From a bacterium (GTDB taxonomy: Bacteria > UBP14 > UBA6098), in contig JAGLDC010000036.1 in assembly GCA_023145965.1 (NCBI GenBank), positions 1 through 57,919 of the forward strand: DNA of 57,919 bases. The letters run 5' to 3'. The notes under the pieces were generated by a model that saw nothing but the letters and a program-made list of their open reading frames with translations, was not told the origin of the DNA and did no database searches. Shown piece after piece: positions 1 to 57,919 of the stretch; the first letter of the stretch is position 1, and every line of letters begins with the position of its first letter. The translations under genes and the position numbers were made by a program.

Positions 1-116
1 CGCCCCTACGAAACGAGACGGTCGTTTGGCAACCCGATAAATCAATCGGTTCCGGCGTCTATCTCGTCCGCATAAAGGAAACGAACGCGTCGAAAAAAGT
101 AATCTATATAAGATGA
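1..116 (+). CDS. C-terminal end of a secreted protein with type IX-type sorting domain (5' truncated)
   Basis: Read in the frame that ends at the TGA at 114-116, the sequence gives a tail containing VVWQP, then GSGVYLVRIK, then KKVIYIR. This matches the last strands of the sorting domains seen whole in 215-1660 and the CotH genes. The rest of the gene lies outside the window, so the functional part is unknown. The first ten bases (CGCCCCTACG) are the right end of the palindromic repeat found at the same place in other sorting domains, so this gene probably carries an in-frame copy too. Confidence 0.7.
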   Translation, partial: PLRNETVVWQPDKSIGSGVYLVRIKETNASKKVIYIR

Positions 117-214
117 CTCGAAGAACACGAGTTTGCGGGAGGTCAGACTGTTTTTAAATCTTGCCTTCTGTGATTTAAGCGTATAATATAAGAAAACGCA
201 AACAAGGAGTCCTA

Positions 215-1660
215 ATGTTTCTCAAACGATTTTTGCTGTTACTGGTTATGGCCTGTATAGTTCTTCCCGTTTTTTCTGCTCTTGCCGCACCGTTCGATGT
301 GGATAGCGTCTATAAAGGCTGGAGCGGCGACCCGGACACGATCAAGGTCTATATCGACACGTCTTTCACCGCCGCCCAAAAAGGCTCGGTTCAGACCGCC
401 ATAGACCGTTGGAACGATGCCGGTGGCGAACCGAAAATGACAGCGACCACAAGTTCCTCGGGTGCTGATATCAGGATCAGATCGAGTTCGACCATAAGTG
501 GCCAGGGGACCTGTGCGGCGCATCCATCCTGGTCGCAGCCGTATGACAGTTGCACGATAAAAATCAAACCCACCCGCACGGTCGGACTTACAGAGCTTGC
601 GACGCACGAATTAGGTCACGCGCTCGGTTTAGACGACACCAAGAACGCCTCCGATGTTATGAGGGGTGATCCCGGCTCGAACGGCTCGGGCGGGGCTTTG
701 TCTTCTCACGACAGTTCCGAGGCAAAAGCCGCCGCGAAGATAGCTGACGCAACCTCCTCCGTGATGTTGCCTCTATTCCCGGATATGGCGCTGGCCTGCG
801 GAGCTTTAAGCAATCTCGGATACCAGTTGTCGCGCGATTATCCGCCGCCCATAGCTGCCGGCGCGGTTATTTGGATCATGCCGGTTCACGATCCCTTTTT
901 AACTATCTACGGCGAACACGTCGAGGGTAACCTACTCATATTCGATGTCCAGCTCGAACCTATACACTGGTCGGGGATGGTTTTCTTCGATGTATATATA
1001 GAATTTCCCGATCCTCTTACCTACCCCCCCGAAGAGTTTATGTGCATGTTCTATGCGGATGAAGCGCCCGTGCCGCCAACCGATTTCACATGTTGGTTCG
1101 ATTGGCACACCGAAGGCGGTTTGACTTATGTCGATTGGGTAGGCCGCAATGACTACCCCCATCCGGGCGGACTTCGCGCAACATTGACCGATGAATTCGC
1201 TACACATTTCAACAAAGGGAACGGGACATTCGTTTTGGAACTTCCGCCAGGCAGCCACATGCTTAGCCTCGTCGTGGACGATTTCCAGGGGAATTACTCA
1301 TATTATACGACTATAATAGATGTTCTCGGTATCGATGATGACCCGGAGCTACCGTCGGCTGTTGCGCTCGACGCGTATCCGAATCCGTTCAACTCGGCGG
1401 TGACGATGTCGCTCTCCCCCGGCGTCGGCGCGAGCAATGCTCGCCCCGTGCAGGTCGGAGTAGAGATTTTCGACATAAACGGGCGAATGGTTTATAACAA
1501 TTCCGCAGGGGACGCATGTATGCGTCCCGCGGGCGGCATTCATGCCGCCCCTACGCAGGTCATCTGGCAACCGGAGGCATCGGTTGGCAGCGGGATATAT
1601 CTCGTTCGCGCGAAAGTCGGGGATAAATCGGTCACGAAACGAATTGTGTATTTGAAATAG
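215..1660 (+). CDS. Secreted matrixin-like zinc metalloprotease with C-terminal sorting domain
   Basis: The 481-residue product begins with a signal peptide (hydrophobic core at residues 5-23, cut near ALA-AP). Residues 40-150 resemble the matrixin/metzincin fold: a WNDAGG helix region, then HELGHALGLDD at 131-141, which fits HExxHxxGxxH/D with Asp as the third ligand, and a Met (SDVM, 149) where the Met-turn is expected. Two cysteines (100 and 113) may form a disulphide. The middle part (about 190-380) is unrecognised. Residues 395-481 form the sorting domain: YPNPFNS, EIFDINGRMV, VIWQP, GSGIYLVRAK, ending KRIVYLK. The protein is therefore probably exported through the outer membrane and anchored or released there. 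The start has a good ribosome site (AAGGAG, 6 bases upstream). A palindromic repeat is inserted in frame at 1505-1556. Substrate unknown. Confidence 0.8.
   Translation: MFLKRFLLLLVMACIVLPVFSALAAPFDVDSVYKGWSGDPDTIKVYIDTSFTAAQKGSVQTAIDRWNDAGGEPKMTATTSSSGADIRIRSSSTISGQGTCAAHPSWSQPYDSCTIKIKPTRTVGLTELATHELGHALGLDDTKNASDVMRGDPGSNGSGGALSSHDSSEAKAAAKIADATSSVMLPLFPDMALACGALSNLGYQLSRDYPPPIAAGAVIWIMPVHDPFLTIYGEHVEGNLLIFDVQLEPIHWSGMVFFDVYIEFPDPLTYPPEEFMCMFYADEAPVPPTDFTCWFDWHTEGGLTYVDWVGRNDYPHPGGLRATLTDEFATHFNKGNGTFVLELPPGSHMLSLVVDDFQGNYSYYTTIIDVLGIDDDPELPSAVALDAYPNPFNSAVTMSLSPGVGASNARPVQVGVEIFDINGRMVYNNSAGDACMRPAGGIHAAPTQVIWQPEASVGSGIYLVRAKVGDKSVTKRIVYLK
1505..1556 (+). repeat. In-frame palindromic repeat inside the sorting domain of the metalloprotease
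   Basis: Two perfect adjacent hairpins are visible: GGGACGCA (1509-1516) with TGCGTCCC (1521-1528), and GGGCGGCAT (1531-1539) with ATGCCGCCC (1542-1550). They lie between outer ends GCAGGGG and CCCCTACGC. The design matches the intergenic copy at 1772-1831 (outer CGTAGGGG/CCCCTACG stem enclosing two GC-rich hairpins). Translated, it adds the Ala/Gly/Pro-rich loop AGDACMRPAGGIHAAPT between the GRMV and VIWQP strands. Confidence 0.8.
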
Positions 1661-1771
1661 TGTTCTTTACATAGATTTAATTCATGTTATCCCGTTCGCG
1701 GGCGGAAAATAATGTAAAATGTATAATGATTGTTATTGCGAGGCGTTGTCCTGAGCTTGTCGAAGGCGGTT

Positions 1772-1831
1772 CCGTAGGGGACGGGTTTCCCGTCCCGTCG
1801 GCGAACGGGCGAGGAGACCTCGCCCCTACGG
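1772..1831. repeat. Branched palindromic repeat, CGTAGGGG family, intergenic copy
   Basis: Ends are a perfect inverted pair, CCGTAGGGG (1772-1780) and CCCCTACGG (1823-1831). Inside are two hairpins, GACGGG-TTT-CCCGTC and GGGCGAGG-AGA-CCTCGCCC. A single strand would fold as a three-way junction. The same design recurs in coding sequence at 1505-1556 and 15557-15616, and a right end is seen at 1-10. Confidence 0.8.
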
Positions 1832-1870
1832 ATTGACAATGCGAAATCGCGCAGGCCTGTAGGGCCTTTG

Positions 1871-1896
1871 TCATTCCCGACCCACTCGGGAATCCA
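1871..1896. repeat. Short palindromic repeat, TCATTCCC...GGGAATCCA family
   Basis: ATTCCCGA (1873-1880) and TCGGGAAT (1886-1893) form a perfect 8-bp stem with a 5-base loop. A related, decayed unit sits in coding sequence at 14044-14068. Units of this look are widespread in unrelated bacterial genomes (general knowledge). Confidence 0.6.
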
Positions 1897-2168
1897 CCGT
1901 AGGAGCACCGATATGCCCGCCGGGTGGTACAACGGGGTTTGCCGATGTCAAAGCCCTACGGAACGAAAACAGCACGAACACAGAGGGGTCTCCCCTACGG
2001 ATTGAAATGGCAGCGAGGTTGAAATTTATTTCCGCGCCCTTTGGCCTGCAACAACAGAAAAAGACGCGGCTCGTCGGGAGAGGCCTCCAATGCCGGAGCG
2101 GTGGAACGAAGAATGGGTTGTCGAACCATTTAACATTAAAGCATATATTGCACACCTCGAGGTAGCCT

Positions 2169-3548
2169 TTACGGCTCCCTTTTTTTATCCTGCTTTCTAA
2201 AGGCGGCGGCAAATGCAGCGAAGATATCCTCGACAGCCAAGATTCTAAGACCTTCGATTTTTGCCAATTTGGCTTGCCCTGCAGGCATAATAATATTCGA
2301 GAAACCGAGTCTCGCGGCCTCTTTTAACCTCGGGGTAATTCTTGAGGTTGACCTAAGTTCACCGGTTAGACCAATTTCCCCGAAAACGGCAATTTTGGGC
2401 GAAATAGGAATATCCTGCATACTACCGGCTATGGCGAGTGCGATTCCCAAGTCGGATGTCCGCTCATCAAGTGTTACACCACCAACAACATTGATAAAAA
2501 GGTCCTGGCGTGACAGGGGAAACCCTGCGCGCCTTTCGAGTATTGCAACAAGCAACATAAATCTACGCGGATCGAAGCCTTGAACGACGCGTTGTGGTGA
2601 GCTATAAGCTGTTGGAGAAGCTAAGGCTTGAATCTCCACAAAAAGCGGGCGTGCTCCCTCGAGTCCGGCAAAAACGACGGAACCGGGGACAGGTTCTTTA
2701 TGTTGATTAATAAACGCTGATGATGGGTTTTCAACCTCGATCAAACCATCCGAGGCCATTGAGAAAACACCTATTTCGCCTGTGCTTCCAAAGCGGTTTT
2801 TCGATGTGCGAAGGATACGCAATTCACTATGGCGGTCGCCCTCGAGGGTTAGGACGACATCGACTGCGTGTTCGAGAACACGTGGCCCGGCGATAACGCC
2901 GGATTTTGTTACATGCCCTATCATAAACACAGAAATATTATGTTTTTTTGCTACTTCGATAAAAAGCGAGGCGCATTGACGCACTTGCGCGACATTGCCC
3001 GGCGTGCTTTCAAGGGCTGAGGATGCCATTGATTGTATTGAATCGACTATAACTATGTTGTAATCGGCAGCGAATCCAGCAGCTATCTCGGCAGATGTTT
3101 CAGCAAGCAGGTCGAGATTATTTTCGCATTTATGTTTTAATCGTTCAGCGCGAACCTTGACCTGAGAAGCCGACTCCTCTCCAGTAATATATAGGACCTT
3201 CATGCCCTCTACGGCCATTTCTATCGCTGATTGAAGGAGTAATGTCGATTTACCTATACCCGGCTCGCCAGCGACGAGAATCGCGCTTCCCGGCATAACT
3301 CCCCCGCCGAAAACTCTATCGATTTCCTTAAAACCCGCTGAAATTCGTTTTGTATTATCCATTCCTACCGAAGAAATGGGTATTGGCCGAGTCGATGAAT
3401 ACCTTTTAACTGCAGACACTTTAGATTCAACAACAACCTCTTCGATCAGCGTGTTCCATTCACCGCAGTTGTCACATTTGCCTTGCCATCTTAGATGTTT
3501 ATGTCCACATGACTGACATACATATCGAATTTTCTCTTTTTTTGCCAT
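2169..3548 (-). CDS. radA: DNA repair protein RadA (Sms)
   Basis: RadA is a RecA-like ATPase and branch-migration helicase for recombination intermediates. The start is set at 3548 (MAKKEKIRY) because GAGGTG lies four bases upstream; an in-frame start 16 codons earlier has no such site and would add a non-homologous tail. From this start there are 459 residues, close to the family norm. The N-terminal zinc finger has Cys 11, 14, 25 and 28 (CQSC, CDNC) followed by GEWNT. A Walker A GEPGIGKST follows, then the KNRFG motif (SKNRFGSTGEIG), and a Lon-like C-terminal part with the SSPQRVVQG and DLGIALAI blocks. It stands alone, divergent from deoB across a repeat-bearing gap. Confidence 0.96.
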   Translation of the reverse strand: MAKKEKIRYVCQSCGHKHLRWQGKCDNCGEWNTLIEEVVVESKVSAVKRYSSTRPIPISSVGMDNTKRISAGFKEIDRVFGGGVMPGSAILVAGEPGIGKSTLLLQSAIEMAVEGMKVLYITGEESASQVKVRAERLKHKCENNLDLLAETSAEIAAGFAADYNIVIVDSIQSMASSALESTPGNVAQVRQCASLFIEVAKKHNISVFMIGHVTKSGVIAGPRVLEHAVDVVLTLEGDRHSELRILRTSKNRFGSTGEIGVFSMASDGLIEVENPSSAFINQHKEPVPGSVVFAGLEGARPLFVEIQALASPTAYSSPQRVVQGFDPRRFMLLVAILERRAGFPLSRQDLFINVVGGVTLDERTSDLGIALAIAGSMQDIPISPKIAVFGEIGLTGELRSTSRITPRLKEAARLGFSNIIMPAGQAKLAKIEGLRILAVEDIFAAFAAAFRKQDKKREP

Positions 3549-3702
3549 TTCACCTCGATTTTTTTTGAAATATAGTTTGTCCTTTAAATTATTCAATCAA
3601 AATTTCCCCTATTCCGATATTTCAGTCATATAAGAATTTACTTTTATCTAACGATATAAGGCAAATAAATTATTCTTATCATTGGATAATTTATTATAGA
3701 TA

Positions 3703-3858
3703 CCACTCCCCCGGCAGCGCTGTCACGGTTTTTGCTATTTTATAAGTTTAGAAATAGCAGTCCTCTTTCTTGGGCAAAAATCCCCTATCCCTTTCCCACT
3801 CTGTCACAAAATTTGTTTTGTCAAATTTTGCGCCATCGTCTTCCCCCGCGCCAGCGCT
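3703..3858. repeat. Intergenic MITE-like repeat, copy A
   Basis: Starts with GCGCTGTCACGG (3717) and ends with CGCGCCAGCG (3847-3856), so its outer ends read CGCTGNNNCG as imperfect inverted repeats. A second internal CTCTGTCAC occurs near 3800. Inside are TGCTATTT/AAATAGCA (about 3733/3752) and two CAAAATTTG-type palindromes. It shares this order with copy B at 7498 and partly with copies at 19876 and 27395. The rest of the 400-bp gap between radA and deoB is AT-rich and presumably holds both promoters, none of which is clear by eye. Confidence 0.75.
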
Positions 3859-3948
3859 CGTCTTTGCATTTCTTTTTTCTTATTAAGATATTTAATCTTT
3901 ATAAAAACACCTTTACAAAAGGGTTTTTGACTCATAATTTAGTTTATT

Positions 3949-5115
3949 ATGAAAAAGGCAATAATTATAGTATTGGATGGTGTTGGGATTGCAGAGGCGC
4001 CCGACGCTGATGATTACAACGATCTTGGAAGTGCCACTCTTCCACATACTGCTGCTGCAGTTGGGGGTTTAGAGCTCCCGAATTTAGGAAGACTTGGTCT
4101 TGGCAACCTTGGAGATATTCCTGGCACTCCGCCCAGCGACATTATTGAGGGAGCTTACACGCGGATGATTCCCCAGTCCAAGGGTAAAGACTCTACCACA
4201 GGTCATTGGGAGTTGGCTGGTTTGATCACTCGCGAACCATTTCCGGTTTTCCCGTATGGTTTTCCTTTGGATATTATGTTTACATTTGAGTCCAAGATTG
4301 GTCGCGGGACTTTAGGAAACGTAGTTGCCAGTGGAACCGAGATAATTGAGAAACTCGGAGCAGAACATGTTTCAACAGGCAAGCCCATAATTTATACGAG
4401 TGCGGACTCGGTCTTCCAGATAGCGGCTCATGAAGACATAGTTCCAGTGGGTCTTTTATATGACTGGTGCAGGATCGCTCGTAAAATACTTACTGGAGAC
4501 TTAGGTGTAAGTCGTGTTATTGCAAGGCCTTTCATAGGTTCGAATAACAATTTTGTCCGAACGCCAAAACGCAGGGATTTCTCCCTCGAGCCTCAAGGGC
4601 CGACCCTTTTGACTCATGTTGAAAGAGCCGGTTTACCTGTAGTTTCAGTTGGCAAGATCATGGATTTATTTGCTGGTATCGGGATAACCGAACCGGTCTT
4701 CACACATTCCAATTCTGAGGGTATTTCTGAAACTAGGATGTTAATTAAGGAATTTGACAGAGGACTTATCTTTACTAACCTAGTTGATTTTGACATGCTT
4801 TGGGGCCATCGCAACGATCCTCGTGGACTTGCACAAGGCCTTCGTGAATTTGATGATTCTCTTCCCTCTATAATGGGCGCGATGGGTGAAGATGACCTTT
4901 TATTTATTACGGCTGATCATGGTAATGATCCCACGACACCCAGCACAGACCATAGCAGAGAGCTTGTTCCACTCATTGCTTGGGGTCATAATCTTATTCC
5001 TGGGGCATTACCTGATAGAAATTCTTTTGCCGACCTCGGGCAAACAATCGCTGAATTTCTTGAAACCGAACCTACCCGCGACGGCGTGAGTTTCCTTCAT
5101 GATATTTTACCATAA
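3949..5115 (+). CDS. deoB: Phosphopentomutase
   Basis: The 388-residue protein interconverts (deoxy)ribose 1-phosphate and 5-phosphate in nucleoside salvage. It belongs to the alkaline-phosphatase-like superfamily: the N-terminal IIIVLDGVGIAEAPDA block holds the first metal-binding Asp, STTGHWE holds the nucleophile region (Thr in KDSTTGHWE), and TADHGNDPTTPSTDHSRE near the C-terminus supplies the remaining metal ligands, all as expected for DeoB. Length is normal. The ATG at 3949 has no strong ribosome site, but the homology begins exactly there. It is followed after 30 bases by an exported protein of unknown function. Confidence 0.96.
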   Translation: MKKAIIIVLDGVGIAEAPDADDYNDLGSATLPHTAAAVGGLELPNLGRLGLGNLGDIPGTPPSDIIEGAYTRMIPQSKGKDSTTGHWELAGLITREPFPVFPYGFPLDIMFTFESKIGRGTLGNVVASGTEIIEKLGAEHVSTGKPIIYTSADSVFQIAAHEDIVPVGLLYDWCRIARKILTGDLGVSRVIARPFIGSNNNFVRTPKRRDFSLEPQGPTLLTHVERAGLPVVSVGKIMDLFAGIGITEPVFTHSNSEGISETRMLIKEFDRGLIFTNLVDFDMLWGHRNDPRGLAQGLREFDDSLPSIMGAMGEDDLLFITADHGNDPTTPSTDHSRELVPLIAWGHNLIPGALPDRNSFADLGQTIAEFLETEPTRDGVSFLHDILP

Positions 5116-5145
5116 AAAAAGGTAATCATATTCAATGGAGAAAGA

Positions 5146-5742
5146 ATGAAGATTAATAAACTTATTTTTTTTGCGATCTTATTAATTGCGATCTCTATAT
5201 TCTCAGAAGAAAGGACTCTCGTTGGTTCAAACCTTACTAGCGGTGGTTTTGGTTGTGTTTCTTCTAGACTCACCACAATTGATGGCAATTTTGCGGTCAT
5301 GATTGGTGGTCGCGGGGGTTGGATAATCGATCACAAATTCAGTATTGGATATGGAAGCTACGAACTTTGGGAGAAAATCGATGCCGATCCGGTCCCCGGT
5401 TACGATGATGACTTAAAGCTGGATTTCGGTTATAGGGGCATTGAATTCGAGTATATTCATCGCTCTGAGGCGCTGTATCATTTTACAGCAAGGCTACTTG
5501 TGGGGTGGGGTGAAGCAAGATTGGTTAATACACATAACGATGGCGATAGGGCTGTTCTTACCGATGGATTATTCGTGAGCGAGATTACGCTTGGTGGGGA
5601 ATTGAATCTAACGAGTTGGATGCGTTCCTATATAGCTGCTGGTTATCATAGGTCATTTGATGTCGATATCGAGAACTACAATGAAGGTGATTTCAGTGGC
5701 CCATCGATGGAATTTGGTCTCAAATTCGGCGGGAATATGTAA
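5146..5742 (+). CDS. Small exported protein, possibly an outer-membrane beta-barrel
   Basis: Family not recognised. The 198-residue product has a signal peptide (hydrophobic residues 6-19, cut near SEE) and then alternating polar and aromatic stretches with many Gly, Tyr and Trp residues (GGRGGWIIDHKFSIGYGSYE, YHFTARLLVGWGE, RSYIAAGYHRSF), ending in FGLKFGGNM. This pattern suggests an 8-strand-type outer-membrane barrel, but no terminal Phe is present. GGAGAAAG sits just before the ATG. It lies between deoB and mreB on the same strand. Confidence 0.7.
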   Translation: MKINKLIFFAILLIAISIFSEERTLVGSNLTSGGFGCVSSRLTTIDGNFAVMIGGRGGWIIDHKFSIGYGSYELWEKIDADPVPGYDDDLKLDFGYRGIEFEYIHRSEALYHFTARLLVGWGEARLVNTHNDGDRAVLTDGLFVSEITLGGELNLTSWMRSYIAAGYHRSFDVDIENYNEGDFSGPSMEFGLKFGGNM

Positions 5743-5831
5743 AAACCCAAATTTCAGAAATAACTTGATAATTGCCTTTTTAAGGAAGATATTTTCTGAT
5801 TGTTATCCAGGACTTTTTGAAAGAAGAAAAA

Positions 5832-6860
5832 ATGCCCATTTTTGATATTTTATCAAACGATATTGGAATAGACCTCGGAACAGCCAACACCCTTGTTTTC
5901 GTTAAAGGGCGAGGTATTATTCTTAATGAACCGTCAGTAGTGGCAGTCGAGAACGAAACCGGCAAAGTTATAGCCATCGGCCATGATGCCCGAGAAATGC
6001 TCGGAAGAACCCCCGGTCATATCCGTGCTGTTCGCCCACTTAAAGACGGTGTAATTGCTGATTTTACTATGACCGAGGAGATGCTCCGCGAGTTCATACG
6101 CAGGGTAATCCGCAAGAGATTTCTTATAAAACCTAAAATTGTAATTTCAGTTCCTTCGGGGATCACCGAGGTGGAGAGACGTGCGGTTACGGAATCGGCT
6201 GAAAATGCAGGAGCTCGCGATGTTTTTCTTGTTAACGAACCTATGGCTGGAGCTATAGGCGTGGGAATTCCGGTCGAGGAACCCCGAGGGAACATGATAA
6301 TCGATATTGGCGGAGGAACCAGTGAGATAGCAGTTATCGCTCTTTCGGGGATCGTTAACAATACGAGTATCCGTATCGCCGGCGACGAAATGGACGAGGC
6401 TATTATAAATTATCTTAAGAAGAAGTATAATCTTGCAATTGGCGAGAACACCGCAGAAAGGGTTAAGAGAGAAATAGGCTCCGCCTATCCTTTACCCGGC
6501 GGAGAAGAGTATGTCGATGTTAAGGGCCGCGATGTTGTAGATGGCTTACCTAAGACCCTCAAGATTTCCAGTGCTGAGATCCGTGAAGGTCTCGAGGAGC
6601 CGGTTCGCCTTATTATGCACGCACTAAGGCAGGCTCTTGAAGCTACACCTCCGGAGCTTGCCAGCGACATTGTTGACCGAGGGATTATTATGACGGGGGG
6701 TGGATGTATGCTCCGCGGTCTAGATCAAAAAATACGTGAAGAGACCAATCTTCCGGTATATATTGTCGATGATCCTCTCACTTGCGTTGTAATGGGAACG
6801 GGTAGAATCATAAATGACACCACAAAATACAACAAGCTTTTGGCCAGAGAGAAAAGATAA
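5832..6860 (+). CDS. mreB: Rod shape-determining protein MreB
   Basis: Bacterial actin that organises lateral cell-wall synthesis with MreC, MreD, PBP2 and RodA. The ATG at 5832 gives [19 protein letters not shown], the normal N-terminus; a TTG five codons earlier is also in frame but is less likely. The phosphate-1 motif [13 protein letters not shown], the NEPMAGAIG block, [15 protein letters not shown] (phosphate-2) and the adenosine motif [12 protein letters not shown] are all present. There are 342 residues, as usual. The stop overlaps the start of the following methyltransferase gene by one base. The partner genes mreC, mreD, mrdA and rodA are 45 kb away in this window rather than adjacent. 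Confidence 0.97.
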
Positions 6861-7489
6861 TGGATATTGAACCCGAATTTGATCTTAATAAAGCTCTCAC
6901 TTACATTGCAGATTTTCTTCCTACAAGACTTCCTCTAGAGACAGACGGTTCCGATATTGAGGGTGTTAATATTAATCCAACCCTCGGGCAAATTCCACTG
7001 GCATTAGCCGAAGTCATAATCTATTCCAAAAAACCTCAAAGAATTCTGGAGATAGGAACTAGTGTTGCTGAAACGACGATTGCGCTTGGTTATGCCGCTA
7101 AGACATACGGCGGAGAGGTAACAACAGTCGAGATTAACCGCCGAATAGCCAGCGCCGCAATAAGAAATATTCAGCATGCTGACATACAAGAGTCGGTGAG
7201 GCTTTCAGTCGGAGATGGTGCTAATATTATTAGCCAATTTAACGGGCCTTTCGGTTTTATTATTCAAGACGGCGCAAAAAACCTCTATGTTCCTATGCTC
7301 GAGCGCCTTATTGACCTTATGGAACCGGGCGGGATACTTCTTTCCGATGACGTTTTATTTCCTATCATGTTCGACAATCCTCGTGTTAAGGAACTCGACG
7401 ACTATAACCACGCCCTCAGGGACAATTCACGCCTTAAAACTGTATGGCTTCCCATTGGAGACGGAGTAGCTCTTAGCACGAGAATATAA
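6860..7489 (+). CDS. Class I SAM-dependent methyltransferase, O-methyltransferase-like
   Basis: The 209-residue protein has the Rossmann SAM-binding motif ILEIGTSVAETTIALG (about residues 57-72), an acidic strand end TTVEINRR, and QESVRLSVGDGANI, followed by PGGILLSDDVLF. The layout is that of the caffeoyl-CoA/catechol O-methyltransferase-like group, whose members bind a metal; here IIQDGAKNLY and LSDD could be the ligand positions. Substrate unknown. It is translationally coupled to mreB (shared base TAATG), so it is probably co-expressed. No transmembrane segment. Confidence 0.8.
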   Translation: MDIEPEFDLNKALTYIADFLPTRLPLETDGSDIEGVNINPTLGQIPLALAEVIIYSKKPQRILEIGTSVAETTIALGYAAKTYGGEVTTVEINRRIASAAIRNIQHADIQESVRLSVGDGANIISQFNGPFGFIIQDGAKNLYVPMLERLIDLMEPGGILLSDDVLFPIMFDNPRVKELDDYNHALRDNSRLKTVWLPIGDGVALSTRI

Positions 7490-7497
7490 TTTTATTT

Positions 7498-7660
7498 CAC
7501 CGCCACCTCCACGCTGTCACGATTTTTGCTATTTCGCATACTCGACTTTGATATTTATTTATTTTCGCGCAAAAATCCCTTTCACCTTCCACGCTGTCAC
7601 GAAATTTGTGTAAAGTCAAATTTCGTTCCATCGTCCTCACCCGCGCCAGCGTCCCCGCCT
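7498..7660. repeat. Intergenic MITE-like repeat, copy B
   Basis: Contains ACGCTGTCACGA twice (from 7510 and 7590) and ends in CGCGCCAGCG (about 7642-7651), with GCAAAAATCCCTTTC and a CAAATTTCG stretch between, in the same order as copy A at 3703. It fills most of the 239-base gap between the methyltransferase and the C45-like hydrolase genes. Confidence 0.75.
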
Positions 7661-7728
7661 TTTTTTTCTTTTAGAATTGCTTTTGTGGTTTTATTGAAAA
7701 AGTGATAATTACATATATATTTGATTCT

Positions 7729-9183
7729 ATGAAAAGTATTATTTTTAGTGTTGTTTTTTACTTAGGCCTATCCTATGGAAATTGCACGATAGGGGTTGCT
7801 TCTGGTTCGGTGACGTGTGATGGTAGGCCTTTGGCGTTCAAAACCCGTGACACTTCCTCATGGAGTCTTGAATATAAGGTTCAGACACCTTCGGGCTATT
7901 ATGCTTATGCTGGAAATACTTCTGTGGGTTCTTCGGGCGTGTGGTTCGGTCTTAGTGAAGCAGGTTTTGGTATCACTCAATCGGCGGCTTATAATTTATC
8001 TGGTGGTTGGAGTGGTTTAACTAACAGCAGTATGATGAACTATTCTTTAGAGCTTTGTTCGACGGTTGATGACTTCGAGGACATTTTGATATCGACAAAT
8101 TCGTCTGGTAGGTCCACAGCCGCGAACTATGCAGTTTTTGATGCATATGGTGGTGCGGCGATATTTGAGTGTGCACCGCATGAATATGCGCGTTACGATA
8201 CTGATTCACTGGGAATTGCCACTCATGGGAATTTTTCTTATATTGGGTCCTCGGGCAGAGTTGGTCAGAATCGCATGGACAGGGCATATTTGCTTATGAT
8301 TGAGGCTATTTCTGGTGATTCGTTAGATGCTACTTTTATTGCGAAACATGTCATATCTGATCTTTATTTAACCGGTCAAGATCCTTATCCCTTGCCATGG
8401 ACTGGCATTTTTTCTGGCCTTCCTGCGGGATGGATAGACACTGGACCTTTCCGGGAAACCCAAACAATTTGCAATGCAAACACACATGCTGCAGGTATTG
8501 CTCAGGGCGTGGCAATAGGCGAGAATCCTGAAAACTCGGTTCTTTGGTGTATATTTGCATCCCCTGTTTCATCTGTTCTTTTCCCTCTTTTCCCTGCAGC
8601 GTATGATGAGCCGCCGGAGGGCATAGGTTCTTCGTCCGCCATGTTTGTTGCGTGCAAAGCCAAATACGACTCTCTTTTTTCTCATTCATCGATTGATTAT
8701 TGGCTCGACGCAAGTTATCTTTTTGACAGTCTAGGGAATGGTGTGCTCACTTATGTTCCGGTTATCATCGATTGGGCATATGATTCGGTTTCGACACAGC
8801 TTTCAGCGTGGACATCCTCGACACCTTCGACTTTAGATAGAGCGGATTTTCAAGATGAAATGACTAGCTTGATTCTGGCCGCATACTTAAGCGGAACTCC
8901 ATTGAACATCGACGAAATACCAGATATTCCAAGCGAAATTTGTCTCTCTGCCTATCCAAATCCCTTTAACTCGTCATGTTTGATAGAACTCTCCTCCACT
9001 TTTGATGAGGATAAAGAAATATTTGTTATCGACATTGCAGGAAGAATATCCGATAAGATATTATTATCGGCTGGTTCTCACACGGCGCATTGGACACCCA
9101 CAGACGCAACACCATCGGGCCTTTATCTACTCCAAATTTCTGCCAAAAAACTCATTTCAAAAAGAGTATCCTATATTAAGTAA
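7729..9183 (+). CDS. Secreted C45-type Ntn hydrolase/acyltransferase-like protein with sorting domain
   Basis: From the ATG at 7729 the product has 484 residues (a GTG nine codons upstream is also in frame). A signal peptide ends at GN, directly followed by Cys19 (CTIGVASGS). The -1 residue is Asn, so it is not a lipobox; cleavage there would expose an N-terminal Cys nucleophile as used by Ntn hydrolases. The following blocks CDGRPLAFKTRDTS and GVWFGLSEAGFGITQSAAYNL resemble the acyl-coenzyme A:6-aminopenicillanate acyltransferase-like (C45) family. The C-terminus (about 403-484) is a sorting domain: AYPNPFNSS, FVIDIAGR, ATPSGLYLLQ, KRVSYIK. A secreted amidase or acyltransferase is likely; substrate unknown. 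No repeat is inserted in this sorting domain. Confidence 0.72.
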   Translation: MKSIIFSVVFYLGLSYGNCTIGVASGSVTCDGRPLAFKTRDTSSWSLEYKVQTPSGYYAYAGNTSVGSSGVWFGLSEAGFGITQSAAYNLSGGWSGLTNSSMMNYSLELCSTVDDFEDILISTNSSGRSTAANYAVFDAYGGAAIFECAPHEYARYDTDSLGIATHGNFSYIGSSGRVGQNRMDRAYLLMIEAISGDSLDATFIAKHVISDLYLTGQDPYPLPWTGIFSGLPAGWIDTGPFRETQTICNANTHAAGIAQGVAIGENPENSVLWCIFASPVSSVLFPLFPAAYDEPPEGIGSSSAMFVACKAKYDSLFSHSSIDYWLDASYLFDSLGNGVLTYVPVIIDWAYDSVSTQLSAWTSSTPSTLDRADFQDEMTSLILAAYLSGTPLNIDEIPDIPSEICLSAYPNPFNSSCLIELSSTFDEDKEIFVIDIAGRISDKILLSAGSHTAHWTPTDATPSGLYLLQISAKKLISKRVSYIK

Positions 9184-9268
9184 TAAACTCATTATCTCGC
9201 CATATAGGCAGGGATGTTCGATATAGTTGTATTGAGCCACTGATTTGCTCAGTAAGGGAATTGTGCGA

Positions 9269-9775
9269 TTATGGTCTTTGCGGCGATGGCGCGCCGATGA
9301 GCCATGAAACGGAATCTTGAATATAAGCGGAATCCGCCGGCAATTCTGGCACCGTCACGCTATCGACGATACCGCCACCCGGTTCGAATAATGCTATCCA
9401 TTCACCGCCCGCGCTAATGCGGAAATCGGCGTGAAAATCGCCTTGTTCGGGTTCTGCGTCGCACCAAATCAGCAAAACCGTGTCCGGTTGGATTAAAGTG
9501 AAGTTCGGAAAAATGTATTTCAGTGTGTCAGGATCGTCGGTCAAGGCAAAACCCGAAATATCGACAGCAGTGTCCTGCGAATTGTAGATTTCGACATAAT
9601 CGTCGAAATCGCCGTGCTCGTCGGTGCAAATCGAGACATTATTTGAGACTATTTCGGACATGATAACGATATGCCAAACATCGACCGGCTCCGGCCCCGG
9701 CTCGTTCGGGGATCTCGTGCATCCGGCGAAGGCGATCAGCAGAATAAGCGATAGCAGCATGATAACCGGTTTCAT
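9269..9775 (-). CDS. Lipoprotein with lamin-tail (LTD) domain
   Basis: The 168-residue product begins with a lipoprotein signal (LLIAFAGC, lipidated Cys at residue 19), a short Pro-rich linker, and then one lamin-tail domain: SEIVSNNVS, DDYVEIYNSQDTAVDISGFALTDD, IWCDAEPEQGDFHADFRIS, GGEWIALFEPGG. The same domain type occurs in both CotH proteins of this operon (WADSDPEQGDLHTSFKLS). It is the last gene of the operon and directly abuts the porin gene. It is probably an envelope-bound binding or anchoring protein for the products encoded upstream. Confidence 0.8.
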   Translation of the reverse strand: MKPVIMLLSLILLIAFAGCTRSPNEPGPEPVDVWHIVIMSEIVSNNVSICTDEHGDFDDYVEIYNSQDTAVDISGFALTDDPDTLKYIFPNFTLIQPDTVLLIWCDAEPEQGDFHADFRISAGGEWIALFEPGGGIVDSVTVPELPADSAYIQDSVSWLIGAPSPQRP

Positions 9776-10753
9776 TTAGAACCTCGCGTGAACCTGAATT
9801 GTAATTTCGGTGTGCGGCGTTTCGTATTCGTCGTCGATATAACTTGCCTGGACTTTTAAGCGTGTTCCTTCGATAGGCTCGAAACCTAATCCTAAATGAG
9901 TCCTTTTTTTGTTATCCGAAAGATCGTGGAAAAGCGGATCCATGCCGTCCTCAAAACTATAATAATGTTTCCTTAAACAGTGCTCATATTGCAGATATGG
10001 TTGGAATTTGCCGAACGCGTATCGCGCCCAGAGTTCGTAGCCATTGAAATCATCGTTCGACACGACGTCGTTTCCGGCGATATATTCACCGCCCAATTCG
10101 AGATCGCCAGACGATGCTGTCGCCCCGATATTCCATGCGTCCCGCCATTCGAGACCGAGGGTGTCCAATCCGGTGCCGTAGCTCCCAATTAAATCGACGA
10201 ATTTTGAAGGCGAGTATATCAATCGTCCGGCGAACTGTTTTTCGCTGGTGATGGCGTCTCCCCCGTTTCCGTTGTAAAGGCCGAGGTCGTATTCGATTTG
10301 ATACGGCTCTTGAAAGAGCTTCCCGGAAATCCAAACACCTATATCGCGGTCGAGATAGCCGGCGTCGTCGAGAATATCGTGAATTTCGGTCCAATCCGCT
10401 GCGGGGACATCGCTCAAGCCAAGCAAATCCTCGAGGCCGATAGGTTTTCTTCTTTGCCCAATACCGATTTCGAGCGGGCGACCATATTTATACCGGATTA
10501 CGGCATCCTTGAGTTCCGCAAAACCGGAATTCAGATCGAAGGATATTCTCGCCGAGAATGTTGACAAGGAATCAAATTCGACCTTTATTTTCGGCCTAAC
10601 TCGGTCTATAAAAAATTCGTTATTTGGGTAAATCTCGCGTGAATCCCAACGCCAACCGGCGATAACCTCTCCACCAACATCGATATCCACCTTGGCAAAG
10701 GATATTACTGCGCATAAAAGTAGTATAGGAAATATGATGTTTCGTGTTTTCAT
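9776..10753 (-). CDS. Phosphate-selective porin O/P-like outer membrane protein
   Basis: The 325-residue product has a signal peptide (cut near SFA-KV). The blocks DRVRPKIKVEFDSLSTFSAR, AELKDAVIRYKYG and GIGQRRKPIGLEDLLG resemble the porin O/P family of outer-membrane barrels. Further alternating strands follow, ending in IQVHARF with the terminal Phe typical of barrel proteins. Family members pass anions such as phosphate or polyphosphate (known for OprO/OprP), but selectivity cannot be read here. Its start codon overlaps the DUF4956 stop by one base (TAATG), so the two are co-translated. Confidence 0.72.
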   Translation of the reverse strand: MKTRNIIFPILLLCAVISFAKVDIDVGGEVIAGWRWDSREIYPNNEFFIDRVRPKIKVEFDSLSTFSARISFDLNSGFAELKDAVIRYKYGRPLEIGIGQRRKPIGLEDLLGLSDVPAADWTEIHDILDDAGYLDRDIGVWISGKLFQEPYQIEYDLGLYNGNGGDAITSEKQFAGRLIYSPSKFVDLIGSYGTGLDTLGLEWRDAWNIGATASSGDLELGGEYIAGNDVVSNDDFNGYELWARYAFGKFQPYLQYEHCLRKHYYSFEDGMDPLFHDLSDNKKRTHLGLGFEPIEGTRLKVQASYIDDEYETPHTEITIQVHARF

Positions 10754-11643
10754 TATTTTATTTCGAAATCATCGAAGGTCGAGCTTTTATCTTGCTTCCA
10801 TTGAACCCTTATTACATCGTCTGAAGCGAGTTTTTCGGCAAGGAAATTCCTGTCGATATTTCCGAAAATCTCGACCTCGATCTCGGTCTGATCGCTTTCG
10901 GGGCCTTTATCGGCGACCACCCTTTTTATCTTATAGCCGACATCCTCTTTGAATAGAAACTCCTTGATCAGCGTGAGGGTTTCGTCCGGCTCCATTGTCC
11001 TGACCCTCAGGTTCCATGTCCAATTGGTCGGGAACAGGGCCTTTTTCATGCCGGACGGAATGTGCTCGATAAGGTTGATTACCACGACGATGTATAACGA
11101 GGCGATTATCGCGAGTGGATACAAGCCCACGCCGCATGCCATTCCTATGCCGAGGGCGATAACGAGCGAACTGGCTTCCTTCGGGGATTTAAGTGAATAT
11201 CGATATCGGACGATAGATGCCGCACCCATCAGCCCGAATGCGCGCGCGATTTGACTGCCGATTATCATCATCATGAGCGCCGACGCCGCCGAAAGGACAA
11301 TATGGGCTTCTGTGAAGTCCATCTGCGCACTTCCACCCCGCCTACGATAGCTCACTAAACCGGAAAGCACCGACGCGAGAAACAGCGTCGCGAGAATATT
11401 AAGGGCCTCACTCCAGTCGGTGTCCCATAGGGTCTTGCGGGGAGCACCGCCTTTGTCGGGCGGGCCTTCGATAGGCGAATCCGAATTTTCCTCTAAAAAT
11501 TCGATCGATCCGCTTTGTGCGAATGCTGTCGCCGAATTTAAAAAATGACCGGCGTCCGGTATCAGAACGAGAATTAAGATAAGTCCCGATAAAATAAAAA
11601 ATATTTGGGATTTACGACCGATTTTCAAAAAAATATTTTTCAT
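10753..11643 (-). CDS. DUF4956 inner membrane protein
   Basis: The 296-residue product has an N-terminal membrane segment (residues 14-31), a periplasmic linker with SPIEGPPDKGGAP, and then four closely spaced hydrophobic segments from LNILATLFLASVLSGLVSY to PLAIIASLYIVVVINLIEH. The arrangement GLMGAASIVRYRYSLKSPKEA between segments is the hallmark of DUF4956 proteins. A soluble C-terminal domain of about 90 residues (RVRTMEPDETLTLIKEFLF onward) follows and resembles a small alpha/beta fold. In other genomes DUF4956 genes often lie beside CotH and VTC-type polyphosphate polymerase genes (general knowledge); here CotH is present but no VTC domain. It overlaps the kinase-HD gene by four bases. 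Confidence 0.8.
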   Translation of the reverse strand: MKNIFLKIGRKSQIFFILSGLILILVLIPDAGHFLNSATAFAQSGSIEFLEENSDSPIEGPPDKGGAPRKTLWDTDWSEALNILATLFLASVLSGLVSYRRRGGSAQMDFTEAHIVLSAASALMMMIIGSQIARAFGLMGAASIVRYRYSLKSPKEASSLVIALGIGMACGVGLYPLAIIASLYIVVVINLIEHIPSGMKKALFPTNWTWNLRVRTMEPDETLTLIKEFLFKEDVGYKIKRVVADKGPESDQTEIEVEIFGNIDRNFLAEKLASDDVIRVQWKQDKSSTFDDFEIK

Positions 11644-13733
11644 AAGAATAGGCCATCTTTATTAGATTCATTTTTTGTTTTTATCCTCTCCATCCGGTTT
11701 CTATCAACTAAAACATCAATCCTGAATTGCTGCTCAAATAGGTCTTTTTTCGACAGAACATCCTTCCTCTCGGCCTTAGCCTTATTAACAGAGTTTATGT
11801 CGAGAACAAGCGCACCCATCTCCCTCGATACACGTAGTTTTGCGCTGACCTGTTTATTCGAGGAGTCCAGCGCATCTGCGACGCGTAATATAGCCGATAA
11901 ACGCCGAACGGCAAGTTGTTCTTCCGCGCAGAGCTTCCATTGCCGAACATTATCGAGCGAATATGCGGAACCGTTGTGATAAAGAGCGATAATCGCAACG
12001 ATGCGCTTATCCCTTTCTGTAAGTTCGGTGAATTCGTAATCCATGATTATATTATAGCTATGTTTTTCGTGCTCGGGACCCACCGAACGGCCAACATCGT
12101 GTAATAGCGCTGCGTATTCAAGCAAATCTCTCGCTGTTTTTCCGAGTCGGTGAATATCCACAGTTGCGTCGAAAATTTGGCCGGCAAATTCGCGGACTTT
12201 TTGCGCGTGTTCAAAATAGCCGTTATGCTGATGGTATAGCTCGAGAACTTCCTTTAAACGCTTATTTATCGGATAGTTTTCGGAACTGATATTGATAACC
12301 TCAGAGACGATTTTGGAAATCGGTTCGTAAAGTTCGGTATGGTCGCGATTACCCTTTAACAGTGAAATCCCGTCGGCTTTAACGATCTCCTGATAAGCCG
12401 AAATAGCATTTCGCTGATAAAAATCGAAACTCGTCTCGACATCGCGTGTGAAACCTATATCGAGGCCGGTATAAATCGATTCCTCCGCAAGCAAACTCGT
12501 GAAATCTATGCGTTCGAGCAAAATCTCGAACGGCGTATCGATATAAATAGTCAAGTCCGGTCGAACTCCGAACCCGCCAAGCGTCTCGATCAACCAATCC
12601 CGGTCCATTCCGCGCAATAAACCGCAAACGAGTGTCGTGATAAAATATCTGTTTAAAAGCACTATCGCCCCTCGCTTTAAAGCTGGCAATACCTCGATCT
12701 CGAGAATATAGGCCATCTCGCTCGCGGTGAGCATCACATTCGTGGAAGTAGATAGTGCATTCTTCTGGGCGGCGCGATCCATGATCTCCGTGGTTATCCA
12801 TGTTTCGCCCATGCCCGATTTGACTACATCAACATTGCGAACCTGAAGCCAGTCATAGAGTGCGTTAACCTGATGCGTAACTCCGGCGTGGTGCGCCCCC
12901 TCGATAACGATTAGTTTTCCGGGAAGGTTATGCTTTGGGAGTTTGCTAATAAATGAACCATTAGAGAGATTCAATTCGGTAGGATTCTTTCCAAAACAGC
13001 TCCCCTTAAACAATTCCACGCCTTTGTCATCTCGGGTTTCACGCTTTAAAGAAGAGGTTTTTAGAAGCGGTTCGACCTCCGTTAAAATAGAGTCGAATAT
13101 CTGGTCTTCATCTCGATCCATCTCGATCGGTGTCAAAATTCCCTTATCGACTAACTTCGCATACGCCTTATCTACTCTGCCCTGGAATTCCCTAAACGAT
13201 TGCGTCGGATCGGTTTCGCCGGAAACATCCATCCCGGACTCGTAGAACTTGGGCACATTTCCGTTTTTCTTCATCGCGCGTTTTAGCGCTACTTCCACAG
13301 GAACACGGCATAGAAACGCTAAGTCCGGTTCGATTGCGAGAGAAAAAATCCGCTTTACCCATTCAGCATCGATACCGCGCGCTTCATCGCGTGCAAGTGC
13401 AGTATATGAATATCGGTCGGCGATAACGATTTTACCTGCATTAAGCGACGGGATAATTATATTTTCGAGCCTGTTGAAGAAATCGGCGGCGTGGAGTGCG
13501 CTGAAGCAGTTTGGCGTAAGCAGTTGAGCGCGCTTGGCGTTTTTAATCGCTTTACCGATATATTTACTAGAATTCCAACTTGTAACGACAACCTTATTTC
13601 CCTTACTTTCAAGATAGTCGGCAAGTCGTTTTACCTGCGTGCTTTTTCCAGCACCATCGAGGCCCTCGAAGACGAGCAGCAGTCCGCGGCTATCAGTATC
13701 TCTCTGGATTTCATGTTTAGTATTATTTTTCAT
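11640..13733 (-). CDS. Tandem thymidylate-kinase-like domains (second degenerate) fused to a Ppx/GppA-type HD domain
   Basis: This 697-residue soluble protein has three parts. Residues 18-225 are a thymidylate-kinase-like P-loop domain with an intact Walker A (GLDGAGKST, 24-32) and DRYSY (106-110). Residues 273-470 repeat the same fold, but the P-loop reads GAHHAGVTH (279-287; the catalytic Lys replaced by Val) and DRY has become NRY (361-363), so this copy should not bind or hydrolyse ATP normally. Residues 487-650 form an HD domain with LLHDVGR (His545, Asp546), EKHSYNIIM, ALYHNG and RLSAILRVADALD, closely like the C-terminal domain of exopolyphosphatase/pppGpp phosphatases. It is not a housekeeping tmk gene. 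Between envelope genes, it may sense or turn over nucleotides, ppGpp or polyphosphate (inference). Confidence 0.8.
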   Translation of the reverse strand: MKNNTKHEIQRDTDSRGLLLVFEGLDGAGKSTQVKRLADYLESKGNKVVVTSWNSSKYIGKAIKNAKRAQLLTPNCFSALHAADFFNRLENIIIPSLNAGKIVIADRYSYTALARDEARGIDAEWVKRIFSLAIEPDLAFLCRVPVEVALKRAMKKNGNVPKFYESGMDVSGETDPTQSFREFQGRVDKAYAKLVDKGILTPIEMDRDEDQIFDSILTEVEPLLKTSSLKRETRDDKGVELFKGSCFGKNPTELNLSNGSFISKLPKHNLPGKLIVIEGAHHAGVTHQVNALYDWLQVRNVDVVKSGMGETWITTEIMDRAAQKNALSTSTNVMLTASEMAYILEIEVLPALKRGAIVLLNRYFITTLVCGLLRGMDRDWLIETLGGFGVRPDLTIYIDTPFEILLERIDFTSLLAEESIYTGLDIGFTRDVETSFDFYQRNAISAYQEIVKADGISLLKGNRDHTELYEPISKIVSEVINISSENYPINKRLKEVLELYHQHNGYFEHAQKVREFAGQIFDATVDIHRLGKTARDLLEYAALLHDVGRSVGPEHEKHSYNIIMDYEFTELTERDKRIVAIIALYHNGSAYSLDNVRQWKLCAEEQLAVRRLSAILRVADALDSSNKQVSAKLRVSREMGALVLDINSVNKAKAERKDVLSKKDLFEQQFRIDVLVDRNRMERIKTKNESNKDGLFL

Positions 13734-13784
13734 TTCTCCTCGTTTATTTTACGCTCTCCATTTAGCCACATAGTAAAAAGTTTT

Positions 13785-15428
13785 TTATTTTAAATAGATA
13801 ATTTTCTTCGATAGAGAAATATCTCCTGTTTTAACCCGGGCAAGATATACACCGGATCCGACCGTTTCGTCCGGTGTCCAAATTAATTCGCTCGCCCCGT
13901 CATTGCGAGCCTGCCAGTCGGCGCTTGCCGACCGAAGGGCGTGGCAATCTGTTTCTGATAAAGGCGAGATTGCCGCGTCGGGCGTTGCCCTCCTCGCAAT
14001 GACGTCTATACGCCGTCCGGCGATGTCGAATATCTCAATTTCTGGATTCCCGCTTTCGTTGGAATGACAATCGACGGAAATATTAACCGCAGAATTGAAC
14101 GGATTCGGGTAGGCGCCGATATTATATTCTTCCGGTAGATTAGACTGGTCGTCAATTCCAATCGATTCTACATCGCGCACGCAACGGACATAGTTTTCCA
14201 CACGGATTATATCCCCTTGCGGTCCGTGGCCGTGGACCGGATTGCCCAGCGAATCCACGCCGAGATAAAAATCGAGGGGCGAGCCACTTTTTGGGTCGCT
14301 ACGCTGCGCGCCCGCACCGTGAACATCGATATAGGAATAATAGGTTCTTCCGGGAAGTTGCATCCAACCTGCGGCACGACCGAAGCAAATATAAGCCGCC
14401 GAAGCACCGCCGTAAACCGTCGCGTGAGTTGTGCCGGTCCAGAACCATGGGTAATCTATCGCGCCGGCTTCATTCGTTATAGAGGCGCAATCGAACATCG
14501 GGTCGATAGCAGCGCCAGTTGTGCCGGGAGAGCGGCTATAATCGAGAATGCTCTGAAGTCCCTTCGCATTCGGAAGGCGCCAGTCGTCATGGCCTGCCAC
14601 GGTGAGCGTTTCGGCGTATTCGAGAGCGTCTTCCCAGCTCATACTTCCTGCGCTGTGACCTTTCTGCCACATCAGGCCGGTCGCGCTGTCGGTGAGAGTA
14701 CCGTCGCCGTTATCCGAAAAATCGTTCAAGCCGTAGTCTGCATTTCCACGTACGCAAATAAGCGTGAAGGTCTTGTCGCCCATCGGCATTGCGGTATCAT
14801 AACCTTTGATTCGGCCATCGGCGAAGTTCACTCCGAATAGTTTTGGCACACCGGGGATTGTATATTCATTATAAACGTTACTCGATGCGTATTGCGAATC
14901 GATAGGTCTTTCGCCCGCCAGAGTGTCGCCGTATGCAAAATCGAAAACATCGTCATCGATGAAGGGCTGCACTGCATCAAGAGAGCCGGTATATCCGCTG
15001 ATGTCTTGCCCGTTGAACTTTATCAGCGAATACTGTTCTTTAATCGTCGGCACGCGCCAGTCGCTGTATCCGCCGAAGCTTGCAGCATTGAGGACATCCG
15101 GGTAGGTCTGAACCTCGGTCCAGGTGAGTTTATCGTCGGCGTCCGTGTCGCCGTCGTCATCGGTGTCCGGGGTTTGTTGCCATGTCAGGCCTGTGACGTT
15201 GTCATAGACCGTAAGTCCGTCGCCGCTAATAGTGTAGCTCGGCGCGTTGCCGTCATATTGTGCGTCCTGACCGTAGAATGCCGCGCCGGGGGATGGGGGC
15301 GAGATAACGCTCGAATTATCGTAGCACTCCTCCTGCCCGGTATCGACGATTGGGTAAGTGACCGCGAAAGTGGATAAACCTAGGGCTAAAGTTGCGAGAA
15401 GTAATATATAGGCATGTCTTAATTTCAT
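13785..15428 (-). CDS. Secreted DUF1566 (Lcl C-terminal-like) double-domain protein with sorting domain
   Basis: The 547-residue product has a signal peptide (residues 5-22). Two DUF1566 repeats follow: the first around VTGLTWQQTPD, GGYSDWRVPTIKEQYSLI; the second around DNGDGTLTDSATGLMWQKG, GHDDWRLPNAKGLQSIL. DUF1566 domains are common in surface and adhesin-like proteins. A short calcium-site-like stretch DTDDDGDTDADD lies in the first. The C-terminus has YPNPFNSAVNI, EIFDIAGRR, LIWTP, GSGVYLARVK, KKIIYLK. Two repeat elements are translated in this tail (13899-14003 and 14044-14068). It lies between CotH and the kinase-HD gene with gaps of 23 and 51 bases, so it belongs to the same operon. 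Confidence 0.78.
   Translation of the reverse strand: MKLRHAYILLLATLALGLSTFAVTYPIVDTGQEECYDNSSVISPPSPGAAFYGQDAQYDGNAPSYTISGDGLTVYDNVTGLTWQQTPDTDDDGDTDADDKLTWTEVQTYPDVLNAASFGGYSDWRVPTIKEQYSLIKFNGQDISGYTGSLDAVQPFIDDDVFDFAYGDTLAGERPIDSQYASSNVYNEYTIPGVPKLFGVNFADGRIKGYDTAMPMGDKTFTLICVRGNADYGLNDFSDNGDGTLTDSATGLMWQKGHSAGSMSWEDALEYAETLTVAGHDDWRLPNAKGLQSILDYSRSPGTTGAAIDPMFDCASITNEAGAIDYPWFWTGTTHATVYGGASAAYICFGRAAGWMQLPGRTYYSYIDVHGAGAQRSDPKSGSPLDFYLGVDSLGNPVHGHGPQGDIIRVENYVRCVRDVESIGIDDQSNLPEEYNIGAYPNPFNSAVNISVDCHSNESGNPEIEIFDIAGRRIDVIARRATPDAAISPLSETDCHALRSASADWQARNDGASELIWTPDETVGSGVYLARVKTGDISLSKKIIYLK
13899..14003. repeat. 105-bp palindromic element inserted in frame in the DUF1566 sorting domain
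   Basis: Perfect 11-bp terminal inverted repeats, GTCATTGCGAG (13899-13909) and CTCGCAATGAC (13993-14003), enclose 83 bases with further GC-rich hairpins. The length of 105 bp is exactly 35 codons, so the frame is kept. The translated insert lies between GRRIDV and ELIWTP. The same family seems to be present in pieces at 1735 and 1836. Confidence 0.85.
14044..14068. repeat. Short TCATTCC...GGATTCC-type repeat in coding sequence
   Basis: On the coding strand this reads GTCATTCC...GGGAATCC with an ATTCC/GGAAT stem, related to the intergenic unit at 1871-1896. It is translated as HSNESGNPE just before EIFDIAGR. Peptides of this type mark such repeats in many genomes (general knowledge). Confidence 0.55.
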
Positions 15429-15451
15429 CTCATCCTTCTAACGTAAAAAAT

Positions 15452-17467
15452 TTACTTTAAATACACTATTCTCGTCGTAACCTCATTGTCCGCGGCTTTT
15501 ACCCGCACAAGATATACCCCGGAGGTGATATTTTCGACCGGTTGCCAGATTGCCTTCGTAGGGGCAGGCCCGTGTGCCTGCCCTTGTGGGCGAGCACATG
15601 GGGTCGTCCCTACGGAAATATTATCGACCATGCGTCCATTCACATCGAATATCTCTATTTTCGCGCCCGCCGTTGCGGTGATTGATACCGCCGAATTGAA
15701 CGGATTCGGAAAAACCGAAATTGACAGCTCCTTCGGCAATTCTACAGCCTCTTCGACCGAGACAGACCACATATTCTCCTCTTCCGGTGTAGCTACCGAG
15801 CAAATCTGCCACGTCACGCCACCATTTGGGTAGCGGCCCCAGCTGCTATCGGTAGGCATTGCAGTCCAGCTCACGCTATCGCACAGTTGCGCTCCAATGA
15901 AATCGGAGCCGGATAACGCAAGCTCCTCGCCACCAGCGGAGAGTTTGAAACTCGTATGCAAATCCCCCTGCTCGGGATCGCTATCCGCCCATACGAGAAG
16001 GTAGCCGTCCGAAGGAACCGTCGTCCCGTTCGGAAAACTCCACTTGCGCGGCTCGGTAACATCGTCCGAAACCCACCAATTAGATATATCCACCGTCGTA
16101 TCGCCGGGGTTGTAGATTTCGAACCAATCGTCGAATTCGCCCATCTCGTCGGCGATAATCGTGTCGTTGTCCGCCATGACCTCGTTTATCAGGACTGCGC
16201 CGGAAACATTCACGGGATCGCACGGCCCAATTACCGACGCCAGATAAATCCCCCGGTCATAAATGAAATCGCGCAAACCGGGTATAGTCGAGCTTCCGGG
16301 AGGATGTCCGCCACCGCTGACAATATCGTCGTCGAGATTCGTCTCGAAATCGGCGTTTGTGAACATTTTATTATCATCTGCATAAACATAAGGTCGAACC
16401 AAATCGGCCACAACCGTGACCCGTGCCGCGAAAGTCGAATATTCGAGGGTCGTTTCGAGAAGCTCGTGAATCGCGCAATCCACAAGGCGCGCGAACGGCG
16501 TCCAATCATCGAAAAGCCTTTCCGCTAAAGGCCTATCGGATGACATCCAATCGATAGCCATCGTGCGCATTGCGGATCCGCTCATCCCAAAGCTGAAAAC
16601 CCCGAAGGCCTCATTGACATCCTGGACGATATATCGTCCGATAGTATCCGAGTCAAAATACAGATAATAATTATGTCCGGTGCCCTGATAGCTGTCGAGG
16701 TTCACCAGAAACGTATTCGCGGCCCACATTCTCGCGAAACCGATAGCGTCGAACCATTCATTAATGCCGCCGAAATCCGTATCGCTCGAGTTGTTGAGAA
16801 AATTGCAGAATTCGATTAGGTCGGTCCAATCGTCCGCAGTTTCGTTAGTTGCCTTCTCGTAATGCGTTCGATAGGCGGATACCGTCCATCCAAACCATTC
16901 GAGAGTGCCGTTGGGGTCGCCCTTATATAGATTGCAGTCGTTCTCGCCAAAGAACCGCGTGAGAGCGTCCTTGTTTATCGGATCGACAGTCGTATAAAAT
17001 CCCCAGTATTCGTCGTTATAATAAACAACGGACCAGGTCGCCCTCGGACACGGAACGCCGAGACCGTGGAAAATCTCCGTGGCGAGCTTTTCCCGCAGGA
17101 ACGTCGGGTCTTTGAAACCGTTATTATAGCTAAGGCGCTCGTTACCGCGATAATCCCTGTCCTCGATATATTCGTCGATCTTCAAGTGGAACGGCTTTTT
17201 GTTTCCGGGATGGCCATAAGAGCTGTTGCCTTTAAGGCGAATGCCCACGCTGTCGAGCGTATCCACGGCGTCGAAAACGACGCTGCACATGATATATTCC
17301 TCGGTAGTGTGCGTCGCATCCAGCGCCGGCCAAAAATCCGGTTCGTCGAAATAGACACGCACCGTATGGACTGTATCGCTGAAAAAATCCGCGAATAGAG
17401 GAGATAGAAGCGGCAACCCTATCAATATGAAAATAAGTAGTAATCTATTCTTTCTCGTTTCAATCAT
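15452..17467 (-). CDS. Secreted CotH-like kinase with lamin-tail and sorting domains (paralogue 2)
   Basis: The 671-residue product has a signal peptide (residues 9-26). The CotH domain (about 32-410) shows GIRLKGNSSYGHPGNKKPFH, DPTFLREKLATEIFHGLGVPCPRATW, FFGENDCNLYKGD, NLDSYQGTGHNYYLY (Asp258) and VQDVNEAFG (Asp283). The last two are the likely catalytic/metal acidic residues by comparison with CotH, a secreted protein kinase of spore coats. A lamin-tail domain (about 427-560) and a sorting domain (about 585-671) follow. A palindromic repeat is translated in the latter (15557-15616). The gene is a tandem paralogue of 17488-19509, 20 bases downstream of it. It probably phosphorylates secreted or surface proteins (inference). 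Confidence 0.85.
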   Translation of the reverse strand: MIETRKNRLLLIFILIGLPLLSPLFADFFSDTVHTVRVYFDEPDFWPALDATHTTEEYIMCSVVFDAVDTLDSVGIRLKGNSSYGHPGNKKPFHLKIDEYIEDRDYRGNERLSYNNGFKDPTFLREKLATEIFHGLGVPCPRATWSVVYYNDEYWGFYTTVDPINKDALTRFFGENDCNLYKGDPNGTLEWFGWTVSAYRTHYEKATNETADDWTDLIEFCNFLNNSSDTDFGGINEWFDAIGFARMWAANTFLVNLDSYQGTGHNYYLYFDSDTIGRYIVQDVNEAFGVFSFGMSGSAMRTMAIDWMSSDRPLAERLFDDWTPFARLVDCAIHELLETTLEYSTFAARVTVVADLVRPYVYADDNKMFTNADFETNLDDDIVSGGGHPPGSSTIPGLRDFIYDRGIYLASVIGPCDPVNVSGAVLINEVMADNDTIIADEMGEFDDWFEIYNPGDTTVDISNWWVSDDVTEPRKWSFPNGTTVPSDGYLLVWADSDPEQGDLHTSFKLSAGGEELALSGSDFIGAQLCDSVSWTAMPTDSSWGRYPNGGVTWQICSVATPEEENMWSVSVEEAVELPKELSISVFPNPFNSAVSITATAGAKIEIFDVNGRMVDNISVGTTPCARPQGQAHGPAPTKAIWQPVENITSGVYLVRVKAADNEVTTRIVYLK
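15557..15616. repeat. In-frame CGTAGGGG-family repeat in the sorting domain of a CotH protein
   Basis: CGTAGGG (15558-15564) and CCCTACG (15608-15614) form the outer ends. GGGCAGGC (15562-15569) and GCCTGCCC (15576-15583) form a perfect inner stem, and a decayed second stem follows. It encodes the loop GTTPCARPQGQAHGPAPT between GRMVDN and AIWQP, the same position as in the metalloprotease. Confidence 0.8.
15988..16126. repeat. 139-bp segment identical to 18027-18165 (lamin-tail part of CotH paralogue 2)
   Basis: Every base matches the other CotH gene over 139 bp in the lamin-tail coding region, while the CotH and sorting parts differ widely. This suggests recent gene conversion or exchange of this domain. 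Confidence 0.85.
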
Positions 17468-17487
17468 CGATCTCTCCTTCTATTGAA

Positions 17488-19509
17488 TTACTTCAGATAA
17501 ACGATTTTTTCTGTTACAGATTTATTGTCCACATTAAGATTCACAAAATATGTTCCGGAACCAACAGAATCCCCCGGATTCCAAATCACAGAACCGACCT
17601 TTACACCCACACTCTTCGAGGCCGGTAATACGATACTCGAAACAAGTCTTCCTGAAATATCGATTACTTTTATATCGAGTGAAACATCGGCTCCGATGCT
17701 GGATGAGTATTCGACCTGCATCTTGACCGTCGAATTGAACGGATTCGGATATGCCAACAGCGAAAAGACCTCCGGTAAAACATCATTTGAAACGAATATC
17801 GAACCCCAGATATTCTCCGCCCCCGGAGTTGCCTCGACGCATATCTGCCAAGTCGCGCCGCTGTTCGGATAACGGCCGAAACTGCTGTCGGTGGGCATGA
17901 CCGTCCAACTCACGCTGTCACATAATCCCGTGCCGATAAAATCGGAGCCGGATAGGGCAAGCTCTTCGCCATCTGCGGAGAGTTTGAAGCTCGTGTGCAA
18001 ATCGCCCTGTTCGGGGTCGCTGTCTGCCCATACGAGAAGGTAGCCGTCCGAAGGAACCGTCGTCCCGTTCGGAAAACTCCACTTGCGCGGCTCGGTAACA
18101 TCGTCCGAAACCCACCAATTAGATATATCCACCGTCGTATCGCCGGGGTTGTAGATTTCGAACCAGTCGTCGAATTCGCCCATTTCGTCGGCGATTGTCG
18201 TGTCGTTATCCGCCATAACCTCGTTTATCAAAATCGCACCGGAAACATCAACCTCATCGCAAGGCCCGATATGACCGGAAATATACAAAGATCGGTCGGC
18301 GGTGAAATCGCGCACACCGGGGATAAGTCTCACATGAGGCGGGCTTCCCACTACAATATCGTCATCGAGATTCGCCTCGAAATTGGCGTTAGTATATTGT
18401 TTGTTCAAATCGGCATATACAAAGGGACGGACGAGATCGGCGAGTTCAGTCACGCGGGCGTCGAATGTCGTGGCTTCGAGTGTGGTTTCAAGAAGTTCGT
18501 GCAGCGCGCAATCCACGAGTCCTCGGAACGGCGGCCAGTTATCGAAAAGCCTCTCGGCAAGCGGTCGCCCGGATGAATCCGGCAGTCCGCCGGAATTATA
18601 CCAGTCTATAGGCAACTCCCTAAGCTCGGTGGCATCGAAACCATACTTGTTGAAGACTCCGAACGCCAGATTCAGGTCATAGACGATGTATCGTCCGATC
18701 GTGTCGTAATCGAAGCATAAAAAATAGTTGCGTCCGAAACCTTGATAGCTGTCGAGGTTCACGAGAAAAGTATTCGCTGCCCACGCACGCGCGAAGCCGA
18801 CGGCATCGAAACGGTCGCAAATCCCTGCGGCGAAAGTGCTGTCGTCCGTATGGTTGAGGAAATCCAAAAAATCGATAAGGTCGAGCCAATCGTCCGCGCT
18901 TTCGTTGGCAGAGATTTGATATCTGCTCATATACGGGGCAACGCCCGGACCGAGCCATTCGAGCGAAGCCAACCTATCGCAATTGTATAGGTTGCCATCG
19001 TTATATCCAAAAAAGCGGGTCATTGCCTGTTTGTTCGTCGGATCGACGGTCGAATAGAATCCCCAATATATGTCGTTGTAATAGACTACCGACCAGCTCG
19101 CCCTCGGACATGGAACGCCCAAACCGTGGAAAATCTCCGTAGCGAGTTTCTCGCGTATAAATGTCGGATCGTTGTAGCAATTGTTGAACGATATCCGCTC
19201 GTTGCCGAGATAATCCATATCGTCGATGTATTCGTCGAATTTTAGGTGAAACGGCTTTTTCCTACCCGGATGGTTATACGAACTGTTGCCTTTAATACGG
19301 ATACCCACGTTATCGAGCGTATCGATCCCGTCTATCACGACGTCACAGATGATATAATCCCCGGTTTCGTGCGTGGAATCCAGCGTTTCCCAAAAATCCG
19401 GGTCGTCGAAATAGACGCGCACGGTGTGGACGGTATCGCCAAAAAAAGACGCCATCAAAGAAAATACAACTATACTTAAAACAAATGTCATTAATATTAA
19501 TCGCTTCAT
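17488..19509 (-). CDS. Secreted CotH-like kinase with lamin-tail and sorting domains (paralogue 1, first gene of the operon)
   Basis: The 673-residue product has a signal peptide (residues 4-20). The CotH domain covers about 25-412: GIRIKGNSSYNHPGRKKPFH (69-88), DPTFIREKLATEIFHGLGVP, FFGYNDGNLYN, NLDSYQG (Asp252) and YDLNLAFG (Asp278), which carry the expected acidic residues. The lamin-tail domain is at 424-560 (DEMGEFDDWFEIYNPGDTT). The sorting domain is at 586-673 (AYPNPFNSTV, VIDISGRLV, VIWNPGDSVGSGTYFV, EKIVYLK) and has no repeat insertion. It is the first of seven minus-strand genes with gaps of 51 bases or less, so one transcript is likely. The segment 19510-19870 upstream should hold the promoter. 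Confidence 0.86.
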   Translation of the reverse strand: MKRLILMTFVLSIVVFSLMASFFGDTVHTVRVYFDDPDFWETLDSTHETGDYIICDVVIDGIDTLDNVGIRIKGNSSYNHPGRKKPFHLKFDEYIDDMDYLGNERISFNNCYNDPTFIREKLATEIFHGLGVPCPRASWSVVYYNDIYWGFYSTVDPTNKQAMTRFFGYNDGNLYNCDRLASLEWLGPGVAPYMSRYQISANESADDWLDLIDFLDFLNHTDDSTFAAGICDRFDAVGFARAWAANTFLVNLDSYQGFGRNYFLCFDYDTIGRYIVYDLNLAFGVFNKYGFDATELRELPIDWYNSGGLPDSSGRPLAERLFDNWPPFRGLVDCALHELLETTLEATTFDARVTELADLVRPFVYADLNKQYTNANFEANLDDDIVVGSPPHVRLIPGVRDFTADRSLYISGHIGPCDEVDVSGAILINEVMADNDTTIADEMGEFDDWFEIYNPGDTTVDISNWWVSDDVTEPRKWSFPNGTTVPSDGYLLVWADSDPEQGDLHTSFKLSADGEELALSGSDFIGTGLCDSVSWTVMPTDSSFGRYPNSGATWQICVEATPGAENIWGSIFVSNDVLPEVFSLLAYPNPFNSTVKMQVEYSSSIGADVSLDIKVIDISGRLVSSIVLPASKSVGVKVGSVIWNPGDSVGSGTYFVNLNVDNKSVTEKIVYLK
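18027..18165. repeat. 139-bp segment identical to 15988-16126 (lamin-tail part of CotH paralogue 1)
   Basis: This is the partner of the identical tract in the downstream CotH gene. The first mismatches occur just outside it (for example GAACCA-G here against GAACCA-A there). Confidence 0.85.
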
Positions 19510-19702
19510 CCTATTCGCTCCATTATTTATATTTTTATTTCTATGATTTTGACGATTTAAACTGTATAAGGTTTATTTTACCATGAATATTTAAAACACT
19601 TTTCTTTTGCATTATTTATGCCATTATCTTATCTATTCTTATCTCTTTACAATACAATCAGTTATATGCTTTTTAGATTAATATATGTTGTTTTATCATT
19701 AA

Positions 19703-19811
19703 ATATTGTTACAATATGATAACACTATTAATATTTTTCTCACTATTACATTATTACATATAGTGTTATAGTGTTATAGTTTGCTATAGGTGTTATATAA
19801 TAATAACACCT
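19703..19811. promoter_or_regulatory. Palindrome-rich AT region upstream of the CotH operon, candidate operators
   Basis: A perfect 15-bp palindrome ATATTGTTACAATAT lies at 19703-19717. Close by are ATAACACTAT (19719-19728), then two overlapping ATAGTGTTATA copies (19760-19770 and 19768-19778), and a hairpin AGGTGTTAT/ATAACACCT (19788-19796 and 19803-19811). The repeated TAGTGTTAT core in both orientations looks like clustered protein-binding sites. The region is about 200-300 bases upstream of the first CotH start; which protein binds is unknown. No clear -35/-10 pair was assigned. The rest of 19510-19875 is AT-rich without recognised features. Confidence 0.45.
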
Positions 19812-19875
19812 GTTCCATCTAACTATATATCTTCATTTAAATCAATATGTTACAACTATTAGAATATAACTCATA

Positions 19876-20060
19876 GGCTGGCGCGGGAATGGGGAAAACA
19901 ACAACCAATTTGCATATACCAATAGGCAAGATGGGAGGGGTGGCTTTTTGCGTCCGGGATGGCGAAGAAAAAATAGAAAAAGATAGATCAAAATAAATAT
20001 GAATAAACCTTCATTTTACAATAATTCAAGGACTTAGCAAAAAGCGTGACAGCCATTTCG
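19876..20060. repeat. Intergenic MITE-like repeat, copy D (diverged)
   Basis: Begins GGCTGGCGCGGGAATGG and ends AGCAAAAAGCGTGACAGCC, which are the reverse complements of the CGCGCCAGC and GCTGTCACG ends of copies A and B, so it is inverted. The middle differs strongly from the other copies apart from GGATGGCGA. Confidence 0.55.
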
Positions 20061-20065
20061 TAGGA

Positions 20066-20093
20066 TAAAAAAAGGGCGCCCTTAGGCGCCCTT
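20066..20093 (-). terminator. Rho-independent terminator of the rplM-frr operon
   Basis: A perfect 9-bp stem AAGGGCGCC (20072-20080) and GGCGCCCTT (20085-20093) with loop CTTA is followed, on the minus strand, by a run of T. It lies 17 bases past the frr stop. Confidence 0.93.
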
Positions 20094-20109
20094 GAAGCCA
20101 CTTATGTGG

Positions 20110-20667
20110 CTATATATTCATTATTTCATCCTCTTTTTTCCTCTTAAGCTCGTCGATCTTATTCGAGTAATCGTCCGTAAACTCCTGTATCTCATCACTT
20201 CCACGCTTGGCATTATCCTCGGGAATATCTCCAGACTTCTGGGCTTTCTTTATATGTTCTACTGCATCCCTACGGATGTTGCGAATAGAAACTTTTCCCT
20301 CCTCGGCAATCTTGGCGGCAACCTTAGTAAGGTCTTTCCTGCGTTCTTGAGTTAACGCAGGTATTGTAAGACGAATAACATTACCGTCACTCTGTGGCGG
20401 AAGATCAATATCCGAAGTGTTAATAGCGCGAACTATGGGATCGATAGCATTCTTGTCCCATGGCTGAATAACAATAAGTCTTGCCTCAGGGATAGCAATC
20501 GAAGCTACCTGATTAATGGGCATCTCCGTGCCATAATAATCGACTCTTATCCCTTCAAGGATCGCACTCGATGCCTTGCCGGTGCGAAGTTTAGCTAAAT
20601 CCTTAGCAATTGCATCCAGCGCCTTTGACATTCTATCCTTTGTTTTTTCTAGTATATTATCGAGCAT
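20110..20667 (-). CDS. frr: Ribosome recycling factor
   Basis: The 185-residue protein splits post-termination ribosomes together with EF-G. The sequence shows [60 protein letters not shown] and [10 protein letters not shown], all conserved blocks of RRF. Length is exactly typical. The start overlaps the end of pyrH by 11 bases, implying coupled translation. It is the last gene of the operon and is followed by a strong terminator. Confidence 0.98.
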
Positions 20668-21394
20668 TTATGCCTCCTTTTTTTCCGCAGACTAAAGTCC
20701 CAATGGCATCCCCTGATAGAACACGGGAAAGATTCCCTTTTGTATTTAGATTAAAAACCACTATCGGAAGCCCGTTTTCGGCACAAAGAGCGATGGCCGT
20801 GTGATCCATAACACGCAGATCCTTTTCGATAACATCCATATAGCTAATGTGATCAAATTTTATCGCGCTTGAGCTCTTCACAGGATCGCTGTCGAACACT
20901 CCATCGACCTTGGTTCCTTTTAAAACAACTTCTGCCCCTATCTCAATAGCTCTCAGAGCTGCAGCTGTGTCTGTCGTGAAATATGGGTTTCCAGTCCCTC
21001 CGGCAAGAATGATCACTCGCCCTTTTTCAAGGTGGTGGACAGCGCGCCTCCTGATATAAGGCTCAGCAACTTGATCCATCTTTATTGCTGTGAGGACACG
21101 AGTGTGTAATCCCTTTTTTTCAAGAACAACCTGCAAAGCAAGAGCATTAATAGCAGTGGCAAGCATTCCCATATAATCGCCAGCCGCTCTGTCGAAACCG
21201 AGTTCGGTACCGGCAAGCCCACGAAAAATATTACCCCCACCAACAACAAGGCCAATTTCGGCTCCAGTTGATTTCGCTACAACTATCTCATCTGCAAGCT
21301 CGGAAATTCTCCCCGAACCTATACCATAGTTTCCTTTGCCCTGTAATCCTTCTCCGGATATTTTGAGCAAAACCCTTTTATACTTTGTTTCCAT
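20657..21394 (-). CDS. pyrH: UMP kinase
   Basis: The 245-residue protein phosphorylates UMP to UDP in pyrimidine synthesis. It belongs to the amino-acid kinase fold: [18 protein letters not shown] at the N-terminus, [48 protein letters not shown], and [15 protein letters not shown] are all present. Bacterial PyrH is hexameric and allosterically controlled by GTP and UTP. It sits between tsf and frr, the usual order in many phyla. Confidence 0.98.
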
Positions 21395-21413
21395 AATTTA
21401 AAAAAAACGGAGT

Positions 21414-22010
21414 CTATTCCCCAATCTTAAAACGCGCGAAACTGCCCAACTGTATATTTTCGCCAAGTTTTCCAATAATCTCTTGGAGCACAGTCTCGAT
21501 CTTTTTATTTGAATCCTTTATTGAAGCCTGACGTAAAAGAACTACCTGATCGTAGAACTTCTCTATTTTACCGTTAACAATCCTATCGAACATAGCTTCA
21601 GGTTTGCCTGTAGCGCGCGCTTGCTCAGTATATATTTCGCGCTCTTTCTCGATAATTTTCGGATCGATTTGTTCCACTGAAACGGCCAGAGGATCCTCAG
21701 CCGCTATCTGCATAGCTATATCGTTACAGAAACCAATAAAATCCTCGGTTCGGGCAACAAAATCCGTTTCACAGAATACCTCGAGAAGGACTCCAAGTTT
21801 CGATCCCTGATGTATATAAGCGTGTATCCTGCCTTCATTTGCCTCTCTACCGAGTTTCTTTGCGGCTTTTGCAATCCCTGATTTGCGTAAGTTTTCAACC
21901 GCTTTTTCGACATCGCCACCGCTCTTGACAAGAGCATTTTTACAGTCCATCATACCTGCACCGGTCATCTTACGTAGCGTTTGAACTTGTTTCGCATCTA
22001 TATTGCTCAT
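21414..22010 (-). CDS. tsf: Elongation factor Ts (short form)
   Basis: Nucleotide exchange factor for EF-Tu. The N-terminal UBA-like part (VQTLRKMTGAGMMDCKNAL), the KAAKKLGREANEG linker and the core HQGSKLGVLLEVFCETDFVART (the TDFV block contacts EF-Tu) are clear. At 198 residues it is the short form that lacks one core subdomain, as in many non-enteric bacteria. It follows rpsB after 87 bases and precedes pyrH after 19. Confidence 0.97.
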   Translation of the reverse strand: MSNIDAKQVQTLRKMTGAGMMDCKNALVKSGGDVEKAVENLRKSGIAKAAKKLGREANEGRIHAYIHQGSKLGVLLEVFCETDFVARTEDFIGFCNDIAMQIAAEDPLAVSVEQIDPKIIEKEREIYTEQARATGKPEAMFDRIVNGKIEKFYDQVVLLRQASIKDSNKKIETVLQEIIGKLGENIQLGSFARFKIGE

Positions 22011-22097
22011 TTCTTCCCTTTCGTGAACTTCCTTGGATTATTACTCTAAGGATAAGCTATTTGCCTTGATTTTCTTGATTATTAATAGCTTCGGGTG

Positions 22098-22847
22098 TCA
22101 TTTCTTTGCTTCGCCGCTTTCGGCAATTCGAGATTCCTCATCTATACGCTCGAGTAACTGGCTTCCAGAAAGTCCATCGCGAACAGCATCGGCAATAGCT
22201 CCAGCAATAAGCTTTATGGACTTAATTGCATCGTCGTTGGCAGGAATGGGATAATCGATGTCTTCAGGATCGGTGTTCGTATCACAAATAGCAACTATAG
22301 GAATATGTAGTTTTTTGGCTTCACGAATAGGTATCTCTTCCTTTTTAGCGTCCACGATGAAGAGTAAATTGGGAGTCCTGTCCATATCGCTTATTCCACC
22401 AAGAACCTTAAACAATCTCCCATAATCCTTTTCAAGCTCAAGAACTTCCTTTTTAGTTAGCATATCGAAAGTTCCGTCTTCGCGTTGTTTTTCAATTTGT
22501 TTCATTCTATCCACGGAAGATCGAATAGTGCGGAAATTGGTAAGCATCCCACCTAGCCAGCGTTCTGAGACATAATACATACCACAACGCTCTGCTTCTT
22601 CCTTCATTATACTCTTAGCTTGTTTCTTCGTTCCAACAAAAAGGATGGTGCCATTATTGGAGACAGTCCTTCGGACTACCTCATATGCTTCGAGCAGACA
22701 GAACAAGGTTTTTTTCAGATCGATAAGGTGAATGCCATTTTTATGGCCAAAGATGAATTTCCCCATCTTGGGGTGCCAACGGGAGGTTTGATGGCCGAAG
22801 TGAGCACCTGCATCTAGCAGATCCTCAAGGGTCACATTAGGAAGCAT
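22098..22847 (-). CDS. rpsB: 30S ribosomal protein S2
   Basis: The 249-residue product has the S2 blocks LEDLLDAGAHFGHQTSRWHP, IFGHKNGIHLIDL, ILFVGTKKQAKSIM, VSERWLGGMLTNF and PIPANDDAIKSIKLIAGAIADAV. It is the third gene of the operon, 101 bases behind rpsI; this spacer could carry an S2 autoregulatory leader (hairpin at 22896-22914). AAAAAGGAG lies five bases before the ATG. Confidence 0.98.
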   Translation of the reverse strand: MLPNVTLEDLLDAGAHFGHQTSRWHPKMGKFIFGHKNGIHLIDLKKTLFCLLEAYEVVRRTVSNNGTILFVGTKKQAKSIMKEEAERCGMYYVSERWLGGMLTNFRTIRSSVDRMKQIEKQREDGTFDMLTKKEVLELEKDYGRLFKVLGGISDMDRTPNLLFIVDAKKEEIPIREAKKLHIPIVAICDTNTDPEDIDYPIPANDDAIKSIKLIAGAIADAVRDGLSGSQLLERIDEESRIAESGEAKK

Positions 22848-22895
22848 TGTTTACTCCTTTTTGGGGTTAGACGACGGTCGCAAGCTTTGTTATCC

Positions 22896-22914
22896 GGTGC
22901 CCAATAATGGGACC
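22896..22914 (-). promoter_or_regulatory. Possible hairpin in the rpsB leader
   Basis: On the minus strand GGTCCC-ATTATT-GGGCACC can pair as GGT/ACC and CCC/GGG with one bulged C. It lies about 50 bases before the rpsB start in the rpsI-rpsB spacer. Autoregulation by S2 is known in other bacteria; this example is only suggestive. Confidence 0.3.
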
Positions 22915-22948
22915 CCTCCGGTGGCTTACAACTTATTAATAAAGTCCT

Positions 22949-23341
22949 TTATCTCTTCGAGAATTGGAAACGCTTGCGCGCCTTCGGACGACCATACTTT
23001 TTACGCTCGACCTTACGAGCATCTCTTGTAAGATACCCCCCTTTTTTAAGAGCAGATCTGAGTTCCGGATCGAATTTAATAAGAGCTCTGGCGATGCCGA
23101 GTCTAATTGCACCAGCCTGCCCTCTGATTCCGCCGCCTTTTGTCAAGCATTCAACAGTGACTGTATCCTCCATATCGACTGTGCGAAGCGGTTCTAACAT
23201 GTGTATAACAAGGTCTTCTCTGCAGAAAAACTCCGTGGGGGTTTTACCATTAACAATCTGGGATTTCTTAGATTGTGGTTTTATCCAGACACGGGCAATT
23301 GAACCTTTGCGTTTTCCGGTGGCATATATTCCGTTCTTCAA
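22949..23341 (-). CDS. rpsI: 30S ribosomal protein S9
   Basis: The 130-residue product has YATGKRKGSIARVWIKP at the N-terminus, GGGIRGQAGAIRLGIARAL in the middle, and the basic tail KYGRPKARKRFQFSKR that reaches the ribosomal P site. It lies 14 bases downstream of rplM, the conserved pair. Confidence 0.98.
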   Translation of the reverse strand: MKNGIYATGKRKGSIARVWIKPQSKKSQIVNGKTPTEFFCREDLVIHMLEPLRTVDMEDTVTVECLTKGGGIRGQAGAIRLGIARALIKFDPELRSALKKGGYLTRDARKVERKKYGRPKARKRFQFSKR

Positions 23342-23355
23342 GGATGCTCCTTTAG

Positions 23356-23787
23356 CTATTCTATTGTGAGCGCTGTAGGTTGTTGTGCGATGTGCGGGTG
23401 CTCGGGACCGGCATAGACATGGAGTTTCTTAAAAAGCCTTCTTCCAAGACGATTTTTCGGTAACATGCCTTTAACAGCGTGCTCGATAAGTCGTTCGGGA
23501 TTCTTTTCAAGAACTTCTCCCCATTTTTTCTCGCGTTGACCACCCGGATAACCGCTAAAGCTCTTATGCACATTCATTTCGAGCTTTTTACCTGTAACCC
23601 GAATCTTATCTGCATTAATTACAATAACATGGTCACCGGTATCAAGATGGGGTGTATAAATGGGTTTTTCCTTACCGCGAATAATTCGTGCAACTTTGGT
23701 TGCCATACGCCCCAGGATAAGCCCATCGGCGTCTATGACCCACCACTTATGGTCGATCGCTTCCTTCTTTGGTGTAAGCGATTTCAT
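23356..23787 (-). CDS. rplM: 50S ribosomal protein L13
   Basis: The 143-residue product shows WWVIDADGLILGRMATKVARIIRGK, TGDHVIVINADKIRVTGKK, SGYPGG and AVKGMLPKNRLGRRLFKKLHVY, all typical of L13. It is the first gene of the rplM-rpsI-rpsB-tsf-pyrH-frr run, which reads on the minus strand from a promoter candidate at 23867-23894. Confidence 0.98.
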   Translation of the reverse strand: MKSLTPKKEAIDHKWWVIDADGLILGRMATKVARIIRGKEKPIYTPHLDTGDHVIVINADKIRVTGKKLEMNVHKSFSGYPGGQREKKWGEVLEKNPERLIEHAVKGMLPKNRLGRRLFKKLHVYAGPEHPHIAQQPTALTIE

Positions 23788-23866
23788 CGTTTAACCTCTT
23801 TTTAAAAAACTCAAATTAACTCCTAAGAGCGATAGAACTATAGCATTCTCTCGCAAAACAAGCCAT

Positions 23867-23894
23867 AATTTATTGAATAATCGAGACAAGTCAA
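23867..23894 (-). promoter_or_regulatory. Candidate sigma70-type promoter of the rplM operon
   Basis: Read on the minus strand, TTGACT (23889-23894) is followed after 16 bases by TAAATT (23867-23872). This would start transcription about 70 bases before the rplM start codon. Confidence 0.45.
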
Positions 23895-24166
23895 GCTAAA
23901 AAAGTCTCAGGCATAAAAAAAAATAGGGTTTTTCAGAAAAAAATCACTTATTAAATTTGCCATTTTAAGGTGTTGCTTCTGTTTAAATAAGTTGTGACTA
24001 TTAATGCGAAATTTAGATCCTAAGTGTTTCTTGTTTCCAATAATATTTGATTGCTAGCAAAATATCGATTGTGGTCACTGAAAAATTCCATTACAACTAA
24101 GAATTGCAAAAACAAACCGAAGTCAAACCTATCAAATCAGCAAAACAATTTCTACTTTCGTAAAAT

Positions 24167-24328
24167 GCCGGGGGGCATCGCATTTCTTCATCGAATGGAA
24201 AGCTCGCTTTCCATTCGATGAAGAAATAAGCGTGAGGCTGGAGCAAATAGGTTGTGAATAAACCAAAAAAAAGACCAGCCTCACGCCGCCTTCGAGACCG
24301 AAGGTCGAGAAGGTCGATGCCCCCCGGC
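24167..24328. other. Cloverleaf-like structured element (four-way junction), function unknown
   Basis: A perfect 14-bp outer stem, GCCGGGGGGCATCG (24167-24180) with CGATGCCCCCCGGC (24315-24328), encloses three hairpins. Hairpin 1 is a 22-bp near-perfect palindrome (24182-24203 with 24206-24227). Hairpin 2 is a 12-bp stem, GCGTGAGGCTGG (24230-24241) with CCAGCCTCACGC (24275-24286), whose 33-base loop contains a GGTT/AACC mini-stem. Hairpin 3 is CCTTC/GAAGG (24289-24293 and 24309-24313), GA/GA opposed pairs, then GACC/GGTC around a GAA loop. All arms are perfect. It lies between the divergent rplM and aminotransferase genes, outside the rplM leader if the promoter at 23867 is right, and ends 95 bases before the aminotransferase ATG. 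It may be a structured RNA or a mobile palindromic element. The remaining 23895-24166 is AT-rich with nothing recognised. Confidence 0.8.
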
Positions 24329-24423
24329 GGCTTGGAAAATGGGCCACTAATTACATTCGGTATTAGCGGAAGCGCATAAAATTATCCTTGCTATCTTCGG
24401 CTCTGTGCTTAATTTGAGTCATT

Positions 24424-25566
24424 ATGAAACTATATTCAAGAAGACTCGAATCGTTCCTCGCCTATCCTTTTGCAGAGATTGATAAAGCTAAGCGAGAAGC
24501 CGCTAAACGAATGCGCATTGTCGATTTTGGTGTCGGTGATCCTGATATTCAAACATACAAGGATATTCAGGGAGCACTCGTAGCTGGACTCGTAGCGGGT
24601 GAAGCACATAAATACCCTAGTTATTGCGGAGAGGAAAATTTCAGACGCTCGGCGGCAACCTATATCCTCAATCGCTGGAGAGTTAAACTTAACCCGGATA
24701 ACGAGATATTAGCCCTTATAGGCTCGAAAGAAGGAGTAGCACATCTTCCGCTAGCCATACTTAATCCGGGAGATATCGCATGTTACCCCGATCCGGGATA
24801 CCCTGTTTATAAAGCAGGCATAGTTTTCGCTGGCGCTAAAGCAATTCCAATAAGGCTTAGCGAGAAAAATGGCTTTCTCCCTTCTCTCGATGAAATACCT
24901 CCAAAAACAAAGCTTGTCTGGTTAAACTATCCAAACAACCCAACAGCGCAAACCGCACCAGAGGCATTCTGGGTAGAGGCCATCGAACACGCAAGAAAAA
25001 ACGGATATCTTCTTGTTAACGATGCCGCTTATTCCGAAATTTTTTCAGGTGAAAAACCCTCCGGGCCACTAGCAGTAGGCGGTAAAGATGTTGCTCTCGA
25101 GATTCATTCACTTAGCAAACCGTTTTCAATGTGCGGTTGGCGTGTTGGATTTGCAGCTGGTAACGCCGATGCGATAGCGGCTCTCGGTGCATTAAAAAAG
25201 AACATCGACTCAGGTGTTTTCCGTCCAATTCAGGATGCCGCACGAGCTGCTCTCGATAATTTTGACAGCTTCATTCCACCGGTAAGAAAAATATACAATA
25301 AACGAGTAGCAACTTTAAGAGAGGCTCTTGTTTCCCTTGGATGGAAAGTGTATCCGAGCAAAGCAACTTTTTATATATGGACGAAGGTGCCTACAAAAGA
25401 AACCAGTGCAGAGTTCTCAAAGCGCCTCATCGACGAATGCGGTGTCGTTACGCTCCCTGGATCTGCTATGGGAAATGGTGGCGAGGGCTATATTCGATTT
25501 TCACTCACAATCCCAGATTATGATATAGAGCTGGGAATAGAACGCTTGAGAGAATTGAAGTTATGA
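24424..25566 (+). CDS. Class I/II PLP aminotransferase, LL-diaminopimelate aminotransferase-like
   Basis: The 380-residue fold-type I enzyme shows FGVGDPDIQT, HKYPSYCGEENFRR, IGSKEGVAHLPLAILNPGD, PDPGYPVYKAG, LNYPNNPTAQTA, NDAAYSEIF, the PLP lysine motif SLSKPFSMCGWRVGF and a C-terminal GYIRFSLT Arg motif. The order and wording fit the DapL-like group, which makes LL-diaminopimelate for lysine and peptidoglycan in one step. Other aminotransferases of the class are not excluded. The next gene starts within its stop (ATGA), so an operon is likely. The cloverleaf element lies just upstream. Confidence 0.85.
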   Translation: MKLYSRRLESFLAYPFAEIDKAKREAAKRMRIVDFGVGDPDIQTYKDIQGALVAGLVAGEAHKYPSYCGEENFRRSAATYILNRWRVKLNPDNEILALIGSKEGVAHLPLAILNPGDIACYPDPGYPVYKAGIVFAGAKAIPIRLSEKNGFLPSLDEIPPKTKLVWLNYPNNPTAQTAPEAFWVEAIEHARKNGYLLVNDAAYSEIFSGEKPSGPLAVGGKDVALEIHSLSKPFSMCGWRVGFAAGNADAIAALGALKKNIDSGVFRPIQDAARAALDNFDSFIPPVRKIYNKRVATLREALVSLGWKVYPSKATFYIWTKVPTKETSAEFSKRLIDECGVVTLPGSAMGNGGEGYIRFSLTIPDYDIELGIERLRELKL

Positions 25567-26303
25567 GAAAGGTCTTTCTTCTAATTTGTTTTGCCTTTAT
25601 CGCCGCTTTACCTATTTATGGTGGGGTAAATCGCGATTCGCTTCAAGCAGCCGTTGCTGAAGAACTTCAGGATAAAATATTTCGCGGTGAGATACTAATT
25701 CATTTCCCGCTTGTCGTTTTCCCATTGGATTCAGCCGGCGGCGATGTAGCCTGGATACCTATACCGGAAATGGGTTTTCGCTTCACTCCAACCATTTCAT
25801 TTCGTGGAGGTTGGTTCGCTTTCCCTATCAGACTGATGGGCATGTTCCCTTTCACCGACGATTGGGTGGCTCTCGGCGATGCTTCCGTTTCCTTTGAGGC
25901 ACATATCCCTCCGGTTCATGCCGGAGTTCATTATAGATTCATGCGTGGTAAGGTGTATCCTGTTAAAGGAGAAGGATATGCCCATATCACCGGTATCGAC
26001 CTAGGAATACCCATCGAAGGATTATCGGGCACGGGTGTTTCTCTAGACTGGATAACCTATGCCAAACTCGAAATTGGCAGAACATATCAACAAAGCGGCA
26101 TATCTTGGGACTATTATGACGGGAATGTCCTAACTCTATCACCATATTGGACATTCTCCCCCGGTGACTATGGCGAAATCACTCTTGCCTATCGTTTCCC
26201 GCTTTTACAGACATTCAAGGGCTACGACGATGAAACTCAAGCGACTTATGATGTCGGTAAAGGGAGTTTTTCAATGGTCGAGTTCAGATATGTCTATCCA
26301 TAA
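25563..26303 (+). CDS. Exported protein of unknown function, possibly barrel-type
   Basis: Not recognised. The 246-residue product has a signal peptide (residues 5-20, cut near IYG-GV). It is rich in aromatic and Gly residues in alternating stretches (MGFRFTPTISFRGGWFAFPIR, HAGVHYRFMRGKVYP, SPGDYGEITLAYRFPLLQ) and ends in EFRYVYP. This suggests a beta-rich envelope protein, perhaps outer-membrane. It is coupled to the aminotransferase by a 4-base overlap and overlaps the next gene by 14 bases. Confidence 0.7.
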   Translation: MRKVFLLICFAFIAALPIYGGVNRDSLQAAVAEELQDKIFRGEILIHFPLVVFPLDSAGGDVAWIPIPEMGFRFTPTISFRGGWFAFPIRLMGMFPFTDDWVALGDASVSFEAHIPPVHAGVHYRFMRGKVYPVKGEGYAHITGIDLGIPIEGLSGTGVSLDWITYAKLEIGRTYQQSGISWDYYDGNVLTLSPYWTFSPGDYGEITLAYRFPLLQTFKGYDDETQATYDVGKGSFSMVEFRYVYP

Positions 26304-27393
26304 CCGAAAGATAAAAAAATCCGCAAACCGTTTAATTTTACTTCTGCTGATTCTAACATTTATCTCCCTTTCATGTAAATCGACTGAGCAAAAGAGCCAT
26401 TCGAACATATGTATCGACTGCCCATGGATAGAGCAACAACCCAAATTAAAATTGTTCGCAGTTGGCGACATGATGTTCGCGCGAGGAGTGGCCAGACATA
26501 TCGATACTACAAATTATTATAGGCCTTTAAGTTCTGTTATTCACTCATTAGAGTCAGCCGATATTTTAACAGGAAATCTTGAAAGCCCAATAAGCAATAT
26601 CGGAGCGGCAATAGATAAAAAATATGTTTTTAGGGCGGATACCGAAATGATTGCTGTCCTCGAAGATGCCGGTTTCGACGTTCTAAATATCGCTAACAAT
26701 CACGCTTTTGATTACGGACTCTCTTGCTTTTGCGATTGTCTCGATAGATTCGAGCACTCCAATATCAAACTAGTTGGAGGAGGACGAAACCTCGCCGAAT
26801 CACTCGAGCCAAAATTCATCAATGTAAAAGGAATCAGATTGGGTTTTCTCGGTTTTAACGATACCCGAACAAACTACATAGGAAAAAATAAACCCTCATG
26901 TGCCCCAGCACACGATCCGTTCGTGTTCGAGGCAATATCCAAAACAAAAATGAATTGCGATATATTGATTGTCAATATTCACTGGGGCGAAGAGTATTTC
27001 CTTTATCCAACCGAAAGGCAAATCGCTCTCGGCCATGCTCTAGTCGATTCTGGAGTAGATGTCGTTCTCGGACATCATTCGCATTCCTGGCAAGCAGTCG
27101 AGTTCTATGGCGACCGTCTGATTGCCTACTCTCTGGGTAATTTTGTCTTCGATCAGCGCGATTTGATGAATAATCTCACCGGAATACTCGAAATCGAATT
27201 TGAAGGCAATAAAATCGAACATGTAAAAATCTCGCCCGTCGAACTCCTCACAACACCAAAACAACCGCGTCCGGCAACATCGCCCTATAAAAACATCTAT
27301 TTCGGTTATCTTCAAGAATGCCAACTCAAATTCTCCACCGAAGTAAATTGGGCAAATGAAACCGAAAACAAGATCGATGTGAAACCTAGATAA
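26290..27393 (+). CDS. CapA-like lipoprotein (poly-gamma-glutamate synthesis protein family)
   Basis: The start at 26290 gives MSIHNRKIKKS followed by a lipoprotein signal ending FISLSC; longer in-frame starts would overlap the previous gene by up to 140 bases. The 367-residue product carries the metallophosphoesterase-like CapA motifs FAVGDMMFARG, LTGNLESPIS, NIANNHAFDYG, FLGFNDTR, VNIHWGEEY, VVLGHHSH and IAYSLGNFVFDQ. Family members take part in capsule or polyglutamate synthesis or act as envelope hydrolases; the substrate here is open. It is the third gene of a small operon. Confidence 0.87.
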   Translation: MSIHNRKIKKSANRLILLLLILTFISLSCKSTEQKSHSNICIDCPWIEQQPKLKLFAVGDMMFARGVARHIDTTNYYRPLSSVIHSLESADILTGNLESPISNIGAAIDKKYVFRADTEMIAVLEDAGFDVLNIANNHAFDYGLSCFCDCLDRFEHSNIKLVGGGRNLAESLEPKFINVKGIRLGFLGFNDTRTNYIGKNKPSCAPAHDPFVFEAISKTKMNCDILIVNIHWGEEYFLYPTERQIALGHALVDSGVDVVLGHHSHSWQAVEFYGDRLIAYSLGNFVFDQRDLMNNLTGILEIEFEGNKIEHVKISPVELLTTPKQPRPATSPYKNIYFGYLQECQLKFSTEVNWANETENKIDVKPR

Positions 27394-27394
27394 T

Positions 27395-27492
27395 TTGTGA
27401 CAAAAAAAGCGCGAACTGGAACAAAAGACGCTGGCGCGTGAGAAAGGGGTTGGCGCAAAATTTGCCTGAATTGCAAATTTCGTGACAGCGTT
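27395..27492. repeat. Intergenic MITE-like repeat, copy C (half length, inverted)
   Basis: ACGCTGGCGCG (27428-27438) to CGTGACAGCG (27481-27490) is the reverse complement of the right half of copies A and B (GCTGTCACGAAATTTG to GCGCCAGCG). It contains GCAAAATTTGC and TGCAAATTTCG. It directly follows the CapA-like gene. The remaining part of the gap to the rpsG promoter (27510-27697) shows nothing recognised. Confidence 0.7.
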
Positions 27493-27697
27493 CATACGAC
27501 TCGACAAACATTATTTGAAGCTAGCCACTAGTCTTCCAGGAAATCCTCATAACTATTCTACTTGTTTCGCAAGGCAGTAGGATTGCTAGATAAAATAGAA
27601 TATTTATTAGCAAACAATTATTGCCACAGACTATACTGAAAGCCGATTTGAAGATAAAGATGCTCCCTAATTCAAAATAAAATTTTAGAAAAATATC

Positions 27698-27725
27698 TTG
27701 ACAATAACGGAAACATAAATATTCT
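27698..27725 (+). promoter_or_regulatory. Sigma70-type promoter of rpsG
   Basis: A consensus -35 TTGACA (27698-27703) is followed after 16 bases by TATTCT (27720-27725), with rpsG starting 69 bases downstream. Confidence 0.7.
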
Positions 27726-27794
27726 ACTTAACTTGTAAGCGCCGCAAATCGGTGCCATATTTATTTGGATAATTGTTATTTATGGAGGAGATAA

Positions 27795-28265
27795 ATGCCA
27801 AGACGCAGAAGACCCCAAAAAAGGACAATCGAACCTGATTTCAAGTATGATTCTAAACTTGTAGCCAAGTTTATCAATTACATCATGCTTCAAGGTAAAA
27901 AATCTACCTCACAAAACATCGTTTATGATGCTTTCGATATTATCGAAGAGCGTACCCAACAAAAAGGTATAGATGTTTTTGAAAAAGCAGTAGAGAATAG
28001 CCGCCCTCAGCTAACCGTCAAACCAAGGCGTGTCGGAGGTGCAACATATCAAGTTCCGATTGAAGTGCCCGAAGGTAGGCAAATAACACTTGCTCTTAAA
28101 TGGCTTATACAATTTTCCCGTGCCCGTGGAGACCACGGCATGTCAAGGAAGCTCGCTAATGAATTGATCGCAGCCTCGGAAAACGAGGGAGGAGCGGTCA
28201 AGAAGAAGGTCGATACCCACAAAATGGCAAAAGCGAATAGAGCTTTTGCACATTATCGTTGGTAA
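27795..28265 (+). CDS. rpsG: 30S ribosomal protein S7
   Basis: The 156-residue product begins MPRRRRPQKRTIEPD and has KFINYIMLQGKKSTSQNIVYDAF, VENSRPQLTVKPRRVGGATYQVP, FSRARGDHGMSRKLANELIAA and the C-terminal NRAFAHYRW, all diagnostic of S7, which nucleates 30S head assembly. GGAGG is seven bases before the ATG. Unusually, it stands alone with its own promoter and terminator, without rpsL before it or fusA/tuf after it. Confidence 0.98.
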   Translation: MPRRRRPQKRTIEPDFKYDSKLVAKFINYIMLQGKKSTSQNIVYDAFDIIEERTQQKGIDVFEKAVENSRPQLTVKPRRVGGATYQVPIEVPEGRQITLALKWLIQFSRARGDHGMSRKLANELIAASENEGGAVKKKVDTHKMAKANRAFAHYRW

Positions 28266-28309
28266 GACACTTTTTCCGAAATTAGTTTCGTAAAAAGCGA
28301 TCTAGTTTA

Positions 28310-28338
28310 AATAGCGCCTTTCGGGGTGCTATTTTTTT
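28310..28338 (+). terminator. Rho-independent terminator of rpsG
   Basis: AATAGCGCC (28310-28318) pairs with GGTGCTATT (28325-28333) with one G-T pair, followed by a T run. It lies 45 bases after the rpsG stop. Confidence 0.85.
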
Positions 28339-28418
28339 ATCTCGTTTTTTTGCTGGATTTCGTCCATTTTAATCTTTAGTATAATCGACAATAACCAAAC
28401 GGTCATGGTGGAGAAACT

Positions 28419-29690
28419 ATGAACTTAACAGGTATTATTAAAAACTTAGAGAAAACGAAAACCGATAGAGAATTCAGGTTAGATGTAATTCTCAAAAACA
28501 TTATCGGAATAGACAAGATTCACCCAAAGACGAAAAATAGGCAAGTTTCAATCATCAGAGCCTTTTCGAAATTCGCACCAGATCCTTGCAAGGGAGACCT
28601 TATAGTTCTGAGCGAAAAGGAGACGAAGGAATTTTATCAAGACCTTTCAAAATCGAATATAATCGGGCAAAAAGAAATTGGAAAAGTTTCCGCTGAACCA
28701 GATGATTTCAATTTTGATGGTTATTCCGAGATTCGTTTGTCTAATAGCATTGTATCGCTGTTTATTTCCCCGCGCCGGGGAGGTTCGATATATAAAGTAT
28801 CGACCCCATACGCAAGCGATCTTATTGACGATCTTGTTATCAACGGAATACGCGGACAGGTCGAAACCGGGATTCGGTTAGCTGGAAACGGTGATTTCAA
28901 ACCGGAAAAGGAGAAATTCAAGCTTCTTGACCTAAATGCGAAAGCGAGTTTTAACGGCAAAAAAAGGGCAGTCCGCATGCGCGCAAAATCGGCGGGATTG
29001 AAAATCGACTTGGCGATTCAGCTGACCCAAAATTCACCCATTATCGAACTCGATTATCTGATCAGCAACTTTGATAAAAAGGGTAAAGGGAAGGATTTAG
29101 CCCCAAGTTTAAGGCTTAGCTCACTGGCGGTGGGCGAAAAACTCGCTGGCACAATTTTAATTGACTCAAACGGCGAGACATATAGGTTTTATTGTCCTGA
29201 ATCGATCCCCCCATGGGCGTGGCGCGAAGATTGGGTTTCGTATTCCGGCAATATCCACTTTGATAACAGCGGCTTTGTGGCTATAAGACACTCCAAAAAA
29301 AGAAACGGCCTTCTGCTTTCCTTCGAAAGCAAAAAAACCTCGAGGTTATGGGCTATGATCGAGGCTCTGTTGCCAAATGTAAGGATATACAGTAAAAAAA
29401 AGCAGTTAATGAAGAACAAAACTTCAAGGTTTTCCTATAAGTTAATCCCCTTCGATAACCTCATTATCGCCAATGGAATCGGACTGGCTTACGTCAGGGG
29501 ACATCATGATCTCTTTATCTTTGCGGTAGGGAAACTTCATAACGAAATATCCGCCGAAACTTCCGAGGGCAACATTAAACTCGATATGGTAAAAGTAGGA
29601 GATAATCTAGCTTGTGCAACTGTGCCAATAGAAACAAAAGCCATTATATTGCCTGACAAAAATCTCACACTCGAGGTTAACAATGAATAA
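28419..29690 (+). CDS. DUF1926-like (GH57-associated C-domain) stand-alone protein
   Basis: The 423-residue product has no signal peptide. From about residue 88 it resembles the beta-sandwich domain found after the catalytic barrel of family-57 glucanotransferases/amylases: DFNFDGYSEIRLSNS, FISPRRGGSIYKVS, DLIDDL, and later IIELDYLISNF. The GH57 catalytic barrel itself is missing, and the first 85 residues are unrecognised. It might bind or sense glucans, or be a diverged mutarotase-like protein. It overlaps the next gene by eight bases, implying a joint role. Identification rests on a few motifs only. Confidence 0.5.
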   Translation: MNLTGIIKNLEKTKTDREFRLDVILKNIIGIDKIHPKTKNRQVSIIRAFSKFAPDPCKGDLIVLSEKETKEFYQDLSKSNIIGQKEIGKVSAEPDDFNFDGYSEIRLSNSIVSLFISPRRGGSIYKVSTPYASDLIDDLVINGIRGQVETGIRLAGNGDFKPEKEKFKLLDLNAKASFNGKKRAVRMRAKSAGLKIDLAIQLTQNSPIIELDYLISNFDKKGKGKDLAPSLRLSSLAVGEKLAGTILIDSNGETYRFYCPESIPPWAWREDWVSYSGNIHFDNSGFVAIRHSKKRNGLLLSFESKKTSRLWAMIEALLPNVRIYSKKKQLMKNKTSRFSYKLIPFDNLIIANGIGLAYVRGHHDLFIFAVGKLHNEISAETSEGNIKLDMVKVGDNLACATVPIETKAIILPDKNLTLEVNNE

Positions 29691-30912
29691 CATGAAAATC
29701 AATAAGATCACTGCGGGAATAGACTGGGAAATCCCTTTGGTTGATAAGTTTTCCGGTAAGAGTGCAGGAAAAGACAAGATTGCAAAATTAGTTGAAAAGG
29801 CCCTAATTATTGCCCCGGAGCTCGAGATCGGTGAAGATATAGATCTTGTAGAAATCCGTGTCGGTATGGCAACCTCCTACTCCGAGCTGCGAGATAAGAC
29901 AGAACGGGCATTTCAGCTCACAGAGAAACTCGCCACCGAACTGAAGGCAATACTCGTTCCCATGGGTTACCGTGAGGCTGACCATAATCCCGCAGGAGGG
30001 CATGTGCATTTTGGCTCTATCGAAAGCTTCGAGCAGGCTGCTATAATATATAACCGAATTATGCCCTTCACTCCGGCATTTGTGGCACTAGCTTCTTCGA
30101 GTCCGAGTCTCGATGGCAACTTTAAGAGCTATCGGGTTAAACTCGATGCTTGCGGATGCTCTCAACCTATGACATTGATTGATCCCGAATTAAGCTATGG
30201 GCATTGGGGGAGCGATATTTGCATAAAATATCCCGATAAAGCTACAGTCGAACTTCGCTCGAACGACAGTCAGCCCGATCCTCAAACTATGTGCCAAATA
30301 GCCACACTATATATAGGGCTCTGTGCTGCGCTTCTCGATAGTGACACTGTGCCTTTCGAACCAAACCTAATAGATTACGGCGTGAATAGGCTAAATGCCT
30401 GTATCAACGGAATGCAAGCGACATTCAGATTGAAGGGGAAGATGATCGGGATTTCAGAGATAGTGAGAGAATATATTCTCCCTATGGCTGCAAAGGGTCT
30501 TCGAAATTGGGGATTGCCCGATAACGGTTTTTCTCAAATCGAGTCCATGTGCGAAAAGCGGATTTCCCCAGCTGATTGGATTTCTGAGCTCACTAGCGGT
30601 ATTAGAGACCCATGGATGTTCATCGGTGAGATGACACGTATATATTCGCGTGGGTCCAGTTTCGGGAAATGGCTAGAAACCGCTGAAACTCGGCAAGAAA
30701 AAGCCTTCACTGAACCGGAAGAAATCCTGCTGGGTTCACTCGGCGTGAATACTCCATTATGCTTTGCTTTTCAATCTCTACCTTGGCCGAGAACTCACAC
30801 AGAGAGACTCGCAGATAAACTAGTCGAGAAGGGACTTATAAGAAAACACCTCGGGAAGAAAAATGAAATCCTTCTCGATAGGATAGACCTTTTAGAAAAA
30901 TATCCTGACTAA
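29683..30912 (+). CDS. Glutamate-cysteine ligase family 2-like (carboxylate-amine ligase) protein
   Basis: The 409-residue soluble protein shows GIDWEIPLV near the start, VEIRVGMATSYSELRD, the conserved NPAGGHVHFGS with two His, ALASSSPSLDGN, and ELRSNDSQPDPQTMCQIATLYIG. These are the landmark blocks of the GCS2/YbdK group, which join an amino acid carboxylate to an amine with ATP. The true substrates are unknown; classical glutathione synthesis is unlikely given the divergence. An alternative start three codons later (29692) is possible. It is coupled to the DUF1926-like gene. Confidence 0.65.
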   Translation: MNNMKINKITAGIDWEIPLVDKFSGKSAGKDKIAKLVEKALIIAPELEIGEDIDLVEIRVGMATSYSELRDKTERAFQLTEKLATELKAILVPMGYREADHNPAGGHVHFGSIESFEQAAIIYNRIMPFTPAFVALASSSPSLDGNFKSYRVKLDACGCSQPMTLIDPELSYGHWGSDICIKYPDKATVELRSNDSQPDPQTMCQIATLYIGLCAALLDSDTVPFEPNLIDYGVNRLNACINGMQATFRLKGKMIGISEIVREYILPMAAKGLRNWGLPDNGFSQIESMCEKRISPADWISELTSGIRDPWMFIGEMTRIYSRGSSFGKWLETAETRQEKAFTEPEEILLGSLGVNTPLCFAFQSLPWPRTHTERLADKLVEKGLIRKHLGKKNEILLDRIDLLEKYPD

Positions 30913-30926
30913 AGGCAAACTGGATA

Positions 30927-32999
30927 TTAATTTGATTTCCGAATTAGTATCCAATTTTCAGAAAACCTTGCTCGTGACTCGACGAATTTTTTATAGTCTA
31001 AATACTCCTTAACCTGAATAATCGGCGCATGTGTGCCTGTATTCACTTGCTTATACTCCAAGGTCTGGTTTTCGATACTCAGTAAACTGGAAAAACCAGT
31101 ATATTCATTCGATAAATCCATGCTTGAGGGCAAGTGTTCGATAATATAGCCCTCCGGCAGTTTTATTGACATCAGTTTCTCGTTGTAGTAATCCCCCGGT
31201 AGCGAAAACGGAAGTGTTCGCGTGGCGGCGCCAACCTGACTAGAACCGTAATCGACTGTGGGCAGTTTGAACGCAAGTATCTCCTCCCCTGCACTTACGG
31301 CATATCCTGGAATATGAACTGAATAGGAAACCTCGACCTGCTCTGTGAGAGATTTAATCCCGGTCAAGGAGAAATCAACCAAATTGGCCATTCCATCAAT
31401 ACCTTTAGCGAGGCTTTCAAAATAGTTCTTTAATTGGCGTGGTTTATCGTTCTTGTGATAGCGATAACTATCGCCTCCGGTCGGGCCATGGTAGATTATA
31501 TTATATTGAACATCGAGAGCACCATCGGGATAGAGGATACATTCGTATTCGGGGATGCTATAAGCGTAATCGCCATCGACTCTAGGTATCTCTATAAGCT
31601 TCGCACCATTTTCGGCTATCGGAAGAATCCATAAACCGCTAAGGTATTGATGATCATATCGGAGATACTCGTTAGGCGCTAGGTATCTTGTAATCTCACC
31701 TTCGTGAATACTAACACGGAGATCATGGAAATGCTCTATATTCAACATATCCAACGGTAAAGAAGAATCCAAACCCGGACCTAAAAGGACGAGGTTGGCA
31801 TCGAATCCTGCTTCGACAAGGAAACAGTATAGCACAAAAACCAACTCATGCCGGGCAATACGAGAGAAAGTCAATAACTGCGAGAGGGGTTTAGAATAGG
31901 GATAATAATCCGACATTCCCACCCAGTTCGAGGTATAATTCTCAGCGACGAAGTTATATACCTGTTCTATTGTTGGCGAACCTTTGGGGAATTGCGCTGA
32001 GAGCTTATCCTTAATTACGTCTTTTGCGTCGAATGCTTCCTGGACTTTGGCATAGTATGCGCCAGAAAATTCGGCTATGTCAGATGGAATTGTAATAGCA
32101 ATATTTGGGAAAATAAGATCGAGGTTAGGTAACATATTTTCCTCAACATAAGGCTCGATATTCTCCATCTTGTATGTCTTGACGGAATAGCCATCGCGCT
32201 TAGATTTTTTAGGTTTAGGTATTTTGAATTCCTTAACCTCAAAAGGCACTTCACCTTTTTGCGCTATTTCGAAAATGGAAACGAGTTTAGGTTCGGTATC
32301 ATAGAATTTCCAGCGAAGATCGAGGCCGTTAAAAATATCCAGCTTCAGGTATTCGCGCGATATTTGATAATCGACGACGGACCCAAGAGATGCTCCAGTT
32401 AGCGCGAATTTTCTTATTCGGCGCCTTTGATATTCAGAGAGAAGTGAATTCGTGCTACCATCCTCTATGGCATTATCGGCAACAGTGCTAACCTTAGAAA
32501 GCCCTATTGCGCGAGCAAAATCGATGTTCACGTCGTGGGCATCCTTGAAGTATCTTGTTGACCAATTGGCCTTATTCTTGCCGCTTTCGTTTGCGATATA
32601 ATAGATATACCGTCTGACTAGTCGAGCTGTTCCGTCCTCTCGGAAAGTCAACTCGCCCTTTTCATACAGGGTTATATAGCCGGAGCTTGTATATTCTCTG
32701 CTAACTTCATCGACCCTTTCCAATGCCGAAAGAAGGATTTCATCGTCGATGTCGAGTCGCGACTTCCAATCGTCACCGGGACGCCAGGTGCCAAGGTCTA
32801 TACTTCTGACCTCAGAGGGTTCGAGTTCGAGAAAACCATCGGAGGTCTCGAAAACAACAACTTCTTCTTTAATCTCGACCAATTCTCCGATATGTTCGCT
32901 TCCATCGCTCATATATAAAACATCGCGATTTTTAGCAAAAGAGATCGAAACCAAAACGATCAATGCAATTATAATAACTGAAATTTTATTTAATTTCAC
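30927..32999 (-). CDS. Exported DUF3857/transglutaminase-like protein lacking the catalytic Cys
   Basis: The 690-residue product has a signal peptide (residues 6-22), a small beta domain (YMSDGSEHIGELVEIKEEVV), a DUF3857-like region (ITLYEKGELTFREDGTARLVRRYIYYI), a transglutaminase-like core and a beta-rich C-terminal domain. In the core, the position where the paralogue next door has GDCSDKA reads SRIARHELVFVLYCFL, so no Cys sits in the active-site motif; EHFHDLRVS may be the His region. It is therefore probably a non-catalytic member. It lies nine bases downstream of its intact paralogue, and the two share layout over their whole length. Confidence 0.75.
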   Translation of the reverse strand: MKLNKISVIIIALIVLVSISFAKNRDVLYMSDGSEHIGELVEIKEEVVVFETSDGFLELEPSEVRSIDLGTWRPGDDWKSRLDIDDEILLSALERVDEVSREYTSSGYITLYEKGELTFREDGTARLVRRYIYYIANESGKNKANWSTRYFKDAHDVNIDFARAIGLSKVSTVADNAIEDGSTNSLLSEYQRRRIRKFALTGASLGSVVDYQISREYLKLDIFNGLDLRWKFYDTEPKLVSIFEIAQKGEVPFEVKEFKIPKPKKSKRDGYSVKTYKMENIEPYVEENMLPNLDLIFPNIAITIPSDIAEFSGAYYAKVQEAFDAKDVIKDKLSAQFPKGSPTIEQVYNFVAENYTSNWVGMSDYYPYSKPLSQLLTFSRIARHELVFVLYCFLVEAGFDANLVLLGPGLDSSLPLDMLNIEHFHDLRVSIHEGEITRYLAPNEYLRYDHQYLSGLWILPIAENGAKLIEIPRVDGDYAYSIPEYECILYPDGALDVQYNIIYHGPTGGDSYRYHKNDKPRQLKNYFESLAKGIDGMANLVDFSLTGIKSLTEQVEVSYSVHIPGYAVSAGEEILAFKLPTVDYGSSQVGAATRTLPFSLPGDYYNEKLMSIKLPEGYIIEHLPSSMDLSNEYTGFSSLLSIENQTLEYKQVNTGTHAPIIQVKEYLDYKKFVESRARFSENWILIRKSN

Positions 33000-33008
33000 G
33001 ATAACCTC

Positions 33009-35117
33009 CTATTTCTCGACAAGAAAGATTCTCTCTTTGAGATATGATAAGACGGCTTCAGCGTCTTTTTTATAAGCTTTATAATCTGATACTGGAATTC
33101 TCAATTTTTTAATCCGATACTTATCAATGAACTTAATTTTGTTGCCTTCGGGGATGTAGTTCGCAGAATACTCGAAGTATTCATTCGATATTGAAAACTC
33201 GCCTGGAATAAATTCCGCAGAAAGGTTGTCCGGTAGAATAAAAGTAACATCGTGTGCTCGCATAAATGTCATATCTACTTTAATCCCATAATTAGGATCT
33301 CCAAGGGCTATCTCCTGAAAAGAATATCTCAGTGCCGGCACATCGAGAAGGAGATAGTCGCCGGCCTTCACTGGATAGTTATCAATTTTATATTTGAACT
33401 TCATAGTGAATGGAAGAGATATATCACGAATATTGGTCAGCTTATAATCAATCAATGATACGCCGGCTTTACGTTGTGCGAGTATTTGCTCGACCACTTT
33501 CTCATGCTTCTGTTCGGGTGTATATTCAAAATATCCGCGATAACCAGCCTCCATCGATCCTGAATACCAGAAACTATCGCTTATCACAGCACTTCCATCG
33601 GCCGATAGCTCCACGGCTGTTATGCTCTGCATCGAATTTTCCTCGGACGGAATAGGTGGATTATAAACAACCTCTCCACGAACATAATTAGCGTAATAAA
33701 TATCACAGTCGCCCATAGAATATGAAGGAAAACGGAAAAGATTATTTGTAGCATCGAGAACATGGGGTTCTCCATCCCACCATACCTCGTTTATAGCATG
33801 GTTACCCCCCCAGAATGGAAAGCGCGATCTATCGAGGAATCCTGCATCGTTTGTCATAAGTATGATTGGGTAAGACTCAATTCCTACCGCAGATAACAAG
33901 GTGCTAAAAAAGATGGCCTTATCTGAGCAATCGCCGTATTTGTTATCATAGGTAATCTGTGCATAATGACCTCCGAATCGGCTAGCCAAAGCACCTTTGA
34001 CGCTAATATATCTTATATTGCGTTGAACCCAATGATAGATTTTTGCTATTTTCTCAGTTTCAATTTTGGCATCGCCGACAATATCTTTAGCAAGACTGTC
34101 GAGTTGTGGAGTCAGCTTAATATGTTCGCGATGAAGATCGCCAAAGCGTTTGTTGTAGTGGGAATAATCGGGATATAAAGCCGCGTGAACGCTTGGAGCA
34201 ATAGAATAATAACCCATAGCATGCGGTTCGCGTATCATTGGTTCGATATCGCGAAGCTCCCACTTATATATAACACTACTATCGGTTTTTTCGATAACCG
34301 GTTCGGATGAGCCTGTGAATTTTGGAAGCTCCTTTACCCATTTGCCGATATAGGGGTCTTTTTTGTCCAACAGGAAGGTCTCGAAATAAAGCTGTCTCCC
34401 TAGAGGCACCTCGAATTGACAGGTCGAAAGTTTAGCAGGTTCGCTGCTTTGAAAGAAAAACCTTGGAGAAAAAAGCTCCGGATCCTCGGGTGCGTATTGT
34501 TCATTGATGTAACCATATTCGACAATAGAACCTATTTCCACACCGGGGATATTGAGAGACATGGTTTGCCCCTGACCGAAAAACACAGCACCCCTAGTTG
34601 GTTTGGAGAAGATAATATCCTCGGGGCTGTATTCATGGACGGCTCCATCGGGGCCGATGCTCCTCGCATAGAGAATATTGACCCTATTGATACCCTCGTC
34701 TATTGACCAAGCCTTGGTAGCCCACCACTTTGTGTCCTGAGCTAGTATCTTGCCGGCAAAATGGTATTCTTGCACTGTGCGGCCATCGGAAGTAAGACTT
34801 TGCCGGGATTTATCGAGGAATATTAAGCCCTGCGCACTGGGATTTTCGTCCTCCATATCCTCGGCTAATACTTTATATTGATTGAACTTATCTACAGAAT
34901 ATATGTATTCTTCCTGAGCCGCTGTCTTGACAGTTTTAACATCACCGGTAAATATTTTTTTCACTTCTGCACGGTCGATAGCCTTACCGTCGATGGAAAA
35001 TTCGTCGTTTTGGAAAAATACATTGCCACGGATTGTCGAGCCATCGTGTAGATTGGCCTGCCCTGCAAAAACGGGCAATATTATCAGAAGCAAACTAAAT
35101 AATATGGTTCTTTTCAT
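33009..35117 (-). CDS. Exported DUF3857 transglutaminase-like protein (intact triad)
   Basis: The 702-residue product has a signal peptide (cut near VFA-GQ), a short LHDGSTIRGNVFFQND beta unit, a DUF3857 domain (about 100-290) and a transglutaminase core: IYHWVQRNIRYISV, then KYGDCSDKAIFFSTLLSAVGI with the Cys, GNHAINEVWWDGE with the His and HVLDATNN with the Asp. A beta-rich C-terminal region follows. Such proteins are frequent in Bacteroidetes-like bacteria; their role is not well known (crosslinking or proteolysis in the periplasm). Both paralogues start from the same strand and probably form an operon. Confidence 0.82.
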   Translation of the reverse strand: MKRTILFSLLLIILPVFAGQANLHDGSTIRGNVFFQNDEFSIDGKAIDRAEVKKIFTGDVKTVKTAAQEEYIYSVDKFNQYKVLAEDMEDENPSAQGLIFLDKSRQSLTSDGRTVQEYHFAGKILAQDTKWWATKAWSIDEGINRVNILYARSIGPDGAVHEYSPEDIIFSKPTRGAVFFGQGQTMSLNIPGVEIGSIVEYGYINEQYAPEDPELFSPRFFFQSSEPAKLSTCQFEVPLGRQLYFETFLLDKKDPYIGKWVKELPKFTGSSEPVIEKTDSSVIYKWELRDIEPMIREPHAMGYYSIAPSVHAALYPDYSHYNKRFGDLHREHIKLTPQLDSLAKDIVGDAKIETEKIAKIYHWVQRNIRYISVKGALASRFGGHYAQITYDNKYGDCSDKAIFFSTLLSAVGIESYPIILMTNDAGFLDRSRFPFWGGNHAINEVWWDGEPHVLDATNNLFRFPSYSMGDCDIYYANYVRGEVVYNPPIPSEENSMQSITAVELSADGSAVISDSFWYSGSMEAGYRGYFEYTPEQKHEKVVEQILAQRKAGVSLIDYKLTNIRDISLPFTMKFKYKIDNYPVKAGDYLLLDVPALRYSFQEIALGDPNYGIKVDMTFMRAHDVTFILPDNLSAEFIPGEFSISNEYFEYSANYIPEGNKIKFIDKYRIKKLRIPVSDYKAYKKDAEAVLSYLKERIFLVEK

Positions 35118-35149
35118 CTTTCCTCCGATGAGATTATGCTGTAGATTTA

Positions 35150-36742
35150 TTATCCCTCTTTTAAAAACTGGATTATATAAAAAGAGTGTGAGAATTGCTT
35201 TTTAATTCTGAGATTTTCAGATAATTTGGTAATTAGTTTATATTCCGCACTCGCCTCCCCCTCTGAGAGACCTGATTCGAGAATGACCAATGTGCTATTA
35301 GAGTCCGGCTTTATAAACTCGAAACGACCAAAAATATAATCGACATTTTCGTCTATGATATATTCGGCAACATTATCTCTTGATAAATAGTTCTTGTTAT
35401 ACGCTTTATCGTTGTATTTGCCGCTAAGATCGATAACTGAACGTTGTGACACAAGAGCTAAGATTTCCGGTTCGAAGGAAGCCATAATGGTATTTGGCGG
35501 TATGTATTCCGAAGTCCAGATTGCTGCGAAACTTTGCACTACTTTATTTCTATCTCTTACCGGAGAATTAACATCTTTCATAAAGGTCATTAATGTCGAA
35601 AAAGCCGTTAGAATCAAGACGAAAATCAGAGACCCGTATTTCTTCCCGAAAACGGTTTTAAAAAGAATTATAAAAGCGTAAATAACAAGAATTATGAACA
35701 CGAGAATATCTATGGAAGAAATACCTTCGACGGATAAGGTTGCCTTTCTGCCTATGAGGATGAATGAGAGTATGCGAAACGAAATTGCAAAACTAATGGC
35801 GCATAAAAACGCCCGCTTTTTGAATAAAGACCATAAAGCTAAAACCAGGAATCCAACAACCATTAAAATCGTGATAATAGATGAAACCGACGGTCCCAGG
35901 TGTAGATTTAGAGCCGTTGTCATTTGTAAAAAAATATTGCTGAATATTTCAGGTCTCGAAAGTGAACTTGCCCCACTAAAAAATATTGGAGAAACAGAGT
36001 CGAGAGCGATTTTGTTATAAATAAAATATGGGATAATCAAAACTGACGAACTTACAAGAGCGCCGAGGGTAAGCTTTTTCAATCCGGAACTGAAGTTAAT
36101 CTTCTGGAAAACCAACACCATAAATAAAATTGCCCCAAAAATAAGGAGATCAGGACGGATGTAAAAACCGAGTGTGAGTAGAATTCCAAGCCCCACTCCT
36201 CTTTTGGTATTTGCTTTGAATTCTCTATTAGTAAGCAAATTATCGAATATCAAAAACAATGCACTTACATACAGAAAAGCGAGCGAGCTTTCTAGGCCAT
36301 CGATAAAAGCAAATTTAACACCCGGAAAGAGTGCAAAAAAGGCTATTAAAGCAATATAATCGGATAGGCATTTCAATCTTTTCGATGATAAAATAAATAA
36401 AATAATAAGTGCTGCATGAAAAATTAATTCGGAAAGCGCCCAACACATAAGAGCAGAGTCCATGGGGTTGCTAATTATTTTGAAAATGAAGGCCATCAGC
36501 AATATCCACATTGGAGAAAAACTCCCTGTCTTGTGGATTCCATCGAAGGTAAAGCCCTTTCCTTCGGCGAGGTTTTGTGCTATTTTGTACTGTGCAACAG
36601 CCCTTTGTGACACACGTCCCTGCATTAAAAGGATAACTATATCGCCTTCATATAGAAGCGAAGTCTGCAGAATACTAAGAAGTATTAAAAGAAGAGAAAG
36701 ATAAATCCTCGGATTACCATACTGGTTTCGATTAGATAACAT
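35150..36742 (-). CDS. Polytopic membrane protein, GT-C glycosyltransferase-like
   Basis: The 530-residue product has about ten hydrophobic segments. The first loop after segment 1 contains EGDIVILLMQGR, NLAEGKGFTFDG and TGSFSPMWILLMA, a pattern seen in GT-C type mannosyl/arabinosyl-transferase-like proteins that use polyprenyl-phosphate sugars. A C-terminal soluble part (about 405-530) includes IWTSEYIPPNTIMASFEPE and VDYIFGRFEF. Family assignment is tentative. It is the upstream gene of the minus-strand run with the transglutaminase pair and faces rpiB divergently across 135 bases. Confidence 0.6.
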   Translation of the reverse strand: MLSNRNQYGNPRIYLSLLLILLSILQTSLLYEGDIVILLMQGRVSQRAVAQYKIAQNLAEGKGFTFDGIHKTGSFSPMWILLMAFIFKIISNPMDSALMCWALSELIFHAALIILFILSSKRLKCLSDYIALIAFFALFPGVKFAFIDGLESSLAFLYVSALFLIFDNLLTNREFKANTKRGVGLGILLTLGFYIRPDLLIFGAILFMVLVFQKINFSSGLKKLTLGALVSSSVLIIPYFIYNKIALDSVSPIFFSGASSLSRPEIFSNIFLQMTTALNLHLGPSVSSIITILMVVGFLVLALWSLFKKRAFLCAISFAISFRILSFILIGRKATLSVEGISSIDILVFIILVIYAFIILFKTVFGKKYGSLIFVLILTAFSTLMTFMKDVNSPVRDRNKVVQSFAAIWTSEYIPPNTIMASFEPEILALVSQRSVIDLSGKYNDKAYNKNYLSRDNVAEYIIDENVDYIFGRFEFIKPDSNSTLVILESGLSEGEASAEYKLITKLSENLRIKKQFSHSFYIIQFLKEG

Positions 36743-36877
36743 AGCTACATACTATGCTGATAATAATGCAAATCAATACAAAACTGTTAAACAGATACAT
36801 TCATACAAAAATACCTTGACTTTTAATGCATGTAGAGATTAGTTATACTATTTATAGTTAATGTATATTAGATAGGT

Positions 36878-37345
36878 ATGGAAATTATGAAATATAAGTT
36901 TTCTATCGCTTCAGATCACGGTGGTTTCGAACTCAAAGAACAGATTATTAAGGCTCTCAAAAGTAAATGGGAGCTTATCGATAGGGGGCCCTCCAGCAAC
37001 GAATCCGTGGATTATACAGACTATGCTATTCTTGTGGCTTCAGATGTTATTAATGAGAAGGCTGAATTTGGTATTCTTATTTGCACCACGGGAATTGGCA
37101 TGTCAATTGCCGCAAATAAAGTTAATGGAATAAGAGCAGCATTGGTATGCGATGTAAAAAGAGCGGAGCTTGCTCGCAGGCATAACAATGCCAATATAAT
37201 TTGCCTTGGCGCAGTATATACAGAACTTGCCAAAGCACTTGAAGCTATAAGGCTCTTTGATGTGACGAAATTCGATGGCGAACTGGCCGAAGGTGAGCGT
37301 CATAAGCGTCGTGTCGAGAAGATCATTAAGCTTGAGAATCAATAA
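36878..37345 (+). CDS. rpiB: Ribose-5-phosphate isomerase B
   Basis: The 155-residue enzyme interconverts ribose and ribulose 5-phosphates. [59 protein letters not shown] and [13 protein letters not shown] are all family blocks; Cys in LICTTGIG and His in RRHNNAN are the active-site positions. Either ATG (36878 or 36887) could start it. It begins a same-strand run of 19 kb. glyA follows after 16 bases. Confidence 0.95.
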
Positions 37346-37361
37346 ATATTTAGGAGAATTT

Positions 37362-38609
37362 ATGAATTACTTAAAAAAAGACGACATAGAGATTTACGAA
37401 GCTATTACGCTCGAGCTCAGAAGGCAAAGGGAGGGTTTGGAACTTATCGCAAGTGAGAATTATACTTCACCGGCGGTTATGGAAGCGGTTGGATGTATAA
37501 TGACGAATAAGTATGCCGAAGGTTATCCTCACAAAAGGTATTACGGTGGGTGCAAATACGTCGATATGGCAGAAGATATCGCCAGAGATAGAGCGAAAGA
37601 GCTTTTTGGCGCTGAACATGCAAATGTTCAACCCCACAGCGGTTCACAGGCAAATATGGCTGTGTATTTTGCGGAATTGGAGCCGGGAGATACAATTATG
37701 GGGCTTAACCTCTCGCACGGAGGGCACCTCACGCATGGTCATCCTGTTAATTTCAGCGGGAAGCTATATAATATTGTTCAATATGGAGTTGACCGCGAAA
37801 CCGAGCGAATCGACTATGCCGAAGTTGCGCGTCTTGCGGAAGAACACAAACCTAAACTAATTATGACCGGTGCCAGTGCTTATCCTCGGACCTGGGATTT
37901 CGTTAAATTTCGAGAAATCGCCGATTCGGTTGGAGCCATTTTAGTCGCCGACATGGCACATTTTGCCGGATTGGTGGCCACGGGACTTCATCCAACACCT
38001 ATCCCCCATTGCCACTATGTAACAACGACAACACATAAAACCCTTCGAGGCCCTCGAGGGGGTATGGTTCTTTCCAAGCAAGATTTTGCAAAAAAACTTG
38101 ATAAAACGATCATGCCCGGAATGCAGGGCGGCCCTCTTATGCATGTGATCGCTGCTAAGGCGGTATGTTTTAAGGAGGCTTTAGCGCCAGAATTTAAAAC
38201 ATATCAACAACAAATTCTCGATAATGCTCAAGCCCTGGCGAAAACCATTTCACAAAGCGGCCTTCGACTCGTTTCCGGCGGAACCGACAATCATTTGATG
38301 CTCGTGGACCTCAGGCCCAAGGGTATTACAGGTAAGATCGCCGAAAAGGCTTTAGATGCAGCTGGAATAACGGTGAATAAGAATACCATCCCCTTTGACC
38401 CGGAGAAGCCTTTTGTCACTAGCGGAATAAGGATAGGAACCCCAGCTATCACTACCAGAGGCATGGGAACCGATGAAATGAAGAAAATTGGCGAGTGGAT
38501 TGTCGAGGTTATCGAGAACCACGAAAACGAAGCTCGACTCGAAGAAATAAGGAAACAGGTTGCGGAGCTTTGTTCAGATTTCCCGGTTTACCCGGAACTA
38601 TATAAATAA
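37362..38609 (+). CDS. glyA: Serine hydroxymethyltransferase
   Basis: The PLP enzyme converts serine to glycine and feeds one-carbon units to tetrahydrofolate. The start at 37362 ([15 protein letters not shown]) is preceded by TAGGAG, and the longer in-frame start would overlap rpiB. There are 415 residues, as usual. [65 protein letters not shown], and the PLP lysine motif [14 protein letters not shown] are all there. The stop overlaps the next start by one base. Confidence 0.98.
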
Positions 38610-39106
38610 TGGCCTTTTCTTCTAAAATGGCCAAATGGACCGAATGGGCTTTTCTTAAAAAAGCCTCTTGTCCTCAAACTGAATTCAAGGAATTTAGTTC
38701 TCGTTTTAGGCAGACCTTAATTGTGTTGCCGAAAGGCTATGATGATTCCATGATCAAATTAGCTAAGGAAATTGACCAAATTCTTGGAGGCGGGATTAAG
38801 TCGGTAGTTGCATGGGAAAAGCCTGATATAATTGAAAGAGTGGAATCTTTAGTAATTGAAAGCAAGGATATTAACATATTTGGGTGGCCAAAAAAGTCGT
38901 TCGCTTCCAAGTTCAAGGATTTTACTGCCTCTATCGACCTTTCGCCAGCATTCGAGATACCTATCTCTGCTTTGCCCGCGATGGCCGGTATAAACACTCG
39001 CTTGGGTTATGACGAATCACATGCTGGTAATATCTATAATGTTGTTATTAATGGTAGGATGGAAGAAGTATTAAAAATATTGATGGGAAATAGAAATGGG
39101 AAATAG
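38609..39106 (+). CDS. Small protein with a faint glycosyltransferase-9-like look, function unknown
   Basis: The 165-residue product has no signal peptide or membrane segment. RQTLIVLPKGYDDSMIKLAKEI, IDLSPAFEIPISALPAMAG and NTRLGYD recall short pieces of heptosyltransferase-like proteins (a half-domain), but the match is weak and the second half of such enzymes is missing. It is coupled to glyA (TAATG) and overlaps the next gene by 11 bases, so it is surely translated. Confidence 0.6.
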   Translation: MAFSSKMAKWTEWAFLKKASCPQTEFKEFSSRFRQTLIVLPKGYDDSMIKLAKEIDQILGGGIKSVVAWEKPDIIERVESLVIESKDINIFGWPKKSFASKFKDFTASIDLSPAFEIPISALPAMAGINTRLGYDESHAGNIYNVVINGRMEEVLKILMGNRNGK

Positions 39107-40508
39107 AACGAACGATAAAAATTACAGAGAAAAATTGCCATCGCATTATTCGCTTTCGGTAATAGTGCCTGCATATAATGAAGTCGATAATATCCTTCCT
39201 CTCGCGAAGGAATTCGAGGTTTTTCTCTCTCGACAGAAATTTCGTGCCGAGGTTATTGTCGTAGATGATGGTTCAGATGACGGCACTGCGGAGAAAACTC
39301 TCGAACTCGCGGTCAAATATCCTTTTCTAAAATTAGTCAAACATAAGCAGAATATGGGCAAAACTGCCGCTATCGAAACGGGTTTTTCGGTGAGCAAGGG
39401 TAAGCGCATCGCGATCTTCGACGCGGACCTTCAGTATGACCCATACGACCTTAAACGCATGATGGATAAGCTCGACCGCGGTTATGGTATTGTTAGCGGG
39501 ATTAAAAAGGGACAATATCAGAAGCCACTTGTGAGCAAAATTTACAATTTTCTTACACGCAGGCTTTTCGGGATCAATGTCAAGGACATGAACTCGATGA
39601 AGATGCTTCGTAGAGAGGTGATGGCAGAGCTATTTCTCAGAAAAGATTGGCATAGATTCATGGTAGTTCTGGCCTCTCAGAGGGGTTATCGTGTCGCGGA
39701 TATACCGGTAAAACTGAGGCCAAGGCTTCATGGCAAACCGAAATATAGTGGTTTTGGGCGGATATTTATCGGCTTGACCGATTTACTTGCGGTTTGGTTA
39801 TCCGAGAAGATTTTTCGTAAACCCATGCTTTATTTTGGGAGTACTGGATTTATATCTCTCCTTTTGGCTGGAGGGTTAGCGCTTTTCATTTTCATTGCAC
39901 GCCTGGGATTCCACTGGGGCTATCCTCCACTTCAGACAATTTTAATTTTATTAATCTCTGTATCGGGATTTACTTTCACTCTGGGGTTTTTAGCCGAGGC
40001 AATAGCCAATTTACGCGACAGAGTCGAATTCCTTATGCTTAAACAGCAAAATATCGAAGCTCCAAAACTCGAAGTTGCAAAGAAGCAGGATTATCAAAAA
40101 AAGGAGCGACCGACTTACAACAAATCAGAGCGAAACGATTTTAATGATAAAAGTAGGCCTTCTTCCCCTGAGAGGGAAAGTAAAAAAAGCCATGATCGCC
40201 GGCCAGACAATAAACCATCCGAATCGAAAAAGCTCCCAAAGAAAAAGATTCATATCACGGAGAAAAAAAATAAGAAGGAAGCTATTAAGGAACCCGCTTT
40301 AGAAAAAGAGGTGGTGAATAAACCCTCGGAGAAGTCTTTCGAAATAGTTCAAAGGCAACAATCTTGGGGACGGTCTGGAAGAGTAACACATAAAAATGTT
40401 GTTGCTAATAAGAAGGATAATTCTCGCGAAAAAATCGAGCAACTAGCCAAGGATATTGATAGCGACGCCAAGTTAGGTTGTAAGATTGGAAGCCATGAAA
40501 ATAAATAA
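39096..40508 (+). CDS. Family-2 glycosyltransferase with membrane anchor and long charged tail
   Basis: The 470-residue product starts with a polyprenyl-phosphate-sugar-synthase-like GT2 domain: LSVIVPAYNEVDNI, VIVVDDGSDDGT, KHKQNMGKTAAIETGF, IFDADLQYDP (the DxD-type site), and MNSMKMLRREV. Two membrane segments (about 248-305) follow, as in GtrB/DPM-like enzymes. Residues 330-470 form an unusual, low-complexity tail full of Lys, Glu, Ser and Asn without hydrophobic core. Likely role: transfer of a sugar from a nucleotide donor to polyprenyl phosphate for the glycan locus that follows. Confidence 0.82.
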   Translation: MGNRTNDKNYREKLPSHYSLSVIVPAYNEVDNILPLAKEFEVFLSRQKFRAEVIVVDDGSDDGTAEKTLELAVKYPFLKLVKHKQNMGKTAAIETGFSVSKGKRIAIFDADLQYDPYDLKRMMDKLDRGYGIVSGIKKGQYQKPLVSKIYNFLTRRLFGINVKDMNSMKMLRREVMAELFLRKDWHRFMVVLASQRGYRVADIPVKLRPRLHGKPKYSGFGRIFIGLTDLLAVWLSEKIFRKPMLYFGSTGFISLLLAGGLALFIFIARLGFHWGYPPLQTILILLISVSGFTFTLGFLAEAIANLRDRVEFLMLKQQNIEAPKLEVAKKQDYQKKERPTYNKSERNDFNDKSRPSSPERESKKSHDRRPDNKPSESKKLPKKKIHITEKKNKKEAIKEPALEKEVVNKPSEKSFEIVQRQQSWGRSGRVTHKNVVANKKDNSREKIEQLAKDIDSDAKLGCKIGSHENK

Positions 40509-40542
40509 TACTTTCGTTTATTGAGGAAGAGTAGATCAATTG

Positions 40543-41394
40543 ATGACTCATTTTTTAACAATTGACCTTGAGGACTGGTATCACGCCCATTATCCGGGGT
40601 TTGATTTTAGGGCTTTCAAACCCGACGAAAGAAGGGTTGAACCGGCTACGGAAAGGCTTCTCGAACTTCTTGATAAACATCAAACGAAAGCTACCTTTTT
40701 TACTCTTGGGGTCATAGCAAGGGATTTTCCAGGTTTGATTAAGAGAATAAAAGATGAGGGTCATGAAATCGCCTGTCATGGTTGGGACCACGATTTGATA
40801 GACTCATTGCCCGGAGAGTTTTTATTTAACAACATTAATAGGGCCAAGGAATTATTGGAAGATGTATCCGGCGAGGAAGTTATCGGATTTCGTAGCCCAA
40901 ATTTTTCGGTTAATCCTGCTAATTGGAACAGGTATCTTGACGCACTCGATAAAAGCGGCTTTAAATATGATTCGAGCGCATACGCAGGCAGGCTATATTA
41001 CGGCGGTATGGACGGGATTGCAAATAAAACCGGTAAGATTGAGGGCCACGAACTTCATGAGTTTCCGCCTTCGGTAGGTAGGTTTTTAATTTACAGGTTC
41101 CCTTTAGGTGGATTTTATTTAAGGTTTTTTCCGGTCAGCGTAATGAAGGGGGCTATAAAGAGGATAGAACGCCGCGGTCAGAGAGCAGTTTTATACCTTC
41201 ATCCCAAGGATATCGATGGAGATAATCCGAGATTACCGGTAAACGCTGTTTATAACCAGGTCCATTTAATGGGCGTTAAAAAAGGTTATACAAAACTTAA
41301 CGAATTATTATCCAGTTTTAATTTTATGCGGATTTCCGATTATTGTATTGACTCGCGTAGTCGCAAAGTTTTAACGCCTGTTTTATCGGGATAA
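40543..41394 (+). CDS. Polysaccharide deacetylase (NodB-like, DUF3473-type)
   Basis: The 283-residue product has LTIDLEDWYHAHYPG (metal Asp pair), ATFFTLGVIARDFPGL, EIACHGWDHDLID with two metal His, GFRSPNFSV and a C-terminal block AVLYLHPKDID. This layout, including a DUF3473-like end, is typical for deacetylases of exopolysaccharide loci. It would remove acetyl groups from N-acetylhexosamines. It begins at the ATG at 40543; a TTG directly before it is also possible. Confidence 0.87.
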   Translation: MTHFLTIDLEDWYHAHYPGFDFRAFKPDERRVEPATERLLELLDKHQTKATFFTLGVIARDFPGLIKRIKDEGHEIACHGWDHDLIDSLPGEFLFNNINRAKELLEDVSGEEVIGFRSPNFSVNPANWNRYLDALDKSGFKYDSSAYAGRLYYGGMDGIANKTGKIEGHELHEFPPSVGRFLIYRFPLGGFYLRFFPVSVMKGAIKRIERRGQRAVLYLHPKDIDGDNPRLPVNAVYNQVHLMGVKKGYTKLNELLSSFNFMRISDYCIDSRSRKVLTPVLSG

Positions 41395-41400
41395 CATTAG

Positions 41401-42555
41401 GTGAATTATATTTTGAAAAAAGAAAATCTAAATATATTGGTGCATAGTATATATTTCCCTCCAGAAGTAGGGGGATTGGAATCACATATTTATACCTTAG
41501 CCAAGACTCAGATTGAGAAAGGTCATTCTGTTCATGTAGTCACCAGCCGTTCAGGGGATTTTCCTAAAACCGAAACAATGGGAAAGATAACTGTTGAACG
41601 TAGGTTCTGTCCCAATAAGAGGTTTTCGGGTTGGTTAACGACTACCCTTGCGGGTATCCCCGCTATGAAAAGGAAGTTTTCGTGGGCTGATATTTGCCAT
41701 GTTCACACCTTTCCTTCCATTATCCCTGCGATAAAGTTACATAGAAAAGGCATCCCCCTTGTGGCCTCTATACACACAAGCCATTTTGTAAGGCTTTCAG
41801 ACAAGAAGCTGTGGCGCCCGATATTGAAGAAGTTACTCTCATATCCTGATGTTATCTTAACAGCTTCTAAAACGATTCAGGAAATCTGCAGAGGGTTTCA
41901 CCCATCCAAGCCAATCTATGCCCTTGTCAATGCCACGGATACCGGTTTTTTCAAGCCGGTTGAACCGGTCATTAAAAGGCCTTCCTTTGACACAAAAATG
42001 CTCTTTATTCCCAGTCGATTATATGAGATTAAAGGCATCGAGTATGCGATTCGCGCTTTACCAACAATCCGTAATAAGCAAAATGTGCATTTATATATTG
42101 TCGGGGATGGCCCCCTCCGAGGCAGATTAGACGAATTATCTGCTTCGTTAGGAATACAGGAATTCATCCATTTCCTTGGAACAGTTCCACACATTGATAT
42201 GCCCGGCATAATTTCGTCGGCGGACCTTGTTGTTTTACCTTCACTTATGGAGGCAACGAGCATAGCAGCACTGGAAGCTATGTCTTGCGAAAAACCAATT
42301 ATAGCTTCAGATGTCGGTGGTCTTCCCGAAATAATCGATGATCAAAGTGGAATTCTTGTCCCACCCAAAAAACCCAAAGCTTTAGCCGAAGCTATCTTGG
42401 AAATGCTTTCATTTCCCGAGGAAAAAAGAAGGTCGATGGGAGCACATGCCAGAGAGAGAGTTAAGAATAATTGGTCGGTTAATAAACTAACCGATAAGGT
42501 TTTAGCTCATTACGAAGAGGCTTTTGAAATAAATAAAAGAAACAAATTATTATGA
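41401..42555 (+). CDS. Family-4 glycosyltransferase
   Basis: The 384-residue GT-B enzyme shows FPPEVGGLESHIYTLAKTQ at the N-terminus, VHTFPSIIPAIKL, FIPSRLYEIKGIEYAIRALP, LYIVGDGPLRGRLDE, and the C-terminal EATSIAALEAMSCEKPIIAS with the E(x7)E donor-binding motif, followed by GGLPEIIDDQSGILVPP. Starts with GTG six bases after the deacetylase stop. Probably adds a sugar to the lipid-linked glycan built by this locus; specificity unknown. Confidence 0.9.
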   Translation: MNYILKKENLNILVHSIYFPPEVGGLESHIYTLAKTQIEKGHSVHVVTSRSGDFPKTETMGKITVERRFCPNKRFSGWLTTTLAGIPAMKRKFSWADICHVHTFPSIIPAIKLHRKGIPLVASIHTSHFVRLSDKKLWRPILKKLLSYPDVILTASKTIQEICRGFHPSKPIYALVNATDTGFFKPVEPVIKRPSFDTKMLFIPSRLYEIKGIEYAIRALPTIRNKQNVHLYIVGDGPLRGRLDELSASLGIQEFIHFLGTVPHIDMPGIISSADLVVLPSLMEATSIAALEAMSCEKPIIASDVGGLPEIIDDQSGILVPPKKPKALAEAILEMLSFPEEKRRSMGAHARERVKNNWSVNKLTDKVLAHYEEAFEINKRNKLL

Positions 42556-42583
42556 ATTTGATTATCGACGCGGGAGTTTTTAT

Positions 42584-45127
42584 ATGGTTAAACCAATGAA
42601 AAAACAAGGGTTGTCGCCCAAATTTCTTTGGGGTATCGGCATCTTTCTAGCTCTATTCGGAGTCCTTTTTGGATATTTTTTGTGGGATATTGAATCTCCA
42701 AATATTGGGGGTTTGACTTTCGCTTTAGTGGCCTTAACCGGCTTGCCTTTGGCCATGGCCGTATTCAACTCCAAACGCGATGGTGTGTTCTTATTTTTAT
42801 TTCTTTGGATAACGGCCTATTTTTTCTCGAGATTCATTTTTGGCGGTGGTATGCTTTTTGGGACAGACACAATGGGATTGGGCTATTTTTCACACAGTTT
42901 TTATAGAGCACATTTTGCCCAGTTCGGTTCGTATCCATTATGGGAAAATCTACTCCACGGGGGAATGCCATTTCATGCAGGTATGCATGGCGATGTTCTT
43001 TATCCGACAAGGATATTAGAGCTTATATTGCCTATTCACTATGCACTCGGTTTAAAGCTGGTGCTTCATGTTTGGCTTGCAGGATTCTTTATGTTTGGTT
43101 TCCTAAGGAGCCTCGGATTTTGTAAAGGAGCTTCTTTTTTTGGAGGGCTGGCATATATGTTCGGCCCGTATTTCGTTAGTTACATTTATGCTGGTCACGA
43201 TGGTAAGATGTTTGTCATTATGCTTCTTCCTTTGGCTTTTTGGGCACTGGAGCTTGCACTCCGAGATGGCAAATTATGGCGTTATCTTCTATTTGGACTG
43301 ACATATTCGTTGATGGTCATTTCAGCGCACATGCAGATGGCCTATTTTGCCTCGTGGGCTATAGGAGCTTACTTCGTTTTTAGAATAATCAGGTTGCTTT
43401 TAAAAGAAAAAACAATAAAGAACGCCTCGAAACATGTTTCTATTTTTATACTTGCAGTATTATTTGCCCTTTTGATTACAACGCTTCAGATTTATCCTCC
43501 TTTTAAATACCTTGGCGAATATTCTCAGAGAACCCAGAGAACGGAGGTATCCGGTTACGAATGGTCAACCAGTTGGGCATTACATCCCGAGGAAATGGGT
43601 GGGTTATTTTTTCCTGAGTTTGCTGGGATAAATGTCGAGAATACCAATACATACTGGGGGCATAACGCATTCAAACTTAATTCGGATTATTTTGGAATTA
43701 TTATTTTTCTCCTGGCTATCGGTGCGGTTATATTTATTAGGAAACCTCGAACATGGTTCTTTTTTGGGCTTGGAATATTTGCCACAATATTCGCGCTTGG
43801 TCCCACAACGCCATTTTTCCGCCTTTTCTATGCATTCATTCCGCAAGTGAAGAAGTTCAGAGGGCCGTCGATGATATTATTCATCGCGGTTTTCAGTGCT
43901 GTTGTTTTAGCCTCGGAGATGCTTTTCGCCTTAAGAGACGATGAAAAAAGGAAATCTCTTTTAAAGCGCGGTTTAATGGTGTATCTGATTCTCATAGGGA
44001 TTCTTCTTCCACTTACAGCACTCATTATGACTGGTGCTGGTAAAGGTATGATGAAGCTATATACCACAATATTCTATTCAGGGATCGATAGTTCTAAGCA
44101 GGCGATAATGCAGGCTAATATCGGCAATATAGCTCGTGGAATGTGGCTTGGAACTATCGTGGTTATTCTTGGTCTCGGCGCCTATGCCCTCGCCATGAAA
44201 AACAGGATTTCCGCCTTTCTGGCTTTGATAATTCTATCACTTGTAACTCTTTTTGACCTATGGCGAATAGATAAGCCCTTTGTTAAAATTGTTGATCCTG
44301 AAAGCTATTTTGGAGAAACATCCTCAATTTCTTTCTTGAAAAACGAATATGAAAAAAAACCATTTAGGGTAATAGTATTCCCCGGTGCATTTCAAGATAG
44401 CCATCTCGCACTTCATGGTTTAGAAGAGGTTGTCTTTGGTGTTGGCCACGGTAACCAGCTTAGAACCTTCGATGAGTTTATTAATAGAAACGGTGGATCG
44501 CGGGATCTTTTTTCAAAAGCGGGGCTTACGCTTTTAAACGCCGATTATCTTGCCGTTCGCGGAAGGGAAATTCAGCAATTTCCTTTGGCTTTTCAAGAAG
44601 GCAATTTACGCTTATATCGCAATCCAATGAGTTTTCCCCGAGCTTTCGCTGTTTATGATTGGAAATCCGCAAGTTCGCCGGAGGAGGCTCGGCGGTTAGT
44701 TTTTTCCAATGAAACTAATCCCGCTGTGACGGCTGCAATCGAAGGAACTACAGGATTTACTCAAAGTGCTGTAAATGAGAGCCTTCTTGTGCCTGCACCG
44801 GCGCAGGTTCAATACACCAGACCAGAGCGTGTTGAAGTGGAAGTCGATATGAAAAATGACGGACTTCTCATCCTTTGCGACAATTGGTATCCAGAGTGGC
44901 ACGCCTATGAGGGCGATCAAGAGCTTGAAATCCTCAGAGCAAACGGAACCTTTCGTGCAGTTCCATTATCTAAGGGGAAACACAGTATAGATTTCCGTTT
45001 CGAGGGCAGGCTTTTTAAAAAGTCTCTCGTGGTGTCGATTTTAGCCATTTTGGCTTGGGGATTGCTTTTTATCCTGAGTTTTGTTGCTAACAGAAAAAGT
45101 CGAAGAGCAGTGAATGAATCTAGTTAA
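42584..45127 (+). CDS. YfhO-family integral membrane protein
   Basis: The 847-residue protein has about a dozen membrane segments and a C-terminal soluble domain. GTDTMGLGYFSHSFYRAHFAQFGSYPLWE near residue 93 onward, GGLAYMFGPYFVSYIYAGHDGK and the C-terminal ILCDNWYPEWHAYEGDQELEI are characteristic of YfhO proteins, GT-C-like enzymes or carriers that glycosylate wall or lipid-linked polymers (lipoteichoic acid in Firmicutes). In this Gram-negative-type setting it probably modifies a surface glycan. Overlaps the following UbiA gene by 14 bases. Confidence 0.85.
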   Translation: MVKPMKKQGLSPKFLWGIGIFLALFGVLFGYFLWDIESPNIGGLTFALVALTGLPLAMAVFNSKRDGVFLFLFLWITAYFFSRFIFGGGMLFGTDTMGLGYFSHSFYRAHFAQFGSYPLWENLLHGGMPFHAGMHGDVLYPTRILELILPIHYALGLKLVLHVWLAGFFMFGFLRSLGFCKGASFFGGLAYMFGPYFVSYIYAGHDGKMFVIMLLPLAFWALELALRDGKLWRYLLFGLTYSLMVISAHMQMAYFASWAIGAYFVFRIIRLLLKEKTIKNASKHVSIFILAVLFALLITTLQIYPPFKYLGEYSQRTQRTEVSGYEWSTSWALHPEEMGGLFFPEFAGINVENTNTYWGHNAFKLNSDYFGIIIFLLAIGAVIFIRKPRTWFFFGLGIFATIFALGPTTPFFRLFYAFIPQVKKFRGPSMILFIAVFSAVVLASEMLFALRDDEKRKSLLKRGLMVYLILIGILLPLTALIMTGAGKGMMKLYTTIFYSGIDSSKQAIMQANIGNIARGMWLGTIVVILGLGAYALAMKNRISAFLALIILSLVTLFDLWRIDKPFVKIVDPESYFGETSSISFLKNEYEKKPFRVIVFPGAFQDSHLALHGLEEVVFGVGHGNQLRTFDEFINRNGGSRDLFSKAGLTLLNADYLAVRGREIQQFPLAFQEGNLRLYRNPMSFPRAFAVYDWKSASSPEEARRLVFSNETNPAVTAAIEGTTGFTQSAVNESLLVPAPAQVQYTRPERVEVEVDMKNDGLLILCDNWYPEWHAYEGDQELEILRANGTFRAVPLSKGKHSIDFRFEGRLFKKSLVVSILAILAWGLLFILSFVANRKSRRAVNESS

Positions 45128-45998
45128 GGCTATAATAAAGAGTCTTCGTCCACATCAGTGGGTTAAGAATGTATTTTTATACGCGGGTGTATTTTTTGCC
45201 GGCGATTTTCTCCATCTTCCTTCGCTTATAAGGGCTACACTTGCATTTATGGCATTTTGTGCTATTTCGAGTGGTGTTTATTTGATAAACGATATTGTCG
45301 ATAGGAAGAGCGACAGGATCCATCCATATAAAAAGAATCGGCCTATTGCCAGCGGGCAGCTTAAGGTTGCTTATGCTCTAATAACAGCTTTAATACTGTT
45401 TATTGTGGGTATTGTTGTTTCACTTTATATCGGAGTTGGGTTTCTGTATTTTTCAGCAGGATACATTTTTCTTCAGTTGTTATATACCTTCTTCTTAAAG
45501 AAACAACCGATATTGGATATTTTGACGGTCGCTTCGGGTTTTGTGATAAGGGCTGCTGCAGGTGGCGCGGCTGTCGATGTTCCGATCTCCTCATGGCTTT
45601 TATTATGCACCAGCTTATTGGCGCTCTTTTTAGTAACGGAAAAGAGAAGGCAGGAACTTACGAGGATAGAAAAAACCAACGAGTCGAATTTGAGCAGACC
45701 CCTTCTCGATGAGTATTCAATTAAATTTCTCGATAATCTCGCTATAATTGAGGTTTCGGCAACTTTAGTTGCGTATTCTTTTTATGTTTTTTCAAACGAT
45801 GTATTTGTAAGGTTCGGAAATCACTCATTGGGATTAACTCTTCCTTTCGTGTTTTACGGACTTTTGAGGTATCTTTGGTTGGTTCATGAAAAGGAGAAAG
45901 GCGAATCACCCACTAGAATATTATTGACCGATTTACCGACGATAATTAATATGATTCTTTGGTCGATAACGGTTTTCTTAATTGTATATTTCTCATGA
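45114..45998 (+). CDS. UbiA-family prenyltransferase, decaprenyl-phosphate phosphoribosyltransferase-like
   Basis: The 294-residue membrane protein has about eight membrane segments. The N-terminal SLRPHQWVKNVFLYAG and NDIVDRKSDRIHPYKKNRPIASG (first Asp-rich motif), plus LLDEYSIKFLDNLAII near the second motif, match the subgroup that transfers phosphoribose from PRPP to polyprenyl phosphate, the first step to polyprenyl-phospho-arabinose in actinobacteria. The epimerase genes (DprE1/E2) are not in this window. The presence of rpiB at the head of the same run fits a ribose-based route (inference). Confidence 0.82.
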   Translation: MNLVKAIIKSLRPHQWVKNVFLYAGVFFAGDFLHLPSLIRATLAFMAFCAISSGVYLINDIVDRKSDRIHPYKKNRPIASGQLKVAYALITALILFIVGIVVSLYIGVGFLYFSAGYIFLQLLYTFFLKKQPILDILTVASGFVIRAAAGGAAVDVPISSWLLLCTSLLALFLVTEKRRQELTRIEKTNESNLSRPLLDEYSIKFLDNLAIIEVSATLVAYSFYVFSNDVFVRFGNHSLGLTLPFVFYGLLRYLWLVHEKEKGESPTRILLTDLPTIINMILWSITVFLIVYFS

Positions 45999-46011
45999 TT
46001 AGGGAGTAAAT

Positions 46012-47124
46012 ATGAAATCACGCGTAGCAGTCGTTAAAACAAAACCTGAAACGGTTTTACAGGATATCACTCGTTGTTGCGAGCTTGGAGGTATCACAAA
46101 GACGCTCGACAAATCGGCAACGACGATACTGAAGGATAATATATCCTGGCATCTCCCTATGCCGGGCGCCAATACCACCCCTTGGGGTCTCGAAGGCATA
46201 TGGTTAACCTTGAAGAAGCTCGGATATGATGATGTAGTTGTTGTCGAGAACAAGACCGTTGTAACAATTACGGAAAAGGGAGATGAGCTTTGTCGGTTCA
46301 AACCGGTATTCCAGAAATACGATATACCGGTGCTATTCAATTTCAAAAATTCGGACATGAAATGGATCGAGATTAAGCCTGACAGAGAAATGTTGATTCT
46401 CGATAAGATATTTAAGAATGGTATTTTTGTGCCCGATTACTTTATCGGGAAGAATATAATTCACCTTCCGACGGTGAAAACACATTCTTATACTACAACT
46501 ACAGGCGCCATGAAGAATGCCTTCGGTGGCTTGCTTAACATAAATAGGCATTACGCACACACACATATTCACGATACACTTGTCGATTTGCTCGCTATTC
46601 AGAAACAAATACATACTGGTATATTTTGCCTAATGGATGGCACGACTTCCGGTTCTGGCCCCGGGCCTAGAACAATGACGCCACATGAAACTAATTTTTA
46701 TTTAGCCTCTGCTGATCAGGTGGCAATCGATGCGGTATCGGCGAAGATAATGGGCTTCGATCCAATGAAAATAAGGTATATTCGCAGGGCCACGGAACAG
46801 GGTTTAGGCAATGGCAATCCTATGAATATTGAAATAGTCGGAGATAAAGAAATAGCCGAGCGTAATCTTGCTTTTAAATCCGGTGTTAATTTTGCAACAG
46901 GCACAGGAAGGCTTCTTTGGCACAGCCCATTGAAATTCATGCAGAAACTGTTTTTCCACACGCCATTGGTTCTTATATTCATATGGGCATCTGAAACCTA
47001 TCACGACAAACTTTGGTGGCCGCGCCATGGGCAACAAATATTTGACAAATGGCTAGAAACCTCCCAATGGGGGAAATTATTTAAAGAATACACTCCGGGC
47101 AATTGCCCATTCAACAAGGACTAG
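46012..47124 (+). CDS. DUF362 domain protein
   Basis: The 370-residue soluble protein has the DUF362 blocks DNISWHLPMPGANTTPWGLEG, VVVVENKTVV, IIHLPTVKTHSYTTTTGAMKNAFGGLL, FCLMDGTTSGSGPGPR and ASADQVAIDAVSAKIMGFDP. No ferredoxin-type Cys clusters are present, unlike some members. The family's biochemical role is unclear. In this locus it sits between the UbiA-like enzyme and two glycosyltransferases, so a link to glycan or lipid metabolism is possible (inference). Confidence 0.87.
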   Translation: MKSRVAVVKTKPETVLQDITRCCELGGITKTLDKSATTILKDNISWHLPMPGANTTPWGLEGIWLTLKKLGYDDVVVVENKTVVTITEKGDELCRFKPVFQKYDIPVLFNFKNSDMKWIEIKPDREMLILDKIFKNGIFVPDYFIGKNIIHLPTVKTHSYTTTTGAMKNAFGGLLNINRHYAHTHIHDTLVDLLAIQKQIHTGIFCLMDGTTSGSGPGPRTMTPHETNFYLASADQVAIDAVSAKIMGFDPMKIRYIRRATEQGLGNGNPMNIEIVGDKEIAERNLAFKSGVNFATGTGRLLWHSPLKFMQKLFFHTPLVLIFIWASETYHDKLWWPRHGQQIFDKWLETSQWGKLFKEYTPGNCPFNKD

Positions 47125-47126
47125 AA

Positions 47127-47891
47127 ATGGGAGATGAAACCTCCAGAACAAATAAAGAATCCAAACACATAGTGCTCCCAAAAGTATTGGTAGTCATGCC
47201 TATGGTTAATGAAGAGGGCAATATTCTCGATATTGTCCCTGCGGTTTTGAAACAGGGAGATGAATTCAGCATCCTTATTTGTGAGGATGAATCGAAGGAT
47301 AGCACACCCGAGTTGGCTGACAGACTTGCCGAGGAAAATCCCAAGCGGGTTTTTGTTCTTCATGGCAAAAGACAGGGGCTAGGGCCTGCCTATGTCCGAG
47401 GATTCCATTGGGCATTGGACAGGGATTTTCAGCTTATATTCGAGATGGACGCCGATTTTTCACATAAACCGGAGTATCTTCGTCAAATGTCGAAGCTAAT
47501 TGCGCAAGATCGAGCGGATATGGTTGTCGGAAGTCGCCGGGTCAATGGTGGTGGAGTAAAGAACTGGGGGCTTTATCGAAAGCTTCTTTCTTGGGGTGGA
47601 AGCATTTATACACGCTTGATTACTGGGTTGCCGGTTAAGGACGCGACGGCAGGATTCGTTGTGTATAAGCGTGAAGTGCTAGAACATATTGATCCTTCTA
47701 AGCTATCCGCTGGTGGTTATGCATTTCAGATCGAGACAAAATTCCAGACGTGGAAGGCGGGATATCGTATCGTAGAATTCCCGATTATTTTCCCAGATAG
47801 GATACATGGAGAAACGAAGCTAACCAAGGATATCATCAAAGAGGCTTTCACGATGGTCTGGAAATTGCGTTTCTCAAAAAAGTCCAAATAA
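47127..47891 (+). CDS. Family-2 glycosyltransferase, polyprenol-phosphate mannose synthase-like
   Basis: The start at 47127 follows AAGGACTAGAA; an upstream TTG in frame is less likely. The 254-residue product shows VLVVMPMVNEEGNILDIVP, ILICEDESKDSTPELAD, GKRQGLGPAYVRGFHWAL, IFEMDADFSHKPEYL and VGSRRVNGGGVKNWG, the pattern of soluble dolichol/polyprenol-phosphate mannose synthases. DVTAGF-like DATAGFVVYKRE is also there. It would make a polyprenyl-phosphate sugar for the GT-C-type proteins nearby. Confidence 0.92.
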   Translation: MGDETSRTNKESKHIVLPKVLVVMPMVNEEGNILDIVPAVLKQGDEFSILICEDESKDSTPELADRLAEENPKRVFVLHGKRQGLGPAYVRGFHWALDRDFQLIFEMDADFSHKPEYLRQMSKLIAQDRADMVVGSRRVNGGGVKNWGLYRKLLSWGGSIYTRLITGLPVKDATAGFVVYKREVLEHIDPSKLSAGGYAFQIETKFQTWKAGYRIVEFPIIFPDRIHGETKLTKDIIKEAFTMVWKLRFSKKSK

Positions 47892-47902
47892 AGAAGACCA
47901 AT

Positions 47903-48841
47903 TTGAACGATGGATTACATAATAACAAGTCTCTAGCAAACGAGTTAGAGCCATCGGCTATGGTGAATACCGCCAATAAGCTTTCCGTTGTCGTTCTGTC
48001 ATACAACACAATAAATATTACAACTCATTGTATCGAATCGCTTTATGAGTATTCCCCTATCACCAGGGGACTTGAGATAGTGGTTGTCGATAACGCCAGT
48101 TGTGATGGCAGTGCTGATTTTATTCATGGGAGATTCCCTGATATCAAATTGATACGAAATAGCACCAACCGAGGTTTCGCAGCGGGATGTAATCAGGGAA
48201 TTCGCTCCTCGATGGGAGATTTTATCCTTCTTCTTAACTCGGATGCCGCCTTGATCGATCAATCGCTCGACATACTTATCGATTTCATGGGCAGAAATCC
48301 CGATGTTGGCATTTGTGGTGGTCTTATGTTATCCGATGATGGAACTCCTCAGCCCTCATGTCACATATTTCCTTCTTACACGAATCTCCTTTTCTCCAAA
48401 AACTGGTTACTAAATCCACTTAGTTTTTTTAAAAAGAGATTCGAAAAATATCGTGAAATTCCTGCTCGGAACACCGATGTAGATGCGGTTTCCGGCGGAT
48501 TTTTCCTTATTAGAAGGGAAGCATTATCTAATATTGGCCTCATGGACGAGAGATTTTTCTTTTATGTCGAGGATATAGATATTTCGAGACGAATAAAGAA
48601 GGCCGGTTGGCGCGTTGTGATCATTCCAAAGGCAAAAGTGTATCATGTTGGTGGGGCATCTGCCAAACTAAGGCCTTCCAGAACTTATGCATGGCATCAT
48701 ATAAGCCTCTTTAAATATTTCATGAAATACTATCCTTATCTTCTTCCGCTTAACTTGTTATTAGGACTCGGACTTTCATTTCATCTTTTATTATCCTTTC
48801 TTGTGGGATTTTTCAAGAAGCTGGGAAGAAAATCTTGTTAG
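47903..48841 (+). CDS. Family-2 glycosyltransferase, rhamnosyltransferase-like
   Basis: The 312-residue product shows LSVVVLSYNTINITTHCIESL, VVVDNASCDGSADF, NRGFAAGCNQGIR, ILLLNSDAAL, VSGGFFLIRREAL and the C-terminal DERFFFYVEDIDISRRIKK, which are typical of rhamnosyl- and similar transferases. A hydrophobic end (about 275-300) may attach it to the membrane. The start is uncertain: TTG at 47903 has AAGAAG upstream; an internal ATG lies at 47957. It overlaps the next gene by seven bases. Confidence 0.88.
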   Translation: MNDGLHNNKSLANELEPSAMVNTANKLSVVVLSYNTINITTHCIESLYEYSPITRGLEIVVVDNASCDGSADFIHGRFPDIKLIRNSTNRGFAAGCNQGIRSSMGDFILLLNSDAALIDQSLDILIDFMGRNPDVGICGGLMLSDDGTPQPSCHIFPSYTNLLFSKNWLLNPLSFFKKRFEKYREIPARNTDVDAVSGGFFLIRREALSNIGLMDERFFFYVEDIDISRRIKKAGWRVVIIPKAKVYHVGGASAKLRPSRTYAWHHISLFKYFMKYYPYLLPLNLLLGLGLSFHLLLSFLVGFFKKLGRKSC

Positions 48842-49887
48842 CCTATACATATATTATAGTAGCGGTTGTATCGATTATTATTACTCTTATTATAACGCCA
48901 TTAGCTATAAGAATTGGCAAACTCACAGGAGCGACTTCGATTCCTAGGGATGTTGAAATTACACGGCCTTCGGCTTCTGATTTAGGTGGAATCGCAATTA
49001 TTATTGCAATCGTTATTGCGGTTGCGCTCAGCTATATAATATATCCCGCCCCTTTTGCAGGATATAGAAATGCTATTAGTGGTTTAGTTTTTGGTGCTAT
49101 CATAATATCGCTTATGGGCTTTATTGACGACAGAAAAAATTTAGGTGTAGGTGTTAAATTTGCACTTCAACTTATAGCAGCCATTGTAACGATGTCTTTT
49201 GGTGTTAAGATTTCTGTGATATCCAATCCATTCAATTCTTTTGCTGAATTGGGTATTTTTTCTTATCCAGTAACAGCACTCTGGATAGTCGGTGTCATGA
49301 ACGCGGTTAATTTTGTCGATGGTCTCGATGGTCTTGCGCCGGGAGTTCTTTCTATTGCTGGCATATCACTCTTCGCGATATGCGCCTCATTGAACCTTCC
49401 GGTTTTAGCGATAATTTTCCTATCGATTTTTGGTGCAAATATAGCATTTTTGCGCTTTAATTATCCGCCTGCACGTATTATATTAGGAAATATGGGAGCT
49501 TATTTATTAGGTTACATTATGGCAACAGCGAGTATTATCCAACCGGTAAAGGTATCGACAGCAATGGTTCTTTTCGTTCCGATGCTTGCGCTCGGTTTTC
49601 CTCTTATGGAGATACTAATTACAGTGATCAGAAGGACATTGAAGAGGAAGAAGATATATCAAAGAGATGCCGAACATCTTCATCACTTGCTTCTTTCATT
49701 TGGCCTACCCCCTTCTGTTGTTGATTGGGTATTTTATTCTATCAGTTTTATTTTCGCGACATTAGCCGTAGCGCTCTCGGTGGGAAATAGGAGTATTATG
49801 ATATTTTTTCTTGCTGGTTTATTATTGGTTTTTCTTGTGTTGACGGTAAAATTAGCATCGTTGGAGAGGAGTAAGATCAAATTATGA
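48835..49887 (+). CDS. Undecaprenyl-phosphate sugar-1-phosphate transferase (WecA/TagO/MraY superfamily)
   Basis: The 350-residue protein has about ten membrane segments. RPSASDLGGIAIII, FIDDRKNLGVGVKFALQ, NAVNFVDGLDGLAPGV (the Asp pair of the catalytic loop), FNYPPARIILGNMGAY and DAEHLHHLLLSFGLP (His loop) are signature blocks. It loads the first sugar phosphate, usually GlcNAc-1-P, onto undecaprenyl phosphate and probably starts the glycan made by this locus. Start is TTG inside the preceding gene. It is followed by accA through an ATGA overlap. Confidence 0.93.
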   Translation: MLAYTYIIVAVVSIIITLIITPLAIRIGKLTGATSIPRDVEITRPSASDLGGIAIIIAIVIAVALSYIIYPAPFAGYRNAISGLVFGAIIISLMGFIDDRKNLGVGVKFALQLIAAIVTMSFGVKISVISNPFNSFAELGIFSYPVTALWIVGVMNAVNFVDGLDGLAPGVLSIAGISLFAICASLNLPVLAIIFLSIFGANIAFLRFNYPPARIILGNMGAYLLGYIMATASIIQPVKVSTAMVLFVPMLALGFPLMEILITVIRRTLKRKKIYQRDAEHLHHLLLSFGLPPSVVDWVFYSISFIFATLAVALSVGNRSIMIFFLAGLLLVFLVLTVKLASLERSKIKL

Positions 49888-50855
49888 GCATCCATAAATT
49901 CCATCTAGATTTTGAAAGACCCATAATCGAGCTCGAGGACCGCCTGGAGAGTGTTCAGAGAAAAGCTAATGCCGGAGATGAAAAGGCTCAAGCAGATTTG
50001 GTTATTTTAAAAATGAAACTAGAAAATATTCGCAAAGATGTTTTCGGTAAGCTCTCGCGTTGGCATAAGGTGCAGGTTGCACGACATCCAAAAAGGCCAT
50101 ATACACTCGATTATATAGAGCGACTTAGCTCGGATTTCATCGAGCTTCATGGTGATCGCGGTTTCAGGGATGATCCAGCCATAATCGGCGGCTTCGCGAA
50201 TTTCTCCGGGCATCGGGTTATGGTTGTTGGGCAGCAAAAAGGCAAGAACACAAAAGAGAACATAAAGCGCAATTTCGGTATGATGCACCCGGAAGGATAT
50301 AGAAAAGCACTTAGGCTCTTTAAGCTCGCCGCCAAGTTTCATTTGCCGGTTGTTATTTTTATCGATACTCCCGGGGCATATCCTGGGATTGGCGCCGAGG
50401 AACGAGGACAGGCCGAGGCTATTGCTAGGAACATATTCGAGATGGGAAGGCTTCCGGTGCCGATAATTATTCTAATCATCGGCGAGGGCGCCTCTGGTGG
50501 TGCTTTGGGGATTGGTGTTGGAGATTCTGTTTTAATGATGGAGAACGCTTGGTATTCGGTAATCTCGCCTGAAGGATGTGCGGCTATTCTATGGAGGGAT
50601 CGAGCTGCAGCCCCAAAAGCAGCTGAGGCGCTTAAACTTACCGCTCCGGATCTTCTCGAGCTTGGGATGATAGATAAAATCATTCCTGAACCTATAGGCG
50701 GCGCCCATTCCGACCCTGAAATGGCCGCGAAAATCCTTGAAAAAGACCTGCTTTCCGAACTCGTTAGATTCTCGAATTTTGATGGAAATCAAATAGTAGA
50801 AAAGAGATTTACAAAATACAGAAACATGGGTATATTCACAAAGGTGAAAGTATGA
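49884..50855 (+). CDS. accA: Acetyl-CoA carboxylase carboxyltransferase subunit alpha
   Basis: The 323-residue subunit helps transfer carboxyl from biotin to acetyl-CoA in fatty acid synthesis. LDFERPIIELEDRLESV at the N-terminus, RPYTLDYIERLSSDFIELHGDR, GFANFSGHRVMVVGQQKG, NFGMMHPEGYRKALRLFKLA, FIDTPGAYPGIGAEERGQ and EGASGGALGIGVGD are all standard. The beta subunit gene is not here. It overlaps both neighbours by four bases. Confidence 0.98.
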   Translation: MSIHKFHLDFERPIIELEDRLESVQRKANAGDEKAQADLVILKMKLENIRKDVFGKLSRWHKVQVARHPKRPYTLDYIERLSSDFIELHGDRGFRDDPAIIGGFANFSGHRVMVVGQQKGKNTKENIKRNFGMMHPEGYRKALRLFKLAAKFHLPVVIFIDTPGAYPGIGAEERGQAEAIARNIFEMGRLPVPIIILIIGEGASGGALGIGVGDSVLMMENAWYSVISPEGCAAILWRDRAAAPKAAEALKLTAPDLLELGMIDKIIPEPIGGAHSDPEMAAKILEKDLLSELVRFSNFDGNQIVEKRFTKYRNMGIFTKVKV

Positions 50856-51016
50856 TGGATGAAAAGTTATTAGAAATCTTAGTTTGCCCCAAATGTCATT
50901 CGAAGCTTATTTACGATATATCCAAAGAAAAACTTTATTGCGAAGTTTGTAACTTGGCATATAATATTGCCGATGGAATTCCTCTTCTGCTTGCAGATGA
51001 GGCTGAAAGCTGTTAA
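50852..51016 (+). CDS. Trm112-like small zinc-ribbon protein (UPF0434/YcaR type)
   Basis: The 54-residue product begins MMDEKLLEILVCPKC and has Cys at 12, 15, 30 and 33, followed by NLAYNIADGIPLLLADEA, the standard Trm112/YcaR pattern. AAGGTG lies seven bases upstream of the first ATG, and the accA stop is overlapped by four bases. Members act as small partner or activator proteins of methyltransferases in eukaryotes; the bacterial role is unclear. Confidence 0.92.
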   Translation: MMDEKLLEILVCPKCHSKLIYDISKEKLYCEVCNLAYNIADGIPLLLADEAESC

Positions 51017-51030
51017 ATGGAGTATCAATT

Positions 51031-51480
51031 ATGAAACTATCTCAGTTCAGTGGAACAAATCTTATAGAACTCGAGCTCAGATCGACAAATAGTGATGATG
51101 TTATCGACGAGCTTTCCGAGCTACTTGGGAACTCAGACAAAATCGATTCCGTTCAAACAATAAAGAGCGCACTTATTGAACGAGAAGAGCTTGCTTCTAC
51201 TGGTATTGGCTTTGGGGTTGCTTTACCTCATGCGCGAGCGAAATCGGTAAAGGGGCTTACAGTAGCCTTTGGTCGCAGTGAAAAAGGGATCGACTTTGGG
51301 GCAATAGACCATAACCTTGTTCATTTATTCTTTGTTATAGTTGTGCCGGAAACAGCTGTTAACACCCATTTAACGGCTCTTGGGAAACTCTCGTATTTAT
51401 TAAAAGAGAAGGACAATCGGGAAATTCTTCTTAATGCTACTTTCCCTCAAGAGGTTCTCGACCTTATAAATCAAGAATAA
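51031..51480 (+). CDS. PTS IIA-like protein (PtsN/fructose type)
   Basis: The 149-residue product has the IIA fold: IKSALIEREELASTGIGFGVALPHARA with the phosphorylatable His67, then FGAIDHNLVHLFFVIVVPE and LTALGKLSYLLK. No HPr, EI or permease is nearby, so a regulatory, PtsN-like role is more likely than sugar transport. It is 14 bases downstream of the Trm112-like gene and 43 bases before mreC. Confidence 0.9.
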   Translation: MKLSQFSGTNLIELELRSTNSDDVIDELSELLGNSDKIDSVQTIKSALIEREELASTGIGFGVALPHARAKSVKGLTVAFGRSEKGIDFGAIDHNLVHLFFVIVVPETAVNTHLTALGKLSYLLKEKDNREILLNATFPQEVLDLINQE

Positions 51481-51523
51481 TGGAGGTTATAAAACTGTTA
51501 ATTAACAGGTTTGTCTCCAAGCC

Positions 51524-52354
51524 ATGATCTCATTTCTTGAAATTATAAAAAAACACCTTTCCGTCAGTCTCTGGGTATTTTCTATTGTTATCAGTGTTCT
51601 CATAAATCAAGCTCCATTAGAAATCCGAACTACTATCTCCGCTTCACTTATGAACACGATCTATCTCCCCTTTACTTCGGTGAGTAAGACATATCATTTG
51701 CTTCGTAATCGTCGTTTGGAGAATCTTGTTCTTAAAGAAGAACTTTCGAGAATCAAACTCCGCATGGAGTCATTGAAGGAAGCGGAAAGAGAAAACCATA
51801 GGCTTCGAGAGCTTCTTGGATTTGCTGAAAAAATCGAATATCACAATATTCTTGCGGAAGTTATAGGTAGAGGAACTCCGAGGTTACCTAGTGCGCTGGT
51901 TTCGGGTGTAGGCAGTAATCGCGGTGTGATAATCGGGCTCCCGGTTATCGACGAGAGCGGAATAGTCGGCAAGGTTGTCGGGGTTTACGATAAAAGCTGT
52001 GTAATTCAATTGATGACCGATCCAAATTTTAAAATAAGTGTTGTCGATGCACGGAGCAGGGTGAATGGTATTGTATCTACGGATGCTCGCGGGAAGATTA
52101 TCATAGAAAATATTCCAGTAGAAGCAGATATTCGACGGGGCGATTCGATACTGTCTTCTGGTATGGGCGGGATTTTTCCTGAAGGTTTGCTCGTGGGGCG
52201 TGTTATCAGAGTTTCTATGCCTCAATCCGGGCTTTTTATGAGGGTTGAAATCGAACCATCAGCGAACCTTAATCGGCTAGAGGAGGTCTTCATATTATTT
52301 GTTGGTTTAGTGAGCGATCAAGGTCCACTCGATTCCATTCAAACGGAGGATTGA
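51524..52354 (+). CDS. mreC: Rod shape-determining protein MreC
   Basis: The 276-residue bitopic protein has one membrane segment (about 13-30), a coiled coil (about 60-98, RRLENLVLKEELSRIKLRME and ENHRLRELLGF) and the beta-barrel domain with VIGRGTPRLPSALVSGVGSNRGV, GIVGKVVGVY, DARSRVNGIVSTD and GDSILSSGMGGIFPEGLLVG. It scaffolds the elongation complex. First gene of the mreC-mreD-mrdA-rodA cluster, spaced by only a few bases. Confidence 0.96.
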   Translation: MISFLEIIKKHLSVSLWVFSIVISVLINQAPLEIRTTISASLMNTIYLPFTSVSKTYHLLRNRRLENLVLKEELSRIKLRMESLKEAERENHRLRELLGFAEKIEYHNILAEVIGRGTPRLPSALVSGVGSNRGVIIGLPVIDESGIVGKVVGVYDKSCVIQLMTDPNFKISVVDARSRVNGIVSTDARGKIIIENIPVEADIRRGDSILSSGMGGIFPEGLLVGRVIRVSMPQSGLFMRVEIEPSANLNRLEEVFILFVGLVSDQGPLDSIQTED

Positions 52355-52361
52355 TTTTGAG

Positions 52362-52868
52362 ATGAAGCGAATAGGATTATTTTTTGCTTTATATTTTGCG
52401 ATTGGAATTCAGGTTTCGATATCGACTCCATTTGCTCAATTCCCATGGGATTTTGATCTTGCTTTTATCATTTTAGTTTTTGCCACCAGTTTATTTTCGC
52501 GAAGCGAGAGTCTTTTATGGGCTATGTTGGGTGGTTTTATGCTCGACATATTCGATCCTGTGTCATTAGGTGGACATATATTGGCAAAAACGACAGTAGT
52601 TTTGATTTTTGGTCTTATAGACGATTCACTCAATCTATCTCGACCATTGCTTTTAGGTATTGTCTTATTTATCTTGTCATTTCTAGATAGGATTATATTC
52701 CGTTTATTTACTCCATTCGCAATACATTATGGACTCACTTTGATCCGTTTCGATTTACCTTCGGCAGTTTTAACCGCGCTTTTAGGTTTTATTTTACTTT
52801 GGATAGCGATAAAAATTGGCCTATTTTTGCCCGGCCATTATAAAGACAGCGACATCGCGCACTTATAA
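52362..52868 (+). CDS. mreD: Rod shape-determining protein MreD
   Basis: The 168-residue membrane protein has five or so membrane segments; FSRSESLLWAMLGGFMLDIFDPVSLGGHILAKT matches the conserved MreD centre in two overlapping blocks. Position between mreC and mrdA confirms the call. The intergenic gap to mreC is seven bases. Confidence 0.9.
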   Translation: MKRIGLFFALYFAIGIQVSISTPFAQFPWDFDLAFIILVFATSLFSRSESLLWAMLGGFMLDIFDPVSLGGHILAKTTVVLIFGLIDDSLNLSRPLLLGIVLFILSFLDRIIFRLFTPFAIHYGLTLIRFDLPSAVLTALLGFILLWIAIKIGLFLPGHYKDSDIAHL

Positions 52869-52870
52869 CA

Positions 52871-54652
52871 ATGAGAAGCAGAACCTTTTCAATACGGTCG
52901 ATCAGACTACTTCACATATTATTAATAGCGTCATTGTTATTAATAACCGTAGCTCTTTTCAATCTTCAGGTTATAAAAGGGGAATATTATTACAGACTAA
53001 GCGAACAAAACAGGATACGAATTGTTCCAAAGAGAGCGGCAAGAGGTAAGATACTGGACAGAAACGGAAAGATTCTTGTCGATAATCGTCCTACATACAC
53101 AATAAGTGTTCTTCCGTTTGAATTTGTCAGTAATCCGGAGGTTATGAGCCGCTTGGAGAAGCTCCTCGATATTTCATCAGAGAGTATAATAAAAAAAATA
53201 GATAAGGGTGGCATTTCACTATATGCACCAATTCCAATAAAGCGCAAGGTCAATTTTGCGGATGTTAGCAAGCTTCAGGAACATCTACTGGATTATCCCG
53301 GGGTTATCTATGAAGTTGAACCGCAAAGAGTTTACCCATGGCATAGTCATGCTGCACACGTTCTCGGCTATATTGGGGAAATAAGCGCGCCAGAGCTGAG
53401 AAAATTATATAAAGATAATTATAAAGCCGGCGACTTTTTGGGCAAACTCGGCATTGAAAAATCATATGATTCCTTTTTAAGGGGCCGCGATGGAGCGGAA
53501 TTTATAGAGGTTCGGGTTACTGGCGAGGTTGTGGGGCCGGTAAAAGGTAAATCAAACATTCCTGCTATTTCCGGTGCGGATATTATTTCTACTTTAGACC
53601 TCGGTCTTCAGGCATACGCAGAGACCCTTATGGCAAATGTTCAGACTGGAGTATTTATTGCGATGGACCCAAGAAACGGGGAGATACTCGCAATGGTATC
53701 GCGACCAAGTTTCGATCTAGAGCTCTTTACCGAAACGATTACAGATAGTATCTGGGAGCTTTTAAACGACCGAGAGACACATCCGCTTTTGAATAGATCG
53801 ATTCAAGGGACTTATCCACCGGCTTCGATTTTCAAGCTGGTAACTGCTATGGGTGCTGTGGATGAGGGTATTGCAAATGCAAATACTCACCTTCAGGCAT
53901 GTCATGGTAGAATTTGGTATGGAGACCGCTGGTTCCATTGTTGGAACAGGCGTGGGCACGGAGATATTAATCTAGTCGAGGCTATCTCTCAAAGTTGCGA
54001 TGTCTATTTCTACCAGCTTTCTCTTCATCTTGGTCTCAATAATTGGAGTGAATTATCAAAGAGCAGCGGATTTGGGAAACCTACTGGAATCGACATTTCG
54101 CCGGAAGCCTCGGGTTTTGTTCCAACGAGGGATTATTTTACCGAGCGATACGGCAGGCGTGGTTGGGGAACGGGAGTTGTGTTGAATCTTTGTATAGGTC
54201 AAGGCGAGATACTTGTTACACCTATACAGATTGCGCAATACATGAGCGCAATAGCTAATGGAGGTGTAGTTTACAGACCCAAGCTTGTTAAAGAGATTCG
54301 CCCTCCAATGGAAAGGCCACTTATTGTTGAAAACGAAACGAATGGACGTCTCCCGGCCAGCGGAGTTGCAATAAAAATTGCCAAAGAGGGGATGTTTAGA
54401 GCAATTAATGCTCCACTGGGAACTGGTGCTTGGGCGCAACTACCCAATATAAATGTTGCAGGTAAAACGGGAACCGCTCAAAACCCTCACGGCGAAGACC
54501 ACGCTTGGTTTACCTGTTATGCGCCGGCAGAAGCCCCTAGATTGGTTATTGTAACGCTTGTAGAGCATGGAGGCTCTGGTGGGGCATGGGCACCTTTAGC
54601 AAGGGATTTTATGTTGAATTATTTCAACATATATGAAGCGAGGATTAATTGA
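52871..54652 (+). CDS. mrdA: Penicillin-binding protein 2 (peptidoglycan transpeptidase)
   Basis: The 593-residue protein has an N-terminal membrane segment (about 14-32), a PBP dimer domain starting RIVPKRAARGKILDRNG, and the transpeptidase domain with the active-site SxxK (PPASIFKLVT), the second motif in ISQSCDVYFYQ and KTG (NVAGKTGTAQN). GTYPPAS, GINISPEA-like GIDISPEASGF and IGQGEILVTPIQ are typical of PBP2. It crosslinks peptidoglycan during elongation with RodA, whose gene follows directly. Confidence 0.96.
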   Translation: MRSRTFSIRSIRLLHILLIASLLLITVALFNLQVIKGEYYYRLSEQNRIRIVPKRAARGKILDRNGKILVDNRPTYTISVLPFEFVSNPEVMSRLEKLLDISSESIIKKIDKGGISLYAPIPIKRKVNFADVSKLQEHLLDYPGVIYEVEPQRVYPWHSHAAHVLGYIGEISAPELRKLYKDNYKAGDFLGKLGIEKSYDSFLRGRDGAEFIEVRVTGEVVGPVKGKSNIPAISGADIISTLDLGLQAYAETLMANVQTGVFIAMDPRNGEILAMVSRPSFDLELFTETITDSIWELLNDRETHPLLNRSIQGTYPPASIFKLVTAMGAVDEGIANANTHLQACHGRIWYGDRWFHCWNRRGHGDINLVEAISQSCDVYFYQLSLHLGLNNWSELSKSSGFGKPTGIDISPEASGFVPTRDYFTERYGRRGWGTGVVLNLCIGQGEILVTPIQIAQYMSAIANGGVVYRPKLVKEIRPPMERPLIVENETNGRLPASGVAIKIAKEGMFRAINAPLGTGAWAQLPNINVAGKTGTAQNPHGEDHAWFTCYAPAEAPRLVIVTLVEHGGSGGAWAPLARDFMLNYFNIYEARIN

Positions 54653-55836
54653 ATCATTCATTCGACTGGATATTGGTGATTTGCTCGATAATACTCGCGT
54701 GTTTGGGAATACTTTTAATATACAGTGCAGCACCTTCGAGTAATATATGGCTAAAACAATCGATATATCTTGTGGTGGGTATTGTGTTGATGGTCGCGAT
54801 ATGGCGCATTCCACTTAGGTTCCATTACTCGTTCGGCTGGATATACTATGCCTTGGCGGTGCTACTTCTTTTTTCGCCTATACTTCAAAGTGGAGATATT
54901 AAAAGATGGTTTCATCTAGGGACAATGACCCTACAACCCTCGGAATTTGCAAAACCAGCTGTTGCATTGGCGCTATCGAGATTTCTTTATGACAGAAAAA
55001 AGGACATTCGCTCGTTTAAGACCATTGCGGGTGCAATTCTAATAGCTGTTATACCCTTTGCTATAGTAATGAGTCAGCCGGATCTTGGAACCGCTATGGT
55101 ATTCATAGTCATAATAGTTTGCGCGCTTTATACTGCTGGTGTCAGTGAGTTAACTCTTTTTCTTCTGGCAAGTCCGCTTCTTTCAGTTTCATTGAGTTTT
55201 CATTGGATTTCGTGGGCTATATTTTATATTGCTTTGCTTTTGACGCTTTGGTTTTCACGCAGAAGATTACCAGTTTTCGCTATTACTGCTTTAGGAAATC
55301 TTGCAGCCGGTATTTTAACACCTGCCATTTGGCGTTCCATTCATGATTATCAAAAAGAAAGAGTGCTTGTCTTTCTTGATCCGGGAAGAGACCCATTCGG
55401 CACAGGATATCAGATAATCCAGAGTAAAATAGCCCTAGGAAGCGGTCAATTCTGGGGAAAGGGATTCTTACAGGGAACTCAGGCTAAACTCGCTTTTCTC
55501 CCAGCTAAACAGACCGACTTTATTTTTGCCGTTTTAGGAGAGCAATTCGGTTTTATCGGTTCGATAGCAACCTTGGTTTTATTCTTCATTCTATTCCGCA
55601 GGATACTTCGCATTGCGGATGAAGCGCGAAACGAATACGCAAGGCTTTCCGCAATTGGATTGGGTGCAATTTTGTTTTTTGGTGCAGTAGTCAATATGGG
55701 TATGGTAATCGGGCTTATGCCTGTAACAGGATTGCCTTTGCCTTTTTTATCCTCCGGTGGAAGTAGTCTTCTCACAACTTTCTGTATAATCGGAATTTTG
55801 CTGAACATCCATTCCCATGGCATAGAAGGACCATAG
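54649..55836 (+). CDS. rodA: Peptidoglycan glycosyltransferase RodA (SEDS family)
   Basis: The 395-residue protein has about ten membrane segments. KRWFHLGTMTLQPSEFAKPAVALAL, MSQPDLGTAMVF, ERVLVFLDPGRDPFGTGYQIIQSKIA, FLPAKQTDFIFAVLGEQFGFIG and VTGLPLPFLSSGGSS are SEDS signatures (given here as separate blocks). Start is TTG, overlapping the mrdA stop by four bases. Last gene of the elongation cluster; the next gene converges from the other strand after 41 bases. Confidence 0.96.
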   Translation: MNHSFDWILVICSIILACLGILLIYSAAPSSNIWLKQSIYLVVGIVLMVAIWRIPLRFHYSFGWIYYALAVLLLFSPILQSGDIKRWFHLGTMTLQPSEFAKPAVALALSRFLYDRKKDIRSFKTIAGAILIAVIPFAIVMSQPDLGTAMVFIVIIVCALYTAGVSELTLFLLASPLLSVSLSFHWISWAIFYIALLLTLWFSRRRLPVFAITALGNLAAGILTPAIWRSIHDYQKERVLVFLDPGRDPFGTGYQIIQSKIALGSGQFWGKGFLQGTQAKLAFLPAKQTDFIFAVLGEQFGFIGSIATLVLFFILFRRILRIADEARNEYARLSAIGLGAILFFGAVVNMGMVIGLMPVTGLPLPFLSSGGSSLLTTFCIIGILLNIHSHGIEGP

Positions 55837-55877
55837 CCAATCTGATTCCTTCTAGCTATGAATCCGAAAGTCAATAA

Positions 55878-57314
55878 TTATCTCATTAAGCAAATCTTGA
55901 TACTCGACGAACGGTTATCGAGGGCTTTCACCAAGTAAATTCCGGTTGGAAGTTCATTCCCGGTATTATCGCAACCATCCCAGAGGGTTTTATTTTGCAC
56001 ACCCATCTCTAACTGACGAACCGCTTTACCCATGAGATCGTAGATTACAACGCGTGTGCTTGCGCTTATAACGCAACTCGCGTTAAAAGGATTTGGCCAA
56101 ACAGCGATTTCCTCATTTTCAGGTCTTTTAACCTCCGAGATAGAATTAAATGAGTCTGGTTCGAGAGCTACGAAGATTGTGCATCTCGATTCAGCATAAG
56201 ATACATAAAGAGTGGTCTCCTCCGGCATGGGAATCATTCCATCGATGGAGAAGAGGAAATATAGGCTTTCCTCATCGGCAATACATGCCATAAAAACACC
56301 TTCGTCGTCTGTCCAACCGGCGTGAATCGGAGTGCAATCAGGGGGGCCATAGTTAACAAAGAGGTTTTCCACCGGCGCGTCGATGGTATCTCTTGCGATA
56401 ATATCCACTCTCATATTGTGGGTTGGCATATCTGGATCGACATCTATAACGACATATGAGGACATCTCAGAATAATCTGGGATAACCGACCAATCATTAT
56501 CGGTATGAAATTCAGGAAACAGATTCGAAATATAGGTTGCACCGGCGCCTGCATCAAAATCCGATAAAACAAGAAGACCGCTCGATGAAATCCAATTCGA
56601 GTCAATGAGAGCTTTGAAACTCGGAGAATCCACGGCAGAATGAACAAAGGTCCAGTTTGGAGGATAAACAGTATTGATGTTTTCTAAAGCGTAGATAAGA
56701 TTTTCCGACCATCTTCTATCGAGCGCAAGCCAGATATCCGCAGGGGATTCTGAAGAACCATAAACTGAAGGAAGGTCTCCGGCTTCATTAGAAATAGTAA
56801 TCAGGTATGAATATATATCGCCCTCTTTTGTGAAAACAGTATCCAGTATTATTGAAGCATCGATATTGGGATCGGTTTTGGTTTGATGGGCTTTCCTGCG
56901 AATACGGGCAATATTGCCATCCGACTCAAAAATTGGCACGCACTCAAAGCAACGGTTAAAACTATCGACCTCCCATAGAGTGCCGGGGATTATAGTCACA
57001 GCATAGGTTTCTGCAAGGCTTGCAATAGCCTGAAGTGCTGAAAACACCTCTCGCGTGCGAGTGAAAGTATCCGCCACTGAGAAATCCCATCCCAATGTGG
57101 TTTCTGAGAATATTATTCGCGCTCGATTCGAGTCGCCGCCAAGATTTTCTGCTGGTGCAAGAATAATATCTATAGTAGAATCCGCCATGAGAACTGCATC
57201 GATGACCGATACTGTTTCCATGCATCTGTTTGGGCCACCGATTTTAAGGGAAGCAATTCGGACACCGCAAAAAGCCATCGTAGCGATTAACAGGAAAACA
57301 CACAAATTTCTCAT
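55878..57314 (-). CDS. Secreted nitrilase-fold-like protein (Cys lost) with sorting domain
   Basis: The 478-residue product has a signal peptide (residues 4-16). The N-terminal 200 residues resemble the carbon-nitrogen hydrolase fold: IDIILAPAENLGG (Glu56 at the catalytic Glu place), LAETYAVTIIPGTLW, ARIRRKAHQTKTD (Lys141), and YSYLITISNEAGDLPS, where the usual Cys is Ser175, then SPADIWLALDRRW. It is thus probably inactive or altered. About 290-390 is an Ig-like extension, and 398-478 is the sorting domain (WPNPFNAS, VVIYDLMGKAV, LPTGIYLVKAL). The assignment of the N-terminal fold is tentative. Confidence 0.55.
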   Translation of the reverse strand: MRNLCVFLLIATMAFCGVRIASLKIGGPNRCMETVSVIDAVLMADSTIDIILAPAENLGGDSNRARIIFSETTLGWDFSVADTFTRTREVFSALQAIASLAETYAVTIIPGTLWEVDSFNRCFECVPIFESDGNIARIRRKAHQTKTDPNIDASIILDTVFTKEGDIYSYLITISNEAGDLPSVYGSSESPADIWLALDRRWSENLIYALENINTVYPPNWTFVHSAVDSPSFKALIDSNWISSSGLLVLSDFDAGAGATYISNLFPEFHTDNDWSVIPDYSEMSSYVVIDVDPDMPTHNMRVDIIARDTIDAPVENLFVNYGPPDCTPIHAGWTDDEGVFMACIADEESLYFLFSIDGMIPMPEETTLYVSYAESRCTIFVALEPDSFNSISEVKRPENEEIAVWPNPFNASCVISASTRVVIYDLMGKAVRQLEMGVQNKTLWDGCDNTGNELPTGIYLVKALDNRSSSIKICLMR

Positions 57315-57480
57315 TTTGACCTCGCTGTAAATAAATCTTATTATAGTAATATAATAAAAAAACTCCTCTCGTAAAACAGAATTTTAACCTAATTGAATAA
57401 TAGAGATATTCAAATCCTAGTATCTTCGAGTTTCCCGGGGTTTTCTTTATTATAAGAAAAACATCTTAAGCTTTTGGTAA

Positions 57481-57869
57481 ATGCATATTATTTTGTCCTA
57501 TTGTAATAAGCTCAGGCTTTGGGGTATTATAAAGGTTTTTTTCTTTATTGTAATCTTTTTTTACGGTATTTGCAATACCAAACCATGAACTATCAGGGGA
57601 AGTTAACCGAGCCGGAGGGCGTGGCATTCGCCGATTCTTCTAGGGTAATTGGTTTTCAACTTTTCGATGTGCCCGCTGGACCTGCTTTCGCTATATCCGT
57701 TCTGGAAATACGGGTTGGCATGGCCCACAGCAGATGGCTTCGGCCAGACTATTTTGCCGAGCTACGTAAATTAACGCAGGCCTCCGCGGGGCCGTTCCTT
57801 CGTAACAGCCGAATTTTCACGGTAAAATTTCTCGACCACGGAGCGAATCCACGCGCACCGCGTGGTTGA
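57481..57869 (+). pseudogene. Broken secreted-protein start: signal peptide and NYQGKL domain in different frames
   Basis: From ATG 57481 a 35-codon frame encodes a Lys-led hydrophobic segment (IIKVFFFIVIFFYGIC) that looks like a signal peptide but stops at 57586. The next part, TMNYQGKLTEPEGVAFAD then FQLFDVPAGP, is a typical start of surface proteins with an NYQGKL block, but it lies in another frame (ATG 57585) and after about 57685 loses any protein-like look before its stop at 57867-57869. At least one frameshift is needed to join them. Either a decayed gene or sequence errors near a contig end. The preceding gap (57315-57480) is AT-rich with no recognised feature. Confidence 0.4.
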
Positions 57870-57919
57870 GCAATATGGCGCCGGCCCTGCCGGTCATCTG
57901 TCGGCATTGCCGACCACGG

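Follow-up and report, generated by a model that had tools for sequence, protein, structure and literature searches.

We describe a seven-gene operon from a genome of the candidate phylum UBP14 that we interpret, with a probability of about 0.5, as the UBP14 version of a DUF4956-centred envelope system in which the polyphosphate polymerase VTC has been replaced by a putative PPK3-type kinase-HD fusion. Most probably the fusion joins a polyphosphate-type kinase with an HD domain of exopolyphosphatase type and is coupled with secreted CotH kinases and a DUF4956–porin pair. The domain make-up of the operon, its conserved gene order, its placement of the fusion in the VTC slot, the kinship of the fusion with tandem kinase pairs and the absence of other polyphosphate synthases from the phylum are all matters of observation.

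Layout and conservation of the operon

An ORF check of the window (the whole stretch of DNA analysed, 57,919 nt) placed seven ORFs at exactly 9269-19509, all on the minus strand, with junctions of +20, +23, +51, -4, -1 and 0 bases in transcription order. A preliminary description made from the sequence had reported seven tightly packed minus-strand genes, and every ORF and junction (the largest +51, and three of -4, -1 and 0) agrees with it; Pfam likewise bears out its domain calls for the seven genes. Because a terminator-like hairpin follows frr upstream and the 3' neighbour (7702-9183) is convergent, the operon is, to judge from sequence, a single transcription unit. No Rfam elements were found within the whole window. 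The features are as follows.

20072..20093, minus strand: strong intrinsic-terminator-like hairpin with a T-run, after frr; sets the operon apart from the upstream translation genes
17488..19509, minus strand: CotH kinase 2, secreted CotH (PF08757, 3e-50) with a lamin tail (PF00932, 5e-17) and a C-terminal sorting-type tail
15452..17467, minus strand: CotH kinase 1, secreted CotH (PF08757, 6e-52) with a lamin tail and a Por tail
13785..15428, minus strand: Lcl_C/DUF1566 surface protein with a Por tail (Pfam)
11640..13733, minus strand: fusion of a thymidylate-kinase-like kinase, a degenerate thymidylate-kinase-like domain and a Ppx/GppA-type HD domain (PF02223 twice, PF21447, PF01966)
13059..13688, minus strand: fusion kinase domain 1, with intact P-loop EGLDGAGKST, a WNSS motif (not REPGG) and DRY
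12291..12923, minus strand: fusion kinase domain 2, with a degenerate P-loop, EGAHHAGVTH, in which V takes the place of the lysine
11661..12269, minus strand: fusion HD domain of Ppx/GppA domain III type, with conserved H509, H545-D546, H555 and D620
10753..11643, minus strand: MgtC-like DUF4956 inner-membrane protein with a C-terminal ACT-like domain (PF16316, 34.0 bits; PF02308, 34.6 bits)
9776..10753, minus strand: outer-membrane porin (Porin_4, PF13609, 31 bits)
9269..9775, minus strand: lamin-tail-domain lipoprotein with lipobox FAGC (PF00932, 1.5e-15); retained in loci L005 and L012

The Por tail of CotH kinase 2 scores 26.8 bits in Pfam, just below the cut-off of 27. CotH kinase 1 aligns with Bacillus cereus CotH (5jd9; E 8e-9) and shares an HNY.LY stretch with it; its QDVNEAFG segment aligns with the WDYDATWG region (WDYD..G) of 5jd9, keeping one acidic residue (D), the other being N. 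The two DUF4956 profile scores are about equal and both just over their cut-offs (34.0 against 30.6 bits for PF16316 and 34.6 against 31.4 for PF02308). As the structure model of this protein is of low confidence (pLDDT 47), we used only its C-terminal topology, a beta-alpha-beta-beta-alpha-beta arrangement whose best Foldseek match is the MgtC C-terminal domain (7qa5), with 2lqj among the top matches.

The preliminary description had named two findings that would speak against it, a gene order not shared by relatives and a fusion and DUF4956 lying mainly in unrelated contexts; neither arose for the core. This core (CotH, kinase/pseudokinase-HD fusion, DUF4956, porin and lamin-tail lipoprotein) runs in the same order in three genera. 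Its recurrence at loci L004 and L005, from two other genera, at ~60% protein identity makes the arrangement more than chance. In a second UBP14 family (genome G013) the fusion–DUF4956–porin linkage is kept across a bridged contig break: an apparent separation of the fusion from DUF4956 was overturned by an exact 141-base end overlap between contigs C29 and C63, a length that fits the k141 assembly given in the record name, and the bridged contigs put the two genes 2112 bp apart on one strand. CotH has a looser place in the conserved set that had been proposed, being part of the core order in three genera but unlinked in G013; its paralogues vary from genus to genus, and two CotH genes in tandem occur only in the source genome. 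The DUF1566 gene, which had been counted as an operon member, is missing from loci L004, L005 and L011/L013, and its product is probably an accessory outside the core.

Fusion, DUF4956 and CotH occur in the same UBP14 genomes, with joint presence or absence across 17 genomes, and one genome (G003) shows joint decay. A scan of genome contigs with an alignment found relatives only in UBP14, and a scan with a single protein found none; tblastn on plasmids matched only Ppx HD or tmk pieces.

The kinase-HD fusion and its relatives

In all four fusions the lysine of the second P-loop is replaced by valine, which upholds the earlier 'pseudokinase' label. Each fusion-bearing genome also carries a separate housekeeping tmk (at G000:C37:19160 in the source genome), so the fusion is not the housekeeping dTMP kinase; it also lacks the REPGG motif. 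That motif is present in 15/15 housekeeping kinases, and a WNSS-type motif together with the P-loop lysine in 24/24 first kinases. Both halves of the fusion group in trees with tandem kinase genes as against housekeeping kinases (support 100/100), and the second half groups with the second genes of the tandems (99/94). The halves form part of a distinct thymidylate-kinase-like subfamily whose members elsewhere are encoded in tandem. Among solved structures Sulfolobus ST1543 is the closest relative, and with GppA/PPX it heads the Foldseek matches of the fusion. A PPK2 identity was ruled out, as PPK2 models match the fusion only over ~40 residues around the P-loop and the full domain is not present; two-domain PPK2 (polyphosphate:AMP phosphotransferase) resembles the fusion in joining two P-loop kinase domains of the thymidylate-kinase superfamily but differs on this same point.

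The HD domain matches PF21447 (2.7e-16) and GppA/PPX structures, has the domain III HD fold and keeps its HD residues intact. The ASKHA catalytic domains I-II (PF02541) have no match in the fusion, which rules out a Ppx. The earlier designation 'exopolyphosphatase/pppGpp-phosphatase type' thus applies to the HD module only. In solved Ppx/GppA proteins the domain III HD is not the catalytic domain. A separate Ppx of 316 aa is encoded on G000:C37 in the source genome, and a short Ppx is found in 10/17 UBP14 genomes regardless of fusion presence, though not in the fusion-bearing G002.

Tandem thymidylate-kinase-like pairs (loci L034-L053) occur in many bacteria and follow the plan of the fusion: an intact P-loop in the first kinase, then usually a lysine-less one (R in 18/20), with an HD domain nearby. 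Unlike the fusion, they are separate genes with no DUF4956, porin or CotH nearby, and at the loci fetched outside UBP14 there was no DUF4956, VTC or CotH. Polyphosphate genes lie close to 13/20 of these pairs against 2/49 control loci (p 1.6e-7), leaving 7/20 with no such gene nearby. The polyphosphate association that had been suggested for the fusion is strengthened, since its kinase subfamily and HD type cluster elsewhere with Ppx, CHAD, SixA and PPK2. We tentatively equate the WNSS-type tandem subfamily with PPK3, the archaeal polyphosphate kinase of family 3.

CHAD clusters of Sulfolobales hold SixA, PPX and a dTMP kinase (PMC10892726). Crenarchaeota make polyphosphate without PPK1 or PPK2 (PMC6864096); in S. 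acidocaldarius, a distinct PPK has since been characterised (PMC11677633, PMC13318637). The Sulfolobales cluster shares with the fusion the WNSS thymidylate-kinase-like subfamily (ST1543) and an exopolyphosphatase-type partner, whereas UBP14 fuses both kinases and the HD domain into one chain, without the Ppx catalytic domain, within an envelope operon.

DUF4956, the porin and the VTC slot

Outside UBP14, 35/49 DUF4956 loci have VTC within ~6 kb and 20/49 have CotH, in line with the preliminary description. VTC (PF09359), PPK1 and PPK2 are absent from the 17 UBP14 genomes, the source genome included, in a search that detected VTC in 3 control genomes. Because DUF4956 usually adjoins VTC elsewhere and UBP14 has none of these enzymes, the fusion occupies VTC's place. 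Locus L100 has CotH, porin, DUF4956 and lamin tail as in UBP14, but VTC in the slot. Together these findings support the earlier proposal that the kinase-HD protein stands in for VTC.

The UBP14 DUF4956 falls in a porin-linked branch of the tree, mostly without VTC and CotH. Its nearest members (L084, L085, L086, L087, L091 and L124) have a porin or barrel-like gene beside DUF4956 but no kinase-HD fusion. The operon porin is homologous to the porins at L084/L087 (hhalign 96%, E 1.7e-9); the barrels at L085/L086 are not provably homologous to it, and the one at L124 was assessed by visual inspection only. At L091, VTC is present together with a thymidylate kinase of the canonical branch, the only other thymidylate kinase adjoining DUF4956; we rejected this kinase as a fusion orthologue, as the tree puts it in the housekeeping branch.

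The DUF4956-VTC-CotH group of Gram-positive pel loci (PMC7112168; Streptococcus intermedius SIR_1592-1594, PMC12345266) likewise sets an MgtC/ACT membrane protein beside a secreted CotH and a polyphosphate-type cytoplasmic enzyme. UBP14 differs in having the kinase-pseudokinase-HD fusion rather than VTC, and in adding an outer-membrane porin and a lamin-tail lipoprotein. The operon is not a Pel operon: Pel genes are absent from the seven, and no recurrent Pel family appears among the 25 commonest neighbour families of other VTC-CotH loci.

Proposed mechanism and alternatives

In the reading that we prefer, the degenerate kinase domain would hold the intact one, which would use cytoplasmic nucleotides to make or remodel polyphosphate or a related phosphoryl carrier, and the HD domain would bind or trim the product. 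The MgtC-like DUF4956 may sense this state via its ACT domain and pass or gate flux at the inner membrane, with the porin as its putative outer-membrane partner, while the lipoprotein and CotH kinases would act at the surface, the latter perhaps drawing on this phosphoryl donor. Several points count against this reading: UBP14 may make no polyphosphate at all; the short Ppx does not follow the fusion in its distribution; 7/20 tandem pairs lack a polyphosphate gene close by; the tandem loci fetched outside UBP14 have no DUF4956, VTC or CotH; and the DUF4956 branch of UBP14 is mostly without VTC and CotH, with the thymidylate kinase of L091 being canonical.

It is rather unlikely that the fusion instead serves nucleotide balance without polyphosphate, as a (d)NMP kinase and HD phosphohydrolase that tunes nucleotide pools and perhaps supplies or limits ATP for the surface kinases. 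Kinase 1 does retain the thymidylate-kinase fold, P-loop and DRY and scores above the NCBIfam dTMP kinase cut-off, its solved relatives are annotated as dTMP kinases, and the HD residues are intact; yet every fusion genome has its own tmk, REPGG has given way to a conserved WNSS type, and the subfamily and HD type keep company with Ppx, CHAD, SixA and PPK2. Also unlikely is a regulator in which kinase, pseudokinase and HD domain sense nucleotides, polyphosphate or an alarmone and control the MgtC-like protein, hence phosphate or ATP balance, with no export. The ACT domain of that protein, the degenerate second kinase and the Ppx/GppA HD module would suit such a role, as would the connection of MgtC with phosphate control and the ATP synthase (cited in PMC12345266), but it leaves unexplained both the constant porin partner and the presence of an enzyme, VTC, in the slot elsewhere. 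Less likely still is that the fusion, the DUF4956-porin pair and the genes for CotH and other surface proteins have separate functions and share an operon by chance in one family: variable DUF1566, differing CotH paralogues and the unlinked CotH of G013 would fit, whereas the order kept in three genera at ~60% identity, the survival of the fusion-DUF4956-porin linkage in another family, the shared presence-absence pattern over 17 genomes and the joint decay in G003 all speak against it.

That two polyphosphate-type enzymes with no kinship to each other share one slot beside the uncharacterised DUF4956 is a genetic argument for a role of DUF4956 in handling polyphosphate or something made from it. 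It also suggests that a large number of proteins annotated as dTMP kinases, across many bacteria, are enzymes of polyphosphate. Our preferred reading suggests that an envelope system of DUF4956, porin and surface kinases runs on polyphosphate. More speculatively, and with considerable doubt, VTC and the thymidylate-kinase-like PPK3 fusion, as two unrelated polyphosphate polymerases, could each feed the same DUF4956 gate and replace one another; the operon would then be a supply line in which polyphosphate or a related donor is made inside and moved via DUF4956 and the porin, powering or capping CotH surface phosphorylation where ATP is scarce. Corynebacterium glutamicum, where DUF4956, VTC and CotH are all present, is one organism in which the link between DUF4956 and polyphosphate can be tested directly.

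Operon layout and conservation in UBP14

All seven minus-strand ORFs of the operon lie where the preliminary description placed them, with junctions of 20, 23, 51, -4, -1 and 0 bases, and Pfam backs each of its domain calls while refining two: scores for MgtC and DUF4956 are equal in the membrane protein, and both kinase halves of the fusion are thymidylate-kinase domains. The operon is bounded by a terminator-like hairpin after frr on one side and by a convergent downstream gene on the other, in whose product Pfam finds no catalytic domain:

7702-9183, + strand, secreted product whose Por-type tail scores marginally below the cut-off (26.2 bits)

Within the two CotH genes, the lamin-tail segments (window 15863-16189 and 17905-18228) share 94-99% DNA identity over ~180 bases, as against ~70% for the remainder of the genes, a pattern indicating recent gene conversion between these segments.

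Two other genera of the family, g2 and g3, preserve CotH, fusion, DUF4956 and porin in this order at ~60% protein identity, and the lamin-tail lipoprotein comes next wherever the contig extends that far; DUF1566 falls outside this core. G013 represents another family; there contig C29 carries the fusion close to its end, and contig C63 opens with DUF4956-porin. These contigs are very probably neighbours, because their ends share an exact 141-base overlap that is absent from every other locus fetched and equals the assembly k (141, per the record name). Once they are joined, the fusion, three small ORFs, DUF4956 and porin follow on the same strand, with 2.1 kb between fusion and DUF4956, and CotH is located away from them. 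The core gene neighbourhood holds in two further genera and, for fusion-DUF4956-porin, very probably in a second family. Fusion, DUF4956 and CotH co-occur across 17 UBP14 genomes (Fisher p 0.002-0.01, uncorrected for phylogeny). The window's genome belongs to candidate phylum UBP14, as indicated by a near relative (UBP14_UBA6098); its other relatives are sediment or seep MAGs. In G003, of the window's genus, the operon (L012:9197-12183) is reduced through internal deletions to a truncated CotH, a single composite ORF joining fusion residues 441-641, DUF4956 139-241 and porin 283-325 in frame, and an intact lipoprotein, which may reflect decay or an assembly artefact.

Kinship of the kinase halves

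The best match of kinase 1, whose P-loop is intact, is Sulfolobus ST1543 (E 5e-49 vs 1e-20 for the next best; 42% identity by Foldseek); in kinase 2 the P-loop lysine is gone. A WNSS-type motif marks kinase 1 and all first kinases compared (24/24), at a position that reads REPGG in 15/15 housekeeping UBP14 kinases. Scanning 386 bacterial genomes yielded 20 cases in other lineages of tandem genes for the two kinases, the second carrying R in place of K in 18. Both fusion halves join these tandem genes in the tree, apart from housekeeping kinases (100/100), with the second half inside the second-gene clade (99/94), and each fusion-bearing genome has a separate housekeeping tmk. As for the HD domain, it belongs to the Ppx/GppA domain III type and keeps its H, HD and D residues. 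One tandem locus, L034, encodes HD, kinase 1 and kinase 2 as three successive genes, an unfused equivalent of the UBP14 fusion; adjoining them (L034:3262-4767) is a fusion in which CHAD follows HD.

Of the tandem loci, 13/20 have Ppx, its HD domain, CHAD, SixA or PPK2 nearby, versus 2/49 DUF4956 loci used as controls (p 1.6e-7). Across many lineages, the tandem pairs, whose second P-loop lacks the lysine, sit within polyphosphate gene clusters; they score as dTMP kinase in NCBIfam, which is probably a misannotation. The S. acidocaldarius family 3 polyphosphate kinase is probably such a thymidylate-kinase-like pair adjoining ppx. Crenarchaeota make polyphosphate without PPK1 or PPK2 (PMC6864096; PMC7831078), the synthesizing enzyme characterized in S. 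acidocaldarius is cited as a 'family 3 polyphosphate kinase' (PMC11677633, PMC13318637), and CHAD clusters of Sulfolobales include SixA, PPX and dTMP kinase, according to a figure legend (PMC10892726, Fig. 2).

A fusion in the VTC position

The earlier proposal that the fusion replaces VTC is supported by gene content. Among 49 non-UBP14 DUF4956 loci from the same genome sample, VTC lies within ~6 kb in 35 and CotH in 20, whereas VTC, PPK1 and PPK2 are all absent from the 17 UBP14 genomes. At L100, outside UBP14, CotH, porin, VTC and DUF4956 are consecutive, accompanied by CotH and lamin-tail genes. The parts list is that of the window operon, with VTC at the fusion's place.

Our best reading is an operon built around a polyphosphate-type kinase fusion, DUF4956, porin and CotH. 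The kinase, fused to its partner kinase and Ppx-type HD domain, would feed or sense a product that the MgtC-like DUF4956 would handle at the inner membrane; the porin would be the outer-membrane partner, and the CotH kinases would act at the surface. The sequences show the parts, their order and kinship, the swap for VTC and the lack of other polyphosphate synthases, while catalysis, export and CotH's use of the product as donor are inferred. The main uncertainty is whether that product is polyphosphate, and the fusion could instead be a nucleotide-balance enzyme or a sensor. All of the parts are members of described families, and DUF4956-VTC-CotH clusters have been described too; in the literature searched we found no description of the fusion, of its position in place of VTC or of the porin addition. 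We rate the operon's value for testing as high.

DUF4956 loci in other lineages

UBP14 DUF4956 falls within an 11-row branch (support 93/84), every member of which adjoins a barrel-type gene on evidence that varies by locus: the L084 and L087 porins are homologous to the window porin, that of L091 was picked up by an iterated profile, the L085 and L086 neighbours are barrel-like with homology not provable, and that of L124 was assigned by eye. A tandem kinase pair is present at another site in three of the branch's six non-UBP14 genomes (P 0.002, two independent families only). L091:1779-7977, from a GC-rich 9 Mb genome (G043), encodes porin, VTC, a thymidylate kinase with a long C-terminal extension, DUF4956 and a calcineurin-like phosphatase.

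DUF4956 and CotH work in one process, at least in Streptococcus intermedius, because loss of either gene lowers aggregation and changes the amount of Pel; no such effect is reported for VTC (PMC12345266). The same paper describes DUF4956-VTC-CotH synteny as absent outside pel loci, a statement at odds with 17 loci from many genomes (within L092-L128) that have all three genes and, among the 25 commonest neighbouring families, no recurrent Pel family. Two DUF4956/VTC loci, L115 and L127, also carry Ppx (L127 SixA too), bridging the VTC-DUF4956 and classic polyphosphate sets.

Follow-up and report, generated by a model that had tools for sequence, protein, structure and literature searches.

The 57,919-nt stretch of bacterial DNA analysed here (the window) carries at positions 24167-24328 a four-armed cloverleaf that belongs to a dispersed family of about 150 copies across four related genomes. 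Comparison of these copies suggests that their sequence drifts while the four-armed fold stays, and that what is kept is a fold of DNA and not of RNA. In our judgement the element is probably a non-autonomous, REP-like mobile palindromic DNA element that is recognised as folded DNA, and whose arms are kept matched by this recognition, by template switching or by both.

The cloverleaf of the window and its family

Either strand of the 162-bp element folds into a four-armed cloverleaf. Folded as RNA, the plus strand has a minimum free energy of -107.4 kcal/mol against -52.1 +/- 4.3 for dinucleotide shuffles (z = -13); z is likewise about -13 for the minus strand folded as RNA and for the plus strand folded as DNA, and no shuffle folded as stably. 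The family's common orientation corresponds to the window's minus strand, on which the whole element scores 155 bits with the first covariance model (R1) and 108 bits with the second (R2). The outer stem is a perfect 14-bp helix between GCCGGGGGGCATCG (24167-24180) and CGATGCCCCCCGGC (24315-24328), and its low-coordinate arm holds the foot of the family, with consensus GGCGTCGG, where the window copy reads ATCG. The long palindrome H3 (24182-24227), also recovered by inverted-repeat search, consists of two arms (24182-24203 and 24206-24227) that form 22 perfect base pairs around a 2-nt spacer; it contributes 20 covarying pairs to the 42-copy alignment described below, and its tip GGAAAGCTCGCTTTCC is common to many copies of the window's own genome and of UBA6098. 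H2 (24230-24286) has perfect 12-bp arms (24230-24241 and 24275-24286) enclosing a 33-nt loop, and the short hairpin H1 (24288-24314) has 6 + 4 pairs around an opposed GA/GA, the only flaw in the arms of this copy. The perfect outer stem and three hairpins described in an earlier sequence-only reading are thus borne out by the folds, the GA/GA aside. Its interpretation of the GA/GA as sheared RNA pairs finds no support. The GA/GA is also no feature of the family: many other copies pair H1 continuously. The 4-bp mini-hairpin inside the H2 loop likewise belongs to the window copy and not to the family, in which this loop varies and has a length of about 33-38 nt.

The element lies about 380 bp from rplM (minus strand; PF00572) and about 98 bp from a divergent aminotransferase gene (plus strand; PF00155). 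The promoter that had been placed at 23867 ahead of rplM coincides with a sigma-70-like match at 23867-23894 on the minus strand, though the regional count of such matches (3 vs 1.7 in shuffles) is not above that of shuffled sequence. A role as terminator of the neighbouring genes was rejected, since the genes on either side of the window copy diverge and the sole terminator-like match is a small hairpin of 5 pairs (24165-24178), a competitor of the outer stem. Two short and mutually similar inverted repeats elsewhere in the window, at 7591-7634 and 3802-3835 (TGTCACRAAATTTG / CAAATTT), are perhaps another small hairpin repeat.

The genomes of the family that we compared were the window's own (G000), two congeners whose identity was confirmed by shared 200-mers, the MAG SpSt-1142 (G001) and UBP14_UBA6098 (G002, here UBA6098), a second genus (G003) and a third genus (G004, 80% complete). 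A blastn search of the element against G000 gave four further clear matches, at 70-76% identity, and an additional weak match that turned out to be a complete copy once it was read. R1, built from six copies, found about 29 places in G000 and many in the two genomes of the same genus. R2, built from 42 copies, was run on 17 genomes of the phylum with rough E-values, and gave copy numbers that are approximate, since the assemblies are drafts, both strands score and the first-look filters drop weak copies: about 30 in G000 and about 50 in G002, with minimum counts of 50 in G001 and 12 in G003. It gave zero copies in 13 genomes, namely G004 and 12 from other families of the phylum, and copy number within one family therefore runs from 0 to more than 50. 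The element had been called single-copy in the sequence-only reading, which is correct within the window and incorrect for the genome. An exact search for the foot pattern gave 53 places in G001, 23 in G002 (a few of them possibly not members of the family) and 6 in G000, and a reversed-pattern control gave 0 in all three. Foot-pattern matches in other GTDB species were taken as chance, the best scoring 21.5 bits among the matches that were listed and searched with the model; about 36 such loci were assessed by folding alone. No matches of phage, plasmid or viral origin were found, and membership of an Rfam family was rejected, no family scoring above its gathering cut-off in the window and the best score at the element lying far below the cut-offs.

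Over the family the element measures about 125-200 bp, and intact and decaying copies coexist. Many decayed copies in the genome had been named beforehand as an outcome that would favour a plain repeat; the copies are indeed many, but most are intact and only a minority have decayed (among them L030, L036 and L095-L098).

Placement, gain and loss of copies

Copies in G000, G001 and G002 are mostly intergenic and use tandem, convergent and divergent gaps alike, on gene calls that are simple ORF calls and in which the ORFs overlapping some copies are mostly short. Homology among copies stops within a few bases beyond the foot. Further out, the copies of SpSt-1142 have a weak symmetrical flank motif (about GAGCG...GAAAATC) on both sides, some 18-23 nt outside the foot; the flank motif of UBA6098 differs, being G-rich and then T-rich. 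No direct repeat at a constant offset, as expected of a target-site duplication, was found among 103 copies of three genomes, and no exact empty-site junctions were obtained, the flanks being too diverged.

Presence and absence could be compared at ten G000 copies whose two flanking genes are adjacent in the 1.9 Mb of UBA6098 that were read. Four of these sites are occupied in both genomes and six are empty in UBA6098, where the gaps are shorter; with six of ten syntenic sites empty, copies evidently come and go. Among control gene pairs a UBA6098 copy was present in 0 of 52, or 0 of 11 when only gaps of at least 40 bp were counted, so that the enrichment of occupied sites is significant (Fisher p = 4e-4, and 0.035 with the gap restriction). 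Matches on one side only agree with this, comprising about 20 same-face pairs and 2 different-face pairs. Copies at shared sites are no more similar to each other than random pairs, and relative to each other they lie in the same and in flipped orientation about equally often. The orientation is less sure for L036, L095 and L096, decayed copies that make up three of the four in G000 at shared sites. In our reading the sites are a mixture: some are old and have been kept, with their copies renewed or exchanged for others in certain lineages, and others hold more recent insertions. Repeated insertion into preferred sites could also account for the pattern. The window copy was considered as an old shared site and rejected, since in UBA6098 rplM does not adjoin the aminotransferase gene. 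No copy was found upstream of either gene in the loci read from G001-G004, and as far as tested the window copy is lineage-specific.

In the second genus of the family, nine of the ten copies examined lie, as judged by their flanks, at the same spot within genes whose products carry a secretion-system C-terminal sorting domain, and for one of them an open frame through the element and the Pfam/NCBIfam sorting domain were confirmed. At these loci (L243-L258) the H2 loop translates as a conserved IFDITGRLV stretch of the sorting domain, and two adjacent sorting-domain genes hold near-identical versions of the element. The idea that two of these copies are the ends of a composite unit was dropped, as they are located in two neighbouring sorting-domain genes. 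The window itself has at 13898-14004 a second palindrome, different from the first, that resembles a cloverleaf (CGTCATTGCGAG...CTCGCAATGACG; z = -4.7). It is of the CGTC-REP dimer type and is in frame in a minus-strand ORF (13785-15428), inside a secretion-system sorting domain. Its pattern occurs at 4 places in G000, 5 in G001, 1 in G003 and 3 in G004, and at none in G002.

Conservation of the fold and rival explanations

Covariation between paired positions is usually read as strong evidence for a functional RNA. In the 42-copy alignment, which the model built to fit the structure and which is biased towards it for that reason, 95.3% of cells are standard pairs, against 70.3% with shuffled partners and at most 49% when slid, and the covariation score is 0.568 against 0.148 and at most 0.122, respectively. 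Both-side changes were present in 47 of the 51 base pairs, so that the compensatory changes in homologues which the sequence-only reading had proposed as a test are very strongly in evidence. The same four arms were obtained by RNAalifold from the six first copies with no structure supplied, and most copies fold singly into the cloverleaf. In H3 all four Watson-Crick pairs are found at most positions; its outer six pairs occur in SpSt-1142 as 11 different 6-mers, with the exact complement in 34 of 35 copies and one-arm intermediates nearly absent, in copies that are nearly uniform and whose loops vary freely. The outer arms, about 130 nt apart, and the H2 arms, separated by the 33-38-nt loop, are paired as well as H3 (95-96%). 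Apart from the foot GGCGTCGG/CCGACGCC and the inner end of H2, sequence is conserved only at some hairpin tips, and there within lineages; the whole element is near-palindromic and its arms are almost purely Watson-Crick.

Such covariation could be that of a structured RNA, either a dispersed non-coding RNA or an element at mRNA ends whose transcript folds into the cloverleaf, and the many copies that lie just downstream of genes would suit this reading as well. If a transcript were under selection, G-U on its strand should outnumber A-C mismatches, as is general for structured RNA. In copies folded with G-U forbidden, counted on both strands and halved, the approximately 3,870 pairs include 34 G-T and 27 A-C, while the 23 tRNAs of UBA6098, taken as control, have 24 G-U and 0 A-C. 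Over the whole alignment G-T has a share of 2.4% and A-C one of 1.7%; for UBA6098 the values are 0.98% and 0.86%. The pooled alignment has a slight lean to G-T (83 vs 57, p = 0.03), which speaks for RNA and is largest in G000, the genome with the most decayed copies. In gaps between tandem genes the element runs with the genes in 17 cases and against them in 17, the copies at shared sites are about evenly the same way round and flipped, the window copy stands between divergent genes and no Rfam family was matched, all of which argue against a transcript. Because G-T and A-C are about equally frequent and the orientation to genes is random, we regard the element as one that acts at the level of DNA; an RNA gene was rejected on the absence of a clear G-T bias and of a strand preference, and we give a structured RNA of any of these kinds hardly any credence. 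The sequence-only reading had offered a non-coding RNA, a DNA structure and a mobile palindromic element as options, of which the last two, in combination, are to be preferred, and the first finds no support.

Two other explanations are set at the level of DNA. Template switching between arms during replication, proposed from the histories of rRNA and microRNA genes (PMC8794818), could by itself keep the arms complementary with no need for the fold, and the near absence of one-arm intermediates and the free loops in SpSt-1142 fit such mutational upkeep. Alone it is insufficient, because it leaves the dispersal, the conserved foot, the nearly constant length of the H2 loop, the three-hairpin layout and the good pairing both of the H2 arms and of outer arms that lie about 130 nt from each other unexplained; decayed copies, moreover, stay unrepaired, and we consider upkeep of this kind very unlikely as the whole account. 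The cloverleaf could also be a cruciform or four-way-junction landmark for the host, read for instance by a nucleoid, repair or supercoiling protein, in which case copies would be under host selection and converted between sites. Sharing of sites above expectation (4/10 vs 0/52, or 0/11 with gaps of at least 40 bp) and the excess of same-face over different-face one-sided matches favour a host site, and copies at shared sites that are no more alike than random pairs are what gene conversion would give. Against it are the six empty sites among the ten, the range from 0 to more than 50 copies within one family, the decay of several copies and the position of the G003 copies inside genes, and on balance a host site appears unlikely.

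Known repeats, a candidate enzyme and the proposed mechanism

In behaviour the element is nearest to REP-type palindromes, and above all to the CGTC-tagged REP dimers (Di Nocera et al. 2013, PMC3733652), which include RPE-4 and RPE-6 of Rickettsia and dRS3 of Neisseria. Like the element, these are dispersed palindromes that hold CGTC, mainly intergenic and sometimes within genes, without a known dedicated transposase, and mostly head-to-head dimers able to fold as one large structure (PMC3733652). They are defined by an unpaired terminal CGTC tag, an 8-9-bp stem beginning with A-T pairs and a 4-5-nt loop (PMC3733652). The element was not assigned to them: its CGTC is paired within the 10-14-bp outer stem in nearly all copies, and is followed by G, and there is no such monomer hairpin but one cloverleaf of 125-200 bp. 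REPINs and GTAG-REPs with their RAYT (PMC3116915, PMC8266576) are, like the element, small intergenic palindromes in tens of copies, with a single-copy Y1 gene in the genome and no target duplication. A place among them was rejected, as GTAG or CTAC occurs within 12 nt of the foot in only 2 of 75 copies and the Y1 protein of these genomes scores 16.7 bits for REP_Tyr_transpos, where the cut-off is 80, with no copy adjoining its gene in the loci read.

A classical MITE is bordered by target duplications and ends in terminal repeats that belong to a known transposase. The element resembles such MITEs, as well as ERIC, NEMIS and bcr1 of B. cereus, in a length of 100-160 bp, intergenic dispersal and inverted-repeat ends. 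We did not class it as a MITE in view of the absent target-site duplication in the 103 copies of three genomes; no autonomous transposon sharing terminal repeats was seen near copies. An integron attC site was excluded, the RYYYAAC and GTTRRRY end boxes being present in 0 of 75 copies. Mitochondrial double-hairpin and repetitive hairpin elements (e.g. PMC2800124) are likewise dispersed DNA repeats that form hairpins and are not known to have an enzyme; they differ in belonging to organelle genomes and in having another architecture. No description of this family was found in the literature searched, outside which most subscription journals lie. Dispersed palindromic DNA is a known kind of repeat, and it is the cloverleaf together with covariation at the level of DNA that is unusual.

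A gene for a Y1 (IS200-like) transposase-like protein is present in all five genomes of the family (in G000 encoding 133 aa, G000:C80:26769-27101; orthologues at L083-L088). It is single-copy in most of them, with two identical-looking places in UBA6098, has ordinary gene surroundings and looks domesticated. The protein passes the Pfam cut-off for Y1_Tnp but falls short of the curated cut-offs that NCBIfam sets for IS200 and REP transposases. Y1 as a proven partner of the element was rejected, since no copy flanks the gene in the loci read and the gene occurs also in G004, the genome without the element. As the sole single-strand transposase candidate found, it is the natural one for a single-strand mechanism, and only a lead.

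The mobile palindromic DNA element that we favour would be recognised and copied as a folded DNA cloverleaf, either single-stranded or cruciform. We infer that this recognition is by an enzyme acting in trans; such a putative enzyme, encoded elsewhere, would read the four-way shape together with two stretches of conserved sequence, the foot GGCGTCGG/CCGACGCC and the inner end of H2. Spread would be restricted to copies that fold, whereby arms would change together. Arm-to-arm template switching in replication can produce both changes at once, and probably contributes to the perfect arms. Several observations weigh against this reading: no linked cognate transposase was found near copies, neither a target duplication nor an exact empty-site junction was obtained, the double occupancy of 4/10 syntenic sites vs 0/52 controls fits long-lived host sites too, and there is the small pooled excess of G-T (83 vs 57). 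A bolder version, which we put forward as doubtful, is that the family represents a class of mobile DNA whose heritable identity lies in its four-way-junction fold more than in its sequence. Here a putative enzyme would read the extruded or single-stranded cloverleaf by its shape and short foot and copy it into favoured intergenic sites in either orientation, the copying keeping the arms complementary while stems and loops drift.

Our data describe a family that is large and clean and behaves as DNA in spite of its extreme covariation, and the count of G-T against A-C, set against tRNAs, provides a simple control that separates DNA from RNA covariation. The approximately 150 natural variants of one DNA cloverleaf also make it possible to ask how near-perfect palindromes persist in bacterial chromosomes, whether through template switching, through copying or because the fold itself is selected.
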